DNA from: Fulvivirga sp. M361
GTDB taxonomy: Bacteria; Bacteroidota; Bacteroidia; Cytophagales; Cyclobacteriaceae
Direction of reading: 5' to 3'
DNA length: 64,000 bases
Assembly (NCBI RefSeq): GCF_007097395.1
Contig: NZ_VKDC01000006.1
Location: 396,073-460,072, forward strand
The position numbers were made by a program, and so were the translations under genes. Position 1 is the first letter of the stretch. Each line of letters opens with the position of its first letter. The notes under the pieces are model-generated. The model did no database searches. It was not told where the DNA came from and saw only the letters and a program-made list of their open reading frames with translations. Below, piece by piece: positions 1 through 64,000 of the stretch.

Positions 1-436
1 GGTAGGTGTTGATAGCGTGGTTGATAAGACCATTTGTTATACCTGCATTCCAACTACCTGTGATTTGAGGTGTCATGACTATAAAACTGAACTCAGGACC
101 TGTACCCCCGGCTTTGAAAGTCATAGGGCTCGGATTATTTGCTCTTATTTGTTCTTCTATCCGTTTGCTTATTCCTGTGTTTTTTACCCTGCTTAGATTG
201 GTGCCTCGTTCACCTGTTCCATGGAGACAAATGATCAGAGGATATTTCTTTGTGGTAGTGTTGTAATCTACCGGAAGCCACTCCAGGTAACCCGTTCCTC
301 CGGAAGTGGCCGTTTCGGTTTGTTGTAACTGTGCCAACAGTGGTGAGAAATTAAAAAGAAAAGCCAGGACAAGACAAGATATGACAGCAGTGGATCTCGG
401 GGTGACCAACAACTGTTTAATCAGTAAGGAATTCAC
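1..436 (-). CDS. Secreted alpha/beta-hydrolase (esterase-like), 3' part cut by the window edge
   Basis: The open frame runs off the left edge, so only about the first 145 residues are visible. The first plausible start is a GTG at 434-436; no in-frame ATG lies just upstream. A hydrophobic signal peptide follows, ending around LLAQ. After it comes an esterase-like entry with LPVDYN and LIICLHGTGERGT, the oxyanion-hole HGxGE-type segment of dienelactone hydrolase and CE1-like esterases. The nucleophile elbow and catalytic His lie outside the window, so activity cannot be judged. A C-terminal T9SS domain would be common for this type, but it is not visible. The 240 bp between this start and the next gene hold its presumed promoter. 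The small plus-strand frame at 75-266 is a shadow of this gene. Confidence 0.7.
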   Translation of the reverse strand, partial: MNSLLIKQLLVTPRSTAVISCLVLAFLFNFSPLLAQLQQTETATSGGTGYLEWLPVDYNTTTKKYPLIICLHGTGERGTNLSRVKNTGISKRIEEQIRANNPSPMTFKAGGTGPEFSFIVMTPQITGSWNAGITNGLINHAINTY

Positions 437-676
437 GGATGAAGAAATTTGATTTAAGAATCAAATTTAAAGCTTTTTTTTTGAAATTATAATGAATTTC
501 GAACCTAAAAGCTTATTAATGAATATAGTTACCTGACTAAAAAAGCAGATTTAGTTTTCTTTTAGCTACTAACACTTGCATCATAACTTCCACCTAATAT
601 CTGTAGTCCCATAAACTAATCTCATAGGTCACTATAAATGAATAGGCGTAAAATACGGTTGACCTATTCTTCTGAT

Positions 677-1564
677 TTACTCCCATCCGGAATTTATCCA
701 GTCGGATAAATTAAAACTGTAAAGTTTACCACCTAAAATGCCCATTTCGAGTTCATCTGTGATATAAACCTCGGTGTCGTTAAAAAAACAAATGGCAGCT
801 TTGTGGCTAAAATGATTTAACTCAATTTGAACAAACTTGCTTTTTGAGAATTGATTTTTTTCATGCAAGGCAAATAACCAGATCTTATCATGTCCCAACA
901 GCACCAGGTGATTTTGGTCCGGAGTAACATCTGCTGACGTTACCCAACAAGTAAGCATAGAATCCGAACAGAGATAAACACTATCTACAAGCATGGCTGT
1001 GTGATCTCCGGGAGTTAGAGGTAACTTATAGATCTTTGTATAACCGTCAAATGGCACGGTTCGATTTTTACTAAACAGGTACAACGAATCATCAATGATG
1101 GTCATAGCATCCATGTCATAGTTCAGCCTGTCTTTTTCCGGAGGATAACTCTTCTGGTCTTGATAAGTATATCTGATTACCTCAGCATTTACCACCTTTT
1201 GAGTTATGCTATCAGGTGTTCCCAGTTTGTAAATCTTAAGGTTGTTACGATTATTTTTATTATTGCCGAAAGCCCCGATGTAAACATTACCCTCTTTATC
1301 TCTCGCAAGATCTTCCCAGCCTATGTTTGGATGATTTAAGTGGACAGTGCCGGTTACTTTCCCCAGAGTATCAAAATTGTAAAGAATAGGGTAGGAGTCA
1401 TCATTATGTGTCCATAAACTATTTATACCGGTTACAGCTAACCCGGAACTTTCTTTTAGGCTCTTTGGAAGCGCAGCTCTCAGTTCTAAACCAGCATGCT
1501 GAGCTTGTAGAAAATTCACACTACATAGTAAATGGATGCAAACTATGATCGGTGCCTTCAACAT
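677..1564 (-). CDS. Secreted propeller-like protein of unknown function
   Basis: This 295-residue protein has an N-terminal signal peptide (residues 1 to about 21, ending LQAQ) and so is exported. The rest is rich in beta strands and has recurring patterns such as SLWTHNDD, NVYIGAFGNN, DSLYLFSKN and DKIWLFALH, typical of a six- or seven-bladed beta-propeller of the SdiA-regulated/NHL kind. I see no catalytic motif and no T9SS sorting domain. It begins 1 bp after the methyltransferase stop and is the last gene of the leftward polysaccharide-synthesis operon, so it is probably co-transcribed with it. A role in binding or monitoring the exported polymer would fit but is speculative. The fold is a pattern-based guess; the gene call is firm. 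Confidence 0.75.
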   Translation of the reverse strand: MLKAPIIVCIHLLCSVNFLQAQHAGLELRAALPKSLKESSGLAVTGINSLWTHNDDSYPILYNFDTLGKVTGTVHLNHPNIGWEDLARDKEGNVYIGAFGNNKNNRNNLKIYKLGTPDSITQKVVNAEVIRYTYQDQKSYPPEKDRLNYDMDAMTIIDDSLYLFSKNRTVPFDGYTKIYKLPLTPGDHTAMLVDSVYLCSDSMLTCWVTSADVTPDQNHLVLLGHDKIWLFALHEKNQFSKSKFVQIELNHFSHKAAICFFNDTEVYITDELEMGILGGKLYSFNLSDWINSGWE

Positions 1565-1565
1565 T

Positions 1566-2339
1566 CTAAGAAGCTTTTTTCCAAATAGTATGAAACCCGC
1601 CGGTCAGTTGGTGTGGCAAAAGATCTGCAATTTTACAGTCCAGCCTTTGTAGAAAAACTATTTTTTTAGTCAACAGGGAAACTGGAAATACATCTTCAAG
1701 AAAATCAGCATTTTCGAAGACCTCTATACGAAATTTGGTGTTCTTACTAAGGTCGGTTAATTGTGCTTTGGTAAAGAATTGTACGTGTTCCAGATCATCG
1801 GCATCTGATTGAATTGTTTTACCATCATACCCTAAGGCCCGCTTGAATGACTTGGTAAATTTCCATAACCAATTGTCATTTCTTTGCATCCACTGCATAG
1901 GCTTTGTCATCAGTGTTTCTCTTGGCCCGTTACCATTCGGTACGGTTACCACCAAACTGCCGTTGTCTTTTAATATCTCATTGATAGTATGCAGCAGGGC
2001 AGAGGGATTGTCCAGGTGCTCTAATACCTCACTACAGATTATCGCATCGTATTTTGTCCCTTCTGCTACCAGGTCTTCAGCGCTGATTACTTTAAAATCA
2101 ACATTAGGTTGTGTATTGGTTTCCTTCGCCTTTTTGATGGCTTTTTCGCTGATATCTACTCCCAGTACATTGTATCCAAGCATACCCAGTTGAATACTCA
2201 TATTACCGTTTCCACAACCTACATCCAGTATTTTGGCATTTTCAGGTTGGATCCATTTCAGGTTTTCTGTAATGAACTTAAGTCTTTTGATATCAACGAT
2301 ACGGGTATATCTTGTGAAATTGGGCGTTTCAGTTTTCAT
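1566..2339 (-). CDS. Class I SAM-dependent methyltransferase
   Basis: A 257-residue cytoplasmic protein with a class I methyltransferase core. SAM-binding motif I is ILDVGCGNG at residues 37-45, the acidic post-motif is LGVDIS, and ICSEVLEHLDNP is the post-II region typical of the Methyltransf_11/25 and UbiE/Coq3-like group. It has no membrane segment. It sits between a GT4 glycosyltransferase and a propeller-like protein in the polysaccharide-synthesis operon, so it probably methylates a sugar or lipid-linked intermediate; the acceptor cannot be read from the sequence. The start ATG at 2337-2339 lies 17 bp after the upstream gene's stop. A small-molecule methyltransferase with no link to the polymer remains possible. 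Confidence 0.85.
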   Translation of the reverse strand: MKTETPNFTRYTRIVDIKRLKFITENLKWIQPENAKILDVGCGNGNMSIQLGMLGYNVLGVDISEKAIKKAKETNTQPNVDFKVISAEDLVAEGTKYDAIICSEVLEHLDNPSALLHTINEILKDNGSLVVTVPNGNGPRETLMTKPMQWMQRNDNWLWKFTKSFKRALGYDGKTIQSDADDLEHVQFFTKAQLTDLSKNTKFRIEVFENADFLEDVFPVSLLTKKIVFLQRLDCKIADLLPHQLTGGFHTIWKKAS

Positions 2340-2356
2340 CTATTGAAGTATAACAA

Positions 2357-3490
2357 TTAATTGATCATTGATTTATAAAGTTCTTGCGTCTGTTGTGCGG
2401 TGCTTTCCCAGTTGAATGCTTTAGCTCGATCTAATCCCTTTTCCACCAATTCATTGCGCAAGTTACTATTACTGAGAACATCGACCATAGACTTCGCTAT
2501 TTCAGACGGTTTTTTAGGGTCAACCAGCACTGCTGCTTCTCCCGAAACTTCCGGCATTGAAGATGTATCTGAGGTGATGACGGGTGTTCCGCAAGCCATC
2601 GCTTCGATAATAGGTAAACCGAAACTTTCTCTGAATGAAGGGTAAAGGAATAAGTCAGACAAATTGTACAGAATGGGAACATCAGTGAAATTCACGTAAT
2701 CCAATATCCTGATTTTGTGTAATACATTAGCACTTTTTGGATCAACCTTCTTTACCAGAGTTTCTATAAGCTGAGGAGTACAATCGGTAATGACCAGCTC
2801 GAGCGGATCTGACATTTTGCTGCAATATTCAATATAAGCAGCCAGCACGCCTGATGTATTCTTCTTAGGCGCTGTGTTTCCGAAGAACAAAATGAAATTA
2901 TCAGGTAAATTATATTTGGCTTTTATCTCATTTTTTTTGGCGTTGTCCTCGCAAACTCGAAACACCTCACTTTTCCCGTTATAGACCGCGGTGGTTTTAT
3001 TTTTATCCAACTTCAGGTGTTCAGAAATTCTTTGTTGCTCAAATTGAGATACAGTAATGATGTATTTAGACTTCTTAACCAATTTAGGCACAACAAATCT
3101 CCTGTATAAATTACCGAAGTTCTGATAAGATGACCCCGAAAATGATATGGACTCTAAATAAATGATGTCGTGCAATGTTAAAATAACAGGCCCATTAAAA
3201 TAAATGGGACCTGTATTAGCAGTGCAATGTAGAAAATCGATGCCGTGTTTTTTTGCTTCTTTAGGAAGTGAAATTTGCTCCCAAATAGGATAGGGCTGAC
3301 TCTTGAGTACTTTAATCTCAAAATTTGAGGTCTCTTTCAAGCAGAGGTTATCCTCATCTTCTTTAACAAAAACCACATACTCATTTGATTTATCCAGCTT
3401 CTGAAGAGCCTTGATCATTTCCAGAGCTACTACCTCCATTCCATGTTTTTTAACACGAAATAGTCTTTGTGCCTCTATTCCTACTCTCAT
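2357..3490 (-). CDS. GT4-family glycosyltransferase
   Basis: A 377-residue GT-B fold glycosyltransferase. The N-terminal half holds the acceptor domain starting MRVGIEAQRLF, with the LTLHDIIYLE segment typical of GT4 enzymes. The C-terminal Rossmann domain begins near NFILFFGNTAPKKN and carries the donor-binding signature RESFGLPIIEAMACGTPVI, an EX7E motif. It has no signal peptide or membrane helix. It probably adds one sugar from a nucleotide-sugar donor to a lipid-linked intermediate at the inner face of the membrane. It lies in the leftward operon between the epimerase (13 bp upstream) and the methyltransferase. Sugar specificity cannot be predicted from sequence alone. Confidence 0.9.
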   Translation of the reverse strand: MRVGIEAQRLFRVKKHGMEVVALEMIKALQKLDKSNEYVVFVKEDEDNLCLKETSNFEIKVLKSQPYPIWEQISLPKEAKKHGIDFLHCTANTGPIYFNGPVILTLHDIIYLESISFSGSSYQNFGNLYRRFVVPKLVKKSKYIITVSQFEQQRISEHLKLDKNKTTAVYNGKSEVFRVCEDNAKKNEIKAKYNLPDNFILFFGNTAPKKNTSGVLAAYIEYCSKMSDPLELVITDCTPQLIETLVKKVDPKSANVLHKIRILDYVNFTDVPILYNLSDLFLYPSFRESFGLPIIEAMACGTPVITSDTSSMPEVSGEAAVLVDPKKPSEIAKSMVDVLSNSNLRNELVEKGLDRAKAFNWESTAQQTQELYKSMIN

Positions 3491-3503
3491 TTTGATTAAG
3501 GAG

Positions 3504-4490
3504 CTACCAACCTTCAGGCAGGTTTTCCCTTATTTCAATATTTTCAAATTCTTTACTTTTTCTTGAGCCCACGGCCTTTGCCCATTCCACCATTTTTCCA
3601 ATTCCTGCATGCAGATCAACAGCGCTGTCCGTTCCGAAAAATTTATGTGCCTTTGAATGGTCTGAATAGGCATGGACTACCTCTTTTCGTGCCTGTAAAT
3701 AGTTGACATTTGGCTCGACCTCGAAGTGCTCACATACTACTTTTACAAGTTCATTGACTGTGTAAGGTTTATCAGCCCCTATATTGAAAACTTCATTATA
3801 GGTATTAGGTCGATTGACACAATCACTGATAGGTATGGCTACATCGTCTATGTAGCTAAAAGCCCTTGTTTGTTCACCGTCACCAAAGACAGTAAGCGGC
3901 TTGTTTTGCATGATCTGATTCATAAATATCCCAATCACATTCCTGTATTTATCACCAATGTTTTGGTTTTCACCATATACATTATGTGGTCGGAATATGG
4001 TATAGTTGAGCCCAAACATTTCGTGGGCCGCCTTTAAATCCAATTCGACAGAATATTTGGCTACACCATATGGGTCCTCAGGTGTTGGAGTCATATCCTC
4101 TGTCATAGGAAGCTGGCCAGGACCATATACAGCTATGGAAGAGGTGAAAACAAAGCATTTAACTTTATTCTTGACAGATTCATTGATCAGGTTGACACTG
4201 CCAATTAAGTTGTTTGTATAGTTGAACCTTCTGATGAAGTGAGATAAACCTTCTGCTGCATAAGCTGCCAGATGATACACATAATCGAATTGATATTTGT
4301 CAAAAAGCTCTTTTAGCAAAACGTGATCAGTGATGGAACCTTTAACAAAAATAGCGCCGGATGGAATGTGATCCTCGAAGCCTCCGCTAAGATCGTCCAA
4401 AACAACCACTTGATGCCCCATATTCAAACAGTGTTTTGTGACATGAGAACCTATAAAACCTGCTCCTCCGGTAACTAAAGAATTTGCCAT
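3504..4490 (-). CDS. NAD-dependent sugar-nucleotide epimerase/dehydratase (SDR family)
   Basis: An extended short-chain dehydrogenase/reductase of 328 residues. The dinucleotide-binding motif TGGAGFIG is at residues 7-14, VYHLAAYAA is near 71-79, serines 117-118 lie in the FTSS segment and the catalytic YxxxK is Y141-K145 in PYGVAKYS. The FRPHNVYGE segment is the usual substrate-side signature of UDP-glucose 4-epimerase relatives. It probably makes a nucleotide sugar, for example by 4-epimerisation, for the neighbouring glycosyltransferases. The ATG at 4488-4490 follows the GT2 gene by 11 bp. UDP-glucose or UDP-glucuronate epimerase and 4,6-dehydratase relatives cannot be separated by eye. 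Confidence 0.85.
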   Translation of the reverse strand: MANSLVTGGAGFIGSHVTKHCLNMGHQVVVLDDLSGGFEDHIPSGAIFVKGSITDHVLLKELFDKYQFDYVYHLAAYAAEGLSHFIRRFNYTNNLIGSVNLINESVKNKVKCFVFTSSIAVYGPGQLPMTEDMTPTPEDPYGVAKYSVELDLKAAHEMFGLNYTIFRPHNVYGENQNIGDKYRNVIGIFMNQIMQNKPLTVFGDGEQTRAFSYIDDVAIPISDCVNRPNTYNEVFNIGADKPYTVNELVKVVCEHFEVEPNVNYLQARKEVVHAYSDHSKAHKFFGTDSAVDLHAGIGKMVEWAKAVGSRKSKEFENIEIRENLPEGW

Positions 4491-4501
4491 TATTTAATGA
4501 T

Positions 4502-5404
4502 TTAATTTGTAATATACTTTGGTGTCTTAAGATTCCAGGCAATGGCCCTTAAGAAGTTTTTTAAGTGTTGCCCTTGCCCTTTAATGATATATTTTAAAAT
4601 GCTTTTTGGGATGATGAAAAAAGTCAGGAACAAAGAGAATACAAAGAAATGTAATCCATGGGTATTGCGCCGCATGAAAAGTATTCTATTTCTATTATGA
4701 TAATATGCTTTGATAGCACTTTCTTTCCCCATGGTGATGGATTCCTTGTGATATATCACACCCTTGGGTTGGTAATATATTTCAAAGCCGGCCCTTTTAG
4801 TATGGGCTGACCAATCCAGCTCTTCATAATAAATGAAAAAGTTGTCAGGAAACATTCCCACTTTTTCGATCACTTCTTTTTTTACTAACATAGCCGCACC
4901 ATGGGCGTAATTTGTATAGCAAGGACTATCATGCTGTCCCTCATCTTTTTCCTTGTTCCCTATCGCCCGATTTCTGCCGGTAAATGGGTTGATCTTAGTG
5001 AAACCTGCATACTGGATCGTATCCGGATGGGCGTGAAATTTGATTTTTGGACTTACCATTCCAACCGTCTCGTCTACCTCAAACGGCTCCAGCAAGGCTT
5101 CGAGAAGATCAGGAGTGACTTCCGTATCATTATTCACTATAAAGAAATATTCGCCATTGGCCTTTTCTATCCCCAGATTATTACCTCCCGTAAAACCTAA
5201 GTTTACATCACTTTTTATCAGGCGAACTTCAGGGTATTCATTATTGATCCTTTCCGTTGGGTCAGCCTTTGAGGCGTTATCTACCATTATTATCTCATAG
5301 TTGGGATAAGTCAGCGACTTAGTGGAATCTAAGAATTCGCAGGTGACATCAATTTGATTATAGTTGAGTATAATAATTGAAATAAGAGGTTTGCCGGCAG
5401 CCAT
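4502..5404 (-). CDS. GT2-family glycosyltransferase (rhamnosyltransferase-like)
   Basis: A 300-residue GT-A glycosyltransferase. The N-terminus has ISIIILNYNQ and EIIMVDNAS, the nucleotide-binding strands, followed by DVNLGFTGGNN and FFIVNNDTEV. The last contains the NND metal-binding triad that replaces DXD in WbbL-like rhamnosyltransferases. FFIYYEELDWS in the middle contains the expected acidic catalytic base region. The C-terminal 60 residues are hydrophobic (HFFVFSLFLTFFIIP) and could sit on or in the membrane. It is the fourth gene of the leftward operon, 26 bp after the membrane GT2. It should transfer a single sugar to a growing lipid-linked oligosaccharide; the rhamnose assignment is only a family resemblance. 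Confidence 0.88.
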   Translation of the reverse strand: MAAGKPLISIIILNYNQIDVTCEFLDSTKSLTYPNYEIIMVDNASKADPTERINNEYPEVRLIKSDVNLGFTGGNNLGIEKANGEYFFIVNNDTEVTPDLLEALLEPFEVDETVGMVSPKIKFHAHPDTIQYAGFTKINPFTGRNRAIGNKEKDEGQHDSPCYTNYAHGAAMLVKKEVIEKVGMFPDNFFIYYEELDWSAHTKRAGFEIYYQPKGVIYHKESITMGKESAIKAYYHNRNRILFMRRNTHGLHFFVFSLFLTFFIIPKSILKYIIKGQGQHLKNFLRAIAWNLKTPKYITN

Positions 5405-5430
5405 GATTAATATGAATAATAGGTTATATG

Positions 5431-6606
5431 TTAATGTTTATGAGGAGTATGGATGAAACTCTTATTTGCGCCTTTAAGCTTAAAATGGATCATAACCATT
5501 TTCTTGAACAACTGAGGCACTTTGAGCAGTGCAATAAAAAAGTCTTTCGTGTAGAAACGGGCTGGAATGGCAAGAAAAATACTGGTTATGTATATCAAAA
5601 ATGCTGACAGCCAATGGTAATAACTAAGAAATAAATAATCTTCAATAAACAAGTAGGTCACTGTTAATCCCAAAAGACAAACCAGGCTGATTAACCTGGG
5701 TAGTTGAGCATGCATTAAAACTGAAATATTAAAGAGAGATAGATTGCCCTTAAATACAGACTTTAATGATGAAATGAAATGTCTTTTGAAATAAATATAC
5801 TGGCTGGAGACCCATCTCTTTCTTTGATTTTCAAATACCTGAGGATCATCTACTTTTTCATCATATACTATGGCTTCATTACAGTATTCTATCTTAAAAC
5901 CATCAGATATAATACTGGCTTGTAGTTCCTTGTCAAAACCACCAATAGAATCGATGTTGTTAAGCTTATCTCTAAGCAGTCGATATTCGAAAGCCATCCC
6001 GGAGCCAATAACCGGACTGGACAGGCCCAGCGCCGCAGAGCCTTGTCTGAAAATAAAATTGTTAATTATTTCACTAAGGCCATCCAAAATTGCCACTGAG
6101 TTATTATCATTTTTAGCAACCCTTCGACCCTGGATTACCTTCATATCCAAATTGAAACCGGCATTGATCAGCGTGAGAAAATCTTTATCCATGATATTAT
6201 CAGCGTCTAATACGACGGCAATATCGTATTCATTATATTTATTCAATACACTTTTCAGGGACCTTACTTTGGTGCTTTTCTCAAAATGTACTTCTTCTGT
6301 GAGAATGGGTAGCTCTTTAAGACGCTTGACAGTTTCCGGTTTAAGTTGGTCCGCTATAACAGCTACTTCATAATGCTGACTTGGATATATCTGATCGAGT
6401 GCTTTTTTTGCTACCTCAAGTATCACAGAATCCTCTTTGTAAGCCGGTATTAATACCAGTATTTTATGAAATTTTGATGGCTGAGATGATCCTTTGAGCT
6501 TTGATCTATAGAAATGACCAGAAACTGACAAGGTCAGGTTGTACACCACCAGGTATCCAAAGTAGGAAATGAATAAAATTTCTAATATTGAAATTATAAG
6601 AAACAC
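5431..6606 (-). CDS. Membrane GT2 glycosyltransferase, processive type
   Basis: This 391-residue protein starts at a GTG (6604-6606), because no in-frame ATG keeps the first membrane helix (about residues 2-25). A cytoplasmic GT-A domain follows with KILVLIPAYKED, VVLDADNIMD (the D-x-D) and QRKRWVSSQY, the QxxRW motif of processive synthases such as hyaluronan and cellulose synthases. The C-terminal third has at least two more helices (LPRLISLVCLLGLTVTYLFI and the AFLIYITSIFLAI region). It probably polymerises or elongates a polysaccharide at the inner membrane. It lies between the WbbL-like transferase and the priming sugar transferase. N-acetylglucosaminyl or glucosyl transfer are both possible. 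Confidence 0.85.
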   Translation of the reverse strand: MFLIISILEILFISYFGYLVVYNLTLSVSGHFYRSKLKGSSQPSKFHKILVLIPAYKEDSVILEVAKKALDQIYPSQHYEVAVIADQLKPETVKRLKELPILTEEVHFEKSTKVRSLKSVLNKYNEYDIAVVLDADNIMDKDFLTLINAGFNLDMKVIQGRRVAKNDNNSVAILDGLSEIINNFIFRQGSAALGLSSPVIGSGMAFEYRLLRDKLNNIDSIGGFDKELQASIISDGFKIEYCNEAIVYDEKVDDPQVFENQRKRWVSSQYIYFKRHFISSLKSVFKGNLSLFNISVLMHAQLPRLISLVCLLGLTVTYLFIEDYLFLSYYHWLSAFLIYITSIFLAIPARFYTKDFFIALLKVPQLFKKMVMIHFKLKGANKSFIHTPHKH

Positions 6607-6637
6607 GAAATCAAGGATATTTATGCAATGATAATAC

Positions 6638-7789
6638 TTAAACCTGCTCTTTCTGCAATAAAGCAGTAGGAGTTTTGAGCATTATCTTCATATCGTACCA
6701 GAAAGAACTTTTTTCTGCATATTCCATATCAAGTGACACCCGCTCTTCTTCTGACATTTCGTCTTTGCCACGCTTAGAAACTTGCCAAAGGCCTGTAATT
6801 CCGGCAGGTGCTAGAAAGCGCATGGCCCACTGGTCCTGTGTCAATTTTTCAGCTTCATATAATGGTAGAGGTCGGTTCCCCACAAGAGACATATCACCTT
6901 TCAGTACGTTGAATAATTGTGGTATTTCATCCAGACTCGTCTTTCTGAGAAAGCTTCCTAATTTTGTGATCCTTGGGTCATCCTTCACTTTGAAAAAGAC
7001 AGAATCTGTATTTTCATCGTCTCCGCCATATTGATTAAGATGCTTCATATTTTGAACCAAAGTGTCAGCATCTTCTCTCATGGTGCGAAACTTATAAAAG
7101 TTGAAGATCTGATAACCTTTACCTGCTCTTTTTGAGATATAAAAAACAGCACCCTTGGAATCCAGTTTTATTGCGATGGCGATCAAAATTAAGACAGGGG
7201 AGAGCATTAGAAGTGAAATGGAGGATATAACGATATCAACAGTCCTTTTTAACCTCCAAAACTTAGGTTTAAGGTTTTCGTTGATAATTTCATCTTCTTC
7301 TACTTCGCTGTTACTTAATTCGCCTAATTTTATAAGAAAATTAACCCGCATCAACAGGTCGGAACAGTTCAAGTCTGATGAGAAATAGTCATTTGCCCCT
7401 GCTTTTATCGCTTCGTGCATTTCAGCCTCATCATATTGTTTCGTCAAAAATATTATTTTAGACTGCGAACAAGCGTTTAATTCTTTTAATTGTCGAATTT
7501 CGGTTAAAGTCGATTTTTCGTTTATTTTGGAATCACAAATGATCACCCCGGGTATTTCTCTCCCGCTGTGCTGCATAGAAACAAGCCATGTAACAGCTTC
7601 TTCAAAATCTTCCATTCTTACACTCGGAACGGAGTTCCGGAACTCCTCATTAAATGAACAAGGACTGCTCCCTATAAATAACACCTTATAATCCGGTGAA
7701 GTGTGACCTAATGTTGTAAATCGAAGGTCTTTAGGTAAAGAAGTATTGAACTGTAACACCGAGTTATAATCTGTTTGATAAATCTCCAT
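6638..7789 (-). CDS. Priming polyprenyl-phosphate sugar transferase with N-terminal receiver-like domain
   Basis: The C-terminal half (about residues 178-383) is a bacterial sugar transferase of the WcaJ/EpsL/PssY type. It has KRTVDIVISSISLLMLSPV with one membrane segment, then FYKFRTM, then RKTSLDEIPQLFNVLKGDMS and GITGLWQVSKRG. Such enzymes put the first sugar phosphate on undecaprenyl phosphate. The N-terminal 155 residues look like a response-regulator receiver: VIICDSKIN gives a candidate phospho-Asp at D86 and FLTKQ follows. However, the expected KP after GANDY is replaced by SS-D (residues 137-139), so this may be a pseudo-receiver. I chose the ATG at 7789, which leaves a 4 bp gap after the regulator; an in-frame TTG at 7801 would overlap it. 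Confidence 0.85.
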   Translation of the reverse strand: MEIYQTDYNSVLQFNTSLPKDLRFTTLGHTSPDYKVLFIGSSPCSFNEEFRNSVPSVRMEDFEEAVTWLVSMQHSGREIPGVIICDSKINEKSTLTEIRQLKELNACSQSKIIFLTKQYDEAEMHEAIKAGANDYFSSDLNCSDLLMRVNFLIKLGELSNSEVEEDEIINENLKPKFWRLKRTVDIVISSISLLMLSPVLILIAIAIKLDSKGAVFYISKRAGKGYQIFNFYKFRTMREDADTLVQNMKHLNQYGGDDENTDSVFFKVKDDPRITKLGSFLRKTSLDEIPQLFNVLKGDMSLVGNRPLPLYEAEKLTQDQWAMRFLAPAGITGLWQVSKRGKDEMSEEERVSLDMEYAEKSSFWYDMKIMLKTPTALLQKEQV

Positions 7790-7793
7790 AAAT

Positions 7794-8189
7794 TTAGCCA
7801 ACTAAAAATTCGCGTTTATCTGTTCTATTAACTACTTCATTAATTATTTTAACCACAACCTGTGGATCAAAGGGCTTTTTAATATAGGCATCTGCCCCAT
7901 TGGTTAAACATTCATTCTTGGTCTCTTCATCTGTCCATGATGAAACAACTACCACCGGTATTGAACTAAACCTGGCATTGGTTTTCATGTTTCTCAAAAA
8001 GTCTTTTCCATCTATCACAGGTAATTTTATATCTGTAATGATTACGTCCGGATTCCCTTCGTGAGTCATATATTCAACGGCCTGGGCCACATTCCTGAAT
8101 GCATGAACACTATAACTGCTTTCCAGTACTTTCTGTAAAAGAAGTCTGATCGGGTAATCGTCATCAATGACAACAACTCTCTTTTTCAT
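7794..8189 (-). CDS. Stand-alone response regulator receiver
   Basis: A 131-residue single-domain receiver. Acidic residues D10 and D11 follow RVVVIDD, the phospho-acceptor is D53 in VIITDIKLP, a hydroxyl residue lies in VVVSSW near 83-84 and the conserved lysine is K105 in AYIKKPF. All canonical receiver residues are present and there is no output domain, so it should work by protein contact, like CheY or DivK. It is the first gene of the leftward polysaccharide operon, 4 bp before the priming transferase that itself carries a receiver-like domain. That pairing suggests phosphorylation control of polymer synthesis. No histidine kinase lies in the window. Confidence 0.9.
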   Translation of the reverse strand: MKKRVVVIDDDYPIRLLLQKVLESSYSVHAFRNVAQAVEYMTHEGNPDVIITDIKLPVIDGKDFLRNMKTNARFSSIPVVVVSSWTDEETKNECLTNGADAYIKKPFDPQVVVKIINEVVNRTDKREFLVG

Positions 8190-9208
8190 TATTATCTTTC
8201 AATTAAAAATGAGAGAAGGTCTGTAAAGTTGATGAGACAATCATTAAAGCAACACACGATGAATCTTCTCAACCTTCAAAACCAACCACAAATACTTCAC
8301 AAAAAGCGATAAACTTACATATTTATATTAAAGATACGAAGTTTGTTCGCGTATGTGAAATTAACCAATGTAAAAATATTTTAAACTGAACTATGTTAAA
8401 TTATAGTTAATCCTAGGTTAATCACCTTGTAAGGTAACCGTTGTCCAAGTATTTATCTACAAAAATAGTCAACATTCTTACATGTCATTTGTACGGCAGG
8501 GAAACAAAAGGTAACCATGTTAAAGACTAAAAACTTTTGATTCTTAATAAGATACAACTGAAGTGAGGCAAATGAGGCTGGAATGCTTACATTGAAATGT
8601 TAGTAATAGAGCGATCAGTAGGAGACCTTAAAAAGATATCATCATTGAAATTGTATCATAAAAATGTTTCATAAAGAAACGAAGAGTACTATATTTTATA
8701 ATGCAGTAAATCAAAATCTTAGCAAATATGTGAGTGGCTAAGATTATAAAGATGAAAGCTCAGGAGCTTGATATAATGACTTGTTGTGAATAGATTTTAT
8801 ATTGGAAATTAACCTACATCCCTGAGTGGTATGGCGAGTTATTTAAAAGAAATAAAAGGTTGGAATGAAATGATAAAAAAAATTAAAAAAATATTATTTT
8901 AATACACAAGCATTAAAAGATATTTATAACCTCTTAATTAAAGACATATTCTTTTTGCGGAAAATTGTGTATTGCCAGGTTAGATCTTTATAGAGATGGC
9001 TGGAATATGTTTTAAAAATAAAAAAATGTACGGTGATAAGACCTCGCTTTATTTCAACCGGCCAATGGATTTGGCAATATTTTCTTAGCATAACTGCTGC
9101 ATTTCTTCAACCCCTGTGTTCCGGATCTCTATAAATGCTTTCCGATCTCACGAGACTATAAAAACTTTTATATTAAATTTAAGGTTTGTAAATGTCTGAA
9201 AATCAACT
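8190..9208. other. Gene-free divergent intergenic region (about 1 kb)
   Basis: This AT-rich stretch separates the leftward polysaccharide operon from the rightward TPR-CHAT gene and must hold both promoters. I found no open frame with signs of coding, no tRNA cloverleaf, no tandem repeat and no long perfect inverted repeat. A small RNA or a gene remnant cannot be excluded. The length is unusual for this compact window, where most gaps are under 280 bp. Confidence 0.5.
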
Positions 9209-12076
9209 ATGAACAAGTTAGGTTTAGTATTGATGTTTGGTTCGGTACTTTTTATGGGAAGAGTATTTGCGCAGGATGTTGTTACAGAAGATTTCATTGA
9301 AAAAGAGCTCGTAACTTGCGTTGAAAATATTACATCTAATAGATCCCATACAGATTGGCAATCGATACTGCCTGATCTGAGCAAATGGTCAGGGTTGGCC
9401 ATAGCTAAAAACCGTGGAGACCTGGTGATCAAATATATAGGATCGGTCTATACTGATTTACCGGATACTTTGTCAGAAACAGCTTATGGTCAAGTCAGCT
9501 ACTACCTGGGTTTGGCCCATACGAATGCCGGGGACTACGTTCTTGCGCTGCCTTACTGCGAAAAAGCCAATGAAGTAACCGACCGGGTTAATCCTGAAGA
9601 TACTTTAAGTCGTATGAAGCGAAAGATCATTCTGAGTCATTTGTATTCAAGTACTGAACAAATTAATAAAGCCATTGGTATTAACGAAGAAGGTCTTTCA
9701 TTAGCCAGGGCCACTAAAATACCCTTTTCCATATTTAAATTTTTAATGAATGGTGGTAACGCCTTTCAGTTTAAAGGAGAGTACGACCTGGCTATCGCTT
9801 ATTTCGAACGTGCTTATGAAATTGCCTCCGGGGACCTGGCGTTATTAAGAGCGGCTAAAACCAATATTGGAGCCTGTTACCTGGAATCCAAACGACCTGA
9901 TCAGGCGAAAATACATCTCAAAGAGGCGTTAAGCCTGCTACAGCTTCAAAAAGGACCTCCGGATTTGCCTGAAGCAATACTCTACAGTGACCTGGCCAAG
10001 GGTTACAAGGCATCGGAAGATTATGACAGTGCATTAGCTTATATTAAAAAAGCACTGAAAGTTGTTAATGATATTTACCCGGAAGGACACGCCTTTACGA
10101 GTGAATTTTTGCTGGATATGGGGCGTATACAATATGCATTGGGCGATTATTCCGAGTCTGAAAAAAACCTTAGGAGATCTGTTAGAGAAAATGATAAATA
10201 CAGAGGTAATCTGAATATCTATTCCTCATCTGCACTGGAAACCATTGCCAGAATGAAAACAGACCAACCGGATAGTATACTATTCTTCTACCAACGCGCA
10301 CTTGAACATGTTTTTACCGGATATAAGAGTACTTCTCTTTATGATATGCCGGGTGCTGATGCCAAATGCATCAACGCCAGGGAAGGAATAGACCTGTTGA
10401 GTCATTTTGCATCGGTACTGGCAAAGGCAACTAAAAACCAGGAACAACAATTGAAAAGAGCCTATGAAGTATGTGCCTTAGCCACAGAACTGATCAAAAA
10501 GTTTAGAGCGAATTTAAATGAGGTCAATTCAAGAAGACTCTTTGGCCCGGGTTTTAACATGGTTATTTCTAATGCTATAACCATCGCTTATCGTCTGTAT
10601 AGCATAGATCAGGACCCTGTATATCTTGAACAGGCACTAAACTGGATGGAAAATAGTCGAGGGAATGAACTCTATCTGGCAGTGACACTTTCAACACTTC
10701 AGACAGCCAAACAGGATTCATTGTTTGACCTTGAATCAAGGTTAAGAGCTGAAATTTCTTTTTTGGAGAGAACGACGAAGAGCGATGATCCTGCCAGTAA
10801 TGATATCAATGCCGAACGACTCTTAACTAAAAGACGGGCATTAGAAAAAACCATTAATCGGCTAAAAGCAAAGCATCCGGAATACTACAATGCCAAATAT
10901 GGGGGTAAGGAAATCATCCTGGATCAATTGCAACGTAAATTACTTTCTTATGAGGCAGGAATATTATCCTTTTTTATGGGACAGGATAGTACTTACCTGA
11001 TTTCCGTAAGTGGTAGTAGTGTGAGTTTTGATCAAATAGCCAAAACCGAGTTGCTTCCACAATTATTAGAAGATTTTAATACAAGTCTTCAGCAAAGAAC
11101 AAGTGACCATATTGCAAAGGGACATGCTCTTTATCAGCTTTTATTAGAGAATAAATTACAGGCAGAGCTACCTGATCAATTGATAATAATACCCGATAGA
11201 AAACTGAATTATCTATCTTTTGAAGCATTATCTTCAACGATTGATCGGCCATCTTACCTCATTCAAAACTATTCCATAACCTATAGTCCATCCATCCATT
11301 TTTTTGAAACTGACCGGCCCAGGAAAGAGACGGATGTATATGCTTCAGTCTTTGCTCCTGGTTTTTCAGCAACATTCGAACAGTTGGCTACCAGGTCCGG
11401 AGAAGGTAGGTCTTTAGCTGCTCTGCCTTATGCGGAGCAAGAGGCGAAAACAGTGGCTGATATATATAATACAAAGCCTTATTTGAGAGACAGGGCTACG
11501 GAATCTCAATTCAGAAGTAAGGCGATGAATGCCAATATTATTCACCTGGCTACACATGCGATTATCGATGATAAAGATCCGGAATTTTCTAAGTTAATTT
11601 TATCCTCAGCGAAAGATACGCTCCATGACGGTTCATTACATGCCCATGAACTTTATAATTTGAAGATCAACGCAGATCTGGTAGGTCTTAGCGCATGTAA
11701 CACTGGAATAGGGCAATATTATGAAGGAGAGGGAGTAATGAGTCTGGCGCGGGCATTTATGTATTCCGGCGCATCAACGGTTATGACAAGTCTTTGGTCG
11801 GTTCCGGACGAATCTACTTCGATAATTATGCAGCGCTTTTATCACCACCTGGACAATGGAGCTGACAAGGCGGAAGCTTTGAAAAGTGCCAAGCTCGATT
11901 ATTTAGCTCAGGCAGATGCAAATACTTCATCTCCTTATTACTGGGCAGGTTTTGTATTGATAGGAGAGCATCCATCGGACACTTCATGGACCTGGAACGC
12001 ACGGCTTATCATTATTTTGTCGATAGGTATTACAGCTTTATTAATTGGTGTGTTCTATTACAGTAGGGCTGTTTAG
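9209..12076 (+). CDS. TPR-repeat protein with C-terminal CHAT caspase-like protease domain
   Basis: A 955-residue protein with a signal peptide ending RVFAQ. Residues about 80-400 carry TPR-like helical repeats (for example YYLGLAHTNAGDYVLALPYCEKA and YDSALAYIKKAL). A helical linker follows, then a CHAT domain (about 640-920). The catalytic pair fits H783 in HLATHA and C830 in LSACNTG, followed by the EGVMSLARAF and SLWSVPD signatures. A single hydrophobic segment near the C-terminus (LIIILSIGITALLIGVFYY) would anchor it, so the soluble part probably faces the periplasm. CHAT domains are separase/caspase relatives that cleave partner proteins, but the target here is unknown. The gene stands alone, after the 1 kb gap and 277 bp before napA-like genes. 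Confidence 0.9.
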   Translation: MNKLGLVLMFGSVLFMGRVFAQDVVTEDFIEKELVTCVENITSNRSHTDWQSILPDLSKWSGLAIAKNRGDLVIKYIGSVYTDLPDTLSETAYGQVSYYLGLAHTNAGDYVLALPYCEKANEVTDRVNPEDTLSRMKRKIILSHLYSSTEQINKAIGINEEGLSLARATKIPFSIFKFLMNGGNAFQFKGEYDLAIAYFERAYEIASGDLALLRAAKTNIGACYLESKRPDQAKIHLKEALSLLQLQKGPPDLPEAILYSDLAKGYKASEDYDSALAYIKKALKVVNDIYPEGHAFTSEFLLDMGRIQYALGDYSESEKNLRRSVRENDKYRGNLNIYSSSALETIARMKTDQPDSILFFYQRALEHVFTGYKSTSLYDMPGADAKCINAREGIDLLSHFASVLAKATKNQEQQLKRAYEVCALATELIKKFRANLNEVNSRRLFGPGFNMVISNAITIAYRLYSIDQDPVYLEQALNWMENSRGNELYLAVTLSTLQTAKQDSLFDLESRLRAEISFLERTTKSDDPASNDINAERLLTKRRALEKTINRLKAKHPEYYNAKYGGKEIILDQLQRKLLSYEAGILSFFMGQDSTYLISVSGSSVSFDQIAKTELLPQLLEDFNTSLQQRTSDHIAKGHALYQLLLENKLQAELPDQLIIIPDRKLNYLSFEALSSTIDRPSYLIQNYSITYSPSIHFFETDRPRKETDVYASVFAPGFSATFEQLATRSGEGRSLAALPYAEQEAKTVADIYNTKPYLRDRATESQFRSKAMNANIIHLATHAIIDDKDPEFSKLILSSAKDTLHDGSLHAHELYNLKINADLVGLSACNTGIGQYYEGEGVMSLARAFMYSGASTVMTSLWSVPDESTSIIMQRFYHHLDNGADKAEALKSAKLDYLAQADANTSSPYYWAGFVLIGEHPSDTSWTWNARLIIILSIGITALLIGVFYYSRAV

Positions 12077-12299
12077 AATCAATACCCAGGTGTGCCACTG
12101 ATCTTATCGACTGCACTTGTAGTATCCGTGTGAGGTATCTGACTATATCATAGATAAGATCATTGAATATACTCAAAGGGTGTTGCCTGTGACAAGTTTG
12201 AGCCGATCTTATCCGAATGAAAATGACAAAACTCATCCTGACACCTGACTATTGTAATGGATATTTAGGTTGCGCATATCAACTATTTATTTACAATTG

Positions 12300-12322
12300 T
12301 ATAAGGTCTTTTGCACCTTATA
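12300..12322. promoter_or_regulatory. Perfect 8-bp inverted repeat upstream of the reductase operon
   Basis: TATAAGGT at 12300-12307 and ACCTTATA at 12315-12322 are exact reverse complements with a 7-bp spacer. The site lies 31 bp before the ATG of the molybdopterin reductase, a position suitable for an operator or a leader hairpin. It does not look like an FNR/CRP box (TTGAT-N4-ATCAA). Which regulator binds, if any, is unknown. Confidence 0.45.
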
Positions 12323-12353
12323 AGTCATTTTCAACCTCTTAGCTATATAATCT

Positions 12354-14627
12354 ATGAAAGAAACTTCCGAAAAACTTACCCGTCGGCATTTTGTAAAATT
12401 GTCTTCCGGAGTAGTGGCCGTAAGTTCAATGGCTTTCGGCGGCTGGGGTGTTACTGAACTGCTTGTGGATGAGGGGCCTGTTGATAGCTGGCACAAATCA
12501 GCGTGTCGTTTTTGCGGCACGGGCTGTGGTGTGATGCTTGGAAAGAAAGCAGGAAAAATTGTGCGGGTTCGAGGCGATAAAGAAGCTCATAACAGAGGAG
12601 TGATCTGTGTTAAAGGATCCATGTTGGCAGAAGTGTCGCAACTGGAAGGAAGAGCTACCACTCCTAAAATCAGAGTAAACGGACAGCTGAAAGCGGCTTC
12701 ATGGGACGAAGCCATGGCCTTAGTTGCCGAGAAATTCTCTGAGTCAATTAAAACTAACGGACCAGATAGTGTAGCATTTTATGGCTCGGGTCAATTATTA
12801 ACAGAGGAGTCTTATACGGCAAATAAACTTTTTAAAGCAGGTATAGGTACTAACAACGTAGACGGTAATCCAAGGTTATGTATGGCATCTGCGGCGGTAG
12901 GTTATGCCCAGACCTTTGGCAAAGACGAGCCTGCAGGGGCTTATGACGATCTGGACCACGCCACCTGTTTCTTTATTATTGGTTCCAATACGTACGAGAG
13001 TCATCCACCGCTCTGGGAACGAATAATGATACGTAAAAAGTCAAATCCAAATGTAAAGATCATCGTTGTGGATCCCAGGAAAACTGAGACTGCCCAACGT
13101 GCAGATATGTATTTACCTGTGGTGCCTGGCACTGACCTGATGTTACTCAATGCAATGGCACAGGTGATCGTAGCGAAGGGTCTTTATGATCCAGGTTTTA
13201 TAGAAGAACATGTCAATTTTAACGACGGCGGTAACACCGTTTCATGGGAGGATTATGTAGCCTTTCTTCAGGACTATGCACCTGAAAAAGTTGCCTCTGA
13301 ACTAGGTTTGACCCCAACACAAATTGAAGAAGCGGCTTTTCTTTTTGGAGCATCCAAAGCCACCATGTCGCTATGGACCATGGGCATCAATCAGCGTGTA
13401 CAAGGTGTATTCCTGAATAATTGTATCAGTTCCCTGCATCTCATTACTGCACAGATCTGTAGACCCGGGGCAACTCCTTTATCACTCACAGGCCAATCCA
13501 ATGCCTGTGGAGGCGTAAGGGATACGGGGTCACTCGCCCATATCCTGCCTGGAGGAAGATTAGTGAAAAAGCCGGAACATCGTAGGGAAATGGAAAAGAT
13601 ATGGGGTGTGCCCGAAGGTACCATAGCTCCAAAGCCCGGGTATGATGCGGTGAATTTATTCAGGGCTATGGGAGAAGAGAAAGTGAAAGCCTGTCTGGTG
13701 ATGTGTACGAATCCCGCTCAGTCCCTGCCTAATGCCAGCAGGTATAGAGAGGCGATGGAGAAATGTTTCCTGGTGATGGCTGATATATTTGAAGATACGG
13801 AAACGGCCCAATATGCAGATGTAATCTTACCCGCTGCTTTCTATATAGAAAAGACAGGGGTTTATGGACAAACCGAACGCAGATATCAACTCATAGAAAA
13901 GCTTGTTGACCCTCCCGGAGAGGCACGCAGTGACCTTGATATCCTGGTTGATCTGGCCGAAAGACTTGGGCATGGAGATTTTATTAGTAGTAAAACTCCT
14001 AAAGATGTATGGGATGAGTGGCGAAAAGTATCAGCGCATAGCGTATATAACTTTGAAGGCATTACCTATGAAAGATTAGAAAAAGAAAGAGGCTTGCAAT
14101 GGCCCTGTCCTACGGAAGATCATCCGGGAACTGTTCGTAGGTATTCCACCGGAGACCCATTTGTTCAGGAAGGAAGAAAAGTCCAATTCTATGGAAAACC
14201 AGATAATAAGGCAGTGGTTTTTTTAAGGCCTTACATTCCTTCAAAAGAAAAGACGACTGAGGCATATCCGTTGTATTTGACCACAGGTCGTGTTATTGAT
14301 CAATGGCATACGGGTACTATGACCGATAAAGTTTCTGAGCTTAATACAAGTTCCGGAAGAGGTAGGTTTTTCATTAATCCGCAAGATGCGTTCGAGGCTA
14401 ATCTGAATAATGGGGATGAAATTGAAGTAGAAAGCAGGTATGGTAAAATGGTCGGTAAAGTGGAAATATCAGAAAATGAAAGCCCCGGAGTAATTTTTGC
14501 TTCATTTTTTGATCCCAAGTTCCTGGTGAATGCGGTGGTTTCTGATCAATATGACCCCGTTTCTAAGGAGCCTGATTACAAGGTTACAGCGGTTTCAATA
14601 AAAAGGCATCAACCAACAGCTTTATAA
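12354..14627 (+). CDS. napA: Periplasmic nitrate reductase-like molybdopterin oxidoreductase (NapA type)
   Basis: A 757-residue Mo-bis-MGD reductase. It begins with a Tat signal, TRRHFVK at residues 9-15, followed by a hydrophobic stretch, so it is exported folded. A 4Fe-4S site is formed by C51, C54, C58 and C85. The molybdenum ligand is probably C176 in GNPRLCMAS, as in NapA. Other typical NapA parts are SNTYESHPPLWERI, SLTGQSNACGG and the C-terminal LTTGRVIDQWHTGTMT. It should reduce nitrate in the periplasm with electrons from the NapC-like cytochrome 4 bp downstream. NapB, NapD and cofactor insertion genes are absent from the window. Other substrates of this family cannot be fully excluded. 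Confidence 0.87.
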   Translation: MKETSEKLTRRHFVKLSSGVVAVSSMAFGGWGVTELLVDEGPVDSWHKSACRFCGTGCGVMLGKKAGKIVRVRGDKEAHNRGVICVKGSMLAEVSQLEGRATTPKIRVNGQLKAASWDEAMALVAEKFSESIKTNGPDSVAFYGSGQLLTEESYTANKLFKAGIGTNNVDGNPRLCMASAAVGYAQTFGKDEPAGAYDDLDHATCFFIIGSNTYESHPPLWERIMIRKKSNPNVKIIVVDPRKTETAQRADMYLPVVPGTDLMLLNAMAQVIVAKGLYDPGFIEEHVNFNDGGNTVSWEDYVAFLQDYAPEKVASELGLTPTQIEEAAFLFGASKATMSLWTMGINQRVQGVFLNNCISSLHLITAQICRPGATPLSLTGQSNACGGVRDTGSLAHILPGGRLVKKPEHRREMEKIWGVPEGTIAPKPGYDAVNLFRAMGEEKVKACLVMCTNPAQSLPNASRYREAMEKCFLVMADIFEDTETAQYADVILPAAFYIEKTGVYGQTERRYQLIEKLVDPPGEARSDLDILVDLAERLGHGDFISSKTPKDVWDEWRKVSAHSVYNFEGITYERLEKERGLQWPCPTEDHPGTVRRYSTGDPFVQEGRKVQFYGKPDNKAVVFLRPYIPSKEKTTEAYPLYLTTGRVIDQWHTGTMTDKVSELNTSSGRGRFFINPQDAFEANLNNGDEIEVESRYGKMVGKVEISENESPGVIFASFFDPKFLVNAVVSDQYDPVSKEPDYKVTAVSIKRHQPTAL

Positions 14628-14631
14628 AGTC

Positions 14632-15330
14632 ATGAATATAGAAATCATTAAAATCGTAGGGCTGATATTGGTGCTCATAGAGCTCATCCTACTTTTCAAA
14701 CTACTAAGTAATAAAGGTACTATTAAGGCCCGGTCTAAATGGCTGGCATTTTTTGCCATCATCACCATTCCGATCATCACTATCTTTACGGCGAATTATC
14801 ATGTTTTTGAGACAAGTAAAACCGTACAGGCTTGTATGAGTTGTCATGTTATGAAGCCTATGGGAAATGATATGCTGAATCACGAAAGTCAGACCCTGGC
14901 GGCGCGGCATATGACCAATAACTGGATCAAAGAAGACCAATGCTATGGTTGTCATAAGGATTATGGCCTTAATGGTACATTGAAAGCAAAAACCGATGGT
15001 TATAGGCACCTTATGCGCTATGTAACAGGTACCTATTCAGAACCTATTGTCTTCAGAGGTGAGTTTGACAGTCAAAATTGTTTGAATTGTCATCAGGGTA
15101 CACCGTCCTTTGAAAACCTGAAAGCTCATGAACCTGTTGTATTGAATTTGGAAAAGGAAACAAGTACGATTAGTTGTACTAATTGCCATGGAAAAGCGCA
15201 CCCAACAAGGGCCCAACGTACTCCCGGCCATTCGGATTATGATCAGCTAATGGGAGAAGGGGCCGAATTTGAACAGATCACAGATGAAGATGTATCTTCT
15301 ATAAAAGCTTGGCTGACTAACACTAAATAA
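14632..15330 (+). CDS. NapC/NirT-like membrane-anchored tetraheme cytochrome c
   Basis: This 232-residue protein has two hydrophobic N-terminal segments (about residues 5-25 and 37-55). Four CxxCH heme sites follow: C68-H72, C104-H108, C150-H154 and C182-H186. The first is followed by VMKPM, similar to the methionine-containing first heme site of NapC/NrfH quinol dehydrogenases. It probably takes electrons from quinol and passes them to the NapA-like reductase, whose gene ends 4 bp upstream. Most NapC proteins have one membrane helix, so the second hydrophobic segment is a small oddity. The short spacing on both sides supports one operon. Confidence 0.85.
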   Translation: MNIEIIKIVGLILVLIELILLFKLLSNKGTIKARSKWLAFFAIITIPIITIFTANYHVFETSKTVQACMSCHVMKPMGNDMLNHESQTLAARHMTNNWIKEDQCYGCHKDYGLNGTLKAKTDGYRHLMRYVTGTYSEPIVFRGEFDSQNCLNCHQGTPSFENLKAHEPVVLNLEKETSTISCTNCHGKAHPTRAQRTPGHSDYDQLMGEGAEFEQITDEDVSSIKAWLTNTK

Positions 15331-15331
15331 T

Positions 15332-15520
15332 ATGAGACACTTTTTAGTTGAAGGAATATTTGTTTTGCTAGGTACGATCATCAGCATACTGTTTATTTTT
15401 AGCCCTACTCCGGGATTGATGTTTGCTTTTGCTTTCATTGCTCAACCTCTTTTCCTCTTTGCCATAGCCAGCGGACTATGGATGATCTATAAAGATCTGA
15501 AAAGGAAAAAAGTGCTATAA
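15332..15520 (+). CDS. Small two-helix membrane protein of the reductase operon
   Basis: This 62-residue protein starts 1 bp after the cytochrome stop. It has two hydrophobic helices (about residues 6-24 and 29-52), with PTPG between them and a basic tail, YKDLKRKKVL. It has no heme motif or metal site. I do not recognise a family. The tight spacing suggests an accessory subunit that helps anchor or assemble the cytochrome-reductase complex, which is inference from position. Composition and strong hydrophobicity support a real membrane protein. Confidence 0.65.
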   Translation: MRHFLVEGIFVLLGTIISILFIFSPTPGLMFAFAFIAQPLFLFAIASGLWMIYKDLKRKKVL

Positions 15521-15676
15521 ATAGCAACCTGGTTTAAGAGCACATGTTGTTCTGTGAATAATTGGAGTGTTTAGATAGCAACATCTTTTCATTGGCAATT
15601 CTTTGAAGTTTGTAGTGCCGTGAGATTTATATAGATTCGTCTTACACTTTTTATGTTGTAAAAAGAGTTTAGGCTT

Positions 15677-17140
15677 TTACTCTGCCGGATCCACCAGCAC
15701 TAACCTTTGTTTAAAGAGTTGTGTATTTGACTCCAAAACCAATAGGTAAATTCCAATGGGCAATTCAGTGACATCCAACCTGTTTTCTTGGACTTCACCT
15801 TGTTGCATAATAGCTCCCCCGGTTGACATAACCTTATACTTATATTTTAAGCCTGTCCCTGAAATGTCATCGGGTAGTTTAAAGTGAATGACTTTGCTGG
15901 CAGGGTTGGGATAGAAGAATATCTTGCGCTTTTTATGCTTTTCCGGTATTCCCGTGACGACCTTTTTAATATCGGATTCGGCAAAACCATACGTAAAACC
16001 AGTATCATTTAACAGGACAAGTTTGACTTTTGAGTCCTGGCCTATATCACTTTCCATTACTGCCGGAACGAGTTCAAACGATCCTTTTCCCGCTGGGATC
16101 TTATCGAGCATTGACCATTTCGTAGCAGCGCTCGTTCTAAACCATACTTCCAGGCTATCCAAAGGGTTTTTAGCTTTCCAGTGAATAGCGTAATTGTTCG
16201 TGCTATCGGCGGATGTGATCTGAATAGCATCGGCATCAACTTTATGTTGCCGGAATACCCATTTTTGAAATAAAGGATCCCGGAGTATGGTATCCATAGA
16301 ACTCGTATGACAAAAAAATATGCCGTTGCTATGGCAAGAGTAACGATATTCAGTGTGGAAATACCGTTGATGCTCCTCAATCAATTCCTCGATCCTTGAC
16401 GTTTTCAGATTAATGATCTCATCGCCAAAAGAATGTGTGGAATATACCTCTTTACCCTGGGATTTGAGTTGGTCAAAAACATCTCTGACATTTGAATTGG
16501 CGGCATCATTCCGATGATGTATGGCCCAAATGGATAAGTTATCGTATACTTTGTTGTTAATTATCTCACAAACCTCAGGACAACCCCCGGCAGTATTCAT
16601 GGGCATTAATGCAGCAAAGTAATCTTTTAGTTTCACGGGTACCGTAAAGGTACCGATGCCTCCCATGGAATGTCCTGTCAGATAAATTCGGTTAGGGTCA
16701 ATTTTTTCTGTAGCTAATAATTGATCAATGAGTCGTTTTAGAAAATCCAAAGGCTTTTCTTCATCCCAACCATCATAGCCATCAAAAAACAAATCGTCAT
16801 AGAGGTGTGGAGCAATTACGTAACTTGGGTACTTCTTCTGGAGCGATGGAGCCAACCATCCTAATGCGTATGAACCGGCACACATCAGAAATCGGTCTCT
16901 TGGAGATCCAAAATTCTCAGCGCCATGTAGGGCAACGATCAAAGGCAGTTTCTGGTTGCTATCTGGTATTTCAGGTGTTAACAGGCGATATGGAATGGTC
17001 ACTCCATCATGATCAAATTCATTACTTTCAAACTCATCGGGGATGATTATATCAGGGTTACAAATGCCGGATTGAGCGCTGGAGTCCTGCCATGAAAGAA
17101 AGAGTAAAATTGCTATTGGGAAAAGACTATTTTTGATCAT
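15677..17140 (-). CDS. Secreted esterase with T9SS C-terminal sorting domain
   Basis: A 487-residue exported hydrolase with a signal peptide ending DSSAQ. It has the esterase core LPLIVALHGAENFG and a nucleophile elbow YLTGHSMGG with S158. Catalytic Asp and His are not certain, but WAIHHRNDAANS (near 220) and THSFGDEI are candidates. The module at about 310-400 is a beta-sandwich of fibronectin type. The last 80 residues begin FFYPNPASK and contain ELPIGIYLLVLES, the type A sorting signal for type IX secretion and surface anchoring. It resembles CE1/phospholipase-like esterases that deacylate polysaccharides. It is convergent with the reductase operon and is not obviously co-transcribed with the sugar operon. 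The acyl substrate is unknown. Confidence 0.82.
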   Translation of the reverse strand: MIKNSLFPIAILLFLSWQDSSAQSGICNPDIIIPDEFESNEFDHDGVTIPYRLLTPEIPDSNQKLPLIVALHGAENFGSPRDRFLMCAGSYALGWLAPSLQKKYPSYVIAPHLYDDLFFDGYDGWDEEKPLDFLKRLIDQLLATEKIDPNRIYLTGHSMGGIGTFTVPVKLKDYFAALMPMNTAGGCPEVCEIINNKVYDNLSIWAIHHRNDAANSNVRDVFDQLKSQGKEVYSTHSFGDEIINLKTSRIEELIEEHQRYFHTEYRYSCHSNGIFFCHTSSMDTILRDPLFQKWVFRQHKVDADAIQITSADSTNNYAIHWKAKNPLDSLEVWFRTSAATKWSMLDKIPAGKGSFELVPAVMESDIGQDSKVKLVLLNDTGFTYGFAESDIKKVVTGIPEKHKKRKIFFYPNPASKVIHFKLPDDISGTGLKYKYKVMSTGGAIMQQGEVQENRLDVTELPIGIYLLVLESNTQLFKQRLVLVDPAE

Positions 17141-17338
17141 GATCGGTGCCTGTTATTATTATAGAAAGCATCAGAGACTAACATCACACCTCACTCGATT
17201 GGACGTCATTACTCCGAAAATGTAAATAAGGTTTTGTTAACCTTCAGACATAAAGACACCTCTAGGGCAGTTAGTGTTGGAACGATCTGTTTTATTATTG
17301 TGGCAAGATCATAAGATCAATATCACAGGAATTTGTTA

Positions 17339-17394
17339 ATGACACACCAGCCTGATAATGATTATCCCCGTTGCCAAATATGTAGGTGTGTCAT
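17339..17394. repeat. 10-bp perfect inverted repeat downstream of the aldolase gene
   Basis: ATGACACACC at 17339-17348 and GGTGTGTCAT at 17385-17394 are exact reverse complements separated by 36 bp. The repeat lies about 24 bp beyond the stop of the leftward aldolase gene and could form a transcript-end hairpin. The long loop and lack of a T-run argue against a classical terminator. Alternatively it is an operator for the esterase gene 200 bp away. Confidence 0.35.
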
Positions 17395-17417
17395 ATCCAA
17401 TCTCAAAGAATGGTCTT

Positions 17418-18257
17418 TCAAGTTGCTTGTACCGCTTTCAATCGATCTAATACCACGTCTTTTATTCGTGGGATAACCTCTTTCATCAAAAAGGGTGGAT
17501 ATGCGGTGTCAACGTCCTTACCAATTTCGGTATAAAGTTCTTTCATGTAAGTGGTGTGGACTATGGTTCCGACATTGAGTTTTACCACACCGGTTTGGAT
17601 AGCTCGCAGTATATCAGCGTCCGGAATGCCGGTACCACCATGCAGGACCAATGGAATACGGATAGCAGCGGCAATCTCTTCCAGTCGGTTAAAGTGGATC
17701 TTAGGTGTTGTAGGTGTAAAGCCATGTGCGGTGCCTATCCCGACCGCTAAAATATCAGGTCCGGCCTCTTCGTAGATGGCTTTGGCATCAGAAACACTGG
17801 CCAGGTAATCATCTTCGGATTTTACCACCACGTCCCTTCCTTTAATTTTACCGATTTCGGCCTCTACCAATACACCGGCGGGCGCAGCATATTTTACCAC
17901 TTCCCTGGTCATAGTAATATTCTCTGTTAGACTTTTTTGGGAGCCATCAATCATGACCGAATCATATCCGTCATCAATAGCTTGTTTGCACATATCGACA
18001 GAAGTACTATGGTCCAGGTGAAGGTAGATCGGGTTTTGTGACAGTGGTAAAAAACCATCAACCATTTTACGACAGAGATAGCTTGTATTTAGCTCTACCA
18101 CAGGAGGGTAAGTCATGACCATTACGGGCTTATCTATTTCATTTGCAGCCAGCGAAACGGCATGAAGGTCATATACATCATTGATATTAAAGCCGATCAG
18201 ACATCTATGTTGTTCATGATAAGATGTTACCAATTGCTGAAGTTCACTTCGGTCCAT
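17418..18257 (-). CDS. Class II (zinc) aldolase, fructose/tagatose-bisphosphate type
   Basis: A 279-residue aldolase when read from the ATG at 18257, 20 bp after the isomerase stop; a longer frame reaching 18362 would overlap the isomerase and adds no family residues. The class II fructose-bisphosphate aldolase pattern is clear: YLHLDHS with catalytic D82 and zinc ligand H83, EAEIG with E134, TAHG with H178 and VLHGGTG with H206. Such enzymes cleave ketose phosphates to dihydroxyacetone phosphate plus an aldehyde. It is the last gene of a leftward operon after a PfkB kinase and a FucI-like isomerase, so it probably splits the phosphorylated ketose they make. It resembles GatY/KbaY as much as FbaA. 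Confidence 0.88.
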   Translation of the reverse strand: MDRSELQQLVTSYHEQHRCLIGFNINDVYDLHAVSLAANEIDKPVMVMTYPPVVELNTSYLCRKMVDGFLPLSQNPIYLHLDHSTSVDMCKQAIDDGYDSVMIDGSQKSLTENITMTREVVKYAAPAGVLVEAEIGKIKGRDVVVKSEDDYLASVSDAKAIYEEAGPDILAVGIGTAHGFTPTTPKIHFNRLEEIAAAIRIPLVLHGGTGIPDADILRAIQTGVVKLNVGTIVHTTYMKELYTEIGKDVDTAYPPFLMKEVIPRIKDVVLDRLKAVQAT

Positions 18258-18277
18258 AATTCTAATGGTTGATGTTA

Positions 18278-19795
18278 TTAGGATTGATAATTCATTTCTT
18301 TCTGTTGACTTCTGCCCGATATGCCACTCGAAGTAAAGGGTAATTCTTTTACATCTATCCAATGATTAAACTCATGCAGGTCTTCCCGGATATGTCCTCT
18401 GCCAATGATCCAATGGTGATCTAACCCTTGACTAAGTATTGATCCTATAATGTCGGTTGCCGATGCCGTAGTAGGGTGGATCTCTCCGTAACTTCCTCTG
18501 AACCGTAAGGGAGAATCAACAATGTTCCCTTCAAAAGAAAGCATGTATGAAGCATGAGGGTATTGGTATTTGGCTATGGTCACCGGGCCGGTTTCCTGTA
18601 AAAATTCCAGTAGCATACCGTATGATTTCTCTTTATCGAAATTGTCCAGGATACTGTGATTTCTTATTTGATAGCTTGTGCCGTCACGTAAAAGTCGGGT
18701 AGGAGAGCCCCCACAATGCCAGGCGCCTATTTTATCCTCTTTTGTATTCAGTACGGATAGGTCCATTAGTGTCGGTAGCGCCTTTCCGTTACTTAACCCA
18801 TTCATGGTAACCATGGTCAGCAATCCTCCCATGTCAGATTCATCTGCTACAGGTATACCCAGGTCCTGTACCAGCGCGCCGGCCCCGTCACCTGCAATTT
18901 GGTAGTTGTCGAATAGTTCCGGCCAGTTTTTCAAAGCAACCCCTAAATACCCCCCTGCGTTGACATAATCGGCAATGGCTAGACTAAATCTTACGGATAA
19001 GAATAGTTCTTGTGCGGATACATTTTGCATGTTACATCGGCTGTCGGATACAAGCTGGTCGACAATATGGTGTATATCTTCTCTATTGAATTTTTCTCCG
19101 TGCTTCCAGACCGTTTCGATATCTACTCGTTCTATTCCCAGTTCGAAGTGTTTGGCAATAGATATTTCGTTGAGTTCGCAATCAAAAAAACCAGGTACAC
19201 GCATACCACCGATCATAAGTAGTTCTGCATGTTTAAGCCTGGCTTTGGTAGTTACCACACGTACGAACCGGTCCAGGACCAGGGTTAATTCTGATGATTC
19301 AGGCTCATCAAATACCCATGAGTATTTTACACCCATTGAATTCAAGCTGTTAAGTAAAAAGTTCTGCCCGCACAGCCTGTTGGCAGTAAGCCTGCCGCCC
19401 ATTACTTCAGCATGAGACCAACTCAAAATAGGCATGTTCTGGTCACGGAGCCAGTTGGCCAGTGTCAGCGCCAGATCGCCTGATATGAATGAAGCCTGGT
19501 AAACTATTAATCCACTCATGCCCTGTGCAAAATAATCATTGAGCATCTCCAGCAGCTCCTTTTTTGTTTGTACGGGGGTGGGATGGGCCAATAAAATGTT
19601 TTCATCGGAAAACACGTCTTTTGTTTGTTGAAGTGCCGCCGTATAAGATTTTTTGGCCAATTCCCAATCAAAATGTTGCTCAAGCCCAATACCGATCAAT
19701 GCAATAGACACATTTTTAGGTTTCGGGGAAGGCGTGATCAATTTCCTCATTTCCTGCTCCGCAATTCCAATCCTTGTCAAATAATCTACTGGCAT
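18278..19795 (-). CDS. L-fucose/L-arabinose isomerase-fold sugar isomerase
   Basis: A 505-residue cytoplasmic protein of the FucI/AraA-like superfamily. N-terminal segments such as LIVYQASFISGD and ILSWSHAEVMGG and the central part with GDGAGALVQDLGIPVADESDMGG fit the metal-binding region. GAWHCGGSPTRLLRDG near residues 355-370 matches the C-terminal WHC-type segment of the family, and the length is normal. It should convert an aldose to a ketose in the cytoplasm. Its start overlaps the kinase gene by 10 bp and the aldolase follows, so the three form an isomerise-phosphorylate-cleave route. The actual sugar (fucose-, arabinose-, galactose-like or a modified sugar) cannot be told. Confidence 0.8.
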   Translation of the reverse strand: MPVDYLTRIGIAEQEMRKLITPSPKPKNVSIALIGIGLEQHFDWELAKKSYTAALQQTKDVFSDENILLAHPTPVQTKKELLEMLNDYFAQGMSGLIVYQASFISGDLALTLANWLRDQNMPILSWSHAEVMGGRLTANRLCGQNFLLNSLNSMGVKYSWVFDEPESSELTLVLDRFVRVVTTKARLKHAELLMIGGMRVPGFFDCELNEISIAKHFELGIERVDIETVWKHGEKFNREDIHHIVDQLVSDSRCNMQNVSAQELFLSVRFSLAIADYVNAGGYLGVALKNWPELFDNYQIAGDGAGALVQDLGIPVADESDMGGLLTMVTMNGLSNGKALPTLMDLSVLNTKEDKIGAWHCGGSPTRLLRDGTSYQIRNHSILDNFDKEKSYGMLLEFLQETGPVTIAKYQYPHASYMLSFEGNIVDSPLRFRGSYGEIHPTTASATDIIGSILSQGLDHHWIIGRGHIREDLHEFNHWIDVKELPFTSSGISGRSQQKEMNYQS

Positions 19796-20703
19796 AATTC
19801 CTGGTATTTTATGATTAAGCTTTCTACTTCACTTTGAGAGGGATAATAACTTCGGCCTCCAAAAAATGTAGCGATGATGGAGGCATAAGCTGTGGCATAC
19901 TGCAGTCGTTGGCGTAGTGTTTTGCCGGAAAGCAGAGCTATGGCATATGCCCCGTGAAATGCATCACCACAACCGGTTGTATCTATAGCGTTGGTTGGAA
20001 ATGCGGGTTGATGTATGATGTTTCCGTTCTCAAGCGCCCAGCTACCGTTGACGCCGTCCGTAACGACCAACTGACCTTTGGTTTCTTTAGCAAGAGCAAA
20101 CAAACAGTCTTCCACTGTCTGTTGCCCTGAAATGAACTGAGCGCCTTCCAGTGGTAGTATGATATGCCCGCCAAGCTGTATCATTTGAAGCAGGTCTGTA
20201 CTATTTCCAGCTTCAAGGTCTAATACAGATGTTATCTTGTGTTTTTTAGCCAGTTTCAACAAAGCCAGGTTCCCGGCTACGTCGTATCCATCTACCAATA
20301 TCAAACGACAGTTCTTTACCGAAACTTCATAAATGTCCTCAGGAGCCAGAGGCATATAGCCATTCAGTGAATAGAAAACAGTCCGTTCGCCATTAACAGG
20401 GTCAACCTCTACAGCAGCGATAGCGGGTTGGAATTTGTCCTTTTCTAAAAGGAGTGAAGTATCTACATTACACCTTTCAAATTCCTGAATGGCAATGTGG
20501 CTCAACACTGTGTCACTTTTGTAACCGAGAAAGGCCGTACTTATTCCTGATGATGCAATTACGCAAGCTGCATTACCGGCCGGAGCGCCTCCCTGTACAC
20601 TGATTTGCCTGACTTCCTGTTTAGAACCTTTTGTATATTGGGCGGGCAGCTCGATGAGCAGATCTACTACCATCATCCCTGAAACCAGCACATCATACTT
20701 CAT
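19786..20703 (-). CDS. PfkB/ribokinase-family sugar kinase
   Basis: A 305-residue kinase when started at the ATG 20701-20703; a TTG two codons further upstream is less likely. The N-terminal GGAPAGNAACVIASSG segment and the C-terminal signature AIDTTGCGDAFHGAYA, with the catalytic Asp of DTTGCGD, identify the family. It has no membrane segment. It probably phosphorylates the ketose produced by the neighbouring isomerase, giving the ketose phosphate cleaved by the class II aldolase. It is the first gene of the leftward operon and is transcribed away from the AraC-type regulator across a 151 bp shared promoter region. Specificity within PfkB (fructose, tagatose-6-P, deoxy-gluconate) is not readable. 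Confidence 0.87.
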   Translation of the reverse strand: MKYDVLVSGMMVVDLLIELPAQYTKGSKQEVRQISVQGGAPAGNAACVIASSGISTAFLGYKSDTVLSHIAIQEFERCNVDTSLLLEKDKFQPAIAAVEVDPVNGERTVFYSLNGYMPLAPEDIYEVSVKNCRLILVDGYDVAGNLALLKLAKKHKITSVLDLEAGNSTDLLQMIQLGGHIILPLEGAQFISGQQTVEDCLFALAKETKGQLVVTDGVNGSWALENGNIIHQPAFPTNAIDTTGCGDAFHGAYAIALLSGKTLRQRLQYATAYASIIATFFGGRSYYPSQSEVESLIIKYQELCQ

Positions 20704-20854
20704 GATCAAACACTTTTGTAACTTTCAAATACGAACGGTTATGGATGTAAAAATAAGGTTCGCATAAACCATTTGTTAAGCACAAGTTTTGTTAAAAAGT
20801 ATACTATTTTGCCCTAAAGTATTAAATGTTAATTTTTTTAAGGAAAATTGATAT

Positions 20855-21709
20855 ATGATAAAGGCAGTTTTAGAACCTGTATCCCATGATCCTAATCAAT
20901 CATTTCACTTTGGTATCTATGACGAAAGTAGTTTTGAGTCCCCATGGCATTTCCACCCTCAATGGGAGTTGACCTATATTGTCAATAGTAGTGGTATTCG
21001 AAGTGTAGGTAATTCAATACGATCCTATCAGACTGGGGAATTGGTATTGTTAGGTCAGAAGCTGCCACATTGCTGGAAGAGCAATGAATCGGAGAATGAA
21101 AGGGCCAGGTCCATTTTTATCCAATTCGATGAACAATTATTAGGAGATCATTGGATGCAAAAAGAAGAATTTTCGACCATCCGCCAAATGTTGCTGGAGA
21201 GTAAATATGGCCTGCTATTTGACCGGGATACTGCTCGTAGGGCAGGTTCGGTGCTGGAAGGTATGAAGTTGCTAACGCCAATGCACCGGCTGCTTAAGGT
21301 AGTAGAGCTCTTGTATGAATTATCTGTAACAAAGTACGAGTTGCTGAGTCTGGGAGCGCATTTCGATACAAATGAGGTGGTTTCAAAACGGATCGGATCA
21401 ATTATTTCATTTGTTGCTGAGCATTACAGAACTAAGATCACTTCAGATCAATTGGCAGAATTGGTGTTTTTAACGCCTGTGTCCTTTTCAAAGTTTTTCA
21501 AGAGGACATTTAACAAGACCTTTACAGTCTATCTGAATGAGTATCGCGTCAGTAAAGCTTGTGAACTATTGAAAAGGAGTGACATCTCCGTAGAATCCAT
21601 TGCTTATCAATCGGGTTATCAGAACCTTTCATTTTTCCACCGGCAGTTTAAGGCCATCACCCGTAGATCACCGGCGGAATACAGAAAGCATTTTGACACG
21701 GTACAATGA
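20855..21709 (+). CDS. AraC-family transcriptional regulator with cupin sensor domain
   Basis: A 284-residue regulator. The N-terminal 150 residues look like an AraC-type cupin (FHFGIYDESSFESPWHFHPQWELTYI region, GELVLLGQKLPH). The C-terminal 100 residues contain two helix-turn-helix units: SDQLAELVFLTPVSFSKFFK and SVESIAYQSGYQNLSFFHRQF, then the family signature SPAEYRKHF. It is divergent from the kinase-isomerase-aldolase operon and most likely activates it when its sugar is bound. The ATG at 20855 is preceded by AAGGAAAA, one of the few purine-rich leaders here. Confidence 0.9.
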   Translation: MIKAVLEPVSHDPNQSFHFGIYDESSFESPWHFHPQWELTYIVNSSGIRSVGNSIRSYQTGELVLLGQKLPHCWKSNESENERARSIFIQFDEQLLGDHWMQKEEFSTIRQMLLESKYGLLFDRDTARRAGSVLEGMKLLTPMHRLLKVVELLYELSVTKYELLSLGAHFDTNEVVSKRIGSIISFVAEHYRTKITSDQLAELVFLTPVSFSKFFKRTFNKTFTVYLNEYRVSKACELLKRSDISVESIAYQSGYQNLSFFHRQFKAITRRSPAEYRKHFDTVQ

Positions 21710-21735
21710 TAAGGTTGTAACAGGGATATTTATTT

Positions 21736-22077
21736 TCAGTCCTTAGCTACGGCTTTTACTCTGTCCGCATTATCTGACAAGGATAATGTCAGGCGAATGA
21801 TACTGTCTTTTACAGCTTTAAGATCATGAGGAATGCCTCCATTCAGTGTAATTAACCCTCCTTTTTCCAGGGAATGAATAGTACCTTCAACTCCAAAATC
21901 TATGGCCCCTTCTACTATCTCTATAACGATAGGATGAGGAGTTTTATGTTCCTTCATCACTTGCCCTTGTTTCATGGCTATTCTAATTTCTTTGGTGAAT
22001 TGGGTTTCAAGGAGTACCGTTATGGAAGGGATGTTTTCCTTGTAGGTTAAGTTTTCATAAATAGCTGCTGTTTTCAT
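21736..22077 (-). CDS. Small cupin-fold protein
   Basis: A 113-residue protein with a single cupin-like beta-barrel: IRIAMKQGQVMKEHKTPHPIVIEIVEGAIDFGV followed by HSLEKGGLITLNGGIPHDLKAVKD. The first His pair (EHKTPH) and the later GIPHDL provide possible metal ligands. It is convergent with the AraC gene (26 bp between stops), so it is not in the same operon. Proteins of this size often bind small ligands or metals or sense stress, but I cannot assign a role. A 479 bp gap follows on its 5' side; 22078-22375 holds its promoter and nothing else I could identify. Confidence 0.72.
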   Translation of the reverse strand: MKTAAIYENLTYKENIPSITVLLETQFTKEIRIAMKQGQVMKEHKTPHPIVIEIVEGAIDFGVEGTIHSLEKGGLITLNGGIPHDLKAVKDSIIRLTLSLSDNADRVKAVAKD

Positions 22078-22375
22078 ATTGATTTAGGTTTGGAGCACTA
22101 TTAAGGCTGAATATTATTTAGAATAATTCAAAACTATATCTTTTATTCGTTCACCCTTATGATTTGGATCATATCATTACGTATTGGCATATGGGTATAT
22201 TGAAATGATCAGACTGATCATTTTGCAGTATCCCGTAAATACTTTTCTATCTTTTTCTTAACTTATTTTTTGTAGTCAAAGCCTGTATAAAAAATAAAGG
22301 GGTATCAAAATGTGAGAAACCGGTAAGCCAGTTACAGGTAAGCTTGATTTCCGGAAGGAGGCCGGGCATCTTGCA

Positions 22376-22397
22376 TTAGAACCTTTGGAGGTACTAA
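22376..22397. promoter_or_regulatory. Palindromic operator box 1 upstream of the satD-like gene
   Basis: A 22-bp imperfect palindrome with left half TTAGAACCTTT and right half GGAGGTACTAA, one arm mismatch from the consensus TTAGAACC-N6-GGTTCTAA. It is the leftmost of four boxes and pairs with box 2, whose start is 29 bp away. Confidence 0.6.
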
Positions 22398-22404
22398 AGT
22401 GCGT

Positions 22405-22426
22405 TTAGAACCTTAGAGGGTTCTAA
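22405..22426. promoter_or_regulatory. Palindromic operator box 2
   Basis: Left half TTAGAACCTTA and right half GAGGGTTCTAA, with intact TTAGAACC/GGTTCTAA arms. It lies 7 bp after box 1 and 69 bp before box 3. Confidence 0.65.
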
Positions 22427-22495
22427 ATAGATTAAGCCTGAAATTGCCGCGTCACAGATACTTGAAATGTCATATAGAATGGCCACCTTAGCTAA

Positions 22496-22517
22496 TTAGA
22501 ACCTTCTAAGGTTCTAA
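22496..22517. promoter_or_regulatory. Palindromic operator box 3, the most perfect copy
   Basis: TTAGAACCTT at 22496-22505 and AAGGTTCTAA at 22508-22517 are exact reverse complements around a 2-bp centre. It is paired with box 4 at the same 29-bp start-to-start spacing seen for boxes 1 and 2. Confidence 0.7.
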
Positions 22518-22524
22518 TCATTGT

Positions 22525-22546
22525 TTAGAACGCCAGAAGGTTCTAA
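22525..22546. promoter_or_regulatory. Palindromic operator box 4, directly before the start codon
   Basis: Left half TTAGAACGCCA and right half GAAGGTTCTAA. It ends 10 bp before the ATG of the satD-like gene, so a bound protein would block transcription or translation start. This argues for the ATG at 22557 and against an in-frame TTG at 22521 that would put the box inside the gene. Confidence 0.62.
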
Positions 22547-22556
22547 ATTAGAGGCT

Positions 22557-23222
22557 ATGAAAGGTATAACGGGAGCAGTGATCACAGGCGATATAATTGG
22601 GTCTACAAGGATTCCGGGCGGCTACAAAGACGTACTTCACAAGATAGGTGATGATATTAAGCAGCATCAGGATGATAGATTTATCATAGACATATACAGA
22701 GGGGACAGCTTTCAATGCATTTCCAATAGACCGGGAAAAGGATTATTAATTTTATTGCTTATTAAAGCAGGTTTAAAAAGACATAGCAGTAAAATAAGAA
22801 GCGAAGAGCTGCAATGGGATGCGCGAATGTCTCTGGGCATAGGTTTTTTGGAAGAATACCCTCATACCAATGACTTAACAGAACTCACAGGAGGTCCATT
22901 TACCAGATCGGGACGTTCATTAGATCAAATGAAAGAAAAAGGACGTTTGATCCAAGTCACTACTGGTGAAGAACAATTAGATGCGGAAATAGCCTCAGTA
23001 CTACCCATGATAGAGGTGATTACAGATAAGTGGAGTACCGCCCAGGCGGATGCGGTCTATCCATTACTTCTTTTTAATACTATTACTCAAGATGCTATTG
23101 GTAAAAGAATAGGTAAATCACAAAGGGCCGTCAGCAAGCGTTTGGATGTGAGTAAGATTGAGGCCATCAAACCTTATTTGAAGAGATTTGAAGAACAAAT
23201 AAAATGGACATTTCGCAAGTAG
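22557..23222 (+). CDS. SatD-like protein with C-terminal helix-turn-helix
   Basis: A 221-residue protein from the ATG at 22557. The N-terminal 150 residues fit the SatD family: ITGDIIGST (D12), IYRGDSFQC (D50), RMSLGIGF and GGPFTRSGRSLDQM. Their order and spacing resemble the metal-binding aspartates and later motifs of class III nucleotide cyclases, which is my inference. Residues about 178-197 (TQDAIGKRIGKSQRAVSKRL) form a helix-turn-helix. Four palindromic boxes lie just upstream, so it is probably a DNA-binding autoregulator. It overlaps the DUF3307 gene by 19 bp; SatD and DUF3307 genes are often adjacent in other genomes. SatD is linked to acid tolerance in streptococci, but its biochemistry is not established. 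Confidence 0.78.
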   Translation: MKGITGAVITGDIIGSTRIPGGYKDVLHKIGDDIKQHQDDRFIIDIYRGDSFQCISNRPGKGLLILLLIKAGLKRHSSKIRSEELQWDARMSLGIGFLEEYPHTNDLTELTGGPFTRSGRSLDQMKEKGRLIQVTTGEEQLDAEIASVLPMIEVITDKWSTAQADAVYPLLLFNTITQDAIGKRIGKSQRAVSKRLDVSKIEAIKPYLKRFEEQIKWTFRK

Positions 23223-24013
23223 ATATATTTTTTCGACTTCTGATTGCTCACTTGCTGGCAGATTTTATGTTTCAAAGTAACAGGATGGCGGTCGAAAAGA
23301 AGAACGGCCCTGCATCCGGATATTATTATCTGCATGTCCTTACGGTGGGCGTTACCACTTATTTGTTGCTTGGAAAATGGACCAATTGGCAGGGGCCTTT
23401 GATTATCATGGTCATACATGGTGCTATTGATGCAATAAAAGCCCGTATTGAATCAAAACACTGGTGGAAAGCAGACAGAGGGAAATGGCTCTTTATCATA
23501 GATCAATTTCTTCATGTACTCACCTTGCTCATTTATTGGATCATTTACACCAAAGCCATTAAAGACTGGTCAATCTTTCAACAAACATTAAATACCCGGT
23601 TGTTTAACAATACAGATGTTTTGATAGTAACGATCGCTTACCTGGTGATCACTATGCCGGTAGGAATTTTGATTGGATTCATAACCAAAAAATGGCAGGA
23701 TGAAATAGCGGAGGATGACCGTGAAAAGAGAGAGAAAGATCCGGATGGCGACTTTCCGGAACAAGAAAGTTTGAAAGATGCCGGCAAAACCATCGGTATG
23801 ATCGAAAGATCGTTGGTTTTGACCTTTGTACTTATGCAGCAATATCAAGCGATCGGATTTTTAATAGCTGCTAAATCTGTATTCCGGTTTGGTGATCTAA
23901 AAGAGTCCGGTCAACGAAAGCGTACCGAATACATCCTTATTGGTACGTTGATCAGCTTTATTCTGTCCATCCTGATCGGTGTACTTACTCAATTCTTAAT
24001 TCTGAAATTCTAG
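23204..24013 (+). CDS. DUF3307 polytopic membrane protein
   Basis: A 269-residue protein starting with the DUF3307 signature FFRLLIAHLLADFMFQSN, followed by YLHVLTVGVTTYLLL, IMVIHGAIDAIKA and FIIDQFLHVLTLLIYWII. These histidine- and aspartate-containing helices are the family hallmark. At least six membrane helices can be drawn, with a charged cytoplasmic loop around residues 165-195 (EIAEDDREKREKDPDGD). The start overlaps the end of the SatD-like gene by 19 bp, so the two are translationally coupled. The family has no known biochemical activity; a membrane partner for the SatD-like protein is the simplest reading. The C-terminal half is longer than the core domain. Confidence 0.82.
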   Translation: MDISQVDIFFRLLIAHLLADFMFQSNRMAVEKKNGPASGYYYLHVLTVGVTTYLLLGKWTNWQGPLIIMVIHGAIDAIKARIESKHWWKADRGKWLFIIDQFLHVLTLLIYWIIYTKAIKDWSIFQQTLNTRLFNNTDVLIVTIAYLVITMPVGILIGFITKKWQDEIAEDDREKREKDPDGDFPEQESLKDAGKTIGMIERSLVLTFVLMQQYQAIGFLIAAKSVFRFGDLKESGQRKRTEYILIGTLISFILSILIGVLTQFLILKF

Positions 24014-25029
24014 TGGATAGTTCCGACCCTCTCGTATCAATAATTATGGCGGTAAAAGATACTGAGCCCTATCTGGAACAATGCCTGGATTCTATACTGG
24101 CTCAAACGTATCAACACTGGGAACTGATGGCTGTCAACGACCATTCTTCCGACCGCAGCCCGGACATATTACGCGAATATGCCGGTCGATATCCAAGGGT
24201 TAGGTTTTTCAACAGTGAGCAACCAAGACTTATACCAACATTACAAGTAGGCTATGCCCAGGCCAGGGGCATGCTGATCAATAGAATGGATTCGGATGAC
24301 AAAATGCCCGATTACAAATTACAGGTATTGGTGGAGGAGTGGAATAAACATGGAAAAGGAACCATAATAGCAGGAGGGACCAGGCACTTTGTAGACGAGG
24401 GGGAGGTGGGAGATGGATTTGTCAAATATGAAGAATGGCTTAATGAAGTGGCGCGTACCAGTACGCATTATCAGCAGATATATAAAGAGTGTGTTATACC
24501 GTCCCATTGCTGGATCATTCATAAAGACGATTTTGATGCCGTACGTGCATTTGACCCGCTAGTATACCCGGAAGACTACGATCTGACTTTCCGCTTTTAC
24601 CGGCAGGGCCTCAACGTAGTGGGAGTGGATAAAATACTCCATTATTGGAGAGACCGGTCCAATCGCATTTCACGTACATGGAAGGAATATAAGGACAATC
24701 GTTATTTCGATCTTAAGCTCAGATTTTTTTATGAGATCGACCGGGATAGGTCCAGACCTTTGGTACTTTGGGGCGCAGGTAGAAATGGGAAGGATATGGC
24801 TAAGCTCTTACTGGGTTATGAAGCAACCTTTCATTGGGTATGTGATAATCAAAAAAAGATCGGTAAGGACATCTACGGCATACAAATGCAGCACTTCAAG
24901 GACATTAAAGACCTTGATAATCCTCAGATCATGATTGTGGTTACCTCACCTGATGGCAGGTTGGCAATAAGCCAATTGCTTCAATCCTGGGATAAGCAAC
25001 CTGTCATCGATTATTGGTTTTTTGCCTGA
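24013..25029 (+). CDS. GT2 glycosyltransferase with C-terminal Rossmann-like extension
   Basis: A 338-residue protein. I take the GTG at 24013, which overlaps the preceding stop by one base; a later ATG would remove the first strand of the fold. The GT-A domain has VSIIMAVKDTEPYLEQCLDS, ELMAVNDHSSD and INRMDSDDKMP with the DxDD metal site. YPEDYDLTFRFYRQG carries the ED catalytic base region. Residues about 240-338 form a second module starting RPLVLWGAGRNGKDMAKLL, a GxGxxG-type nucleotide-binding pattern like that of PglD-type sugar acyltransferases. It has no signal peptide or membrane helix. It is the third gene of the SatD-like operon; its acceptor is unknown. Confidence 0.82.
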   Translation: MDSSDPLVSIIMAVKDTEPYLEQCLDSILAQTYQHWELMAVNDHSSDRSPDILREYAGRYPRVRFFNSEQPRLIPTLQVGYAQARGMLINRMDSDDKMPDYKLQVLVEEWNKHGKGTIIAGGTRHFVDEGEVGDGFVKYEEWLNEVARTSTHYQQIYKECVIPSHCWIIHKDDFDAVRAFDPLVYPEDYDLTFRFYRQGLNVVGVDKILHYWRDRSNRISRTWKEYKDNRYFDLKLRFFYEIDRDRSRPLVLWGAGRNGKDMAKLLLGYEATFHWVCDNQKKIGKDIYGIQMQHFKDIKDLDNPQIMIVVTSPDGRLAISQLLQSWDKQPVIDYWFFA

Positions 25030-25254
25030 TCGAAATAGTTAGTATTCAATGATATTGGCCACTATTTATTGTTTAGCAAGAGTTGAATAGAACAAGACCT
25101 GGCTTAACCTGTAGTATTCGTATTTACATGTAATAAATTGAAAAAATCTCAATTTCAAGAACCAATGGAACTTTAAACTCATGATTTCCCGAGTTATCCG
25201 GTTCAATTTCCTATAATTTTCTATATTCATGGGTCATCACTTCTGTAAGACAGA

Positions 25255-25905
25255 ATGAAATCTCAAAAAGTCATACATAATTCTCCCAAGATCAAAAAAC
25301 TGGAACCAGTCGGGTTTGACCAGTTTTCCGAGAAAGATGAGCACTATGTTTGGGAGCGTTTCATTAAAGGAGACAACCAGAGTCTTATTTACATCTATAG
25401 AAAGTATGCAGATATACTTTATCGATATGGACGCCAATTCACCGGGAGGTCTGAATTTATTCGTGATTGTATCCAGGAGCTATTTTATGATCTTATAGAC
25501 CGAAGGTCTAAGCTCTCCTCAGCACGTTCGATCAAAGGGTATCTTTTTGCCGCACTTAAAAGGATGATACTCAGGGATATAAAAAAGGAAGAACGATTAC
25601 AGTTTGAAGAAGACGGCTTTAGCTTCTCATTGGTAGAAAGCAGCCTTTCTATTAATCCGGGGCTGGATATAGCCGACTATGCTATTATACAAAAAAAACT
25701 AAATGGACTTCCAGTAAGTCAGCGTGAGGTAATATTACTCCACTTTTATGAAGGCTTGAGTTATGCTGAAATTGCCGATATTATGAATATAAAAGTCAGG
25801 TCTGCGCGTGCGTTGACCTATCGTGCATTAGATTCTCTGGAAAAAGAACTGTCTCCCTTTAAAGGTTCGTTGTTCATGCTACTCATTCATTTTGCCCAAT
25901 ACTGA
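25255..25905 (+). CDS. ECF-type RNA polymerase sigma factor
   Basis: A 216-residue group IV sigma factor. Region 2 spans about residues 30-100 (WERFIKGDNQSLIYIYRKYADILYRYG, then IRDCIQELFYDLI, then IKGYLFAALKRMILRD). Region 4 spans about 150-205 (LNGLPVSQREVILLHFYEGLSYAEIADIM followed by VRSARALTYRAL). There is no region 1 or 3. It is followed after 279 bp by an FecR-type anti-sigma gene and then SusC with an STN domain, the standard trans-envelope signalling trio of Bacteroidota. Glycan binding at SusC should release this factor to transcribe the PUL. Its target promoter was not identified. Confidence 0.92.
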   Translation: MKSQKVIHNSPKIKKLEPVGFDQFSEKDEHYVWERFIKGDNQSLIYIYRKYADILYRYGRQFTGRSEFIRDCIQELFYDLIDRRSKLSSARSIKGYLFAALKRMILRDIKKEERLQFEEDGFSFSLVESSLSINPGLDIADYAIIQKKLNGLPVSQREVILLHFYEGLSYAEIADIMNIKVRSARALTYRALDSLEKELSPFKGSLFMLLIHFAQY

Positions 25906-26184
25906 CCTTCAACCCATCGTCTCTTTGTCCTGTTGCTTTTACAAACATATCTCGATGATTGCTGGTAATTTGAAGGTATGAAAAGCAGAACACCATACCT
26001 GCTTATGTATGAAAGTCTTCAGTCATTTTTTTGATGATCTTCCATAATATCATCCGGTTAGTATTAAAATGGTATTAATTGCTGCCATTTTTCATGGTTT
26101 TTAAAAAAAATCATATTTGGCTATGTACATTTTGGCGGTTAGTGTCTCTATATAACCAGGTAGTCCGTATTAATTCGACCACTA

Positions 26185-27207
26185 ATGCAAAAAGCCAATC
26201 ATCAAATTCTGGAATTAATTAAAAACGAGCATTTCGTCCAGTGGATCGTAACCCCTTCGGAAGAATCGACACACTACTGGTCTAAATGGATGCTAACACA
26301 CCCGGATAGAAAAAAGGACGTAGAAATAGCGCGTCAGATAATTCTTTCTGCCCAGTATAGTAAGGATTACAAAATGCCTGAAGAAGATTATAACCTGGTG
26401 TTGGAAAATATTGTGAACTACAGCCAGAAAAAAGGCAACAAAGAAATTCAGTGGAACCCAAACTACTGGAAAATGGCCGGTATTGCCGCTGCGGTGGTAT
26501 TAGTGCTTTTGGCAGGTTTTATGGCTATGCGTTTTAATGTCAGTAAAAACATCCGGCATGAAGTTGCGTCTTCGGAGATGATTACAAAGACCACCTTAAA
26601 AGGGCAAAAGATGGTAGTCCAATTGCCTGACGGATCAAAAGTAATGCTCAATGCTGAAAGCGAACTGACCTATTCAACTCATTTCAAGACCAAAAGATCA
26701 GTTACATTGAAAGGAGAAGCTTTTTTTGAGGTCACAAAAGATAAAAACAGCCCGTTCACAGTTCATTCAGGAGATATAATGACGAAAGTGTTAGGTACCT
26801 CCTTCAACGTAAGGTCCTATCCCGAAGACACTGAAAACTCAATTGCCGTCGTCACTGGTAAGGTTGAGGTTTCCGATAAGCAAGGCAATCAGGCTCTCCT
26901 GGTCCCCAATGTGCGTGGTGTATTTACTCTGGAAGATAATCAACTGTTGATAGAGCCGTTCTCGGTTAATAAGGAAATAGGGTGGAAGGATGGTGTGATC
27001 CATTTCGAAGACACTCCGCTACCGCAGGTCATTGCTACACTGGAGCGATGGTATGGGGTCAGTTTTATTGTTAAGGACCGTTCGCTCCTTTTCGGTAAAT
27101 ATACAGGGACCTACAAGAATGCTTCATTGGAAAAAGTGATGAAAGGTGTCAGCTACACTACAGGGTTCGAATTCTCTTTACAAGAAAAAGAAGTAACCAT
27201 CTACTAA
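26185..27207 (+). CDS. FecR-family anti-sigma factor
   Basis: A 340-residue membrane protein. A cytoplasmic N-terminal segment (1-90) for sigma binding is followed by one helix at about 94-117 (MAGIAAAVVLVLLAGFMAM). The periplasmic FecR domain then starts around TTLKGQKMVVQLPDGSKVMLNAES and includes GEAFFEVTKDKNSPFTVHSGD and VLGTSFNVRSY. The last 70 residues (VIHFEDTPLPQVIATLERWYG and beyond) match the DUF4974/STN-like C-terminal domain. It should hold the ECF factor inactive until the STN domain of the downstream SusC protein signals substrate. Length and domain order are normal. Confidence 0.92.
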   Translation: MQKANHQILELIKNEHFVQWIVTPSEESTHYWSKWMLTHPDRKKDVEIARQIILSAQYSKDYKMPEEDYNLVLENIVNYSQKKGNKEIQWNPNYWKMAGIAAAVVLVLLAGFMAMRFNVSKNIRHEVASSEMITKTTLKGQKMVVQLPDGSKVMLNAESELTYSTHFKTKRSVTLKGEAFFEVTKDKNSPFTVHSGDIMTKVLGTSFNVRSYPEDTENSIAVVTGKVEVSDKQGNQALLVPNVRGVFTLEDNQLLIEPFSVNKEIGWKDGVIHFEDTPLPQVIATLERWYGVSFIVKDRSLLFGKYTGTYKNASLEKVMKGVSYTTGFEFSLQEKEVTIY

Positions 27208-27255
27208 AAATAAGGCCATAATGACTGTTAAAATGCCCTTCGATACCAGCTAAAA

Positions 27256-27283
27256 AAATACCAGGACAAGGATCCTGGTATTT
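27256..27283. terminator. Perfect 11-bp hairpin between fecR and susC
   Basis: AAATACCAGGA (27256-27266) and TCCTGGTATTT (27273-27283) are exact reverse complements with a 6-base loop. The stem is preceded by seven A and ends in TTT, so it resembles a terminator on either strand, though the T-run is short on the plus strand. It could separate the regulatory genes from the susCD transcript. Confidence 0.5.
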
Positions 27284-27286
27284 CGT

Positions 27287-27332
27287 CAGAATCATTCAAA
27301 ATAAGTTTGGCGACTCCATCTGAATGATTCTG
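27287..27332. promoter_or_regulatory. Perfect 12-bp inverted repeat upstream of susC
   Basis: CAGAATCATTCA (27287-27298) and TGAATGATTCTG (27321-27332) are exact reverse complements around a 22-bp spacer. It follows the 11-bp hairpin by 3 bp and ends 35 bp before the SusC start. It could be an operator for a dimeric protein or a leader hairpin; the spacer is long enough to hold promoter sequence. Confidence 0.5.
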
Positions 27333-27367
27333 TAATTAGAAAATGTTTAATAAAACACTCAAAATTA

Positions 27368-30300
27368 ATGAAAAATCATCTACCTAATGGACTTTTAAGG
27401 GAGGTAATCAAAATGTCACGTATCCTTTTTTGTGTCATTTTTATGCAAACGTTTACGGCATCGTTACTGATAGCTGCGGAATCCAAAGCGCAGGCTAAAA
27501 GCCTCTATGAGATCGACGTTGACATAAGTTTGGTGAGAGCTTCTATACCTGAGACTTTCAATCAAATAGAAGTGATTACAGGATTTAACTTTTCTTATAA
27601 CTCCGAAATTGTAAATAAAGATCAAAAGATCTTTGTTGGAGGCAAAACCAATCTGGGGAAATTACTTGAAGATATTTCCAGGCAATCCAATCTGAAATTC
27701 AAGCGCGTCGACGAAAATATACATGTTTATAAAAAGACGGGTGAAGAAAAGCCTGTGGAAGAGCGCATAAAACGTGCGCTGGAATTTGAGGTGTCCGGTC
27801 AGATTTTGGATGAAAATGGTGATGGACTTCCGGGAGCGACAGTACTGGAAAAAGGCACAACGAATGGAACGGTCACAGACTCCGGAGGTAACTTTATACT
27901 ATCAGTTTCCAATGAGAATGCTACACTGTTCATTTCTTTTGTAGGATATGAAGAAAAGGAAGTAGCGGTTAGCGGTAGGTCCAGGATCAATATAAGCATG
28001 GTGCCGGACATAGCCTCTCTCCAGGAAATTGTGGTTGTGGGCTATGGAACACAAAAAAAATCAGATCTTACCGGGTCTGTTTCCTCAGTAAAACCGGAAG
28101 AAATACAAGACCTGGCAGTGCCATCGCTTGATCAGGCAATACAGGGAAGAGCTGCAGGTGTTTTCGTAAGCCGCAATAACGGAGCGCCGGGTTCGGGAGC
28201 AGAAATATTTATCAGAGGGGCGGGTTCCATTCAGGGAACAGACCCACTTTGGATCATTGACGGTGTACGTACTGCGCCTGGCGTCAATTTTAATATGAAT
28301 GATGTTAAGACCATTGAGATACTTAAGGATGCCTCTGCTGCCGCTATTTATGGCTCTGCCGCTGCAAACGGGGTCATTATCGTTACCACGAAAAGAGGAG
28401 AGGAAGGTACGACAAAAGTAAGCTTTAATTCGTACGCAGGTGTCTCTTCACCATTAGGTCTTCCTGACCCATTGAACACAGAACAATATGCTGAAATAAA
28501 GAATGAGGCATATGACCTTGCAGGAGAGCCACGTATTCCGGCCTACGCCGATCCTGATAACTTACCGACGGTTTCGACCGATTGGATAGACGAACTGTAT
28601 GGAAATGGTACTATACAGAATTACGACCTGTCCGTTACCGGTGGAAGCGTCACTTCCAATTTCTTTATTTCGGGAAGCTATTTTAAAGAAGAAGGTACGT
28701 ACGTGGGGACTGATTTCGAACGCTATTCTTTACGGGCCAATTCTGATTTTAAGATAGGGAAACGAATAAAAGTCGGAGAGTCTCTGTTTTTAAACTATTC
28801 CGATAGAGATCCTATGAATAGTAGTAGTCGGGATTGGATCCGGGCTACTCCTGCGCTTCCTGTATTTAATCCGGATAATCGATTTGGCGGCTTTGGTACG
28901 GTAGACCGTCTGGAATACCAATATGAAGGAGGTAACCCATTAGCCAGTGAACTCAGAACGGAAGAAAGTAACAAGAATTATCGCGTGGGTGGGAATGTAT
29001 ACCTGGACATCGAGATTATTGATGGTTTAAGTGTCCGGACAAATTTAGGGGCCAATTTTAGCTTTAAGAATGACAGGACCTTTACCAATACCTATTTGGG
29101 AGGTGGCGGGGTATTAATAACTTCTGCGTCCGTTTTACAGGAATATGACGAGAATATCCGGCTTTTGGGTAATTCAGTCATCAGTTATGATAAGCAAATT
29201 AACAAACATCAATTCAAAATTCTGGCCGGATACGAAGCCATCAAAACCAATATAGAAAGATATTCGGCTTCCGGGGCCAACTTTACCGGAGGGCTGGACG
29301 TAATCGACGGTTCGGATCCTGATTCCAGAAATGCCACAGGCAGAAACTTTACAGACAGGATCTTATCCCAATTTGGACGCATTAACTATAGTTATAATGA
29401 TACATACCTTTTCACCGTAAATATCAGAAGAGATGGAAGCAGTTTTTTTGGTGAAGAAGAACGATATGGTGTATTTCCTTCCGCATCAGTAGGTTGGAGG
29501 ATTATCAATGAATCCTTTATGGATCAGTTCGCCTTTTTATCAGACCTGAAGTTACGTGCAAGCTATGGTATTTTAGGCAACAGTTCAGGGCTGGACAGGT
29601 ACCTCTATGAGGCATCCTACACGAACAGCGGGACACTCTATACTTTCGGAGATGGTCAAAACATTGCGACGGGTTTAAGGCCTTCCCGATTTGCAAATCA
29701 GGCGATAAAATGGGAAGAGATCGAAACATATAATCTGGGGCTTGACATAGCATTACTGGAAAGCAAACTTAATTTTACGGTTGATTATTATGTTAAAAAC
29801 ACCAATGATCTCCTACTCAGTGTTGGCCTGCCACCGTCGGCAGGATACTTACAGCAGGCATGGTACAACCGACCATTAAACCCCATTGTTAATGTAGGCC
29901 AGATCCAAAATAAAGGTTTAGAAATGGCGCTGTCATTCAGAGAACGTGTCAATGATAATTTCTCTTTTAATGTTTCGGCCAACGCTTCTTATAACGAGAA
30001 TGAGGTAACAAAATTAAATGAAGACGAAAGAATAGTAAGTGGGCGCTGGGATGGCGGAAACGGTAATGTTTCGGTCACGGAAGTGGGCAGGCCCCTTGGA
30101 TCGTTTTATGGCTTTATCGTAGATGGTATCATTCAAAGTGATGCAGAACTGGCAGCTTTAAACAATGGAGCTCCTGACGGGGCTTATATCAATCGTAATA
30201 CAGGGCCTGGAGACTTTAGATATCGGGATATTGGTCGATTTGATGAGAACGGCGATTTTGTTGCCGAACCGGATGGAGAGATTACCGGTGCGGATAGAAC

Positions 30301-30811
30301 TTTTATCGGAAACCCCTGGCCGAAATGGGTATATGGACTTAATGCAGGTGCAAAATTCAAAAACTTTGATCTGGCGCTCTTTTTTCAGGGAGTTCAGGGA
30401 GTGGATCGTTTTAATAGCTTCAAATCTATCACACATAACCTTGAGTCAGATTATAGCATGACTACAGATGCATTAAACAGATGGACAGCAGAAAGTCCAA
30501 ACAATGAGCAACCCAGGATCATTCTGAATGATCCTAACGGAAACCGTGCGCGGGTATCTTCTTATTACGTAGAAGACGGCTCCTACCTCAGGTTGAAAAA
30601 TGTGCAGCTGGGCTATACACTTCCTAACACGTTGGTCCAGGGACTGACCAGCCTGCGATTATACGGAAGTATTCAGAACCTTTTGACGATCACAGGATAC
30701 GAAGGGTTTGACCCTGAGTTTGACAGAGGCGGAAACGCTGACAAAGGGATTGACAGGGGAGGGTACCCTCAATCCAGGATATACACATTGGGATTACAAT
30801 TAGACTTTTAA
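27368..30811 (+). CDS. SusC-family TonB-dependent outer-membrane glycan transporter
   Basis: A 1147-residue outer-membrane transporter. After a signal peptide ending ESKAQAKS it has an STN domain (about residues 55-120) for contact with FecR. A carboxypeptidase-D-like regulatory domain follows (about 138-215, FEVSGQILDENGDGLPG to FVGYEEKEVAV). The TonB box region EIVVVGYGTQ leads into the plug domain (WIIDGVRT, DASAAAIYGSAAANGVIIVTTK) and a 22-strand barrel ending LGLQLDF. It imports oligosaccharides with the SusD lipoprotein encoded 1 bp downstream. The STN domain makes it a transducer for the sigma/FecR pair. Confidence 0.95.
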   Translation: MKNHLPNGLLREVIKMSRILFCVIFMQTFTASLLIAAESKAQAKSLYEIDVDISLVRASIPETFNQIEVITGFNFSYNSEIVNKDQKIFVGGKTNLGKLLEDISRQSNLKFKRVDENIHVYKKTGEEKPVEERIKRALEFEVSGQILDENGDGLPGATVLEKGTTNGTVTDSGGNFILSVSNENATLFISFVGYEEKEVAVSGRSRINISMVPDIASLQEIVVVGYGTQKKSDLTGSVSSVKPEEIQDLAVPSLDQAIQGRAAGVFVSRNNGAPGSGAEIFIRGAGSIQGTDPLWIIDGVRTAPGVNFNMNDVKTIEILKDASAAAIYGSAAANGVIIVTTKRGEEGTTKVSFNSYAGVSSPLGLPDPLNTEQYAEIKNEAYDLAGEPRIPAYADPDNLPTVSTDWIDELYGNGTIQNYDLSVTGGSVTSNFFISGSYFKEEGTYVGTDFERYSLRANSDFKIGKRIKVGESLFLNYSDRDPMNSSSRDWIRATPALPVFNPDNRFGGFGTVDRLEYQYEGGNPLASELRTEESNKNYRVGGNVYLDIEIIDGLSVRTNLGANFSFKNDRTFTNTYLGGGGVLITSASVLQEYDENIRLLGNSVISYDKQINKHQFKILAGYEAIKTNIERYSASGANFTGGLDVIDGSDPDSRNATGRNFTDRILSQFGRINYSYNDTYLFTVNIRRDGSSFFGEEERYGVFPSASVGWRIINESFMDQFAFLSDLKLRASYGILGNSSGLDRYLYEASYTNSGTLYTFGDGQNIATGLRPSRFANQAIKWEEIETYNLGLDIALLESKLNFTVDYYVKNTNDLLLSVGLPPSAGYLQQAWYNRPLNPIVNVGQIQNKGLEMALSFRERVNDNFSFNVSANASYNENEVTKLNEDERIVSGRWDGGNGNVSVTEVGRPLGSFYGFIVDGIIQSDAELAALNNGAPDGAYINRNTGPGDFRYRDIGRFDENGDFVAEPDGEITGADRTFIGNPWPKWVYGLNAGAKFKNFDLALFFQGVQGVDRFNSFKSITHNLESDYSMTTDALNRWTAESPNNEQPRIILNDPNGNRARVSSYYVEDGSYLRLKNVQLGYTLPNTLVQGLTSLRLYGSIQNLLTITGYEGFDPEFDRGGNADKGIDRGGYPQSRIYTLGLQLDF

Positions 30812-30812
30812 C

Positions 30813-32342
30813 ATGCGTATCATGAAAAATATACTACTAATCATACTAAGTTCATGCTTGTTTTTAGTGTCTGGCTGTGGCGATGATTTTTTAGAGGTAA
30901 CCGATGAAAACAGCCTGGTAACGGTATCTGTGTTTGAAAATTATGGAACATCAGTCGAAGCGATCAATGCTGCTTACACACCTTTAAAAGAAGTGGACCT
31001 GTACGGAGATCAAATTCACTTTTTCTTCCATCAGATCACACATGAATATGACCTGCTTTTTCAGGGAGATGACGGTTGGAACCAAATGAAAACTTTTGCG
31101 CTTACGCCGATCAACCAGACATTAGATGCGGCCTGGAATGGCCTGGGTAAAATAATATTACGATCAAACAGCGTAATCGAAGGATTGGAAGGCCTGGAAA
31201 CTTCAGGAGATTTTACAGAAGAACAAAAAAATGAATTGGTAGGACAGGCATATTTTCTAAGGGGGTTTGCATTCTTTCTGGGGGTGCGTATGTTTGGCGA
31301 ACAGCCTGTTTCAGTAGATGGTTCAGTGAGAGGTTTTCCTTTGATAACTTCTGTGCCGAGTAACCGTGAAGCTACACTTGTTTCAAGAGCTTCCGTCGAT
31401 TCAGTCTATCAACAGATCATACTGGATTTTGAGGTGGCAGAAACCTTGCTTCCTGAATCCTGGACAGGAAATGATCTGGGACGGGCCACAAAAGGTGCCG
31501 CTTCAGCTTACCTGGGTAAAGTTTACCTTTATCAGGAGGAATGGCCTAAGGCTATCGAGTACTTTGAGAAGATCATTAACAATGCTTCTTACCGGCTTTT
31601 GGACAATTTTGCAGATAACTTCAATGGTGAAGCTGAAAATGGAAGTGAATCTATCTTCGAGCTACAATTTTCTAAGGAATCGCCATTGGGTGCGTTTAAT
31701 GGAGGACCCGGGCATGTATATGCTACACGTCATGCCCCATCTGATCTCGAAGGTTTCGGTAATGTATCCGTGCCCTTGTCGTCTTTCGATAGGTTAAAAG
31801 ACGACCCCAGGGTAGGTGCCACTCTTATCAGGCCTGGTGACTTCATCCCTTTCATTGATGCAGTATATGTAGGTACAGGCGCTGAGGATTATCGGCCGAG
31901 AAAATTTGTCGATATAAATTCAAGTCAGCAGAATACTACTTTCGGTCAGACCTTTAATGGGTTCATCAATATGCCCATAATGAGACTGGCAGATGTGTAT
32001 TTAATGTATGCGGAGGCCCAGAATGAAAATGGCGGCACAACGGTAGCGCTTGAATATGTAAATAAAGTGAGACGTCGCGCTTACGGTGAGCCCATTGATG
32101 TTCCGTCAGTGATAGCCGATATAGCCGTTGCCGGAGGTGCACCTTTGCTTACCGCAATTCAAGAGGAGCGGTATATCGAACTTTTTGGAGAATGTCACAG
32201 ATGGTTCGACTTGCTACGATGGGAATTGGCTGACGACGTTTTAGGTAGCAGAGGTTTCATTACGGGTACCCATGAAGCTATGCCTATTCCAATTGACGAA
32301 ATTCAACTGAACACTGTGATCAGACAGAATGATGGATATTAA
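30813..32342 (+). CDS. SusD/RagB-family glycan-binding surface lipoprotein
   Basis: A 509-residue lipoprotein with lipobox LVSGC near residue 22, followed by GDD, an acidic run of the kind used as surface export signal. The SusD fold is shown by the N-terminal SLVTVSVFENYGTSVEAINAAY, the central TPR-like helices (GQAYFLRGFAFFLGVRMFG, RATKGAASAYLGKVYLYQEEW) and the C-terminal IMRLADVYLMYAEAQNE and EERYIELFGECHRWFDLLRW. The protein caps SusC and captures oligosaccharides at the cell surface. It starts 1 bp after the susC stop, so they form one unit, and a strong hairpin follows its stop. Ligand-binding aromatic residues cannot be assigned by eye. Confidence 0.95.
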   Translation: MRIMKNILLIILSSCLFLVSGCGDDFLEVTDENSLVTVSVFENYGTSVEAINAAYTPLKEVDLYGDQIHFFFHQITHEYDLLFQGDDGWNQMKTFALTPINQTLDAAWNGLGKIILRSNSVIEGLEGLETSGDFTEEQKNELVGQAYFLRGFAFFLGVRMFGEQPVSVDGSVRGFPLITSVPSNREATLVSRASVDSVYQQIILDFEVAETLLPESWTGNDLGRATKGAASAYLGKVYLYQEEWPKAIEYFEKIINNASYRLLDNFADNFNGEAENGSESIFELQFSKESPLGAFNGGPGHVYATRHAPSDLEGFGNVSVPLSSFDRLKDDPRVGATLIRPGDFIPFIDAVYVGTGAEDYRPRKFVDINSSQQNTTFGQTFNGFINMPIMRLADVYLMYAEAQNENGGTTVALEYVNKVRRRAYGEPIDVPSVIADIAVAGGAPLLTAIQEERYIELFGECHRWFDLLRWELADDVLGSRGFITGTHEAMPIPIDEIQLNTVIRQNDGY

Positions 32343-32354
32343 GTAACAGACGGG

Positions 32355-32393
32355 AGTAGCTGCTTTTTCTTTCATTAAGAAAAAGCAGCTACT
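32355..32393. terminator. Perfect 16-bp hairpin after susD
   Basis: AGTAGCTGCTTTTTCT (32355-32370) and AGAAAAAGCAGCTACT (32378-32393) are exact reverse complements with a 7-base loop, and GGG/CCC flanks can extend the stem past a small bulge. No T-run follows. It could be a partial terminator or a stabilising 3' structure that gives susCD more transcript than the enzymes downstream. Confidence 0.6.
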
Positions 32394-32532
32394 GTCCCCA
32401 TTTATTGAAATACCGCATTACGTCATAATCATTCCCTGTAAGTGTAAGTACACTTCCTATTTCAATTTGTAAATCAGACGGACAAACTGCTTGTCTCAAG
32501 CAATATGCCCATCTAATAAATAATGACACCTC

Positions 32533-35500
32533 ATGAAAAACATGTATCACAGATATAAAAAACTTGTCAAGACTTATGTCGTCACTTTTGTCTTGCTGGC
32601 AGGCGGCGTACATGGCTACGGGCAAACTCCAACAGCTCCAACGCATTTGAGTTCTGCCAACATCACTGAAACCTCGGTCGACCTGACCTGGAAGGCTGCG
32701 ACGGATGATATTGCCGTCACAGGATATGAAGCAGTACAACTAGGTGTAATTACTTCCATACTGCCACAAGCAGATGCATTTGTCAGAGGAGGGAGTGATG
32801 CTGGTAAGAACTACGGACAAGATGAGTTGCTTACCGTAAAAAAAGACGGTAATCTAAGCTTTATCCGTAGAACCTACCTCAAATTTGATATCTCCACCCT
32901 TCCCGTATCTTTCGGAAAGGCAATCCTGAGGCTGCATGTCATCGGTTCAGGTGTGAATAAACATGACATGCGTTTGGTACCGGACAACAGTTGGACGGAA
33001 AACGGAATTAAATGGAACAACCAACCTTCTGCTAATGCGCCGGTCATTGCTTCCTGGATTACACCTGGTGTAGGAAATATGGTAGATATTGACCTTACAG
33101 ACCTCGTGAAGACAGAGATGGCGGAAGATAAACTATTTTCTCTGCAAATCAGAAGTCAGGGGAATCGGTTTATTTCCTATGTCAGCAAAGAATCCGGCAA
33201 TACTTCTTTACGTCCGAACCTGATACTTTTTAATGAAAGTGCCACGCTTGGAACTACACCTGGCGATACTACACTCACCGTAGCCAACCTGACACCGGGT
33301 CAGACCTATGACGTTGCTGTCAAAGCGATGGACGGAGATGGTAACCGATCTGAATTAAGCAACCTTGTTTCAGTGACTACTCTTATTCCCGTAGAAGAGC
33401 CATCGGCACCCACCAACCTTACAGTAACAAGTGTAACGGAAACCACGGCAGACCTGGTATGGAACGCTTCCACGGATAATGTGGCGGTAACCGGATATGA
33501 AGCAGTAAGACTCAGTGCCGTTGATTCCTTACTTCCTCAGGCAGATGCATTTGTCAAAGGAGGAAATGATGCCAACAAGAATTTCGGACAGGACGCTAAG
33601 CTTACGGTAAAAAAAGACAATAACCAGAACCTCACCCGCAGGACTTATATGAAATTTAACCTCTCAAATATTTCCACTCCCGTAGATAAGGCAATTCTAC
33701 GACTCCATGTATTAGGTTCCGGGGTGGATACACACGATATGCGCTTGGTACCCAGTAACAGCTGGACTGAAAATGGGATTAAATGGAATAACCAGCCTTC
33801 TACTAATGGTGAAGTCATCGCTTCGTGGATCACGCCGGGGATCGGTAATATAGTATTCGTAGATCTCACAGAGTTGGTCAGAAATGAAATGACAGAAGAC
33901 AAGCTGTTTTCCGTGCAGATCCAGAGCCGGGGCTCCCGGTTCATCTCTTATGTAAGTAAAGAGTCTTCCAGTATAGATATGAGGCCGTATTTGATGCTTT
34001 TAGAGGCTACGGGGCTTAATACTACACCTGCCGCTGATACTACATTGACTATAGCTAACCTGGAACCAGGGCAGGTGTATAATGATATAGGAGTGAGAGC
34101 ATTGGATGGGGATGGGAACAAGTCTGACATCAGTAATATTGTCCGGTTCATCACCACCCCTGATCAGGCGCCAGGTCCCTTGCTGGAAGCAGAAAGCCTG
34201 GTGGATGCAGCCTCTGAATTCCCAAAAATATTTAATAACACCAATGCATCAGGGGGAAAAGTAGTGGCGAACAATTTTACGTCCACCTTTATAGACTTTC
34301 CGGATATCTATGGATTTGATGATGGCGCTTTTGTACTGAGAGTAGGATACCGGAATACCGAGGACCAGCGTAAAACTCTGGTGGTAAATGGTGACAAGCA
34401 ATTCATCACGCTGCCTAACAGCAATAACCAATTTGCTGCCACCCAGTTTTTCTTACAGCTCGATCCCGACCTCTTCAATAGCTTGAAACTGCTTACCGAC
34501 GACGGAGATACGCAAGGAGGAGATTATGACTTTTTTGTTTTGGAGAAGGGTAGTGATGAGATTCCCAATACCCCGATGGTAGACGATGTTAATGACAGCT
34601 TCGGCTGGAATTTTGCGGGTAACTACCAGGATACTACGTTATACGAATATTCATTAGATAGAGGGTCGAGCTGGCAAGACGTGACGTCTAATCCTCAGCC
34701 GGTCGGAGATATGATCTATGCCGTAGGGCAGGTCCAGGTACGGGTAAAATCTGATCCTCTGACGGGGCGCCCTGCAGGCTTTCCTTTACTATCTGATAAA
34801 GCCTACAGCATTGATGTTTCATCTCTTTCGGTAGTGCCTGGTTCCCTGATTTGGAGACTGGGTAAGGACGACCAGACGGCCAGCGAGTTTAACCCTGACT
34901 ATGGCGCTGCGGTTTCTTCTGATTCACTGCTCGTTCCCGAAGATTGGGCCACCCGGAATGACTGGAGCGTTTTGAGAAAAGGCCTGAAATTAGATCAAAA
35001 TGGCACATTGGTAGTGAACTATTCGCTAAGCCAGGTGCCCGAACATGGTGTTGAGTTACGCTTGAGAATACTGGATGCGCATCGGGTAATCCCGCAGTTA
35101 AATGTCTTCTCAAATGAAACATTGGCCGGTCTGATTCAAATTGCCGGACTGGAAGGGAGCAATGTAGACCTCAAATTCAAAGAGACTTATCGACTGTATA
35201 TTCCTAAGGAATTTTTGCAAGAAGGTGAGAATGTGCTTCGGCTATCATTGGATAACGGTCTGTTTGCCACGGATCAGGGAGATAGGTTTCACCGCTTCGT
35301 ATGGGATTACCTGGCCCTTGAGGCCCTTGGAGCCCCTGCCAATGAGCCCATTCATGGACGGTATGTGACCATAGGCAATGATTTTAGGGCCAAAAGTGAG
35401 GCCATCAAAGCACGAACAGCATTTTTACTGGCCAAATGGTGTGGCATCACCTACAGTGGAAATTGGATGAGGGTTGGGATCACTATTGAGGAAAGTGGCC

Positions 35501-38500
35501 TGGAAGAAGATCGCAGGGCCTACCTGGAAGCGCTAAAGCAAATGAATTTTAATGTGATGCCTTTATTGTTCACCACTAATTTTATTAATAAACAAGCCGG
35601 ACAGGGTGTGGTCACCACTTCGGGTCGAAAACAGTTCGAAAAGTATTTGAGCAACTTCAGCGACTTATTGACCGCCATTGAAATTTCCAATGAACCGGGC
35701 CTTTTTAACACACCTCAATCAGGAAATCTGGCCTTAACTCAACTGGCCGCAGAACTACTTCCGACCTATGGGCCACACCTTAAAATAGTTGCCCCGGGCT
35801 GGGCCTACTGGCCTACTAATGGCACACCAAATGGTTGGGCACGTAGCCCTGAGCAAAGAAGACCTATAGAATTGCTCTCAGACTATACCAATGGACATAG
35901 TTATACCACATCCGGGACACAGGGAATAGGAGGGTCCCTTGCCGAAACGCTCAGAGTATACGATAGCTACAATGGCGATGCTTTTCCGAAGCCGATGGTG
36001 ATGAGTGAAACGGGAGGGAATGACAATGCAGCCGATAACGACGCTTATGGCACCTCTGAAAATAGATTTGCCGCTGTTTTTGACAGGGAAATGCGAGGTA
36101 ATATTGGTTATGTGGATGATATAATATACCATGCCGATTATAGCCCGGGCAGTTTTGCTTTGTTTAATTACCCGGGAGATATCAATAAGTTTAATCCGTT
36201 AAACGCTATTGCTCATCCCAATAACAACGAGCCGCAAAACCCTCGTCTCAAGACCTACAGAAGACTGGCGCTGGCTTATGCAACCCATGGCAGCCCATTG
36301 TCTTTTGAATATATCAACCGGGAAGAGCTAGCGGGTAAGAAGGGCTATTTCAGAGCAGTTAATACAGCTGCTTTGGGCAGGCTGACTACAGGAGCCCAAT
36401 CTGATAAAGTGTTGCTCAACTTCACCAATTTCGGTAATGAGATCCTAACCATGAGTGTCAAAGTAGTCATGCCTCAGGGAGCTCAATACGTTGGTGATCG
36501 CTTTGGAGCAGGCAGGACCTATGAAACTTCACATACACGTGTGGATTACAGTACCGATGGTGACAACAGTATTGTATTGACGGAAACAATAGGTCCGGGA
36601 GAATCGGTTCAATACATTCTTAATGTCAATGAATCCCAGCCTCCCACAGCCCCTTCACAGCTTATGGCCTTAACGAAGGATTTTAAGCGTATTGACCTGG
36701 ATTGGGAACCCTCGACAGATAATGTAAGTGTGTCAGGATACAACATCTATCGGGATGATGCCCTGCTGAATGTAGTTCCCTCCAGTGTCACATTTTTTGC
36801 AGATCTCAGCGTGGATGAAAATACCACCTATGTATATGAAGTGGAGGCTTTTGATGACGCTGGAAATCACTCCGTATTGAGTAACCAGGCTATTGCCACT
36901 TCGGATACCATACCTACTACACCGGGAGGGCCGAAATATGAAGCTGAAGACTGTATTCCGCCCGGCGCTGATTTTCCTGTCGTTGAAAATGATGCAACGG
37001 CTTCAGGAGGTAAAAAAGTCTTTAGAAATTTCTTCCAGACAAAGTGTAAAATTTTTGGTGTGGTAGCTCAGCAGGAAAATTACATCATTACCATGCGCTA
37101 CAAATCCCGTAATAAAGATGCTGCCAGGGATTTTCGTATCAATGAGGAACTTAACATAGCCAAGTTTAACACTTCTGTGTCTTTACCGAAGACTGGTAAT
37201 GTTTTTAAAGATGTACAACAACAGATCAAGCTGGTACCTGGTGAGAAAAACATCATCACCATCTACACTCGTTTTGGACAGGACCAGGAAGTAGAGTATG
37301 ATTACTTTATAGTAGAGCCAGGGACGTTACCTGCTCCTGTTCCTGAATGGAAAACGGTTAATCATGACAATGCAGTGATACTCTACTCAAGTAATTTTCA
37401 GCAGGATGGAACCCTTCACACTGCCAGCAGTTCAGGCGAGAGTGCCACTTTTACATTTGAAGGTACCGGCATTCGATGGTACTCTAATGTAGTAGCTGAT
37501 TATGGAGAGGCGGCAATTGTTATAGACGATGTTGCCGTTGACACGGTGGACATTCCTTCGGCTGCTTTTGAAGGACCTGATAAGCTGGTTTTTGAAGAGG
37601 TGGGACTGGAAGACAAACTGCATACCATTAAAATCGTAAGCCTTAGCTCCGCAACCATCACCGTTACAAAGTTACAATACCTGGGTATTAAGGACATACT
37701 GGTACCTCCGGGGCCTGATGTGATCGTGGAAGATATCACGACGGAACCTGCAAATGCAAGAGGTGGTGACGCCGTCAGGTTTGTTGCTAAAGTGAAGAAC
37801 ATTGGTACGCTCCCAACTCCCGCCGGTGTGATTACAGGAGTATCCTTCAGAGTAAATGGTGGTGTGGTCGGTTTTTCAGATAATTTTAATTCGGTCATAC
37901 AGCCCGGGGAAACAGTAAATATTACCCAGGTAAGTGCACCCTGGATCTCGCAGGCAAATGAGGTAGTGGAACTATTGGCTTTTGTAGATGATATTAATCG
38001 CTACGGTCAATCCGGTGTCAATGAGCAATCCCGTAGTAATAACAGATTCCGTAAGGCTGCATTTTTCTCTAGCCCAGGAACAGTCTATGAAGCTGAAGAT
38101 GCGCTGCTATCTGACGTGACAGCCGAAAATACGACAACAGGTTTTTCGGGAAATGGCTATGCAGCGTATTCGTCTCAGGGAGGTTTTGTCGAGTGGAATA
38201 TTGATGTAGCCGATTCGGCAGATTATGAAGTAGCCTTCCGGTACAATAATAGCTCTGGAGGTCCCGTGGTGACCCAACTCCTTCTTAATGGATTGGTGGT
38301 GGCAGCCGACTTTACTTTTGGCCCGACCGGAACTTCAGAATGGTTGATAAAGGATATACCTCTTGTACTGAACAAAGGGGTGAATACGATCAGGGTCACT
38401 TCGGATACTGTGAGCAATTTACAATTGGATTTTTTACGTCCGTCCACCGCAGTATCTGAGGCGGTCACTATAACACAACCTGGTACGGGCAGCATTTTTA

Positions 38501-39666
38501 ATGAAGGGGAGGACATTACAGTGGAAATAGCTGTTTCCAGACCTGACGTTACCCGGGTTGTACTATTATTGAATGGAGAAACGTTGAGTGCTCTTTCATC
38601 AGCGCCTTATGTCTTTACCTGGTCAGGGGCCACAGCGGGTACCTATACCCTGGCAGCCCAGGCTGTTACCGCATCAGGCTTCGTATTGCAATCTGAGGTA
38701 GTGCCGGTAACGATAGCCGCCGGTGATCCGGACCTTGTAATAACAGATATTCTTTGGGAGCAAAATTATGTGGTGGTCAATGATAGTATACGATTCAAAG
38801 CAGTAGTTGCAAACCAGGGAGTGTCGAAGAGTCCGGATGCTACGATACTTTCCGTGAGGTTTAAGGTAGAACAGGAAGTGGTGACCTGGAGCAATGTATT
38901 TTCCGGCATTTTACTTCCCGGAGAATCTGTTCAAATAGAAGCTACATCAGGTATACAGGGAACCCCTTTCTGGCAAGCGATGACTTCCGGGCAGATAAGA
39001 GTAGACGCCCTGGCCGATGAAGAGAATAGAATATTCGAGTCTGACGAGAATAACAATGCTTTCTCTGAAACACTTTTCGTATTTGATTCACTGCCTGATG
39101 TGGCGCCATTAAATCTAACATCTATGTGTAGCCAGGATCCTTCCATAGACCGACGATGGAGAGTTAGAAATCCAAATAACTTTTCAATACCTGTGACCTG
39201 GGAGGTATACGGTACTTCTCAGAACGGAGTTGTTGAAGCGCTACCGGGGGACGTATTCTTCACCACAGCTACCGTGGGCGGGGCCAATACTACTAAGATC
39301 TATTGGTATGATGCCTCAGGCCAATTACGTTCGAAAGTAAAAGCTTCAGGTGGTGCCACCTGTCATGCAAATGCGAGGATAGCGTCAGATACGGATTCCA
39401 CAGATGTATTTGAAAAGACAGGTCACATTTATCCTAACCCGGCCTCAAATTCATTTTCTATGACCTATGTGGCAGCGTTGGCAGGAGAGGTTAGAATAGC
39501 CATCACTGACCTGAAGTCCAGAGTGGTAAAGGAACAGGTATGGCAGGTGGAGAAAGGCAACGTGACACTTGAAATTGATATCAAGGACCTGAAATCGGGA
39601 ATGTATTTATTCAACCTATCGCAGGGTGCTCATAGGTGCATCCAAAAACTGCTTATTGATAAGTAA
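32533..39666 (+). CDS. Giant multimodular T9SS-secreted GH-A-type glycan hydrolase
   Basis: A 2377-residue exported protein. In order: signal peptide (1-31); two Fn3 units each interrupted by a DNRLRE/CBM96-like module (33-542); a CBM35/6-like domain (about 552-672); an Ig-like domain; a sandwich beginning WRLGKDDQTASEF (about 772-935) like the CBM of PL4-type proteins; a TIM-barrel-like catalytic region (about 939-1290); an uninterrupted Fn3 (about 1370-1457); a second CBM6/35 (from about 1468); a sandwich; CARDB (from about 1728); a third CBM6 (about 1850-1970); Ig-like; a second CARDB (about 2062-2190); and a T9SS sorting domain with IYPNPASNSF. Candidate acid/base E1054 is in EISNEPG and nucleophile E1159 in MSETGG, which fits clan GH-A. 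I cannot place it in a numbered family. Confidence 0.85.
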   Translation: MKNMYHRYKKLVKTYVVTFVLLAGGVHGYGQTPTAPTHLSSANITETSVDLTWKAATDDIAVTGYEAVQLGVITSILPQADAFVRGGSDAGKNYGQDELLTVKKDGNLSFIRRTYLKFDISTLPVSFGKAILRLHVIGSGVNKHDMRLVPDNSWTENGIKWNNQPSANAPVIASWITPGVGNMVDIDLTDLVKTEMAEDKLFSLQIRSQGNRFISYVSKESGNTSLRPNLILFNESATLGTTPGDTTLTVANLTPGQTYDVAVKAMDGDGNRSELSNLVSVTTLIPVEEPSAPTNLTVTSVTETTADLVWNASTDNVAVTGYEAVRLSAVDSLLPQADAFVKGGNDANKNFGQDAKLTVKKDNNQNLTRRTYMKFNLSNISTPVDKAILRLHVLGSGVDTHDMRLVPSNSWTENGIKWNNQPSTNGEVIASWITPGIGNIVFVDLTELVRNEMTEDKLFSVQIQSRGSRFISYVSKESSSIDMRPYLMLLEATGLNTTPAADTTLTIANLEPGQVYNDIGVRALDGDGNKSDISNIVRFITTPDQAPGPLLEAESLVDAASEFPKIFNNTNASGGKVVANNFTSTFIDFPDIYGFDDGAFVLRVGYRNTEDQRKTLVVNGDKQFITLPNSNNQFAATQFFLQLDPDLFNSLKLLTDDGDTQGGDYDFFVLEKGSDEIPNTPMVDDVNDSFGWNFAGNYQDTTLYEYSLDRGSSWQDVTSNPQPVGDMIYAVGQVQVRVKSDPLTGRPAGFPLLSDKAYSIDVSSLSVVPGSLIWRLGKDDQTASEFNPDYGAAVSSDSLLVPEDWATRNDWSVLRKGLKLDQNGTLVVNYSLSQVPEHGVELRLRILDAHRVIPQLNVFSNETLAGLIQIAGLEGSNVDLKFKETYRLYIPKEFLQEGENVLRLSLDNGLFATDQGDRFHRFVWDYLALEALGAPANEPIHGRYVTIGNDFRAKSEAIKARTAFLLAKWCGITYSGNWMRVGITIEESGLEEDRRAYLEALKQMNFNVMPLLFTTNFINKQAGQGVVTTSGRKQFEKYLSNFSDLLTAIEISNEPGLFNTPQSGNLALTQLAAELLPTYGPHLKIVAPGWAYWPTNGTPNGWARSPEQRRPIELLSDYTNGHSYTTSGTQGIGGSLAETLRVYDSYNGDAFPKPMVMSETGGNDNAADNDAYGTSENRFAAVFDREMRGNIGYVDDIIYHADYSPGSFALFNYPGDINKFNPLNAIAHPNNNEPQNPRLKTYRRLALAYATHGSPLSFEYINREELAGKKGYFRAVNTAALGRLTTGAQSDKVLLNFTNFGNEILTMSVKVVMPQGAQYVGDRFGAGRTYETSHTRVDYSTDGDNSIVLTETIGPGESVQYILNVNESQPPTAPSQLMALTKDFKRIDLDWEPSTDNVSVSGYNIYRDDALLNVVPSSVTFFADLSVDENTTYVYEVEAFDDAGNHSVLSNQAIATSDTIPTTPGGPKYEAEDCIPPGADFPVVENDATASGGKKVFRNFFQTKCKIFGVVAQQENYIITMRYKSRNKDAARDFRINEELNIAKFNTSVSLPKTGNVFKDVQQQIKLVPGEKNIITIYTRFGQDQEVEYDYFIVEPGTLPAPVPEWKTVNHDNAVILYSSNFQQDGTLHTASSSGESATFTFEGTGIRWYSNVVADYGEAAIVIDDVAVDTVDIPSAAFEGPDKLVFEEVGLEDKLHTIKIVSLSSATITVTKLQYLGIKDILVPPGPDVIVEDITTEPANARGGDAVRFVAKVKNIGTLPTPAGVITGVSFRVNGGVVGFSDNFNSVIQPGETVNITQVSAPWISQANEVVELLAFVDDINRYGQSGVNEQSRSNNRFRKAAFFSSPGTVYEAEDALLSDVTAENTTTGFSGNGYAAYSSQGGFVEWNIDVADSADYEVAFRYNNSSGGPVVTQLLLNGLVVAADFTFGPTGTSEWLIKDIPLVLNKGVNTIRVTSDTVSNLQLDFLRPSTAVSEAVTITQPGTGSIFNEGEDITVEIAVSRPDVTRVVLLLNGETLSALSSAPYVFTWSGATAGTYTLAAQAVTASGFVLQSEVVPVTIAAGDPDLVITDILWEQNYVVVNDSIRFKAVVANQGVSKSPDATILSVRFKVEQEVVTWSNVFSGILLPGESVQIEATSGIQGTPFWQAMTSGQIRVDALADEENRIFESDENNNAFSETLFVFDSLPDVAPLNLTSMCSQDPSIDRRWRVRNPNNFSIPVTWEVYGTSQNGVVEALPGDVFFTTATVGGANTTKIYWYDASGQLRSKVKASGGATCHANARIASDTDSTDVFEKTGHIYPNPASNSFSMTYVAALAGEVRIAITDLKSRVVKEQVWQVEKGNVTLEIDIKDLKSGMYLFNLSQGAHRCIQKLLIDK
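32629..33399 (+). repeat. Nested-domain repeat unit 1 (Fn3 split by a DNRLRE-like module)
   Basis: The first half of an Fn3 (residues about 33-71, ending VTGYEAVQLG) is followed by a DNRLRE/CBM96-like module (about 72-236: ADAFVRGGSDAGKNYG, RRTYLKFD, ILRLHV, NSWTENGIKWNNQP). The second half of the Fn3 follows (about 245-284: DTTLTVANLTPGQTYDVAV). Unit 2 repeats the same arrangement. Confidence 0.75.
33400..34158 (+). repeat. Nested-domain repeat unit 2
   Basis: This copy has the same Fn3-half, DNRLRE-like module, Fn3-half order as unit 1. Segments match closely, for example ADAFVKGGNDANKNFGQD against ADAFVRGGSDAGKNYGQD, and NSWTENGIKWNNQPS is shared exactly. Nucleotide similarity is also visible by eye, which suggests a fairly recent tandem duplication. 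Confidence 0.75.
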
Positions 39667-39671
39667 ACACG

Positions 39672-39729
39672 GGTGTAAAATTTGGTTTGCCGGAAGGGGG
39701 TCTTTTCAAGATCTGCTTCCGGTTACACC
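39672..39729. terminator. Two-part hairpin after the giant gene
   Basis: GGTGTAA (39672-39678) pairs with TTACACC (39723-39729), and inside it CCGGAAG (39690-39696) pairs with CTTCCGG (39716-39722). An 11-base bulge separates the stems on the left only. No T-run follows, so this could be a weak terminator or an RNA-processing structure between the two T9SS genes. Confidence 0.45.
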
Positions 39730-39778
39730 TAAAGCCCTTCACTCCAAATTATTTTATAGAATGCTAAACCAACATAAT

Positions 39779-41833
39779 ATGAAAACCAATAAAAAAAGAT
39801 CAATAGCGGTCTTGTTTGTAATAGTGTTATGGCTGCAATCCATTCCCCTCGTTGCACAGGTCACTGCTAAAAAGGCGGATGCCTTTGTTGGGTCTATAGG
39901 GATCAATATCAAACTCGATCGAGACAGGTATAAACGTGATAATGGCTTTAATACCAAGGTAAAACCAGCGCTTCAGGATTTAGGTATTCGTCATGTAAGA
40001 AGCTCTCATTTTGCCCATTCCACCTACGGTCCCCAAAACAGGCAGCTTTGGGAGAATTACGGAACACGCGCCCTTTTTGTCACCGGTTCCTATGAAGGAG
40101 GCCAAACCCCGCAAGATGTACGTCGACATAGTAAGGCCGCAGCAGATTACATTTATGCCGTAGAAGGACAAAATGAACCGGATATTTTTCTGGTGGAAGG
40201 GTTCGGCTGGCCTTATCAGCAATACACGGATAGAAATGGCAATAACCATTTGAATACCAGCACGGACTATCGGGCGAGCAGGGCCTGGCATCAGGACATG
40301 ATCCATTACTTGAAAAGTGACCCCGCCACTAAAGATCTGCCTGTCGCCACTACTCCCATGGCCTTTGGCAACAATGTATCAAAAATTGTCCCTATTGCGC
40401 ATGACCTGGAATCTTTCCATCATTATACACATAGGAGTACGATCACCACTAATCTGAATAATACCATCAACCAGACACATGGTTACGCTCAGGGAGGTAC
40501 GCCCAAACCTTTGCTTTTGTCCGAGTTCGGATGGAAAACAAGCGGCTCTAATTCGGTCACGGAGAGGACACAGGCTAAGAATATCCTGACAGGCTTTTGT
40601 GAATATTTCAACCGCGGAATAAAGGTGTCTTACATTCATGAATTGATAGAAAACAGTTGGGGGCTGCTTAGGACAGGTGGAGTGCGTAAGCCGGCATTTA
40701 ACGGACTAAAGAATCTGATCAGCCTGCTGGGAGAGGCTAAATTCGATAAAGTCAATAAGAAGTGGAATTATCCTGATTTTACTACAAAAAGCCTGGATTT
40801 TGAAGTGCTTAATGCTAAGGGCTCTACGCATAAATTGTTGTTACAAAAGAGTAATGGAAGCTACTTCCTGTTGCTGTGGCAAAATGTGGACCGCAGCAAT
40901 GACGATGGCACAGATAAAACCATTGGAAATGATGCAGTCACTGTGAAAGTAAATGGCAACCTCGCCTCAGCTACCCAGTTTCGCTATGATGCTGATTTCA
41001 ATTTTGTGGAAAATGAATTGGCGATAAATAATGGTGCCATAAATGTCAATGTGCCGGATAACGTAGTAGTGATCCGCCTTACCGTACCGATCAGCCAGGG
41101 GTATCGCAAAATCGAGAACAAGTCGAATAAAAAAGTGATCAAAATTGACGTGAACGGATCAAACGGATCTGCTGTACTTCAGTACGATTGGAAAGGTTGG
41201 GACAGTCAAAAGTGGGCATTTATTCATTTAGGCGGTAGCTATTACAAAATCCAAAACAAGCAGAATAACAGGGTATTGCAGGCTAATGACAGTAACGTGG
41301 ATGGTGCACCAATAACACAGCGCACCTGGAACAATTGGAATCCGCAAAAATGGAAACTGATTTTTGTGGGTGATGGATATTACAGAATTGAGAATAAAGC
41401 CAATGGCAAATGCATCCAGGCAAATCTAAGTGGAGGGAATAATGCTACTATCGCACAACGTTCCTGGAATAACTGGAACTCTCAAAAATGGAAACTGACC
41501 AGCTTGTCTTCTGACAACGCCAGAAAGAGCGCTGAACAAGCGTTGAATACCACCGTAGAGCCGCTTGAAAATGAAGCTTTAGACAAGTGGCAGATTTATC
41601 CGAATCCTGCATCTGCAAGCCTTTGGATAAACTATTCATCTGACATGGAAGGGGTGATAAAGATCCGGGTTTCAGATCTGTCAGGAAAAGACCAATCACA
41701 AATTTCAGATAAACTGGTGCAGGGAATGAACGAGTTCGAGGTGAATACGAACACACTAACGATCGGATCTTACTTGGTTACAGTAGAGACCAGCCAGGGA
41801 GTGCACACAAAAAAGTTCATTATTTCAAAGTAA
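39779..41833 (+). CDS. T9SS-secreted GH-A-type hydrolase with ricin-type lectin domain
   Basis: 684 residues from the ATG at 39779, which gives a proper signal peptide (MKTNKKRS, hydrophobic core, ending VAQ); the frame stays open to 39626 but that part overlaps the previous gene. The catalytic domain (about 30-330) has E133 in VEGQNEP and E249 in LLLSEFGW, the acid/base and nucleophile pattern of clan GH-A (GH5/GH39/GH30-like). A small sandwich follows, then three ricin/CBM13 repeats (from ENKSNKK, QNKQNNR and ENKANGK), each ending in a QKW motif, and a T9SS domain with IYPNPASAS. It probably cleaves a polysaccharide at the cell surface while the lectin holds the substrate. The family number is uncertain. 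Confidence 0.82.
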   Translation: MKTNKKRSIAVLFVIVLWLQSIPLVAQVTAKKADAFVGSIGINIKLDRDRYKRDNGFNTKVKPALQDLGIRHVRSSHFAHSTYGPQNRQLWENYGTRALFVTGSYEGGQTPQDVRRHSKAAADYIYAVEGQNEPDIFLVEGFGWPYQQYTDRNGNNHLNTSTDYRASRAWHQDMIHYLKSDPATKDLPVATTPMAFGNNVSKIVPIAHDLESFHHYTHRSTITTNLNNTINQTHGYAQGGTPKPLLLSEFGWKTSGSNSVTERTQAKNILTGFCEYFNRGIKVSYIHELIENSWGLLRTGGVRKPAFNGLKNLISLLGEAKFDKVNKKWNYPDFTTKSLDFEVLNAKGSTHKLLLQKSNGSYFLLLWQNVDRSNDDGTDKTIGNDAVTVKVNGNLASATQFRYDADFNFVENELAINNGAINVNVPDNVVVIRLTVPISQGYRKIENKSNKKVIKIDVNGSNGSAVLQYDWKGWDSQKWAFIHLGGSYYKIQNKQNNRVLQANDSNVDGAPITQRTWNNWNPQKWKLIFVGDGYYRIENKANGKCIQANLSGGNNATIAQRSWNNWNSQKWKLTSLSSDNARKSAEQALNTTVEPLENEALDKWQIYPNPASASLWINYSSDMEGVIKIRVSDLSGKDQSQISDKLVQGMNEFEVNTNTLTIGSYLVTVETSQGVHTKKFIISK

Positions 41834-41920
41834 TAACCCGCCCAATGCCAACATATGAGACTATCTGAAACCATGATCAAACGTTGTTTTTAAAGATTTT
41901 AAAAATAAGTATTACTTTAT

Positions 41921-43336
41921 ATGAATATATATAAAATATTAAAAATCAGTATTTTAAATATTTTAATTTATAGTTTCACTACACTGAATTGCGCTTTGGG
42001 TAAGGGGGTAAATGATCCACCTAACATCGTTTTAATTTTGGCGGATGACATGGGGTATGGTGACCTGTCATGTTACCACCAGGAAAAATGGAATACTCCC
42101 AGGATCGATGAACTGGCATCCGAAGGAGCACGCTTTATCAACTTTTATGTACCTACTCCTTATTGTGCACCTTCCAGGGCTACATTACTCACAGGTAAAT
42201 ATCCATTCAATCATGGCTTAATGGATAATCCGGCGCCGGATGCAACGAGACACCTTGATACCGCAGGCCTGCCCCTCAATGAAATTTTGATCAGTCAGCT
42301 GCTTAAAAAAGAGGGGTATGCCACTACCTGCATTGGTAAATGGCATCTTGGGCATCAGCCTCAATTCTTACCTACAAAAAGAGGGTTTGACAGTTATTAT
42401 GGTATTCCATATTCCAATGACATGCGTCCGGTCCATATGCTGGAAAATGAAGAGGTAGTAGAATATCCGGTAGTACAATCTACGCTGACCAAACGTTACA
42501 CCGAACGGGCGCTGAAGTTTATTGAAAAGCATAAAGACCAGCGATTTTTTCTATATCTACCCCATGCCATGCCACATAAACCCCTGGCTCCTTCAACGGA
42601 TTTCTATACACCTGATACAAAAGAAGACCTGTACGCAGACGTAATTCGTGAGTTGGATACTTCAGTGGGAAGCATACTGGACAAAATTAAGGAGCTTGAC
42701 CTTGAAAAGAACACGCTAGTGATCTTTATGTCTGATAACGGCCCCTGGTTCGGAGGAAGCGCCGGTGGGCTTCGGGGTATGAAAGCGCTTACCTGGGAAG
42801 GAGGCTTGCGGGTCCCATTTATGGTGCGTTGGTCTGGTAAAATAAAATCCGCACAAGTGATCAATGAGCCAATGGGATCCATTGATATTTTCCCCACACT
42901 CCTGAAAGTGGCCGGCATAAATGTTTCCGATCAAATCAGGTTGGACGGCAAGGACATGATGCCGGTGCTTACCGAATCGGCTAAAACCCCGCATGAAGCC
43001 TTGTATGGCATGTTCGGTAAAGAGGTATATGTGGTAAGGAGTGGTCCGTGGAAATTGCATATGAAAGCTCGAACAGATACTCCGGACTACATGGAGGAAG
43101 ATTGGGTTGATCCTCGCGGCCCTGACGGGGTCACTATCTTGGGGCCATATGAGCAGTCTCGTCCTGCAGATTATCCCGGCCTTCTTTCGGGTGATGGCCC
43201 ACACGATAATATGCTTTTTAACCTGGAAACTGATCCGGGGGAACAGCATAATGTAGCCGGTGAAAATCCCGGAATAGTAAAGAAACTAACCAAAATGTAC
43301 CAGACCTTCAAAAAGACTTATGCGTCCAATGAATAA
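41921..43336 (+). CDS. S1-family sulfatase (first of three)
   Basis: A 471-residue formylglycine sulfatase with an N-terminal hydrophobic signal region (LNILIYSFTTLNCALG). PNIVLILADDMGYGDLS gives the metal-binding aspartates. C82 in YCAPSRATLLTGK is the CxPSR cysteine that a maturation enzyme turns into formylglycine. GKWHLGH and MSDNGPW provide further active-site His, Lys and Asp/Asn. It should remove sulfate esters from sugars of the imported or surface-bound glycan in the periplasm. Its 3' end overlaps the GH92 gene by 17 bp, so sulfate removal and alpha-mannosidase are tightly coupled. The subfamily cannot be assigned by eye; no maturase gene is in the window. Confidence 0.92.
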   Translation: MNIYKILKISILNILIYSFTTLNCALGKGVNDPPNIVLILADDMGYGDLSCYHQEKWNTPRIDELASEGARFINFYVPTPYCAPSRATLLTGKYPFNHGLMDNPAPDATRHLDTAGLPLNEILISQLLKKEGYATTCIGKWHLGHQPQFLPTKRGFDSYYGIPYSNDMRPVHMLENEEVVEYPVVQSTLTKRYTERALKFIEKHKDQRFFLYLPHAMPHKPLAPSTDFYTPDTKEDLYADVIRELDTSVGSILDKIKELDLEKNTLVIFMSDNGPWFGGSAGGLRGMKALTWEGGLRVPFMVRWSGKIKSAQVINEPMGSIDIFPTLLKVAGINVSDQIRLDGKDMMPVLTESAKTPHEALYGMFGKEVYVVRSGPWKLHMKARTDTPDYMEEDWVDPRGPDGVTILGPYEQSRPADYPGLLSGDGPHDNMLFNLETDPGEQHNVAGENPGIVKKLTKMYQTFKKTYASNE

Positions 43337-45599
43337 AGCAAAGATCATAAAACCGGTGACGGTCATATTGGCTGTTTTGGTCGTGGCCTGTGGTAGGAAA
43401 GAGCCTGTTGAAGAGCATGCGGCATTGGAACAGGCGCTTTTGACTTCCTACGTAAACCCATTTATTGGCACTGGAGCTCATGGCCATACATTTCCCGGTG
43501 CTGCTGTACCGTTCAGTATGGTTCAGCTAAGTCCGGATACAGGTATTGAGGGGTGGGACTGGTGCTCAGGCTATCATTATTCAGACAGCTCTATTATGGG
43601 GTTTAGCCATACCCATTTAAGCGGTACAGGTAGAGGAGACCTGTTGGATATTTTACTCATGCCTTCCACAGGGGCAATACAAACGGAACCTGGCACTAAG
43701 AAAGATCCGGATAGCGGTTATCGCTCACGTTTTACCCACGAGAACGAATCCGCTTCGCCAGGGTACTATTCGGTGCATTTGGAGGATTACAACATTGAAG
43801 CTGAGCTCACGGCCAGTAAGCGGGTAGGCTTTCATAAGTACACCTTTCCACAATCTGAGAATGCCAATATACTCATTGATCTTTTTCATGGCCGTAAGGG
43901 GGATTCCGTTATCACTACCCAGGTAAACATTGTGAATGACACGCTGATCACCGGTCTGAGAAAATCTAAGGGATGGGGAGAACCTGGTGAGAAGTATTGG
44001 GCTGAGCAGGAAGTCTATTTTGCCGCTGCTTTCTCAAAACCTTTCCAGGATTGGGGAACAGTACAGAGCGAACAAATTATCGAAAGAAGTACAACTCGGG
44101 ATGGAGACAAGATAAAGGCATTTGTGAGGTTCAACACGACGGAAAAAGAAGTGATTTTGGTGAAAGTGGCTATTTCGGCAGTGAGCATTGAAGGAGCCAT
44201 CAACAATCTGAACGCTGAGATCCCACATTGGAACTTTGACCGGGTGAAACAGGAAGCTGAGGAGCTATGGGAAAGACACTTGAAGGCTATCGTCGTGGAA
44301 GGCGGGCCTGAGCAAAAAGAGGTATTCTATACTGCCATGTATCATGCTCAACTCGCACCTTACCTCTATGCAGACGTAGACGGACGATATCGTGGGTCGG
44401 ATAAAGAGGTCCAACAAGCCGGAGGGTTTGATAACTACACCGTATTTTCTCTTTGGGATACGTTCAGAGCTTCACATCCTCTTTTTACACTGATCGAACC
44501 GGAAAGGGTCAATGATTTTATCAACGCGATGTTGGCACACTACGAAGAGTACGGACTATTGCCCGTATGGTCTCTTCATGCCAGTGAAACCAACTGTATG
44601 ATAGGTTATCACTCGGTCCCTGTAATTGTAGATGCTTACTTTAAAGGGATCCGGGATTTTGAGGTTGAAAAAGCGTATGAAGCCATGAAAACCAGCGCTA
44701 TGCAGGATGACTTTGGGGTGAAATACCTCAAAGAATATAACTACATCCCTGCCGACCTGGATAACAAATCTGTTTCGAAGACTCTGGAATATGCTTTTGA
44801 CGATTGGTGTATTGCCCAAATGGCTCAGGCGCTTGGTAAAACCGAAGAGTATGAATATTTCTTAGAGCGGTCCAAATCCTATGTCAATGTATTCGATCCG
44901 GCTACTGGTTTTATGAGAGGTAAAGCGGCCAATGGCGAGTGGCAACCTGGATTTGACCCGAAGTTTGCCTCTTATGGAAAGAGTGATTTTATAGAAGGGA
45001 ACAGCTGGCAGTACAGCTGGTTTGTACCTCATGATATTCCCGGTCTGATCAAATTGATGGGTGGCAAAAAGGCCTTTACCCAAAAACTCGATGACCTGTT
45101 TAATGAAGTGGATGAGGTAGTGGAAGGTGCCCCTGTAGACATCACTGGCCTGATCGGTCAGTATGCGCATGGCAATGAACCCAGCCATCATGTCGCTTAC
45201 CTCTATAATTATGGCGGTCAGGCCTGGAAAACACAGGAAAGGGTGCATCAGATCATCACAGAACTATACAATAATACTCCAGGAGGGCTTTCGGGGAATG
45301 AAGATTGCGGACAGATGTCTGCCTGGTATATTTTCAGTGCCCTGGGTTTTTACCCTGTCAACCCTGCTTCTGGTAATTACAGCGTTGGCACCCCGATGTT
45401 CCCGAAAGCCACTATCTACCTGGAGAACGGAAAATCGTTTGAGATCATTGCTGAAAACGTGTCAGACACCAATATCTACGTCCAATCGATACAGCTCAAT
45501 GGAAAGGAATATGACAAGGATTATCTCCTTCACAAAGATATTGTGGCGGGTGGTCGCCTGGTTTTTACCATGGGCAAGGAGCCTGTCAAGGCTGATTAA
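43320..45599 (+). CDS. GH92 exo-alpha-mannosidase lipoprotein
   Basis: 759 residues with lipobox VVACG, so it is membrane-anchored in the periplasm or on the surface. GH92 hallmarks are FIGTGAHGHTFPGAAVPFS, GWDWCSGYHY, GFSHTHLSGTG, the central FSLWDTFRASHPLFTL, and HGNEPSHH with E620 as probable catalytic acid. NTPGGLSGNEDCGQMSAWY near the end carries further metal and catalytic residues. GH92 enzymes are calcium-dependent inverting alpha-mannosidases. The ATG at 43320 overlaps the sulfatase gene; another ATG is at 43329. The Glu of the NEP motif fits alpha-mannosidase; phosphomannose-specific relatives differ at this position. The linkage preference is unknown. Confidence 0.93.
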   Translation: MRPMNKAKIIKPVTVILAVLVVACGRKEPVEEHAALEQALLTSYVNPFIGTGAHGHTFPGAAVPFSMVQLSPDTGIEGWDWCSGYHYSDSSIMGFSHTHLSGTGRGDLLDILLMPSTGAIQTEPGTKKDPDSGYRSRFTHENESASPGYYSVHLEDYNIEAELTASKRVGFHKYTFPQSENANILIDLFHGRKGDSVITTQVNIVNDTLITGLRKSKGWGEPGEKYWAEQEVYFAAAFSKPFQDWGTVQSEQIIERSTTRDGDKIKAFVRFNTTEKEVILVKVAISAVSIEGAINNLNAEIPHWNFDRVKQEAEELWERHLKAIVVEGGPEQKEVFYTAMYHAQLAPYLYADVDGRYRGSDKEVQQAGGFDNYTVFSLWDTFRASHPLFTLIEPERVNDFINAMLAHYEEYGLLPVWSLHASETNCMIGYHSVPVIVDAYFKGIRDFEVEKAYEAMKTSAMQDDFGVKYLKEYNYIPADLDNKSVSKTLEYAFDDWCIAQMAQALGKTEEYEYFLERSKSYVNVFDPATGFMRGKAANGEWQPGFDPKFASYGKSDFIEGNSWQYSWFVPHDIPGLIKLMGGKKAFTQKLDDLFNEVDEVVEGAPVDITGLIGQYAHGNEPSHHVAYLYNYGGQAWKTQERVHQIITELYNNTPGGLSGNEDCGQMSAWYIFSALGFYPVNPASGNYSVGTPMFPKATIYLENGKSFEIIAENVSDTNIYVQSIQLNGKEYDKDYLLHKDIVAGGRLVFTMGKEPVKAD

Positions 45600-45653
45600 G
45601 CAGGGACTACATGCTGAAGAGAAATAGAAATTTTAGACATAACAAAACAGAAA

Positions 45654-47132
45654 GTGAAAAAAATCATGATGATCGCATTATTGGCTTGTACAGGACTCAC
45701 CGTCTTTGGTCAAAATGCTACTGATAAAAACATTCATTGGGCATCTGATTATCCAGGTAAAACGGCCAATGAAAAGATCAATAATGCTATTAAGCGTGCA
45801 TTAGAAAGCCCTGGTAACAATGTTATTGGCTTAGGAGCCAACGGGCCTGGCAAAAACGGAGAATGGGTATTGACGGAAAGCATAAAGTTACCAAGCCATA
45901 CTACACTGATATTGGCAGGCGCTTATGTAAAGGCGGCTGATGGGATAAAAATGTTACTGCTTGAAAACGCTGATCCTGTCCATGGGAATACGGATATCCA
46001 TGTGATAGGTTGGGGGGAAGCTAAATTAGACGGAAATGCGAGAAGAGAACCCGAACGTAGCGGAGGAGCAGTTTATTTTTATAAAGTTGATAACCTGACC
46101 TTAAAAGGTTTTCAAATCGGTAAGACCAGCGGATGGGCTTTGAGGTTAGAAGATGTCAGAAACCTCCATATAAGTGACTTACACTTTTTTCAGGGTAACG
46201 AACATCCATGGCAGGACGGTATTCATGTAGTAGGACCGGCCCATTCCGTAGTGATCAATAATATTACGGGCACATTTGGTGATGATGTTATTGTGGTGGA
46301 TTCGGCCATGGGACATAAAGGAAAAGGCGGGCCGGTTCGTGGTGTGACCGTTACGAACGTGGTGGCCACCAATGTTTGGGGAGCGGCTATTTTGAGAACG
46401 ATAGCCGCGAAAGGAAAACCGGTGGAAGGGGTTTATTGCACGAATATGACCTTTTTCACTGAAGGAGGAGGCAGCGATGCAGCTGTTAAAATCGGATGGG
46501 ACGGCAAGTTGAAGCACTACGAAAACTGGGAGCAACCACCTCCTGAAGAACATAAGAACATCGTGATCGAAAATCTCTATGTGCCCTATTGGAAGGGACC
46601 CGTAGTCACCGTTCAGAACTCAGTCAAAAACCTGACATTGCGAAATGTGACTGCTACGCATGAAGGACCTTTTTTCTATAACCTGGAACATGAAGTGGAT
46701 GGATTGACCATAGATAATTGCCACTCGACGCTAACAGGTCATCCCCCTGAAACCCTGGTAACGGATTTTTTTAGCGCACTGATTGCCAAAAAGATCTATA
46801 CGCTCAGTAAGGAGTACAAAGGCACTTTTATTCAAGACCCTCCCGGCACCATTGCATTTGACCACGAATTGGTCCGGGACGTTACCATTAGCAATACTAT
46901 TTTCAATTTCAACGGAAAAACCACTTCCAAAGAATATCCTATTGCACTAAGAGTATACAACACGGCAAAAATCGAAGGCCTTTTTCTGCATAATATTAAA
47001 ATCAACGATTACAACACCGGTATTAAAATAGATCAGGGTTCAAACATCACAGACTTTGATTATTCAAGGGTCAGGTATTCAAATGTTCGAAAACCAATGG
47101 ACACACCCCGGGAACTGGTGAAAAAGGACTGA
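45654..47132 (+). CDS. Secreted parallel beta-helix enzyme, GH28/pectate-lyase-like
   Basis: This 492-residue protein has a signal peptide ending TVFGQ. I take the GTG at 45654, which supplies the usual MKK start; an ATG follows four codons later. The repeated pattern of NLTLKGFQIG, NLHISDLHFF, SVVINNITG and VTVTNVVATN is a right-handed parallel beta-helix. WQDGIHV (D188), FGDDVIVVD (D210, D211) and H221 resemble the NTDG, GDD and GHG motifs of GH28 but are altered. The usual RIK motif may be RTIAAKG. So the catalytic acids may be retained while the substrate site differs. It could be a hydrolase, a lyase or an epimerase. It lies between GH92 and GH97 genes. Confidence 0.78.
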   Translation: MKKIMMIALLACTGLTVFGQNATDKNIHWASDYPGKTANEKINNAIKRALESPGNNVIGLGANGPGKNGEWVLTESIKLPSHTTLILAGAYVKAADGIKMLLLENADPVHGNTDIHVIGWGEAKLDGNARREPERSGGAVYFYKVDNLTLKGFQIGKTSGWALRLEDVRNLHISDLHFFQGNEHPWQDGIHVVGPAHSVVINNITGTFGDDVIVVDSAMGHKGKGGPVRGVTVTNVVATNVWGAAILRTIAAKGKPVEGVYCTNMTFFTEGGGSDAAVKIGWDGKLKHYENWEQPPPEEHKNIVIENLYVPYWKGPVVTVQNSVKNLTLRNVTATHEGPFFYNLEHEVDGLTIDNCHSTLTGHPPETLVTDFFSALIAKKIYTLSKEYKGTFIQDPPGTIAFDHELVRDVTISNTIFNFNGKTTSKEYPIALRVYNTAKIEGLFLHNIKINDYNTGIKIDQGSNITDFDYSRVRYSNVRKPMDTPRELVKKD

Positions 47133-47261
47133 TGCCGAATGATTGAAAACAGAACGACATTGAGGGACATATGCCAAAACTTAAGGCACTATTATACGCT
47201 CATTGCGATCACGGGGTTTGTTGGATTTAAACATCACGGTGTAATAGCACTGTAGCAAAAT

Positions 47262-49307
47262 ATGAACATAGTAATTAATAAGAGTCTGATATTCACACTG
47301 CTCATAGCATTGTTAACCATGAGCTGTAAGAAGGAAATAAAGGAAGTCCGGGTAGCTTCACCTGATCAGTCCATTCGCTTTGCATTGAGTCTGAATACTG
47401 ATGGTGTGCCTTTTTACTCGGTGAACAAGTCGGGTGGTGAACTCCTTTCACCATCTGCCCTGGGTTTTGATCTGAAGGGTACGGAAGATTTGAAGAGCGG
47501 TTTTTTTATCCAGTCCATGGAGGAAAGCACATTCGATGAAACATGGAATACGGCCTGGGGACAGTTTTCAAGTTATCGCAATCACTACAATGAAGTTAAG
47601 ATCACCTTGAAAGAAAGGTCAGGGACTGAGAGGGCACTGATCATTACAGCACGTGTGTTTGATGATGGCATAGGCTTCCGCTATGAATTCCCTGAGCAAC
47701 CCAACCTGGACAGTGTTTTGATCCTGGACGAGTTGACTGAATTCCAATTTACCGGTGACCATAAAGCATGGTACACCAAAGCAGATTTTGATACCTACGA
47801 ATTAAAATATAACAGCACACTCTTGAGTGAAATGGAAAGTGCCAATACACCCTTCACTCTGAAAACGGCTGAGGGTGTTTATATAAGCCTTCATGAAGCT
47901 AACCTTACAGATTATGCAGGTATGTCTGTCAAGGCAAAAGAAGGATCTCCATTGACCTACGAAGCAGACCTGGCCCCCTGGCCTGACGGTATAAAGGTGA
48001 AAAACAAGACCCCTTTCAAAACCCCGTGGCGGACACTTCAAATAACAGATAATCCGGCTGACTTAATTACCTCCGGCCTGCTCCTTAACCTCAATGAGCC
48101 AAATAAGCTGGACGATGTTAGCTGGATCACACCTATGAAATACGTGGGGATATGGTGGAGCCTGCACCAAGGGGTTGAAACCTGGACTATGGGGCCTGAA
48201 CACGGCGCCACAACAGAAAACATGAAAAAGCACATTGACTTTGCTGCGAAGCACAACATCAAAGGTGTAATGGCTGAGGGATGGAACCAGGGCTGGGAAA
48301 ACTGGGGCAAAGCAAATGTATTTGACTTTATAACGCCATATGCAGACTATGACCTGAAAGAAGTGGTGGCCTATGCCAATGAAAAAGGGGTCTCGTTGAT
48401 AAGCCATCATGAAACCGGAGGTAACGTTACCAGCTATGAAAGTAACCTGCAAAAAGCCTTTGATCAACTGGAAAAATTTGGAATTCACGCATTGAAAACC
48501 GGGTATGCCGGTCCGATACAACCTGAAGGTCATGTTCATCATAACCAGTATATGGTCAGGCATTATCGCCGGGTTCTGGAAGTAGCGGCTCAACATAAGG
48601 TTATGATCAATGCCCATGAGCCCATAAAACCTACCGGAATAGAAAGGACTATGCCCAATATGATGACCCGGGAAGGAGCACAGGGAATGGAATGGAACGG
48701 GTGGTCGCATGATATCACCCCTGAGCATACGCTGATATTGCCTTTTACACGCATACTGGCCGGGCCAATGGACTATACGCCAGGCATATTTGATCTGAAG
48801 TATGAGAGCTATGATGACAAACGGCGTAAATGGCACCCCAGTCGCGGTGATATCACTGACATGCGTGTAAAAACAACATTGGCCAAACAGCTGGCTTTGA
48901 TGGTGATACTGTATAGTCCGATGCAAATGGCTGCCGATATGATCGATATTTATGAAGCTCACCCGGCCTTTCAATTCATTGAAGATCTGGAAGTGGATTA
49001 TGATCACACGCTGGTATTGGAAGCAGAAATCGGTCAACATCTGGTCATTGCCAGGCGTACGAGGGAAAATTGGTACATAGGTGGCGCTACCGGTAAGCAT
49101 TCAAAACAGCTACAGATTGAGCTGGACTTTTTAGAAAAAGGAAAAAGGTATTCGGCACGTATCTATGAGGATGCACCTGAAACGGATCTGGATAACAACC
49201 CGGGAGCGTATCAGATCCTGGAAACAGAAGTCGACCGAACGTCAGTGATCCATGCCATTTTAATGGAAAGTGGGGGTATTGCTATTAGTCTTGAGCCTGT
49301 TAAATAG
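47262..49307 (+). CDS. GH97 glycoside hydrolase, inverting (alpha-glucosidase-type) subgroup
   Basis: A 681-residue lipoprotein (lipobox LLTMSC, C22). The N-terminal beta-sandwich (about 30-280), central barrel and C-terminal sandwich match GH97. E384 in SHHETGG, E453 in NAHEPIKPTG, E471 and E477 (REGAQGMEW) line up at a constant offset of 55 with the calcium and catalytic glutamates E439, E508, E526 and E532 of Bacteroides SusB, as I recall them. ALKTGYAG stands where retaining alpha-galactosidases have a nucleophile Asp, so the inverting type is likely. It may release alpha-linked glucose, though the locus suggests other sugars. It is followed after 7 bp by a jelly-roll lyase gene. Confidence 0.92.
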   Translation: MNIVINKSLIFTLLIALLTMSCKKEIKEVRVASPDQSIRFALSLNTDGVPFYSVNKSGGELLSPSALGFDLKGTEDLKSGFFIQSMEESTFDETWNTAWGQFSSYRNHYNEVKITLKERSGTERALIITARVFDDGIGFRYEFPEQPNLDSVLILDELTEFQFTGDHKAWYTKADFDTYELKYNSTLLSEMESANTPFTLKTAEGVYISLHEANLTDYAGMSVKAKEGSPLTYEADLAPWPDGIKVKNKTPFKTPWRTLQITDNPADLITSGLLLNLNEPNKLDDVSWITPMKYVGIWWSLHQGVETWTMGPEHGATTENMKKHIDFAAKHNIKGVMAEGWNQGWENWGKANVFDFITPYADYDLKEVVAYANEKGVSLISHHETGGNVTSYESNLQKAFDQLEKFGIHALKTGYAGPIQPEGHVHHNQYMVRHYRRVLEVAAQHKVMINAHEPIKPTGIERTMPNMMTREGAQGMEWNGWSHDITPEHTLILPFTRILAGPMDYTPGIFDLKYESYDDKRRKWHPSRGDITDMRVKTTLAKQLALMVILYSPMQMAADMIDIYEAHPAFQFIEDLEVDYDHTLVLEAEIGQHLVIARRTRENWYIGGATGKHSKQLQIELDFLEKGKRYSARIYEDAPETDLDNNPGAYQILETEVDRTSVIHAILMESGGIAISLEPVK

Positions 49308-49314
49308 TGTCAAA

Positions 49315-50163
49315 ATGAAAGACAGACTACGAAAATTATGCAGCAGATCTTTGTTGATGATACCGATCATGGCTTATAGCTTGATCGTTTATGGGGCTAT
49401 ACAGGTCAGCATCAACTTTGAGCATGCCTGGGTAGATGAGGATTGGAAATTGACAGACGGAGAAGCAACCTTTCATTTGAATAAATTTAAAGACCAGTGG
49501 ACCCACTTTACGGAAAAGCCTGTTATCAGCTCTTCAGATCAATCGGTTGTTGGTAAAAGCCTAAAGTTTCGGATTAACGGTACTACCGATCATTCCTATT
49601 CCAGTCAGCGAACCGAATACATAATGAAGCGGTCCATAGCGTTTGATCAGTGGAGGTATGTAGGTTTTCAATTCGCTCTTGGAAACAACAGTCAACCTCC
49701 TGTGTCATGGACAGTACTTACGCAGTTTCATCAGCTTCCACAGCCTTTTACCGCGTCGCCTATGGCAGCTTTATTATTGGATGTGGGCATGGCGTTTCAA
49801 TTAAGTTTCAAAATAAGAAATACCAGTTACTACTATGTGGAACGTAAAAATGGTCCGGGTGGAAATGCGCTAGAGGTTTGGAATAAATCAATAGGGAAGA
49901 ACAGGTGGTATGATATAATCATAGGGTTTAGACCGGATGGCAGTGAAGGGAATAATAAGGGTAGAGTGAAAATATGGTTTGACGGAGACCTGGAATTAGA
50001 TTGGTCCGGAGATCTGGGCATGCCTGACAGCTTCCTGGGAGAAACATGGATGCAGCAGTATGATCTCAAAACCGGTATTTACCGGGCCACCCAAAATTCG
50101 TCACTTTCATTTCACATCGATAACTACAGACTGGGCTCCAGCTATGATGAAGTGATGCTATGA
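49315..50163 (+). CDS. Jelly-roll polysaccharide lyase (heparinase I/glucuronan-lyase-like)
   Basis: 282 residues from the ATG at 49315, 7 bp after the GH97 stop; an earlier in-frame GTG inside that gene gives an unlikely leader. A signal peptide (about 1-29) is followed by a beta-jelly-roll domain of the Polysacc_lyase (PF14099) type. SSQRTEYIMKRS and SWTVLTQFHQLP with H139 resemble the substrate cleft of PL13/PL20-like lyases. RNRWYDIIIGFRP-like and GRVKIWFDGDLEL segments are typical of the family's later strands. It should cut uronic-acid-containing chains by beta-elimination. The family fit is good but the exact PL number is not certain. It overlaps the following esterase gene by 4 bp. 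Confidence 0.75.
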   Translation: MKDRLRKLCSRSLLMIPIMAYSLIVYGAIQVSINFEHAWVDEDWKLTDGEATFHLNKFKDQWTHFTEKPVISSSDQSVVGKSLKFRINGTTDHSYSSQRTEYIMKRSIAFDQWRYVGFQFALGNNSQPPVSWTVLTQFHQLPQPFTASPMAALLLDVGMAFQLSFKIRNTSYYYVERKNGPGGNALEVWNKSIGKNRWYDIIIGFRPDGSEGNNKGRVKIWFDGDLELDWSGDLGMPDSFLGETWMQQYDLKTGIYRATQNSSLSFHIDNYRLGSSYDEVML

Positions 50164-51044
50164 TCAAATGTTACACCTTAATTTATAGAGATCTAATGGA
50201 ATACATTTTGAAATTTATGAAGATACAGGTCATAGGTTGTTTTTTTATAACCTTACCCTTAACCCTGGTAGCTGCGCAGGTGGACACGGTGCTGATCCAA
50301 AGTAGTTCCATGAATAAAACGATCAGGTGCGTAGTAGTAAAGCCTGATGGTTATGATCAAAACAATGAGAATCGCTACCCGGCAGTTTATTTGCTACATG
50401 GCTATAACGGCAGCTATTCGGATTGGATCAAAAAAGCGCCTCGTATAAAGATGCTGACCGACAGATTTGATGTGTTGATCATTTGTCCCGATGGTGCCAA
50501 AAACAGTTGGTATTTTGATAGCCCTGATGACCGTGCCATGCAGTACGAAACGCACATAACCAAAGAGGTTATTTCATTTATTGATGAGCGTTATAATACA
50601 AGGAAGGGGAGAGAAGGAAGAGCTATTACAGGACTAAGTATGGGCGGGCATGGAGCTATGTACTTGGCCTTGAGGCATCCGGAATGGTTTGGAGCAGCTG
50701 GCAGTATGAGCGGCGGGGTAGACCTTACGCCTTTCCCGGGAAAATGGGAAATAGCACATCACCTGGGGAAATATGGTGAACAACCGGACACCTGGAAGCA
50801 ACATTCAGTGATCAATATGCTACATCTGACGGCAAAGCTTAAAATGGCTTTTATAATCGATTGTGGTACGGAAGATTTCTTTTTAAAAGTAAATCGAACG
50901 CTTCATGAGCGAATGCTTTACAGGAACATTCCTCATCAATATACGGAAAGACCTGGTGGGCACAATTGGGAATACTGGCAGGAAGCAGTAGACTATCAAT
51001 TACTGTTTTTCGGAAGGTTTTTCTCACAAGGTGAATTCAATTGA
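50160..51044 (+). CDS. CE1-like secreted esterase
   Basis: The ATG at 50160 overlaps the upstream stop as ATGA; an alternative ATG at 50217 gives a shorter signal peptide (MKIQVIGCFF, ending VAAQ). From the long start, the catalytic triad fits S160 in ITGLSMGGHG, D239 in CGTEDFF and H268 in GGHNW. VYLLHGYNGSYSDW provides the oxyanion loop. It matches the esterase D/feruloyl-esterase group that removes acetyl, feruloyl or similar acyl groups from glycans. It is in the PUL transcript between a lyase and a sulfatase, so it probably strips acyl groups before or after chain cleavage. It has no T9SS domain. Confidence 0.88.
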   Translation: MIKCYTLIYRDLMEYILKFMKIQVIGCFFITLPLTLVAAQVDTVLIQSSSMNKTIRCVVVKPDGYDQNNENRYPAVYLLHGYNGSYSDWIKKAPRIKMLTDRFDVLIICPDGAKNSWYFDSPDDRAMQYETHITKEVISFIDERYNTRKGREGRAITGLSMGGHGAMYLALRHPEWFGAAGSMSGGVDLTPFPGKWEIAHHLGKYGEQPDTWKQHSVINMLHLTAKLKMAFIIDCGTEDFFLKVNRTLHERMLYRNIPHQYTERPGGHNWEYWQEAVDYQLLFFGRFFSQGEFN

Positions 51045-51073
51045 TTTATTTCAGATCAACAGAAATAACTTTT

Positions 51074-52501
51074 ATGAATAGAATGAATACACTACTTATC
51101 CAATGCAGGAAGATCTACAAATTCGTTTTACCAGTAGTCATTTTTTTGTTAACCACCTTTTGTTATGCTGGCGAGGCCGATTCTACGGCTAAGAAAGCTA
51201 ATGGCCCGAATATCATCCTTATTTTGGCCGATGATCTGGGGTTTGGTGATCTGGGTGTTTATGGGTCCGTAAAAAATCAAACACCCTACCTTGACCAAAT
51301 GGCCTTGAAAGGGCTGAAGTTGACGAATTTTTATGCCTACCCGGTGTGCTCTCCTTCCAGGGCCGCATTACTTACCGGATGTAACCCTGTGAGAGTAAAT
51401 GTTCCAAAAGTGCTTGCTCCGGAAGGGCCGGCATGGACCCATGATCGTTTTAACAGGGGGCTTAATCCGTCAGAACTTACCATAGCCGAACTACTCAAAC
51501 AACGAAACTATGCTGCAGCCTGTGTAGGTAAATGGCACTTAGGGGATGATGACCGGGTACTTCCTTTAAGCCAGGGATTTGATGAGTATTTCGGGTTACC
51601 TTATTCAAATGATATGACGCCTGACAATAACATACTCTGGCCTGATCTGCCATTGCTATCCAACCAGAAAGTAGTAGAATATAACCCAGATCAAACCAAC
51701 CTGACACAACGCTTTACGGAAGTATCTTTAGACTTTATTGAACGAAATAAATCACGTCCATTTTTTCTTTATCTGGCGCATGCAATGCCTCATGTACCAC
51801 TCTCTGTTTCCCGTCAATTTGCGGGTAAAAGCCAGCATGGGATCTATTCGGATGTTATCACTGAAATGGATGCATCAGTTGGACGAATAATGAAGAAGTT
51901 GGAAGCACTTAATATCCTGGATAATACGCTGATCATCTTTACTTCTGACAATGGCCCATGGCTGGAATTTGGTAGCCATGCCGGAAGCGCGGGGCCATTC
52001 AGGGAAGGAAAGAGTACGTCATTTGAAGGAGGGGTCAGGGTTCCGTTTATCGCTTACTGGGAAAGGGGAATTAAATGTAATTCCTCCAGTCACCAGGTAT
52101 CTTCCCTGGAAGATATATTACCCACAATCGCTGAGGTCACGGTCACTAAATTACCTGAACGTAAGATAGACGGGCGCAGTATTTTCCCCTTGTTCAGAGG
52201 CGGACGAATAAAAGATAAGCCCTTTTATGTATTTCTGAACGGACAACCGCAGGCAGTCAGGCTAGGCCCATGGAAGTTACATCTACCTCACAAATACAAG
52301 CACGTGTCATACCAGGACGGGGAAAGAACAGAAGTGCAAACGCTTAAAAGTGACCTGGCACTTTACAATATTCAAGATGATCCGGAAGAGCAATATAACC
52401 TGGCGGAAATGTATCCTGAAAAAACCGTGGCTATGAGGCAAATGATCCTTGATTATAACAAGCAACTGAATAAAGAAATCAGACCGGCTTTAAGTTGGTA
52501 A
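51074..52501 (+). CDS. S1-family sulfatase (second)
   Basis: 475 residues from the ATG at 51074; the frame extends to a TTG at 51041 overlapping the esterase. A signal segment (VLPVVIFLLTTFCYAG) is followed by PNIILILADDLGFGDLG with the metal aspartates. C92 in VCSPSRAALLTGC is the formylglycine cysteine. GKWHLGDD and FTSDNGPW complete the active site. It is similar in layout to the first sulfatase but differs in the substrate loops, so it may act on another sulfate position. It sits between the esterase and the GH88-lyase fusion, with 32 bp to the next start. Confidence 0.9.
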   Translation: MNRMNTLLIQCRKIYKFVLPVVIFLLTTFCYAGEADSTAKKANGPNIILILADDLGFGDLGVYGSVKNQTPYLDQMALKGLKLTNFYAYPVCSPSRAALLTGCNPVRVNVPKVLAPEGPAWTHDRFNRGLNPSELTIAELLKQRNYAAACVGKWHLGDDDRVLPLSQGFDEYFGLPYSNDMTPDNNILWPDLPLLSNQKVVEYNPDQTNLTQRFTEVSLDFIERNKSRPFFLYLAHAMPHVPLSVSRQFAGKSQHGIYSDVITEMDASVGRIMKKLEALNILDNTLIIFTSDNGPWLEFGSHAGSAGPFREGKSTSFEGGVRVPFIAYWERGIKCNSSSHQVSSLEDILPTIAEVTVTKLPERKIDGRSIFPLFRGGRIKDKPFYVFLNGQPQAVRLGPWKLHLPHKYKHVSYQDGERTEVQTLKSDLALYNIQDDPEEQYNLAEMYPEKTVAMRQMILDYNKQLNKEIRPALSW

Positions 52502-52533
52502 TTGAATCTGTTATAGCTACTACTCCTATAAAA

Positions 52534-54855
52534 ATGAGAAGACACACACAAATCCATCGCTCACTGACTGTTACTACTGTTTTGTTGGTTGCCCTTTTGG
52601 CAATCACATTGCTTTCCACTTGTCATACAACAAATGGAACCATTGACCACAAGAAGGTACTGAAAGAACTGAGTGACCACTACCATTTCCTGCAAGATCG
52701 GGATTCGGCCTTTTTTCCCAGGTCACCGGAGAAGCCAGACGTCCGTATAGAGGATTGGACAAGCGGTTTCTTACCGGGTATACTTTGGTACCTGGCAAGT
52801 CAAAACGATTCAGAATTGTGGAGAGAGACCGCACATCGGTTTACTATGCCACTCGAGGGGCTCAAGACTTATAGGAGAACCCATGATCTGGGATTTATGC
52901 TGTACAATAGCTTTGGGAACGGGTATAAACTAACCGGTGACTCCACCTACAGAGCCGTACTTATTGAAGGAGCCTATAGCCTGGCTTCGAGGTACGATAA
53001 TACTATCGAGGCTATTAAAAGCTGGGACTGGGGGGCAAAAGAGGATTGGCAATATCCGGTGATCATTGATAATATGATGAATCTCGAATACCTCTTTTGG
53101 GCAGCCAAAGCCACCCATGATACTGCTTTTTATGAGATGGCCTATCGCCATGCAAAAACTACGTTAAAAAATCACTTTCGTGAAGACCACAGTAGTTACC
53201 ACGTCGTGGATTATGACACAACAACCGGGGCACCTCGTTGGAAAGGCACATTTCAGGGAATGGCTGATCACACAGCATGGGCGAGGGGGCAGGCCTGGGG
53301 ACTATATGGCTTTACAGTGGCCTTTAGAGAAACAGGCGATAGCACTTTTTTAGAGAAAGCACATCAAATTGCTGATTTTGTTCTGGACCATTCAAACCTG
53401 CCCGAAGACAAAGTGCCTTACTGGGACTTTGACGATGAAGCTTCGAAAGATACACCTCGGGACGTATCTGCAGCCGTTATTATTACCTCTGCTTTGCTCG
53501 AATTACAGGCCTATTCAAACACTGAAAAATCAGATGAATACAAGTTAACCGCCCGGGAAATACTGACTACTGTCAACAATAACTACAGGGATAAAAATGA
53601 AAGTAATCGTAGCTTTTTTCTGGACCACAGTACAGGTCACAAGCCCCGCAATAGCGAAATAGATATGCCTCTTATTTATGCGGAATACTATTTCGCAGAA
53701 GCATTGGTCCGTTTGATAAAATTGGATATCTACAGGGAACCGGATTTTATCAGTGAAATACATACTAAGACATTATCTTTTGATTTACTTCCGGAGATCT
53801 ATTCTGATATAAGAGACGCCCTGAACCGGGGACCGTTTTCAGTATTACAAAAGGACTTCATGCCTCCTGGTGCCGACAAGAACGATTACATGAGTATGGG
53901 GATCTATTGGTGGCCAGATGAAGCAAAAGAAGATGGCTTACCCTACATCAGGAAAGACGGACAGATCAACCCGGAAGTATACAAAATCACAGATTGGCAG
54001 TACATGATGAAAACAGTCGCTTATGCCTTTGATTGTGCTTTGGCATATCAAAATACCGCCGATGATCGATTTGCTTTAAAAGCATCAGAGCTGCTGAAAA
54101 GCTGGTTTACCAATGACTCTACTAAGATGAATCCGCACCTTAACTATGGACAAGGAGTGCCGGGAAGGCACAAAGGCCGAAGGTACGGCATTATTGAAAC
54201 CAGAGACCTGTGGCAGGCATATCAAGCCGCTGATTTAATACAAAATTCAGGGCATTGGGGGGATGAAGATCATGATCAGCTAAAGGCCTGGTTTAACGAC
54301 TTTTTAGATTGGTTATTGACCAGTGAACTGGGAAAACTGGAAAGTCAAACACGTAACAATCACCATAGCTGGTACAATGCGCAAGTAGGCCATCTTGCTC
54401 TTATTTGCGAAAGGGAGCTTGTATTAACCAATATCATTGAAGACACGAAGTTAAATGTGTTGAACTCACAACTGGAAAAAGGAGGGGGGCAACCGGAAGA
54501 ACTCAGCAGGACGTTGAGTTTCTCCTACAGTACCATGAATCTGATGGCCTGTTTTCACCTGGCGCTTTTGGCAGAAGAAGTTGATATAGATCTATGGAAC
54601 TACAAAAACTCAGAAGATACAGGGATTCGTGACGCACTGGATTTTTTGCTCGACGAAGTACTGGATAAAAACGGTTGGTCCTATCCACAAATAAAACCGG
54701 CCAGATACGATGGCTTACTCACTTTACTGGCCATTGCAGCTGAAAAATGGCCTGACAATGCCTATGATCAAAAGGCGAAGGAGATAAAGCAGCGTTATCC
54801 CGGTCAATACGGTAACCAATTTTGGAACATCTATAAACGAGATTGGTCTATGTGA
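52534..54855 (+). CDS. GH88 unsaturated glucuronyl hydrolase fused to alginate-lyase-type domain
   Basis: A 773-residue lipoprotein from the ATG at 52534 (lipobox LLSTC, C30). Residues about 40-405 are GH88: D118 in THDLGF and D179 in IIDNMMNLEY match catalytic D88 and D149 of Bacillus unsaturated glucuronyl hydrolase at a constant offset of 30. Residues about 410-773 are an alginate_lyase (PF05426, PL38-like) alpha/alpha barrel: MGIYWWPDEAK, RRYGIIETRDLWQAY and NNHHSWYNAQ (608-617). So one chain can cut a uronan by beta-elimination and then remove the unsaturated uronic acid. The frame is continuous, so this is a real fusion in the given sequence. Substrate could be glucuronan-like. Confidence 0.85.
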   Translation: MRRHTQIHRSLTVTTVLLVALLAITLLSTCHTTNGTIDHKKVLKELSDHYHFLQDRDSAFFPRSPEKPDVRIEDWTSGFLPGILWYLASQNDSELWRETAHRFTMPLEGLKTYRRTHDLGFMLYNSFGNGYKLTGDSTYRAVLIEGAYSLASRYDNTIEAIKSWDWGAKEDWQYPVIIDNMMNLEYLFWAAKATHDTAFYEMAYRHAKTTLKNHFREDHSSYHVVDYDTTTGAPRWKGTFQGMADHTAWARGQAWGLYGFTVAFRETGDSTFLEKAHQIADFVLDHSNLPEDKVPYWDFDDEASKDTPRDVSAAVIITSALLELQAYSNTEKSDEYKLTAREILTTVNNNYRDKNESNRSFFLDHSTGHKPRNSEIDMPLIYAEYYFAEALVRLIKLDIYREPDFISEIHTKTLSFDLLPEIYSDIRDALNRGPFSVLQKDFMPPGADKNDYMSMGIYWWPDEAKEDGLPYIRKDGQINPEVYKITDWQYMMKTVAYAFDCALAYQNTADDRFALKASELLKSWFTNDSTKMNPHLNYGQGVPGRHKGRRYGIIETRDLWQAYQAADLIQNSGHWGDEDHDQLKAWFNDFLDWLLTSELGKLESQTRNNHHSWYNAQVGHLALICERELVLTNIIEDTKLNVLNSQLEKGGGQPEELSRTLSFSYSTMNLMACFHLALLAEEVDIDLWNYKNSEDTGIRDALDFLLDEVLDKNGWSYPQIKPARYDGLLTLLAIAAEKWPDNAYDQKAKEIKQRYPGQYGNQFWNIYKRDWSM

Positions 54856-54950
54856 AATTGGGAAGGCCTGGTAGATAGGGAAGGGTTGAAATCAAAGGGA
54901 CCGAGCCGCATGTCAGACATTTTTTACCTCATATATTAAAAAAAATTACA

Positions 54951-56603
54951 ATGAACAGAACACTTATTTATACCGTATTCCTCTCATGCATTTTAAACCA
55001 GTTGGAGGGATTTGCTCAAGGCAGAATAAAACCAGAAACACCTGAATGGATCACTTCGGCGGTGTTCTATCAGATCTACCCACAGACATTTAAAGACTCT
55101 GATGGGGATGGAATTGGCGACCTTCAAGGTATCATTTCCAAACTTGACTACGTAAAAAGCCTGGGAATCAATGCGCTGTGGTTGAATCCGTTTTACCTTT
55201 CTCCTTTTTGCGATGCGGGTTACGACGTGGCTGATTTTTATCAGGTTGATCCGCGTTATGGGAACAACGCACTAGCTAAAAAGCTATTTGAAGAAGCACA
55301 CAAACGAGATATTAAGGTCATCCTGGATTTCGTGATCGGTCATACCTCTGTAGAGCACACCTGGTTTAAGGGTTCCATCGGGGAAGACCCCAAATATAAG
55401 AACTGGTTTATCTGGACGGACAATACCTGGAAAACACCTAAAGAATATGCCAGTAAATTTATCCGGGGCTATTCCAGCCGTGATGGTGCCTATATGACTA
55501 ATTTTTTCTGGTGCCAGCCTAAGCTTAATTACGGTTTTGAAAAAGACGAGATCAAGTATGACTGGCAGCTTCCGATCGACCATCCCGATGTGTTAGCACT
55601 GAAAGAAGAAATGAAAAATGTGCTGAAATACTGGCTTGCACAGGGGGTAGATGGCTTCAGAGTGGATATGGCTTATAGTGCCGGTAAGGACTTTTGGCTG
55701 GACGTAAGACGGATGTTTGATGAAGATTACCCCGAAGCTTTGTTGATCTCCGAATGGGGTGACCCTGCACTGGCTATTGAGGCTGGATTTCACGCTGATT
55801 TTATGCATTGGTTTAAAGGTTATGACGATTTGTTTCATAAGAAATGGTTTACCTATGATGAGGATACTTACAGTTTTTTCGAGCCGGCCGGGAAAGGGGA
55901 TATCACAGTTTTTCTGGATGTGTTTTATGATCAATACCAGCAGCTAAAAGATAATGGGTATATATCCATACCGGTTGATAACCACGACATGATAAGGGTG
56001 AAGAGTTACGATCGCGATGATCGTGACCTGGAGATTATTTATGCCTTTCAAATGACCTTTCCCTCCATTCCATTTATTTATTATGGAGATGAAATAGGCA
56101 TGCGGCAGTTGCCTTTGGAAGACGCTCCGGCCGTGGAAGGTTCCTATGGCGGGCGTTCGGGTAACAGGACACCTATGCAATGGGATGCGAGCAAGAATTA
56201 TGGGTTTTCAACAGCTGATAAAGACAAGCTTTACCTGCCACAGGATGGGGCCAAAGATGCCCCCACAGTGGCCCGGCAATTAAGTGATGACCAGGGGTTG
56301 TTGGCGAAAACCAAAAAACTGGTGGAGCTTAGAAAAACGGAAAAAGCCTTGCAGGCCTATGCTGCCTTTGATATCGTCTACGCTAAGAAGAAGGCATATC
56401 CCTTTATTTTTAGTCGTACCGATGAAGATGAAAAGATACTGGTAGTATTGAATCCATCGGAAAAACCGGTTAATGTGCCCGTAGGTGTCAAAACTACAGG
56501 TGATTTTCGTCTGTTGATGGGCGATGGCGTTAAGCTGAAACGGTCAAAGGGATACACTCAAGTGGCCTGTGATGGAAGGTCTTACGGGATATTCCGGTAT
56601 TGA
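54951..56603 (+). CDS. Secreted GH13 alpha-glucosidase/amylase-family enzyme
   Basis: 550 residues with a signal peptide ending GFAQG. GH13 regions are region I DFVIGHTS (126-133), region II GFRVDMAY with nucleophile D239, region III LISEW with acid/base E268, and region IV PVDNHD with D346. IPFIYYGDEIGM is typical of oligo-1,6-glucosidase, trehalose-synthase and related exo-acting members. Region I has Gly where Asn normally precedes His, which is unusual. The C-terminal beta domain (about 470-550) is present. An alpha-glucan enzyme in a sulfated-uronan PUL suggests alpha-glucosyl branches or a transglycosylation role; GH97 upstream fits the same sugar. Confidence 0.9.
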   Translation: MNRTLIYTVFLSCILNQLEGFAQGRIKPETPEWITSAVFYQIYPQTFKDSDGDGIGDLQGIISKLDYVKSLGINALWLNPFYLSPFCDAGYDVADFYQVDPRYGNNALAKKLFEEAHKRDIKVILDFVIGHTSVEHTWFKGSIGEDPKYKNWFIWTDNTWKTPKEYASKFIRGYSSRDGAYMTNFFWCQPKLNYGFEKDEIKYDWQLPIDHPDVLALKEEMKNVLKYWLAQGVDGFRVDMAYSAGKDFWLDVRRMFDEDYPEALLISEWGDPALAIEAGFHADFMHWFKGYDDLFHKKWFTYDEDTYSFFEPAGKGDITVFLDVFYDQYQQLKDNGYISIPVDNHDMIRVKSYDRDDRDLEIIYAFQMTFPSIPFIYYGDEIGMRQLPLEDAPAVEGSYGGRSGNRTPMQWDASKNYGFSTADKDKLYLPQDGAKDAPTVARQLSDDQGLLAKTKKLVELRKTEKALQAYAAFDIVYAKKKAYPFIFSRTDEDEKILVVLNPSEKPVNVPVGVKTTGDFRLLMGDGVKLKRSKGYTQVACDGRSYGIFRY

Positions 56604-56616
56604 AAAGTAAAGGTTA

Positions 56617-58740
56617 ATGAATACATTTAGGAAAATATGGCTATTGGGGCTTGTCTTACTCGCTTTAAAGGGATTGAGCCAACCGCGCCTTTTAGTCACC
56701 CCGAATGCCATGGATCAGATCCGTGAAAAAATAAAGACAGCGCCATGGGCGGAAAGGTCCTGGGAGCGCATCAAACAACACTGTGATAGCTTACTTCAAG
56801 AAGAATTAAAGGTGCCTCCGAGAGGTGGTAGCTGGTCGCACTATTATGTGAGCCCCGATGATGGCCAGGTGCTAAAGACGGGAAAACAAATCGCAGAATG
56901 GCAATGGGAACATTTAAGTACCCAAACAGGAAAGGCCTATTATGGCGACCCTTCCAACCTGGTTACTGATTATGATGGGGTAACACTTTTTTACTATCAT
57001 CACAAACTTGCTAATACCACCGCCATGCTTGGGTTCGCTTACCAGGTATCCGGAGAAGAGCAATATGCGAAAAAAGCCATCGAATTACTCCGTGATTACA
57101 CGCGTAAGTATCCAAAGTACCCCATTCGTGATAAAAACGGACTATCGGACATTAATGCATGGACCGGGGCGGGGCGCGTACACGTACAGTCGTTGGGAGA
57201 GTCACTTTGGACGCTTCAATTGGCCATCGGGACAGACTTTGTTTGGGACAAACTCACATTAAATGATCGTCAGGTGTTGTATGATAGCCTGTTCAGACCA
57301 GCAACTGACCTGATCATAGCACATCACATGAGAGATGAGATACATAATATCGAATGCTGGAAAAACTCAGCAGTGGCAGCTGTGGGCTTTTTATATGACA
57401 ATACGTTTTTGATCAACAGTGCGCTCAGCGATACAACCAGGGGTTACTATCGTCAGCTGAATGAAGGGCTTACATCAGAAGGTTTATGGTGGGAAATGGC
57501 CCCCAGCTATCACTTCTACAGTTTTTATCCCCTTTGGGTAGTCACCCAAATGGCAGAAAACTACGGCATTAAAATGAATTGGTCTGGAATCCGGAAGATG
57601 CTCAGTGGTCCGCTGCTCATGGCTAATTCTCAATTGGAACTTCCGCAAATGAATGATTCCAAACCGGTCAACCTTGAAAAGTATGCGCCTTATTATGATT
57701 TGGGGTATGGTCGTTTCAGAGATAAGAAATTTCTCGCCGTCTTAAAAGGTCATAAACGCTCATCTGTTCCGCACTTTGAGGGTCAGTTCATGGAATTGCC
57801 CATTCTTTACGGAGCCCATCATCTACCAAAATCACAAGTGCAGCCCACTAAAAGTGCCAATTTGACCGGTTCCGGAGTATCCATATTGAGAAGTGGTGCA
57901 GGACTCGATCAACTTAATGTCACCTTAAAATACATGAACCCTGACGGATGGCATTCCCATCCTGATATTTTGGGATTCTCAATTTATAAGGGTAAGCATC
58001 AGCTACTGGTTGACCCAGGGCATGGCCGATACAGTTCTTACCTACATCAGGGATGGTACAAAACGTCCGTGGCTCATAATACGGTTGTGCTTAATCAATC
58101 AAACCAGGAGGTCATGGGGGTCAAGGGTAAGTGTCTGGCCTTTGATAGCCTGACAAATTATGGGGTATATCAAACCTCCGAAGGGTATGATAACTTTGAG
58201 TTTACACGCGCTGTAATGGTCATTGATGAAAACACCCTTTTACTTTTTGATCAGATAAAAACAACTGGAAAGGACACCATCGATCTGGCCTTGCATATGG
58301 AAGGTGAATGGAATGATCGCCCTGTCGGAGAACCGTTAGATTTTGATGCAAATGGATATAAATACCTGAAAGAACCGAGGATAACAAAAGCTAAAAAGGA
58401 ATTTAGATTGAGTACAACTACAGGATCTGTTCCGGTTTATATGGCTACCAGTCTGGCCAGGTATTCCAGTTGCATTACCGCAGATGGTGTGGATGCAAAT
58501 GGAGTAAAAGTGCCCGCAGTCATTTTTAGAAATACAGGGAATTTTCAGGCAGCGGCTCATCTGATCGCACTGGACGGAAGACAGCCGCAGATCCGGTTGA
58601 AGCAAATCGATAATGCCGGAGTTTACCGGGTTGAAATTGAAAAAAATGGTGAGTCCATACAAATTGGGGTCAACCTGACTGGGAAAGAAGTGAAATATAA
58701 GGGGCGAAATTATTCGAAGGCTTATATTCAGTATTTATAA
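56617..58740 (+). CDS. Heparinase II/III-like polysaccharide lyase
   Basis: 707 residues with a signal peptide ending GLSQP. The N-terminal alpha/alpha toroid (about 25-390) contains SHYYVSPDDGQVLKTGK, DINAWTGAGRVHVQSLGESLW and EIHNIECWKNSAVAAVG, the catalytic His/Asn region of PL12/PL15/PL17-type lyases. A beta-sandwich follows with WHSHPDILGFSIYKG (H446, H448) and LLVDPGHGRYSS, the metal-binding side of heparinase II/III proteins. It should cleave uronic acid linkages in the periplasm. It lies 13 bp after the GH13 gene. The exact PL family (15, 17 or a new branch) is uncertain. Confidence 0.85.
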   Translation: MNTFRKIWLLGLVLLALKGLSQPRLLVTPNAMDQIREKIKTAPWAERSWERIKQHCDSLLQEELKVPPRGGSWSHYYVSPDDGQVLKTGKQIAEWQWEHLSTQTGKAYYGDPSNLVTDYDGVTLFYYHHKLANTTAMLGFAYQVSGEEQYAKKAIELLRDYTRKYPKYPIRDKNGLSDINAWTGAGRVHVQSLGESLWTLQLAIGTDFVWDKLTLNDRQVLYDSLFRPATDLIIAHHMRDEIHNIECWKNSAVAAVGFLYDNTFLINSALSDTTRGYYRQLNEGLTSEGLWWEMAPSYHFYSFYPLWVVTQMAENYGIKMNWSGIRKMLSGPLLMANSQLELPQMNDSKPVNLEKYAPYYDLGYGRFRDKKFLAVLKGHKRSSVPHFEGQFMELPILYGAHHLPKSQVQPTKSANLTGSGVSILRSGAGLDQLNVTLKYMNPDGWHSHPDILGFSIYKGKHQLLVDPGHGRYSSYLHQGWYKTSVAHNTVVLNQSNQEVMGVKGKCLAFDSLTNYGVYQTSEGYDNFEFTRAVMVIDENTLLLFDQIKTTGKDTIDLALHMEGEWNDRPVGEPLDFDANGYKYLKEPRITKAKKEFRLSTTTGSVPVYMATSLARYSSCITADGVDANGVKVPAVIFRNTGNFQAAAHLIALDGRQPQIRLKQIDNAGVYRVEIEKNGESIQIGVNLTGKEVKYKGRNYSKAYIQYL

Positions 58741-58852
58741 AAGTTGATGAAATTCAAAGATTGAAATGGAGCGATTCTACCTAAAAGAGAGTCAATCAGA
58801 TTGAATTAAGTCATAAGAGTCTCATTATAAATGGTTTGAAAACAAAAAAATT

Positions 58853-60460
58853 ATGTCTGAACGAACGAATATATCCATCCTCATTACTCTGCTATGTTTG
58901 TGGAGTTGTGTCAAAAAGGAAGGACAAACTACCCGGGAGTCTAGTGCCGCCACTCGTCCCAATATTATCTTTATTATGGCGGACGATCATGCAGAAAAAG
59001 CTATAAGCGCTTACGGGCATGACTTGATCGAGACGCCTAACATTGATCGTCTGGCTAAAGAAGGTATGTTGTTTCGAAACAGCTTCGTGACAAATTCTAT
59101 TTGTGCCCCCAGTCGGGCGGCTATACTTACGGGAAAATTCAGCCATATCAATGGTAAACGTGACAACCTGGATGTATTTGATGGCGATCAGGAAACATTT
59201 CCCAAGTTGCTTCGGAGGGCAGGTTATACTACTGCCATGATAGGAAAGTGGCATTTAAAATCGACGCCACAGGGGTTTGACGAGTGGAATATACTGATTG
59301 GTCAGGGCAATTATTATTCCCCTCGGTTTGTGAGTGGGTCCGATACCACCAGGGTGGATGGCTATGTCACCGATGTAATTACTGACTATGTATTGGATTT
59401 TTTAAACCGAAGAGATACTAAGCAGCCATTCTGTCTTTTTTACCATCACAAAGCACCCCATCGTAACTGGATGCCCAATGTTTCTGATCTTCACCTGTAT
59501 GCAGATGAAAACCTGCCACTCCCGGCTAACTTCTTTGATCAATATAACAATCGGCAAGCTGCTGAAGCGGCCGACATGAGAATAGCAGACATGTTCTTAT
59601 CAGCAGATATGAAATTGATGCCTGACGATTACGATAGTGAAAGCGGTACGGGGGGAAACGATCACTATGACGCAGAACGTGCATGGAAAGCCAATTACAA
59701 TCGTATGAATGAAAAGCAGCGAGAGGCCTGGGATGCACATTATATGCCTCTCAACAAAGCATTTGCTGAATCAAAGCTTACGGGAAAGGAACTGGCCGAA
59801 TGGAAGTATCAACGGTATATGAAGGATTACCTACGCTGCATCAAATCAGTGGATGACAACGTGGGTAGGGTGCTGGGTCACCTGGATAAAAGCGGCTTAG
59901 CGGAAAATACCATCGTGGTATATACCTCAGATCAGGGGTTTTACCTCGGAGAGCATGGCTGGTACGACAAACGATTTATGTATGAAGAGTCTATGCGTAC
60001 ACCGCTCATAGTACGGTACCCAAAAGAGATTAAAGCCGGTACTGTGGCTAAACAGTTAGTCCAGAACATAGATCATGCCGCTACTTTCCTGGATTTTGCG
60101 GGCATTGATATTCCCGGTGAGGTGCAGGGTAAGTCGCTACGACCGGTAATGCTCGATCCTGATCATGCCCCTTTTCGTGAAGCGCTATATTATCATTATT
60201 ATGAAGGGTTGAAAGGTTGGCACAGTGTTAAAAAGCATTATGGTGTACGTACGGAAAGGTACAAACTCATCCACTTTTATCATGACATAGACACATGGGA
60301 ACTGTATGATCTAAAAAATGATTCGGAGGAAATGAATAATCTCTACAACACCGAAGGGTATCGGGATATTCGGGAAGACCTTCACCAGAAATTAAAGAAG
60401 TTAAAGATAAAATACACTGATATAGATTCGAACAAAACCAAGGTTTATAATCGAGAATAA
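58853..60460 (+). CDS. S1-family sulfatase lipoprotein (third)
   Basis: 535 residues with lipobox LWSC, so it is a lipoprotein, unlike the other two. PNIIFIMADDHAEKAIS gives the metal aspartates and C84 in ICAPSRAAILTGK is the formylglycine cysteine. GKWHL and TSDQGFYLGEHGWYDKRFMYEE are typical of the larger S1 subgroup that acts on glycosaminoglycans or sulfated algal glycans. An insertion at about residues 225-310 (rich in acidic and aromatic residues) makes it longer than the others. It ends 1 bp before the next GH-A gene, so they are co-expressed. Confidence 0.9.
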   Translation: MSERTNISILITLLCLWSCVKKEGQTTRESSAATRPNIIFIMADDHAEKAISAYGHDLIETPNIDRLAKEGMLFRNSFVTNSICAPSRAAILTGKFSHINGKRDNLDVFDGDQETFPKLLRRAGYTTAMIGKWHLKSTPQGFDEWNILIGQGNYYSPRFVSGSDTTRVDGYVTDVITDYVLDFLNRRDTKQPFCLFYHHKAPHRNWMPNVSDLHLYADENLPLPANFFDQYNNRQAAEAADMRIADMFLSADMKLMPDDYDSESGTGGNDHYDAERAWKANYNRMNEKQREAWDAHYMPLNKAFAESKLTGKELAEWKYQRYMKDYLRCIKSVDDNVGRVLGHLDKSGLAENTIVVYTSDQGFYLGEHGWYDKRFMYEESMRTPLIVRYPKEIKAGTVAKQLVQNIDHAATFLDFAGIDIPGEVQGKSLRPVMLDPDHAPFREALYYHYYEGLKGWHSVKKHYGVRTERYKLIHFYHDIDTWELYDLKNDSEEMNNLYNTEGYRDIREDLHQKLKKLKIKYTDIDSNKTKVYNRE

Positions 60461-60461
60461 A

Positions 60462-61907
60462 ATGGAACCAACCAAACCTCAATATGACTTTTTGCTGTTT
60501 TCCTTTCTTTTTTTTATCTGTCTATCCAATGCAATGGCTCAAAATGAAGACGAGACACCCCTTCCATACCTGGGAAACCTTGAAGTCCGTAGCTCAAGGC
60601 AGATCATTGCTTCAAACTGGTCAATTGGTGGTGAAACATTAGACAGGGACCTGACGGTCTTTGACCATTGGAAGGAGTACCTCTCTCCCTTAGGTGCTAA
60701 AAAAATGAGATTACAGGCAGGATGGGCAAAATGTGAAAAGCAAAAAGGAGTGTATGATTTTGAGTGGCTCGATGAGATCATAGATTATTTGGTCTCCAAT
60801 GACATCGAGCCCTGGTTACAGACTTCCTACGGAAACCCGATTTATGAGAGTGGGGGAGGTATTCATTTAAATGCAGGATTTCCACGCTCAAAAGAAGCGC
60901 TTGACGCGTGGGATAAATGGGTGTACGCTTTAGCAAATCGATATCGTGGTAAGGTGAATATTTGGGAAGTATGGAATGAACCGGAAAAAAACAGCGTAGA
61001 AGATTATGCCGGGTTGTACGTACGTACCGCAGAAATTATCCGAAAGGAAATACCTTCCGCTACACTATACGCTCTGTCGATGGCAGAGATAAAAAAGACA
61101 GATTACCTCGAGAGTTTCCTCGCTATTTTAACACGTGAAAATAAGTTGAGACTGGTAGACGACATCACTGTGCATGGATATACCTACCGGCCGGAAGATA
61201 CCTATCCGCATTACCAAAAACTGTATGAGGTTATCGCGCGCTATAGTGACAGGATCAGGCTAAACCAGGGCGAATTAGGGTGCCCTTCTACCAACATTCC
61301 TTACTATGCCCTTAAAAACTACGACTGGACAGAAGTCTCTCAGAGTAAATGGCTGCTAAGAAAGCTTTTGGGAGATTTAGGACATGATATCCCGTCATTA
61401 TACTTTACGATTGCCGATATTATTTATACACACGATGGGGTACGACCACTGGATGAAAATACACGAAACTCAAAAGGGTTGTTAGAAGCTAATTTCAAGA
61501 GGGAAATTGTCAGAAAAAAACAGGCTTATCATGCCTATCAACATGTTACGGCGATTTTTGATCATACGTTTGAACGCATTCCTAATTACAGCTACAAGAC
61601 GGATATTGATAGCTCTTTAGCCGTTTTCGGCTACAGGAAAAAATACTTTGATCAACAGCTTGTGGCCATTTGGTTTGACGCTTATGTCCCTGATAGCTCA
61701 ATAAAAAAGGTCCCTGCCAACTTTCAGTTTAATAATGGAATCTTTGAAAACCCTGTCTATTTGGATGTTAGAACCGGTAAGGTGTATAATATTCCGTCGG
61801 ACCAATGGGAAAAGAATGGAACCCATTACATTTTTAAAGATATTCCTGTATATGATTCGCCAATTTTGATTGTGGATAAAGGCTTAATTAAGCTCAAAAA
61901 CAATTAA
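60462..61907 (+). CDS. GH-A-type glycoside hydrolase, GH39-like
   Basis: 481 residues with a signal peptide ending NAMAQ. The barrel shows KKMRLQAGWAKCEKQKGVYDF, the Trp-rich first strands of GH39/GH5-type enzymes. The acid/base is E173 in IWEVWNEPE and the nucleophile candidate is E271 in LNQGELGCPS. The last 80 residues form a beta-sandwich (DQQLVAIWFDAYVPD). It should release a terminal sugar with retention, as beta-xylosidases and alpha-iduronidases do in GH39. Start and stop lie close to the flanking genes (1 bp and 56 bp). Substrate and exact family are uncertain. Confidence 0.82.
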   Translation: MEPTKPQYDFLLFSFLFFICLSNAMAQNEDETPLPYLGNLEVRSSRQIIASNWSIGGETLDRDLTVFDHWKEYLSPLGAKKMRLQAGWAKCEKQKGVYDFEWLDEIIDYLVSNDIEPWLQTSYGNPIYESGGGIHLNAGFPRSKEALDAWDKWVYALANRYRGKVNIWEVWNEPEKNSVEDYAGLYVRTAEIIRKEIPSATLYALSMAEIKKTDYLESFLAILTRENKLRLVDDITVHGYTYRPEDTYPHYQKLYEVIARYSDRIRLNQGELGCPSTNIPYYALKNYDWTEVSQSKWLLRKLLGDLGHDIPSLYFTIADIIYTHDGVRPLDENTRNSKGLLEANFKREIVRKKQAYHAYQHVTAIFDHTFERIPNYSYKTDIDSSLAVFGYRKKYFDQQLVAIWFDAYVPDSSIKKVPANFQFNNGIFENPVYLDVRTGKVYNIPSDQWEKNGTHYIFKDIPVYDSPILIVDKGLIKLKNN

Positions 61908-61963
61908 ATAGTAGCAATTTTGTCTAAATAATTTTTCTCTAAAATTAGAATAACGCACCTGAA

Positions 61964-64000
61964 ATGATCACCATCCTTAAAAATATACTGATTGTAATTT
62001 GTTGCATAATAGCGGTCTTCTCCTGTACAAATCAAAACCCTCATGCTTTGAAACATACTATTCATGATAACTGGCAATTTCAGCAGACGGGAAAAGAAGA
62101 ATGGATGAAGGCCCGGGTTCCTGGTACAGTTCATACCGATTTACTGACCAATACTAAAATCGAAGATCCATTCTATCGTACCAATGAGCACAACCTGCAA
62201 TGGATAGAAGATGAGAACTGGACCTATAGAACTACCTTTGGATCCGACGACCTTTCGAATTACGACGAAATAGAGCTTGTCTTAGAAGGGCTGGACACTT
62301 ATGCTGATGTTTACCTTAACGATACCCTGGTATTAAAAACGTATAACATGTTCAGGGAATGGCGCCGGTCGGTCAAAGAACTGCTGCGCAAAGGTGAAAA
62401 TCAGTTGGTCATTCAATTCCGCTCACCCATGAAAGAGGTCGGAGCAAGATATGATACCATGCAAATAAAGTATTTTGCCGGAAACGATCGGCATGAAAAA
62501 AAACTAAGTGTATTTACACGTAAAGCTCCTTACCACTATGGGTGGGACTGGGGTCCCAGGTTTGTTACTTCCGGGATCTGGAAGCCTGTATACCTGGAAG
62601 CATGGAGTACAGCAAAGCTTTCAGGCTTGGCGGTTGTACAAAAATCATTGACGGATGAATCAGCGGTTTTAGAGATCTCACATGAAGTTCAATCTACTAG
62701 AGAAACGGCTGCTACACTGCAAGTTGAGGTGGACCGCAAGATCTTTACACAGGAAGTCATATTAAAAAAAGGTGAAAATACCACTATAGTACAAGCCGAA
62801 GTGCTGGCCCCCAAACGCTGGTGGCCGAATGGTTTAGGAGCTCCGAATTTATATGAAATAAAAACAGAACTGATCATAGACAATGCAGTGACAGACACCC
62901 GGAGGTTAAAAACGGGCCTTCGTACGGTGGAAATAAAACAACTGCCCGATAGCGCCGGAAGAAGCTTCGAGGTTTGGGTGAACGACCAACCGGTATTTAT
63001 GAAAGGGGGAAATTATATCCCTATGGATAATTTCACTCCCCGGGTGAGTGAAAATGACTATCGCGAATTGATTGAAAATTGTAAAAACACAAATATGAAT
63101 ATGCTCCGTGTTTGGGGAGGTGGTATTTATGAAAGAGACGTATTCTATGAATTATGTGATGAAAATGGCATACTGGTTTGGCAGGATTTTATGTTTGCCT
63201 GTAGCATGTATCCCGGAGATACTGCGTTCCTTGAAAATGTAAGACAAGAAGCCATTGATAACATCAAACGGTTGAGAAACCATCCAAGTATAGCCTTATG
63301 GTGTGGAAATAATGAGATAGAAGAAGCGTGGCATCATTGGGGCCTGAAGGAACGTTCTCCAAATTACTTCTGGGAGGATTATAAAAAATTGTTTCATGAA
63401 TTGCTTTCTGAAATGGTAGCAACATACGACCCACAAAGATACTACCACAGAAGCTCACCTACGTCCAATGACACGGTCCATATGCCACGGGATAGCCGTT
63501 ACGGAGATATCCATTATTGGGGCGTCTGGCATGGAGAAGAGCCTTTTTCTTCCTTCCTGGAGCATAAGAATACCGGTAGGTTTGTAAGTGAATACGGGTT
63601 TCAGTCTTTTCCTTCCCTGGCCACCATAAAAACTTTTGCCGAACCGCATGATTTTGATATAGCATCGGAAGTGATGAAATCTCATCAAAAGAATAACGGA
63701 GGCAACAGAAGGATCAAAAACTATATGGAAAAATACTATGGCGTCCCGGATGATTTTAGCTCTTTCCTGTATGTAAGTCAGCTTTTACAGGCTGAAGCAA
63801 TGAAAGTAGCTGTAGAACATCATCGAAGAATGATGCCCTACACGATGGGTAGCTTGTATTGGCAGATCAACGACTGCTGGCCCGGAGCCAGCTGGGCAGG
63901 ACTGGATTACTATGGTAATTGGAAAGCCTTGCAGTATTACACCCGTGACTTTTTCAGTCCTGTTTTGGTCAGTCCAAAACAGGAAAATGACAGGATTGAT
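61964..64000 (+). CDS. GH2-family beta-mannosidase lipoprotein, 3' end cut by window edge
   Basis: The frame is open for 679 codons to the right edge, so the C-terminus is missing. It starts at ATG 61964 with a lipobox VFSC, near residue 21. The N-terminal sandwich (WQFQQTGKEEWMKARVPGTVHTDLL) and MKARVPGTVH are typical of beta-mannosidases. LWCGNNEIEEAW has acid/base E451, and FVSEYGFQSFPS has nucleophile E543. HYGWDWGPRF and QINDCWPGASW are further beta-mannosidase signatures. It should trim beta-mannosyl residues from oligosaccharides, alongside the GH92 alpha-mannosidase. It may not be the last gene of the PUL. Confidence 0.9.
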   Translation, partial: MITILKNILIVICCIIAVFSCTNQNPHALKHTIHDNWQFQQTGKEEWMKARVPGTVHTDLLTNTKIEDPFYRTNEHNLQWIEDENWTYRTTFGSDDLSNYDEIELVLEGLDTYADVYLNDTLVLKTYNMFREWRRSVKELLRKGENQLVIQFRSPMKEVGARYDTMQIKYFAGNDRHEKKLSVFTRKAPYHYGWDWGPRFVTSGIWKPVYLEAWSTAKLSGLAVVQKSLTDESAVLEISHEVQSTRETAATLQVEVDRKIFTQEVILKKGENTTIVQAEVLAPKRWWPNGLGAPNLYEIKTELIIDNAVTDTRRLKTGLRTVEIKQLPDSAGRSFEVWVNDQPVFMKGGNYIPMDNFTPRVSENDYRELIENCKNTNMNMLRVWGGGIYERDVFYELCDENGILVWQDFMFACSMYPGDTAFLENVRQEAIDNIKRLRNHPSIALWCGNNEIEEAWHHWGLKERSPNYFWEDYKKLFHELLSEMVATYDPQRYYHRSSPTSNDTVHMPRDSRYGDIHYWGVWHGEEPFSSFLEHKNTGRFVSEYGFQSFPSLATIKTFAEPHDFDIASEVMKSHQKNNGGNRRIKNYMEKYYGVPDDFSSFLYVSQLLQAEAMKVAVEHHRRMMPYTMGSLYWQINDCWPGASWAGLDYYGNWKALQYYTRDFFSPVLVSPKQENDRID

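Follow-up and report, generated by a model that had tools for sequence, protein, structure and literature searches.

What do four palindromes directly in front of a satD-like gene do, and which protein reads them? Here, we analysed a window of 64,000 nucleotides from Fulvivirga sp. M361 and compared its satD locus with the rest of the host genome, with the host's family and with more distant bacteria and archaea. The initial annotation had placed 22-bp palindromes at 22376, 22405, 22496 and 22525, with 29 bp inside each of two pairs, 91 bp from pair to pair and 10 bp between the last box and the ATG at 22557. All four boxes lie at these starts with zero to one mismatch to the pattern TTAGAACC-N6-GGTTCTAA (8-nt arms), and the distances agree throughout. 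Box 1 (22376..22397, TTAGAACCTTTGGAGGTACTAA) carries one mismatch; box 2 (22405..22426, TTAGAACCTTAGAGGGTTCTAA) and box 3 (22496..22517, TTAGAACCTTCTAAGGTTCTAA) have perfect arms, the palindrome of box 3 extending to 24 bp; box 4 (22525..22546, TTAGAACGCCAGAAGGTTCTAA) has one mismatch in its 8-nt arms and a perfect TAGAAC-N8-GTTCTA core (no strand is assigned to the boxes). The window holds five matches with up to three mismatches, the fifth at 61768 with three, where 0.27 are expected by chance, and five were reached in none of 100 shuffles of the window.

The host genome (8.13 Mb, 148 contigs, 97.55% complete) was scanned with the same pattern, a check the initial annotation had proposed. 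We found 29 sites with up to three mismatches, compared to 27 for the reversed pattern, and these comprise the four window boxes (0–1 mismatch) and 25 sites with three mismatches; none has two, so that the four boxes are the only sites in the genome with zero to two. The TAGAAC-N8-GTTCTA core occurs in exactly three perfect copies, all in the window array, and box 1 is one of eight core sites with one mismatch (reversed control: 23). A scattered genome-wide repeat is ruled out, as the boxes of the host genome are confined to the satD promoter array.

Searching for the exact window box proved uninformative among relatives: in 57 of them plus the host's own genome, we counted 73 sites with up to two mismatches, compared to 126 for the reversed pattern. 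Since the arms differ between lineages, comparisons had to be made among the boxes of one locus. Boxes are alike within one locus and unlike between loci, with 33 distinct half-sites in 150 loci. The family survey covered 295 genomes of the host's family, taken out of a larger group. A SatD homologue is encoded in 118 of them, and 121 satD loci including the window were analysed after three of 124 matches (G190, G238:C22 and G047) had been left out. A satD open reading frame is present in 121/121 loci and DUF3307 adjoins it on the same strand in 114. We applied a palindrome scan without a preset pitch (words of 6 nt, gap of 4–12, at most one mismatch in 12, within 250 bp upstream) and found at least two boxes in 108 of the 121 loci; 62 loci have three or more. 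Dinucleotide shuffles of the upstream regions gave 1.09 boxes on average; in-gene control regions had one box in 116/121 cases and two in 5/121, and controls farther upstream one in 116/117 and two in 1/117. Without any assumption on pitch, neighbouring boxes are spaced by exactly 28 or 29 bp in 162 of 182 cases, compared to 0 of 22 in mononucleotide shuffles (21 of 363 with at least two boxes). A fit that presupposes this pitch and an 8-bp gap returns 288/311, a biased figure for which 162/182 is the unbiased counterpart. Identical or related boxes, spaced by 29 bp and ending about 10 bp ahead of the ATG, also precede the genes of the four closest homologues in the family (identity 66, 62, 60 and 41%), and in six loci of the window's clade the last core starts 29–31 bp before the ATG. 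Absence of the palindromes in relatives, for which the initial annotation had suggested aligning the upstream regions of related satD-DUF3307 loci, is thus excluded. The scan detects no array in 13 of the 121 loci, seven of which have DUF3307. Arrays accompany 107 of 114 loci with DUF3307 and one of seven without it, three of these seven (L098, L135 and L138) having near-identical HTH regions and thus representing fewer independent cases.

Beyond the family, the best 80 of 543 relatives in named genomes, mostly Bacteroidota but also Methanolobus, Omnitrophus and others, together with one viral contig, gave at least two boxes in 63 of 81 loci. These loci partly repeat family genomes, leaving 189 distinct loci of 202. 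None of the three clearest methanogen loci has three boxes (L179 and L219 one each, L225 two). Plasmid contexts were covered by 11 inspected records, 10 of them annotated, out of 24 matched. Eight of the 11 plasmid loci (L266, L267, L268 and L270–L274) beat all 40 shuffles; L264, L265 and L269 do not, and L268, whose best word is A-rich, was not counted as an array. The seven counted arrays belong to Pseudoalteromonas, Segatella, Enterobacter, Vibrio, Salinivibrio and two haloarchaea, and the one at L267 appears only when satD is started 60 nt inside the annotated start. The array geometry thus recurs in Bacteroidota, Gammaproteobacteria and haloarchaea. In the haloarchaeal loci L273 and L274, the 250 bp upstream of satD contain GTTCG-type half-sites; read together, the two scans suggest two pairs at 29-bp spacing, as in the window.

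To ask what might bind such arrays, we turned to the encoded protein. The satD-like gene (22557..23222, plus strand, 221 aa) starts by homology at the ATG at 22557, whereas the mechanical list of open reading frames starts it at a TTG at 22521. Its product matches the SatD family PF16264 with E = 4e-5 and 23.8 bits, below the curated cut-off of 29, and is missed by this profile in a whole-genome search of the host genome; we therefore name it SatD-like. It is homologous over its full length to proteins that do match PF16264, a profile found at E ≤ 0.01 in 38 of 42 aligned relatives. In the AlphaFold2 model (pLDDT 95.3, pTM 0.92), helices link a palm domain to a C-terminal HTH, in agreement with the HTH noted in the initial annotation. 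The N-terminal palm domain, of class III nucleotidyl-cyclase/GGDEF-like type, covers about residues 1–135 (22557..22961, plus strand) with conserved D12 and D50; the HTH region covers about residues 172–205 (23070..23171, plus strand). Foldseek retrieved GGDEF domains and class III cyclases (E 1.2e-5 to 1e-3, TM about 0.4 to the full query), among them the cUMP synthase 7r65. A profile of the N-domain matches the adenylyl cyclase Ma1120 (PDB 4wp8/4wp9) with E = 9e-5 and both aspartate motifs aligned. SatD thus combines a class III nucleotidyl-cyclase-like domain with an HTH. In class III cyclases, paired aspartates bind metal, and a transition-state Asn...Arg signature is present. D12 and D50 are invariant in an alignment of 35 sequences and kept at 95 and 96% in the 121 loci. 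The two-Asp palm is thus common to both, whereas the Asn...Arg signature is absent from SatD: in alignments read by eye, no Asn is conserved and position 120 holds R, E or other residues. Since this pair is not conserved, it is plausible that SatD binds a nucleotide without cyclising it.

If SatD itself reads the boxes, half-sites should follow its recognition helix. This helix was assigned from the structure model to residues 189–199 (23121..23153, plus strand); its code residues, named from co-variation, are R190, A191 and K194. Of the 202 loci, 13 stayed outside the array fit (L240 with its 488-aa reading frame and 12 whose protein was already present), and the code analysis excluded 39 of the remaining 189, which had z below 5. 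In an analysis of 64 representatives below 55% identity, additionally without 22 loci that are not in the TA register, the top column for base 6 was residue 194 (z 16.1) and that for base 5 was residue 191 (z 12.8). Columns of the N-domain reach z 8–11 for base 4, which we attribute to phylogeny as this base tracks N-domain columns and main clades. In tables of 73 representatives (L047, L114 and L116 dropped, four others turned into the TA register), Ala191 goes with A at base 5 in 34/34 and Thr191 with G in 9/10; Lys194 goes with C at base 6 in 19/21, Gln194 with G in 20/20 and Glu194 with G in 9/12. Arg190 goes with G at base 3 in 3/3, all of them relatives of the window, which itself stands outside the 73. 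From R190, A191 and K194 the window protein is predicted to read TAGxAC, and its boxes read TAGAAC.

Shared ancestry could produce such links, and we permuted half-sites inside N-domain clusters (112 representatives, 64 of them in one cluster). For base 5, residue 191 keeps a wide lead (z 14.9 and 16.1); for base 6, residues 194, 182 and 190 come first (z 8–12), with columns outside the HTH reaching z 4–7; the link of residue 190 with base 3 is lost with 15 clusters. A partial Mantel test gave −0.302 for the helix given the N-domain (0/999 permutations) and −0.073 for the N-domain given the helix. The nearest sequence by helix predicts the whole half-site in 26/64 cases, little better than 22/64 by N-domain. 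A closest-pair test of low power puts residue 191 at the head of 194 columns for base 5 (p = 1.4e-3), and residue 194 falls outside the top five for base 6. Leave-one-out prediction from single residues is right in 59/72 for base 5 and 56/70 for base 6, compared to 46/73 and 33/73 for the commonest base. Seven plasmid loci were fetched after the code had been set, and it was right for base 5 in 7/7 and for base 6 in 6/7; counted as six distinct arrays, mostly from proteobacteria and haloarchaea, these are 6/6 and 5/6, where the commonest base gives 3/6 and 1/6. The single miss is base 6 of L267, whose Tyr194 had one training case. The half-site of L270 (gap 7) was picked by hand and the other later ones came from the array fit; L264, L265, L268 and L269 have no usable array and stood outside this test. 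The sites thus co-vary with the recognition helix as those of a repressor would, weakly so in the closest-pair and nearest-sequence comparisons.

It is very probable that the four palindromes are bound by the protein whose gene follows them directly. We consider it highly likely from these comparisons that they form an operator array of SatD serving cooperative autoregulation, with repression of satD-DUF3307 under control of a nucleotide ligand. In the proposed mechanism, the class III nucleotidyl-cyclase-like domain would act as a sensor joined to the C-terminal HTH, each HTH would read a 6-bp half-site, here TAGAAC, and two inverted half-sites with 8 bp between them would make up one box for one dimer. 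SatD would fill the array cooperatively, cover the promoter and the start of its own operon and so repress satD-DUF3307, and occupancy would depend on a nucleotide or cyclic nucleotide bound by the N-domain. From the position of the array we infer repression rather than activation, and the fixed 28/29-bp pitch makes cooperative binding likely. At 10.5 bp per turn, 28 bp correspond to 2.67 turns; boxes every 28/29 bp place a half-site of opposite orientation at each interval of about 14 bp, so that adjacent dimers could touch. The geometry would suit a chain of touching dimers around the DNA helix. Autoregulatory repressors with multi-box operators are well known, for example lambda CI at OR1–OR3. 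Like these, SatD has several palindromes at fixed spacing before its own operon and a few helix residues that set specificity; unlike them, it has half-sites alternating at about 14 bp, a pitch of 28/29 bp, arrays of two to at least 12 boxes and a cyclase-like domain. Palindromic sites at the gene's own promoter that are rare elsewhere are likewise a mark of such repressors, and were found here with two exceptions. A search for two TATAAG boxes 29 bp apart in 345 genomes of the phylum matched eight genomes at 11 distinct places (reversed control: no match in the same genomes). At eight of these places satD follows the boxes. The remaining three (L256, L258 and L263, around 1501–1549), from three genomes of a single genus, are found at the 3' end of a patatin-like gene, possibly a second target away from satD. 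The other exception is one exact TAGAAC-N8-GTTCTA core on another contig of the relative G118 (C2:265699-265718).

Looping between the two pairs had been part of the model in the initial annotation. Its autoregulatory part is strongly supported by comparison (arrays in 108/121 loci, promoter confinement, helix tracking) and its cooperative part is likely given the pitch, whereas looping finds no specific support. If SatD were an activator, or formed loops that require the two pairs to be in phase, this would account for the spacer DNA that parts the two pairs in the window and several relatives, and for an upstream pair far from the ATG. The pair-to-pair step is, however, 91 bp in the window, 56 and 69 bp in L105 and L166 of the same clade, and 50, 42 and 32 bp in the split arrays of L103, L112 and L181, and these six values have no common helical phase, which makes a loop of fixed phase unlikely. 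L106 has four contiguous boxes, the first with two mismatches, and 162/182 spacings overall are contiguous. As the last box lies about 10 bp before the ATG in the window's clade, a position that suits repression, we regard activation or looping as unlikely. Less probable still is that satD is just the target of another protein, such as a host regulator, that occupies the boxes. The three TATAAG-type arrays away from satD in one genus would fit such a protein, but half-sites track SatD's own recognition-helix residues within clades and again in the later arrays from other phyla, the boxes of the window's genome are confined to the satD promoter, and array and gene start share their history in G118 (see below).

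The palindromes might also act as RNA hairpins in the 5' leader, as attenuator or stability elements, since each box could fold into an 8-bp stem with a 6-nt loop beside the start codon. Compared to the locus consensus, we counted 22 two-sided complementary arm changes where about six are expected from independence, which would speak for pairing; symmetric drift of a dimer site accounts for these as well, and one-sided changes dominate with 351 (26 further two-sided changes are not complementary). One sequence shared by all boxes of a locus while loci differ, the fixed 28/29-bp pitch and the co-variation of helix and bases also argue against hairpins, which we consider the least probable of these alternatives.

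The second gene of the operon encodes a polytopic membrane protein (23204..24013, plus strand) whose ATG at 23204 overlaps the end of satD and which matches DUF3307 with E = 1.3e-21. Its model is all-helical (pLDDT 90.0, pTM 0.70), without a convincing fold match in the PDB (best E 1.9) or a PDB sequence match up to E = 1. D20, H44, H72 and H104 are invariant in the family and H16, D76 and D100 nearly so, which suggests a metal site in the membrane. The protein also matches the phage family phrog_2470, a membrane protein (E = 4.8e-15), and DUF3307 is named in a paper on a jumbo phage. A phage origin of the pair was rejected: 50,697 phage records gave no SatD or DUF3307 match at E = 1e-3, and the scan of relatives yielded one viral contig.

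Several observations point towards mobility of the two genes. In G118 (L105, minus strand, about 4126–4220), a truncated second satD start with its own array lies 472 bp upstream of the working satD, in a 396-bp stretch that shares 88.9% identity with the intact satD locus found in G247, a genome of the same genus. Since this stretch holds both the array and the truncated satD start, the two share a history, and one satD module has apparently displaced another. SatD and DUF3307 make up two of five annotated genes on a 4,424-bp Klebsiella plasmid typed as ColRNAI and again on a 3,770-bp E. coli plasmid; these tiny plasmids are the loci L264 and L268. On a Sphingomonas plasmid (L275, 5159–16434), one flank of the pair carries GajA/GajB together with a ThsB-like TIR gene, and the opposite flank PycTM/PycC; on an Enterobacter plasmid (L270, 1586–8978), the pair follows GajA/GajB (Gabija) and an IS3 element. 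Clear defence-gene neighbours were found in these two (Sphingomonas, E. kobei) of the 10 annotated plasmid records inspected; the haloarchaeal, Vibrio, P. fragi, Segatella and Salinivibrio plasmids offer mixed gene contexts. Near the window's satD we noticed metabolic and regulatory genes in the gene list and no known defence gene.

As the pair dominates tiny replicons and adjoins Gabija and Pycsar genes on plasmids, a role in defence or addiction is possible. Pycsar, like SatD-DUF3307, pairs a cyclase-fold protein (PycC) with a membrane protein (the effector PycTM), one plasmid carries both systems side by side, and the cUMP synthase 7r65 is among the fold matches of SatD. HTH and operator array are, however, found on the SatD side only, and neither window protein has a good match among the PADLOC models, with no match to a Pycsar model up to E = 1. 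We tentatively suggest that SatD-DUF3307 might be a self-contained two-gene module exchanged horizontally among bacteria and archaea, in which a nucleotide-sensing repressor of cyclase fold would polymerise on its own diversified array and hold back the membrane effector DUF3307 until infection or another stress releases it. Such an anti-phage or addiction system would diversify its DNA specificity so that modules do not cross-repress.

The initial annotation had known of no DNA-binding role of SatD proteins. Among the literature matches listed, a partial set with many unrelated papers, none describes DNA binding by SatD, a weak negative; a gene table in a paper on S. suis labels satD a 'DNA-binding protein'. 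Further papers link the S. mutans sat genes to acid tolerance and describe satD of S. pyogenes as essential in the strains tested yet accessory. If the module reading is true, the latter would reflect repression of a harmful partner. A family named for acid tolerance would gain a testable role, in which a protein of cyclase fold binds specific DNA sequences and so regulates its own operon. The simple residue-to-base code predicts binding that can be checked by gel shift in many genomes, and an operon found on tiny plasmids and beside defence systems would allow regulation and function of an unstudied mobile module to be tested together. The architecture, common across phyla including haloarchaea and with a readable code, is larger than first noted. 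At a further locus (L246, G473:C17:70472-70810), at least 12 boxes of the type TATAAG-N8-CTTATA precede satD at a 29-bp pitch, in a region whose neighbouring stretch consists partly of N.
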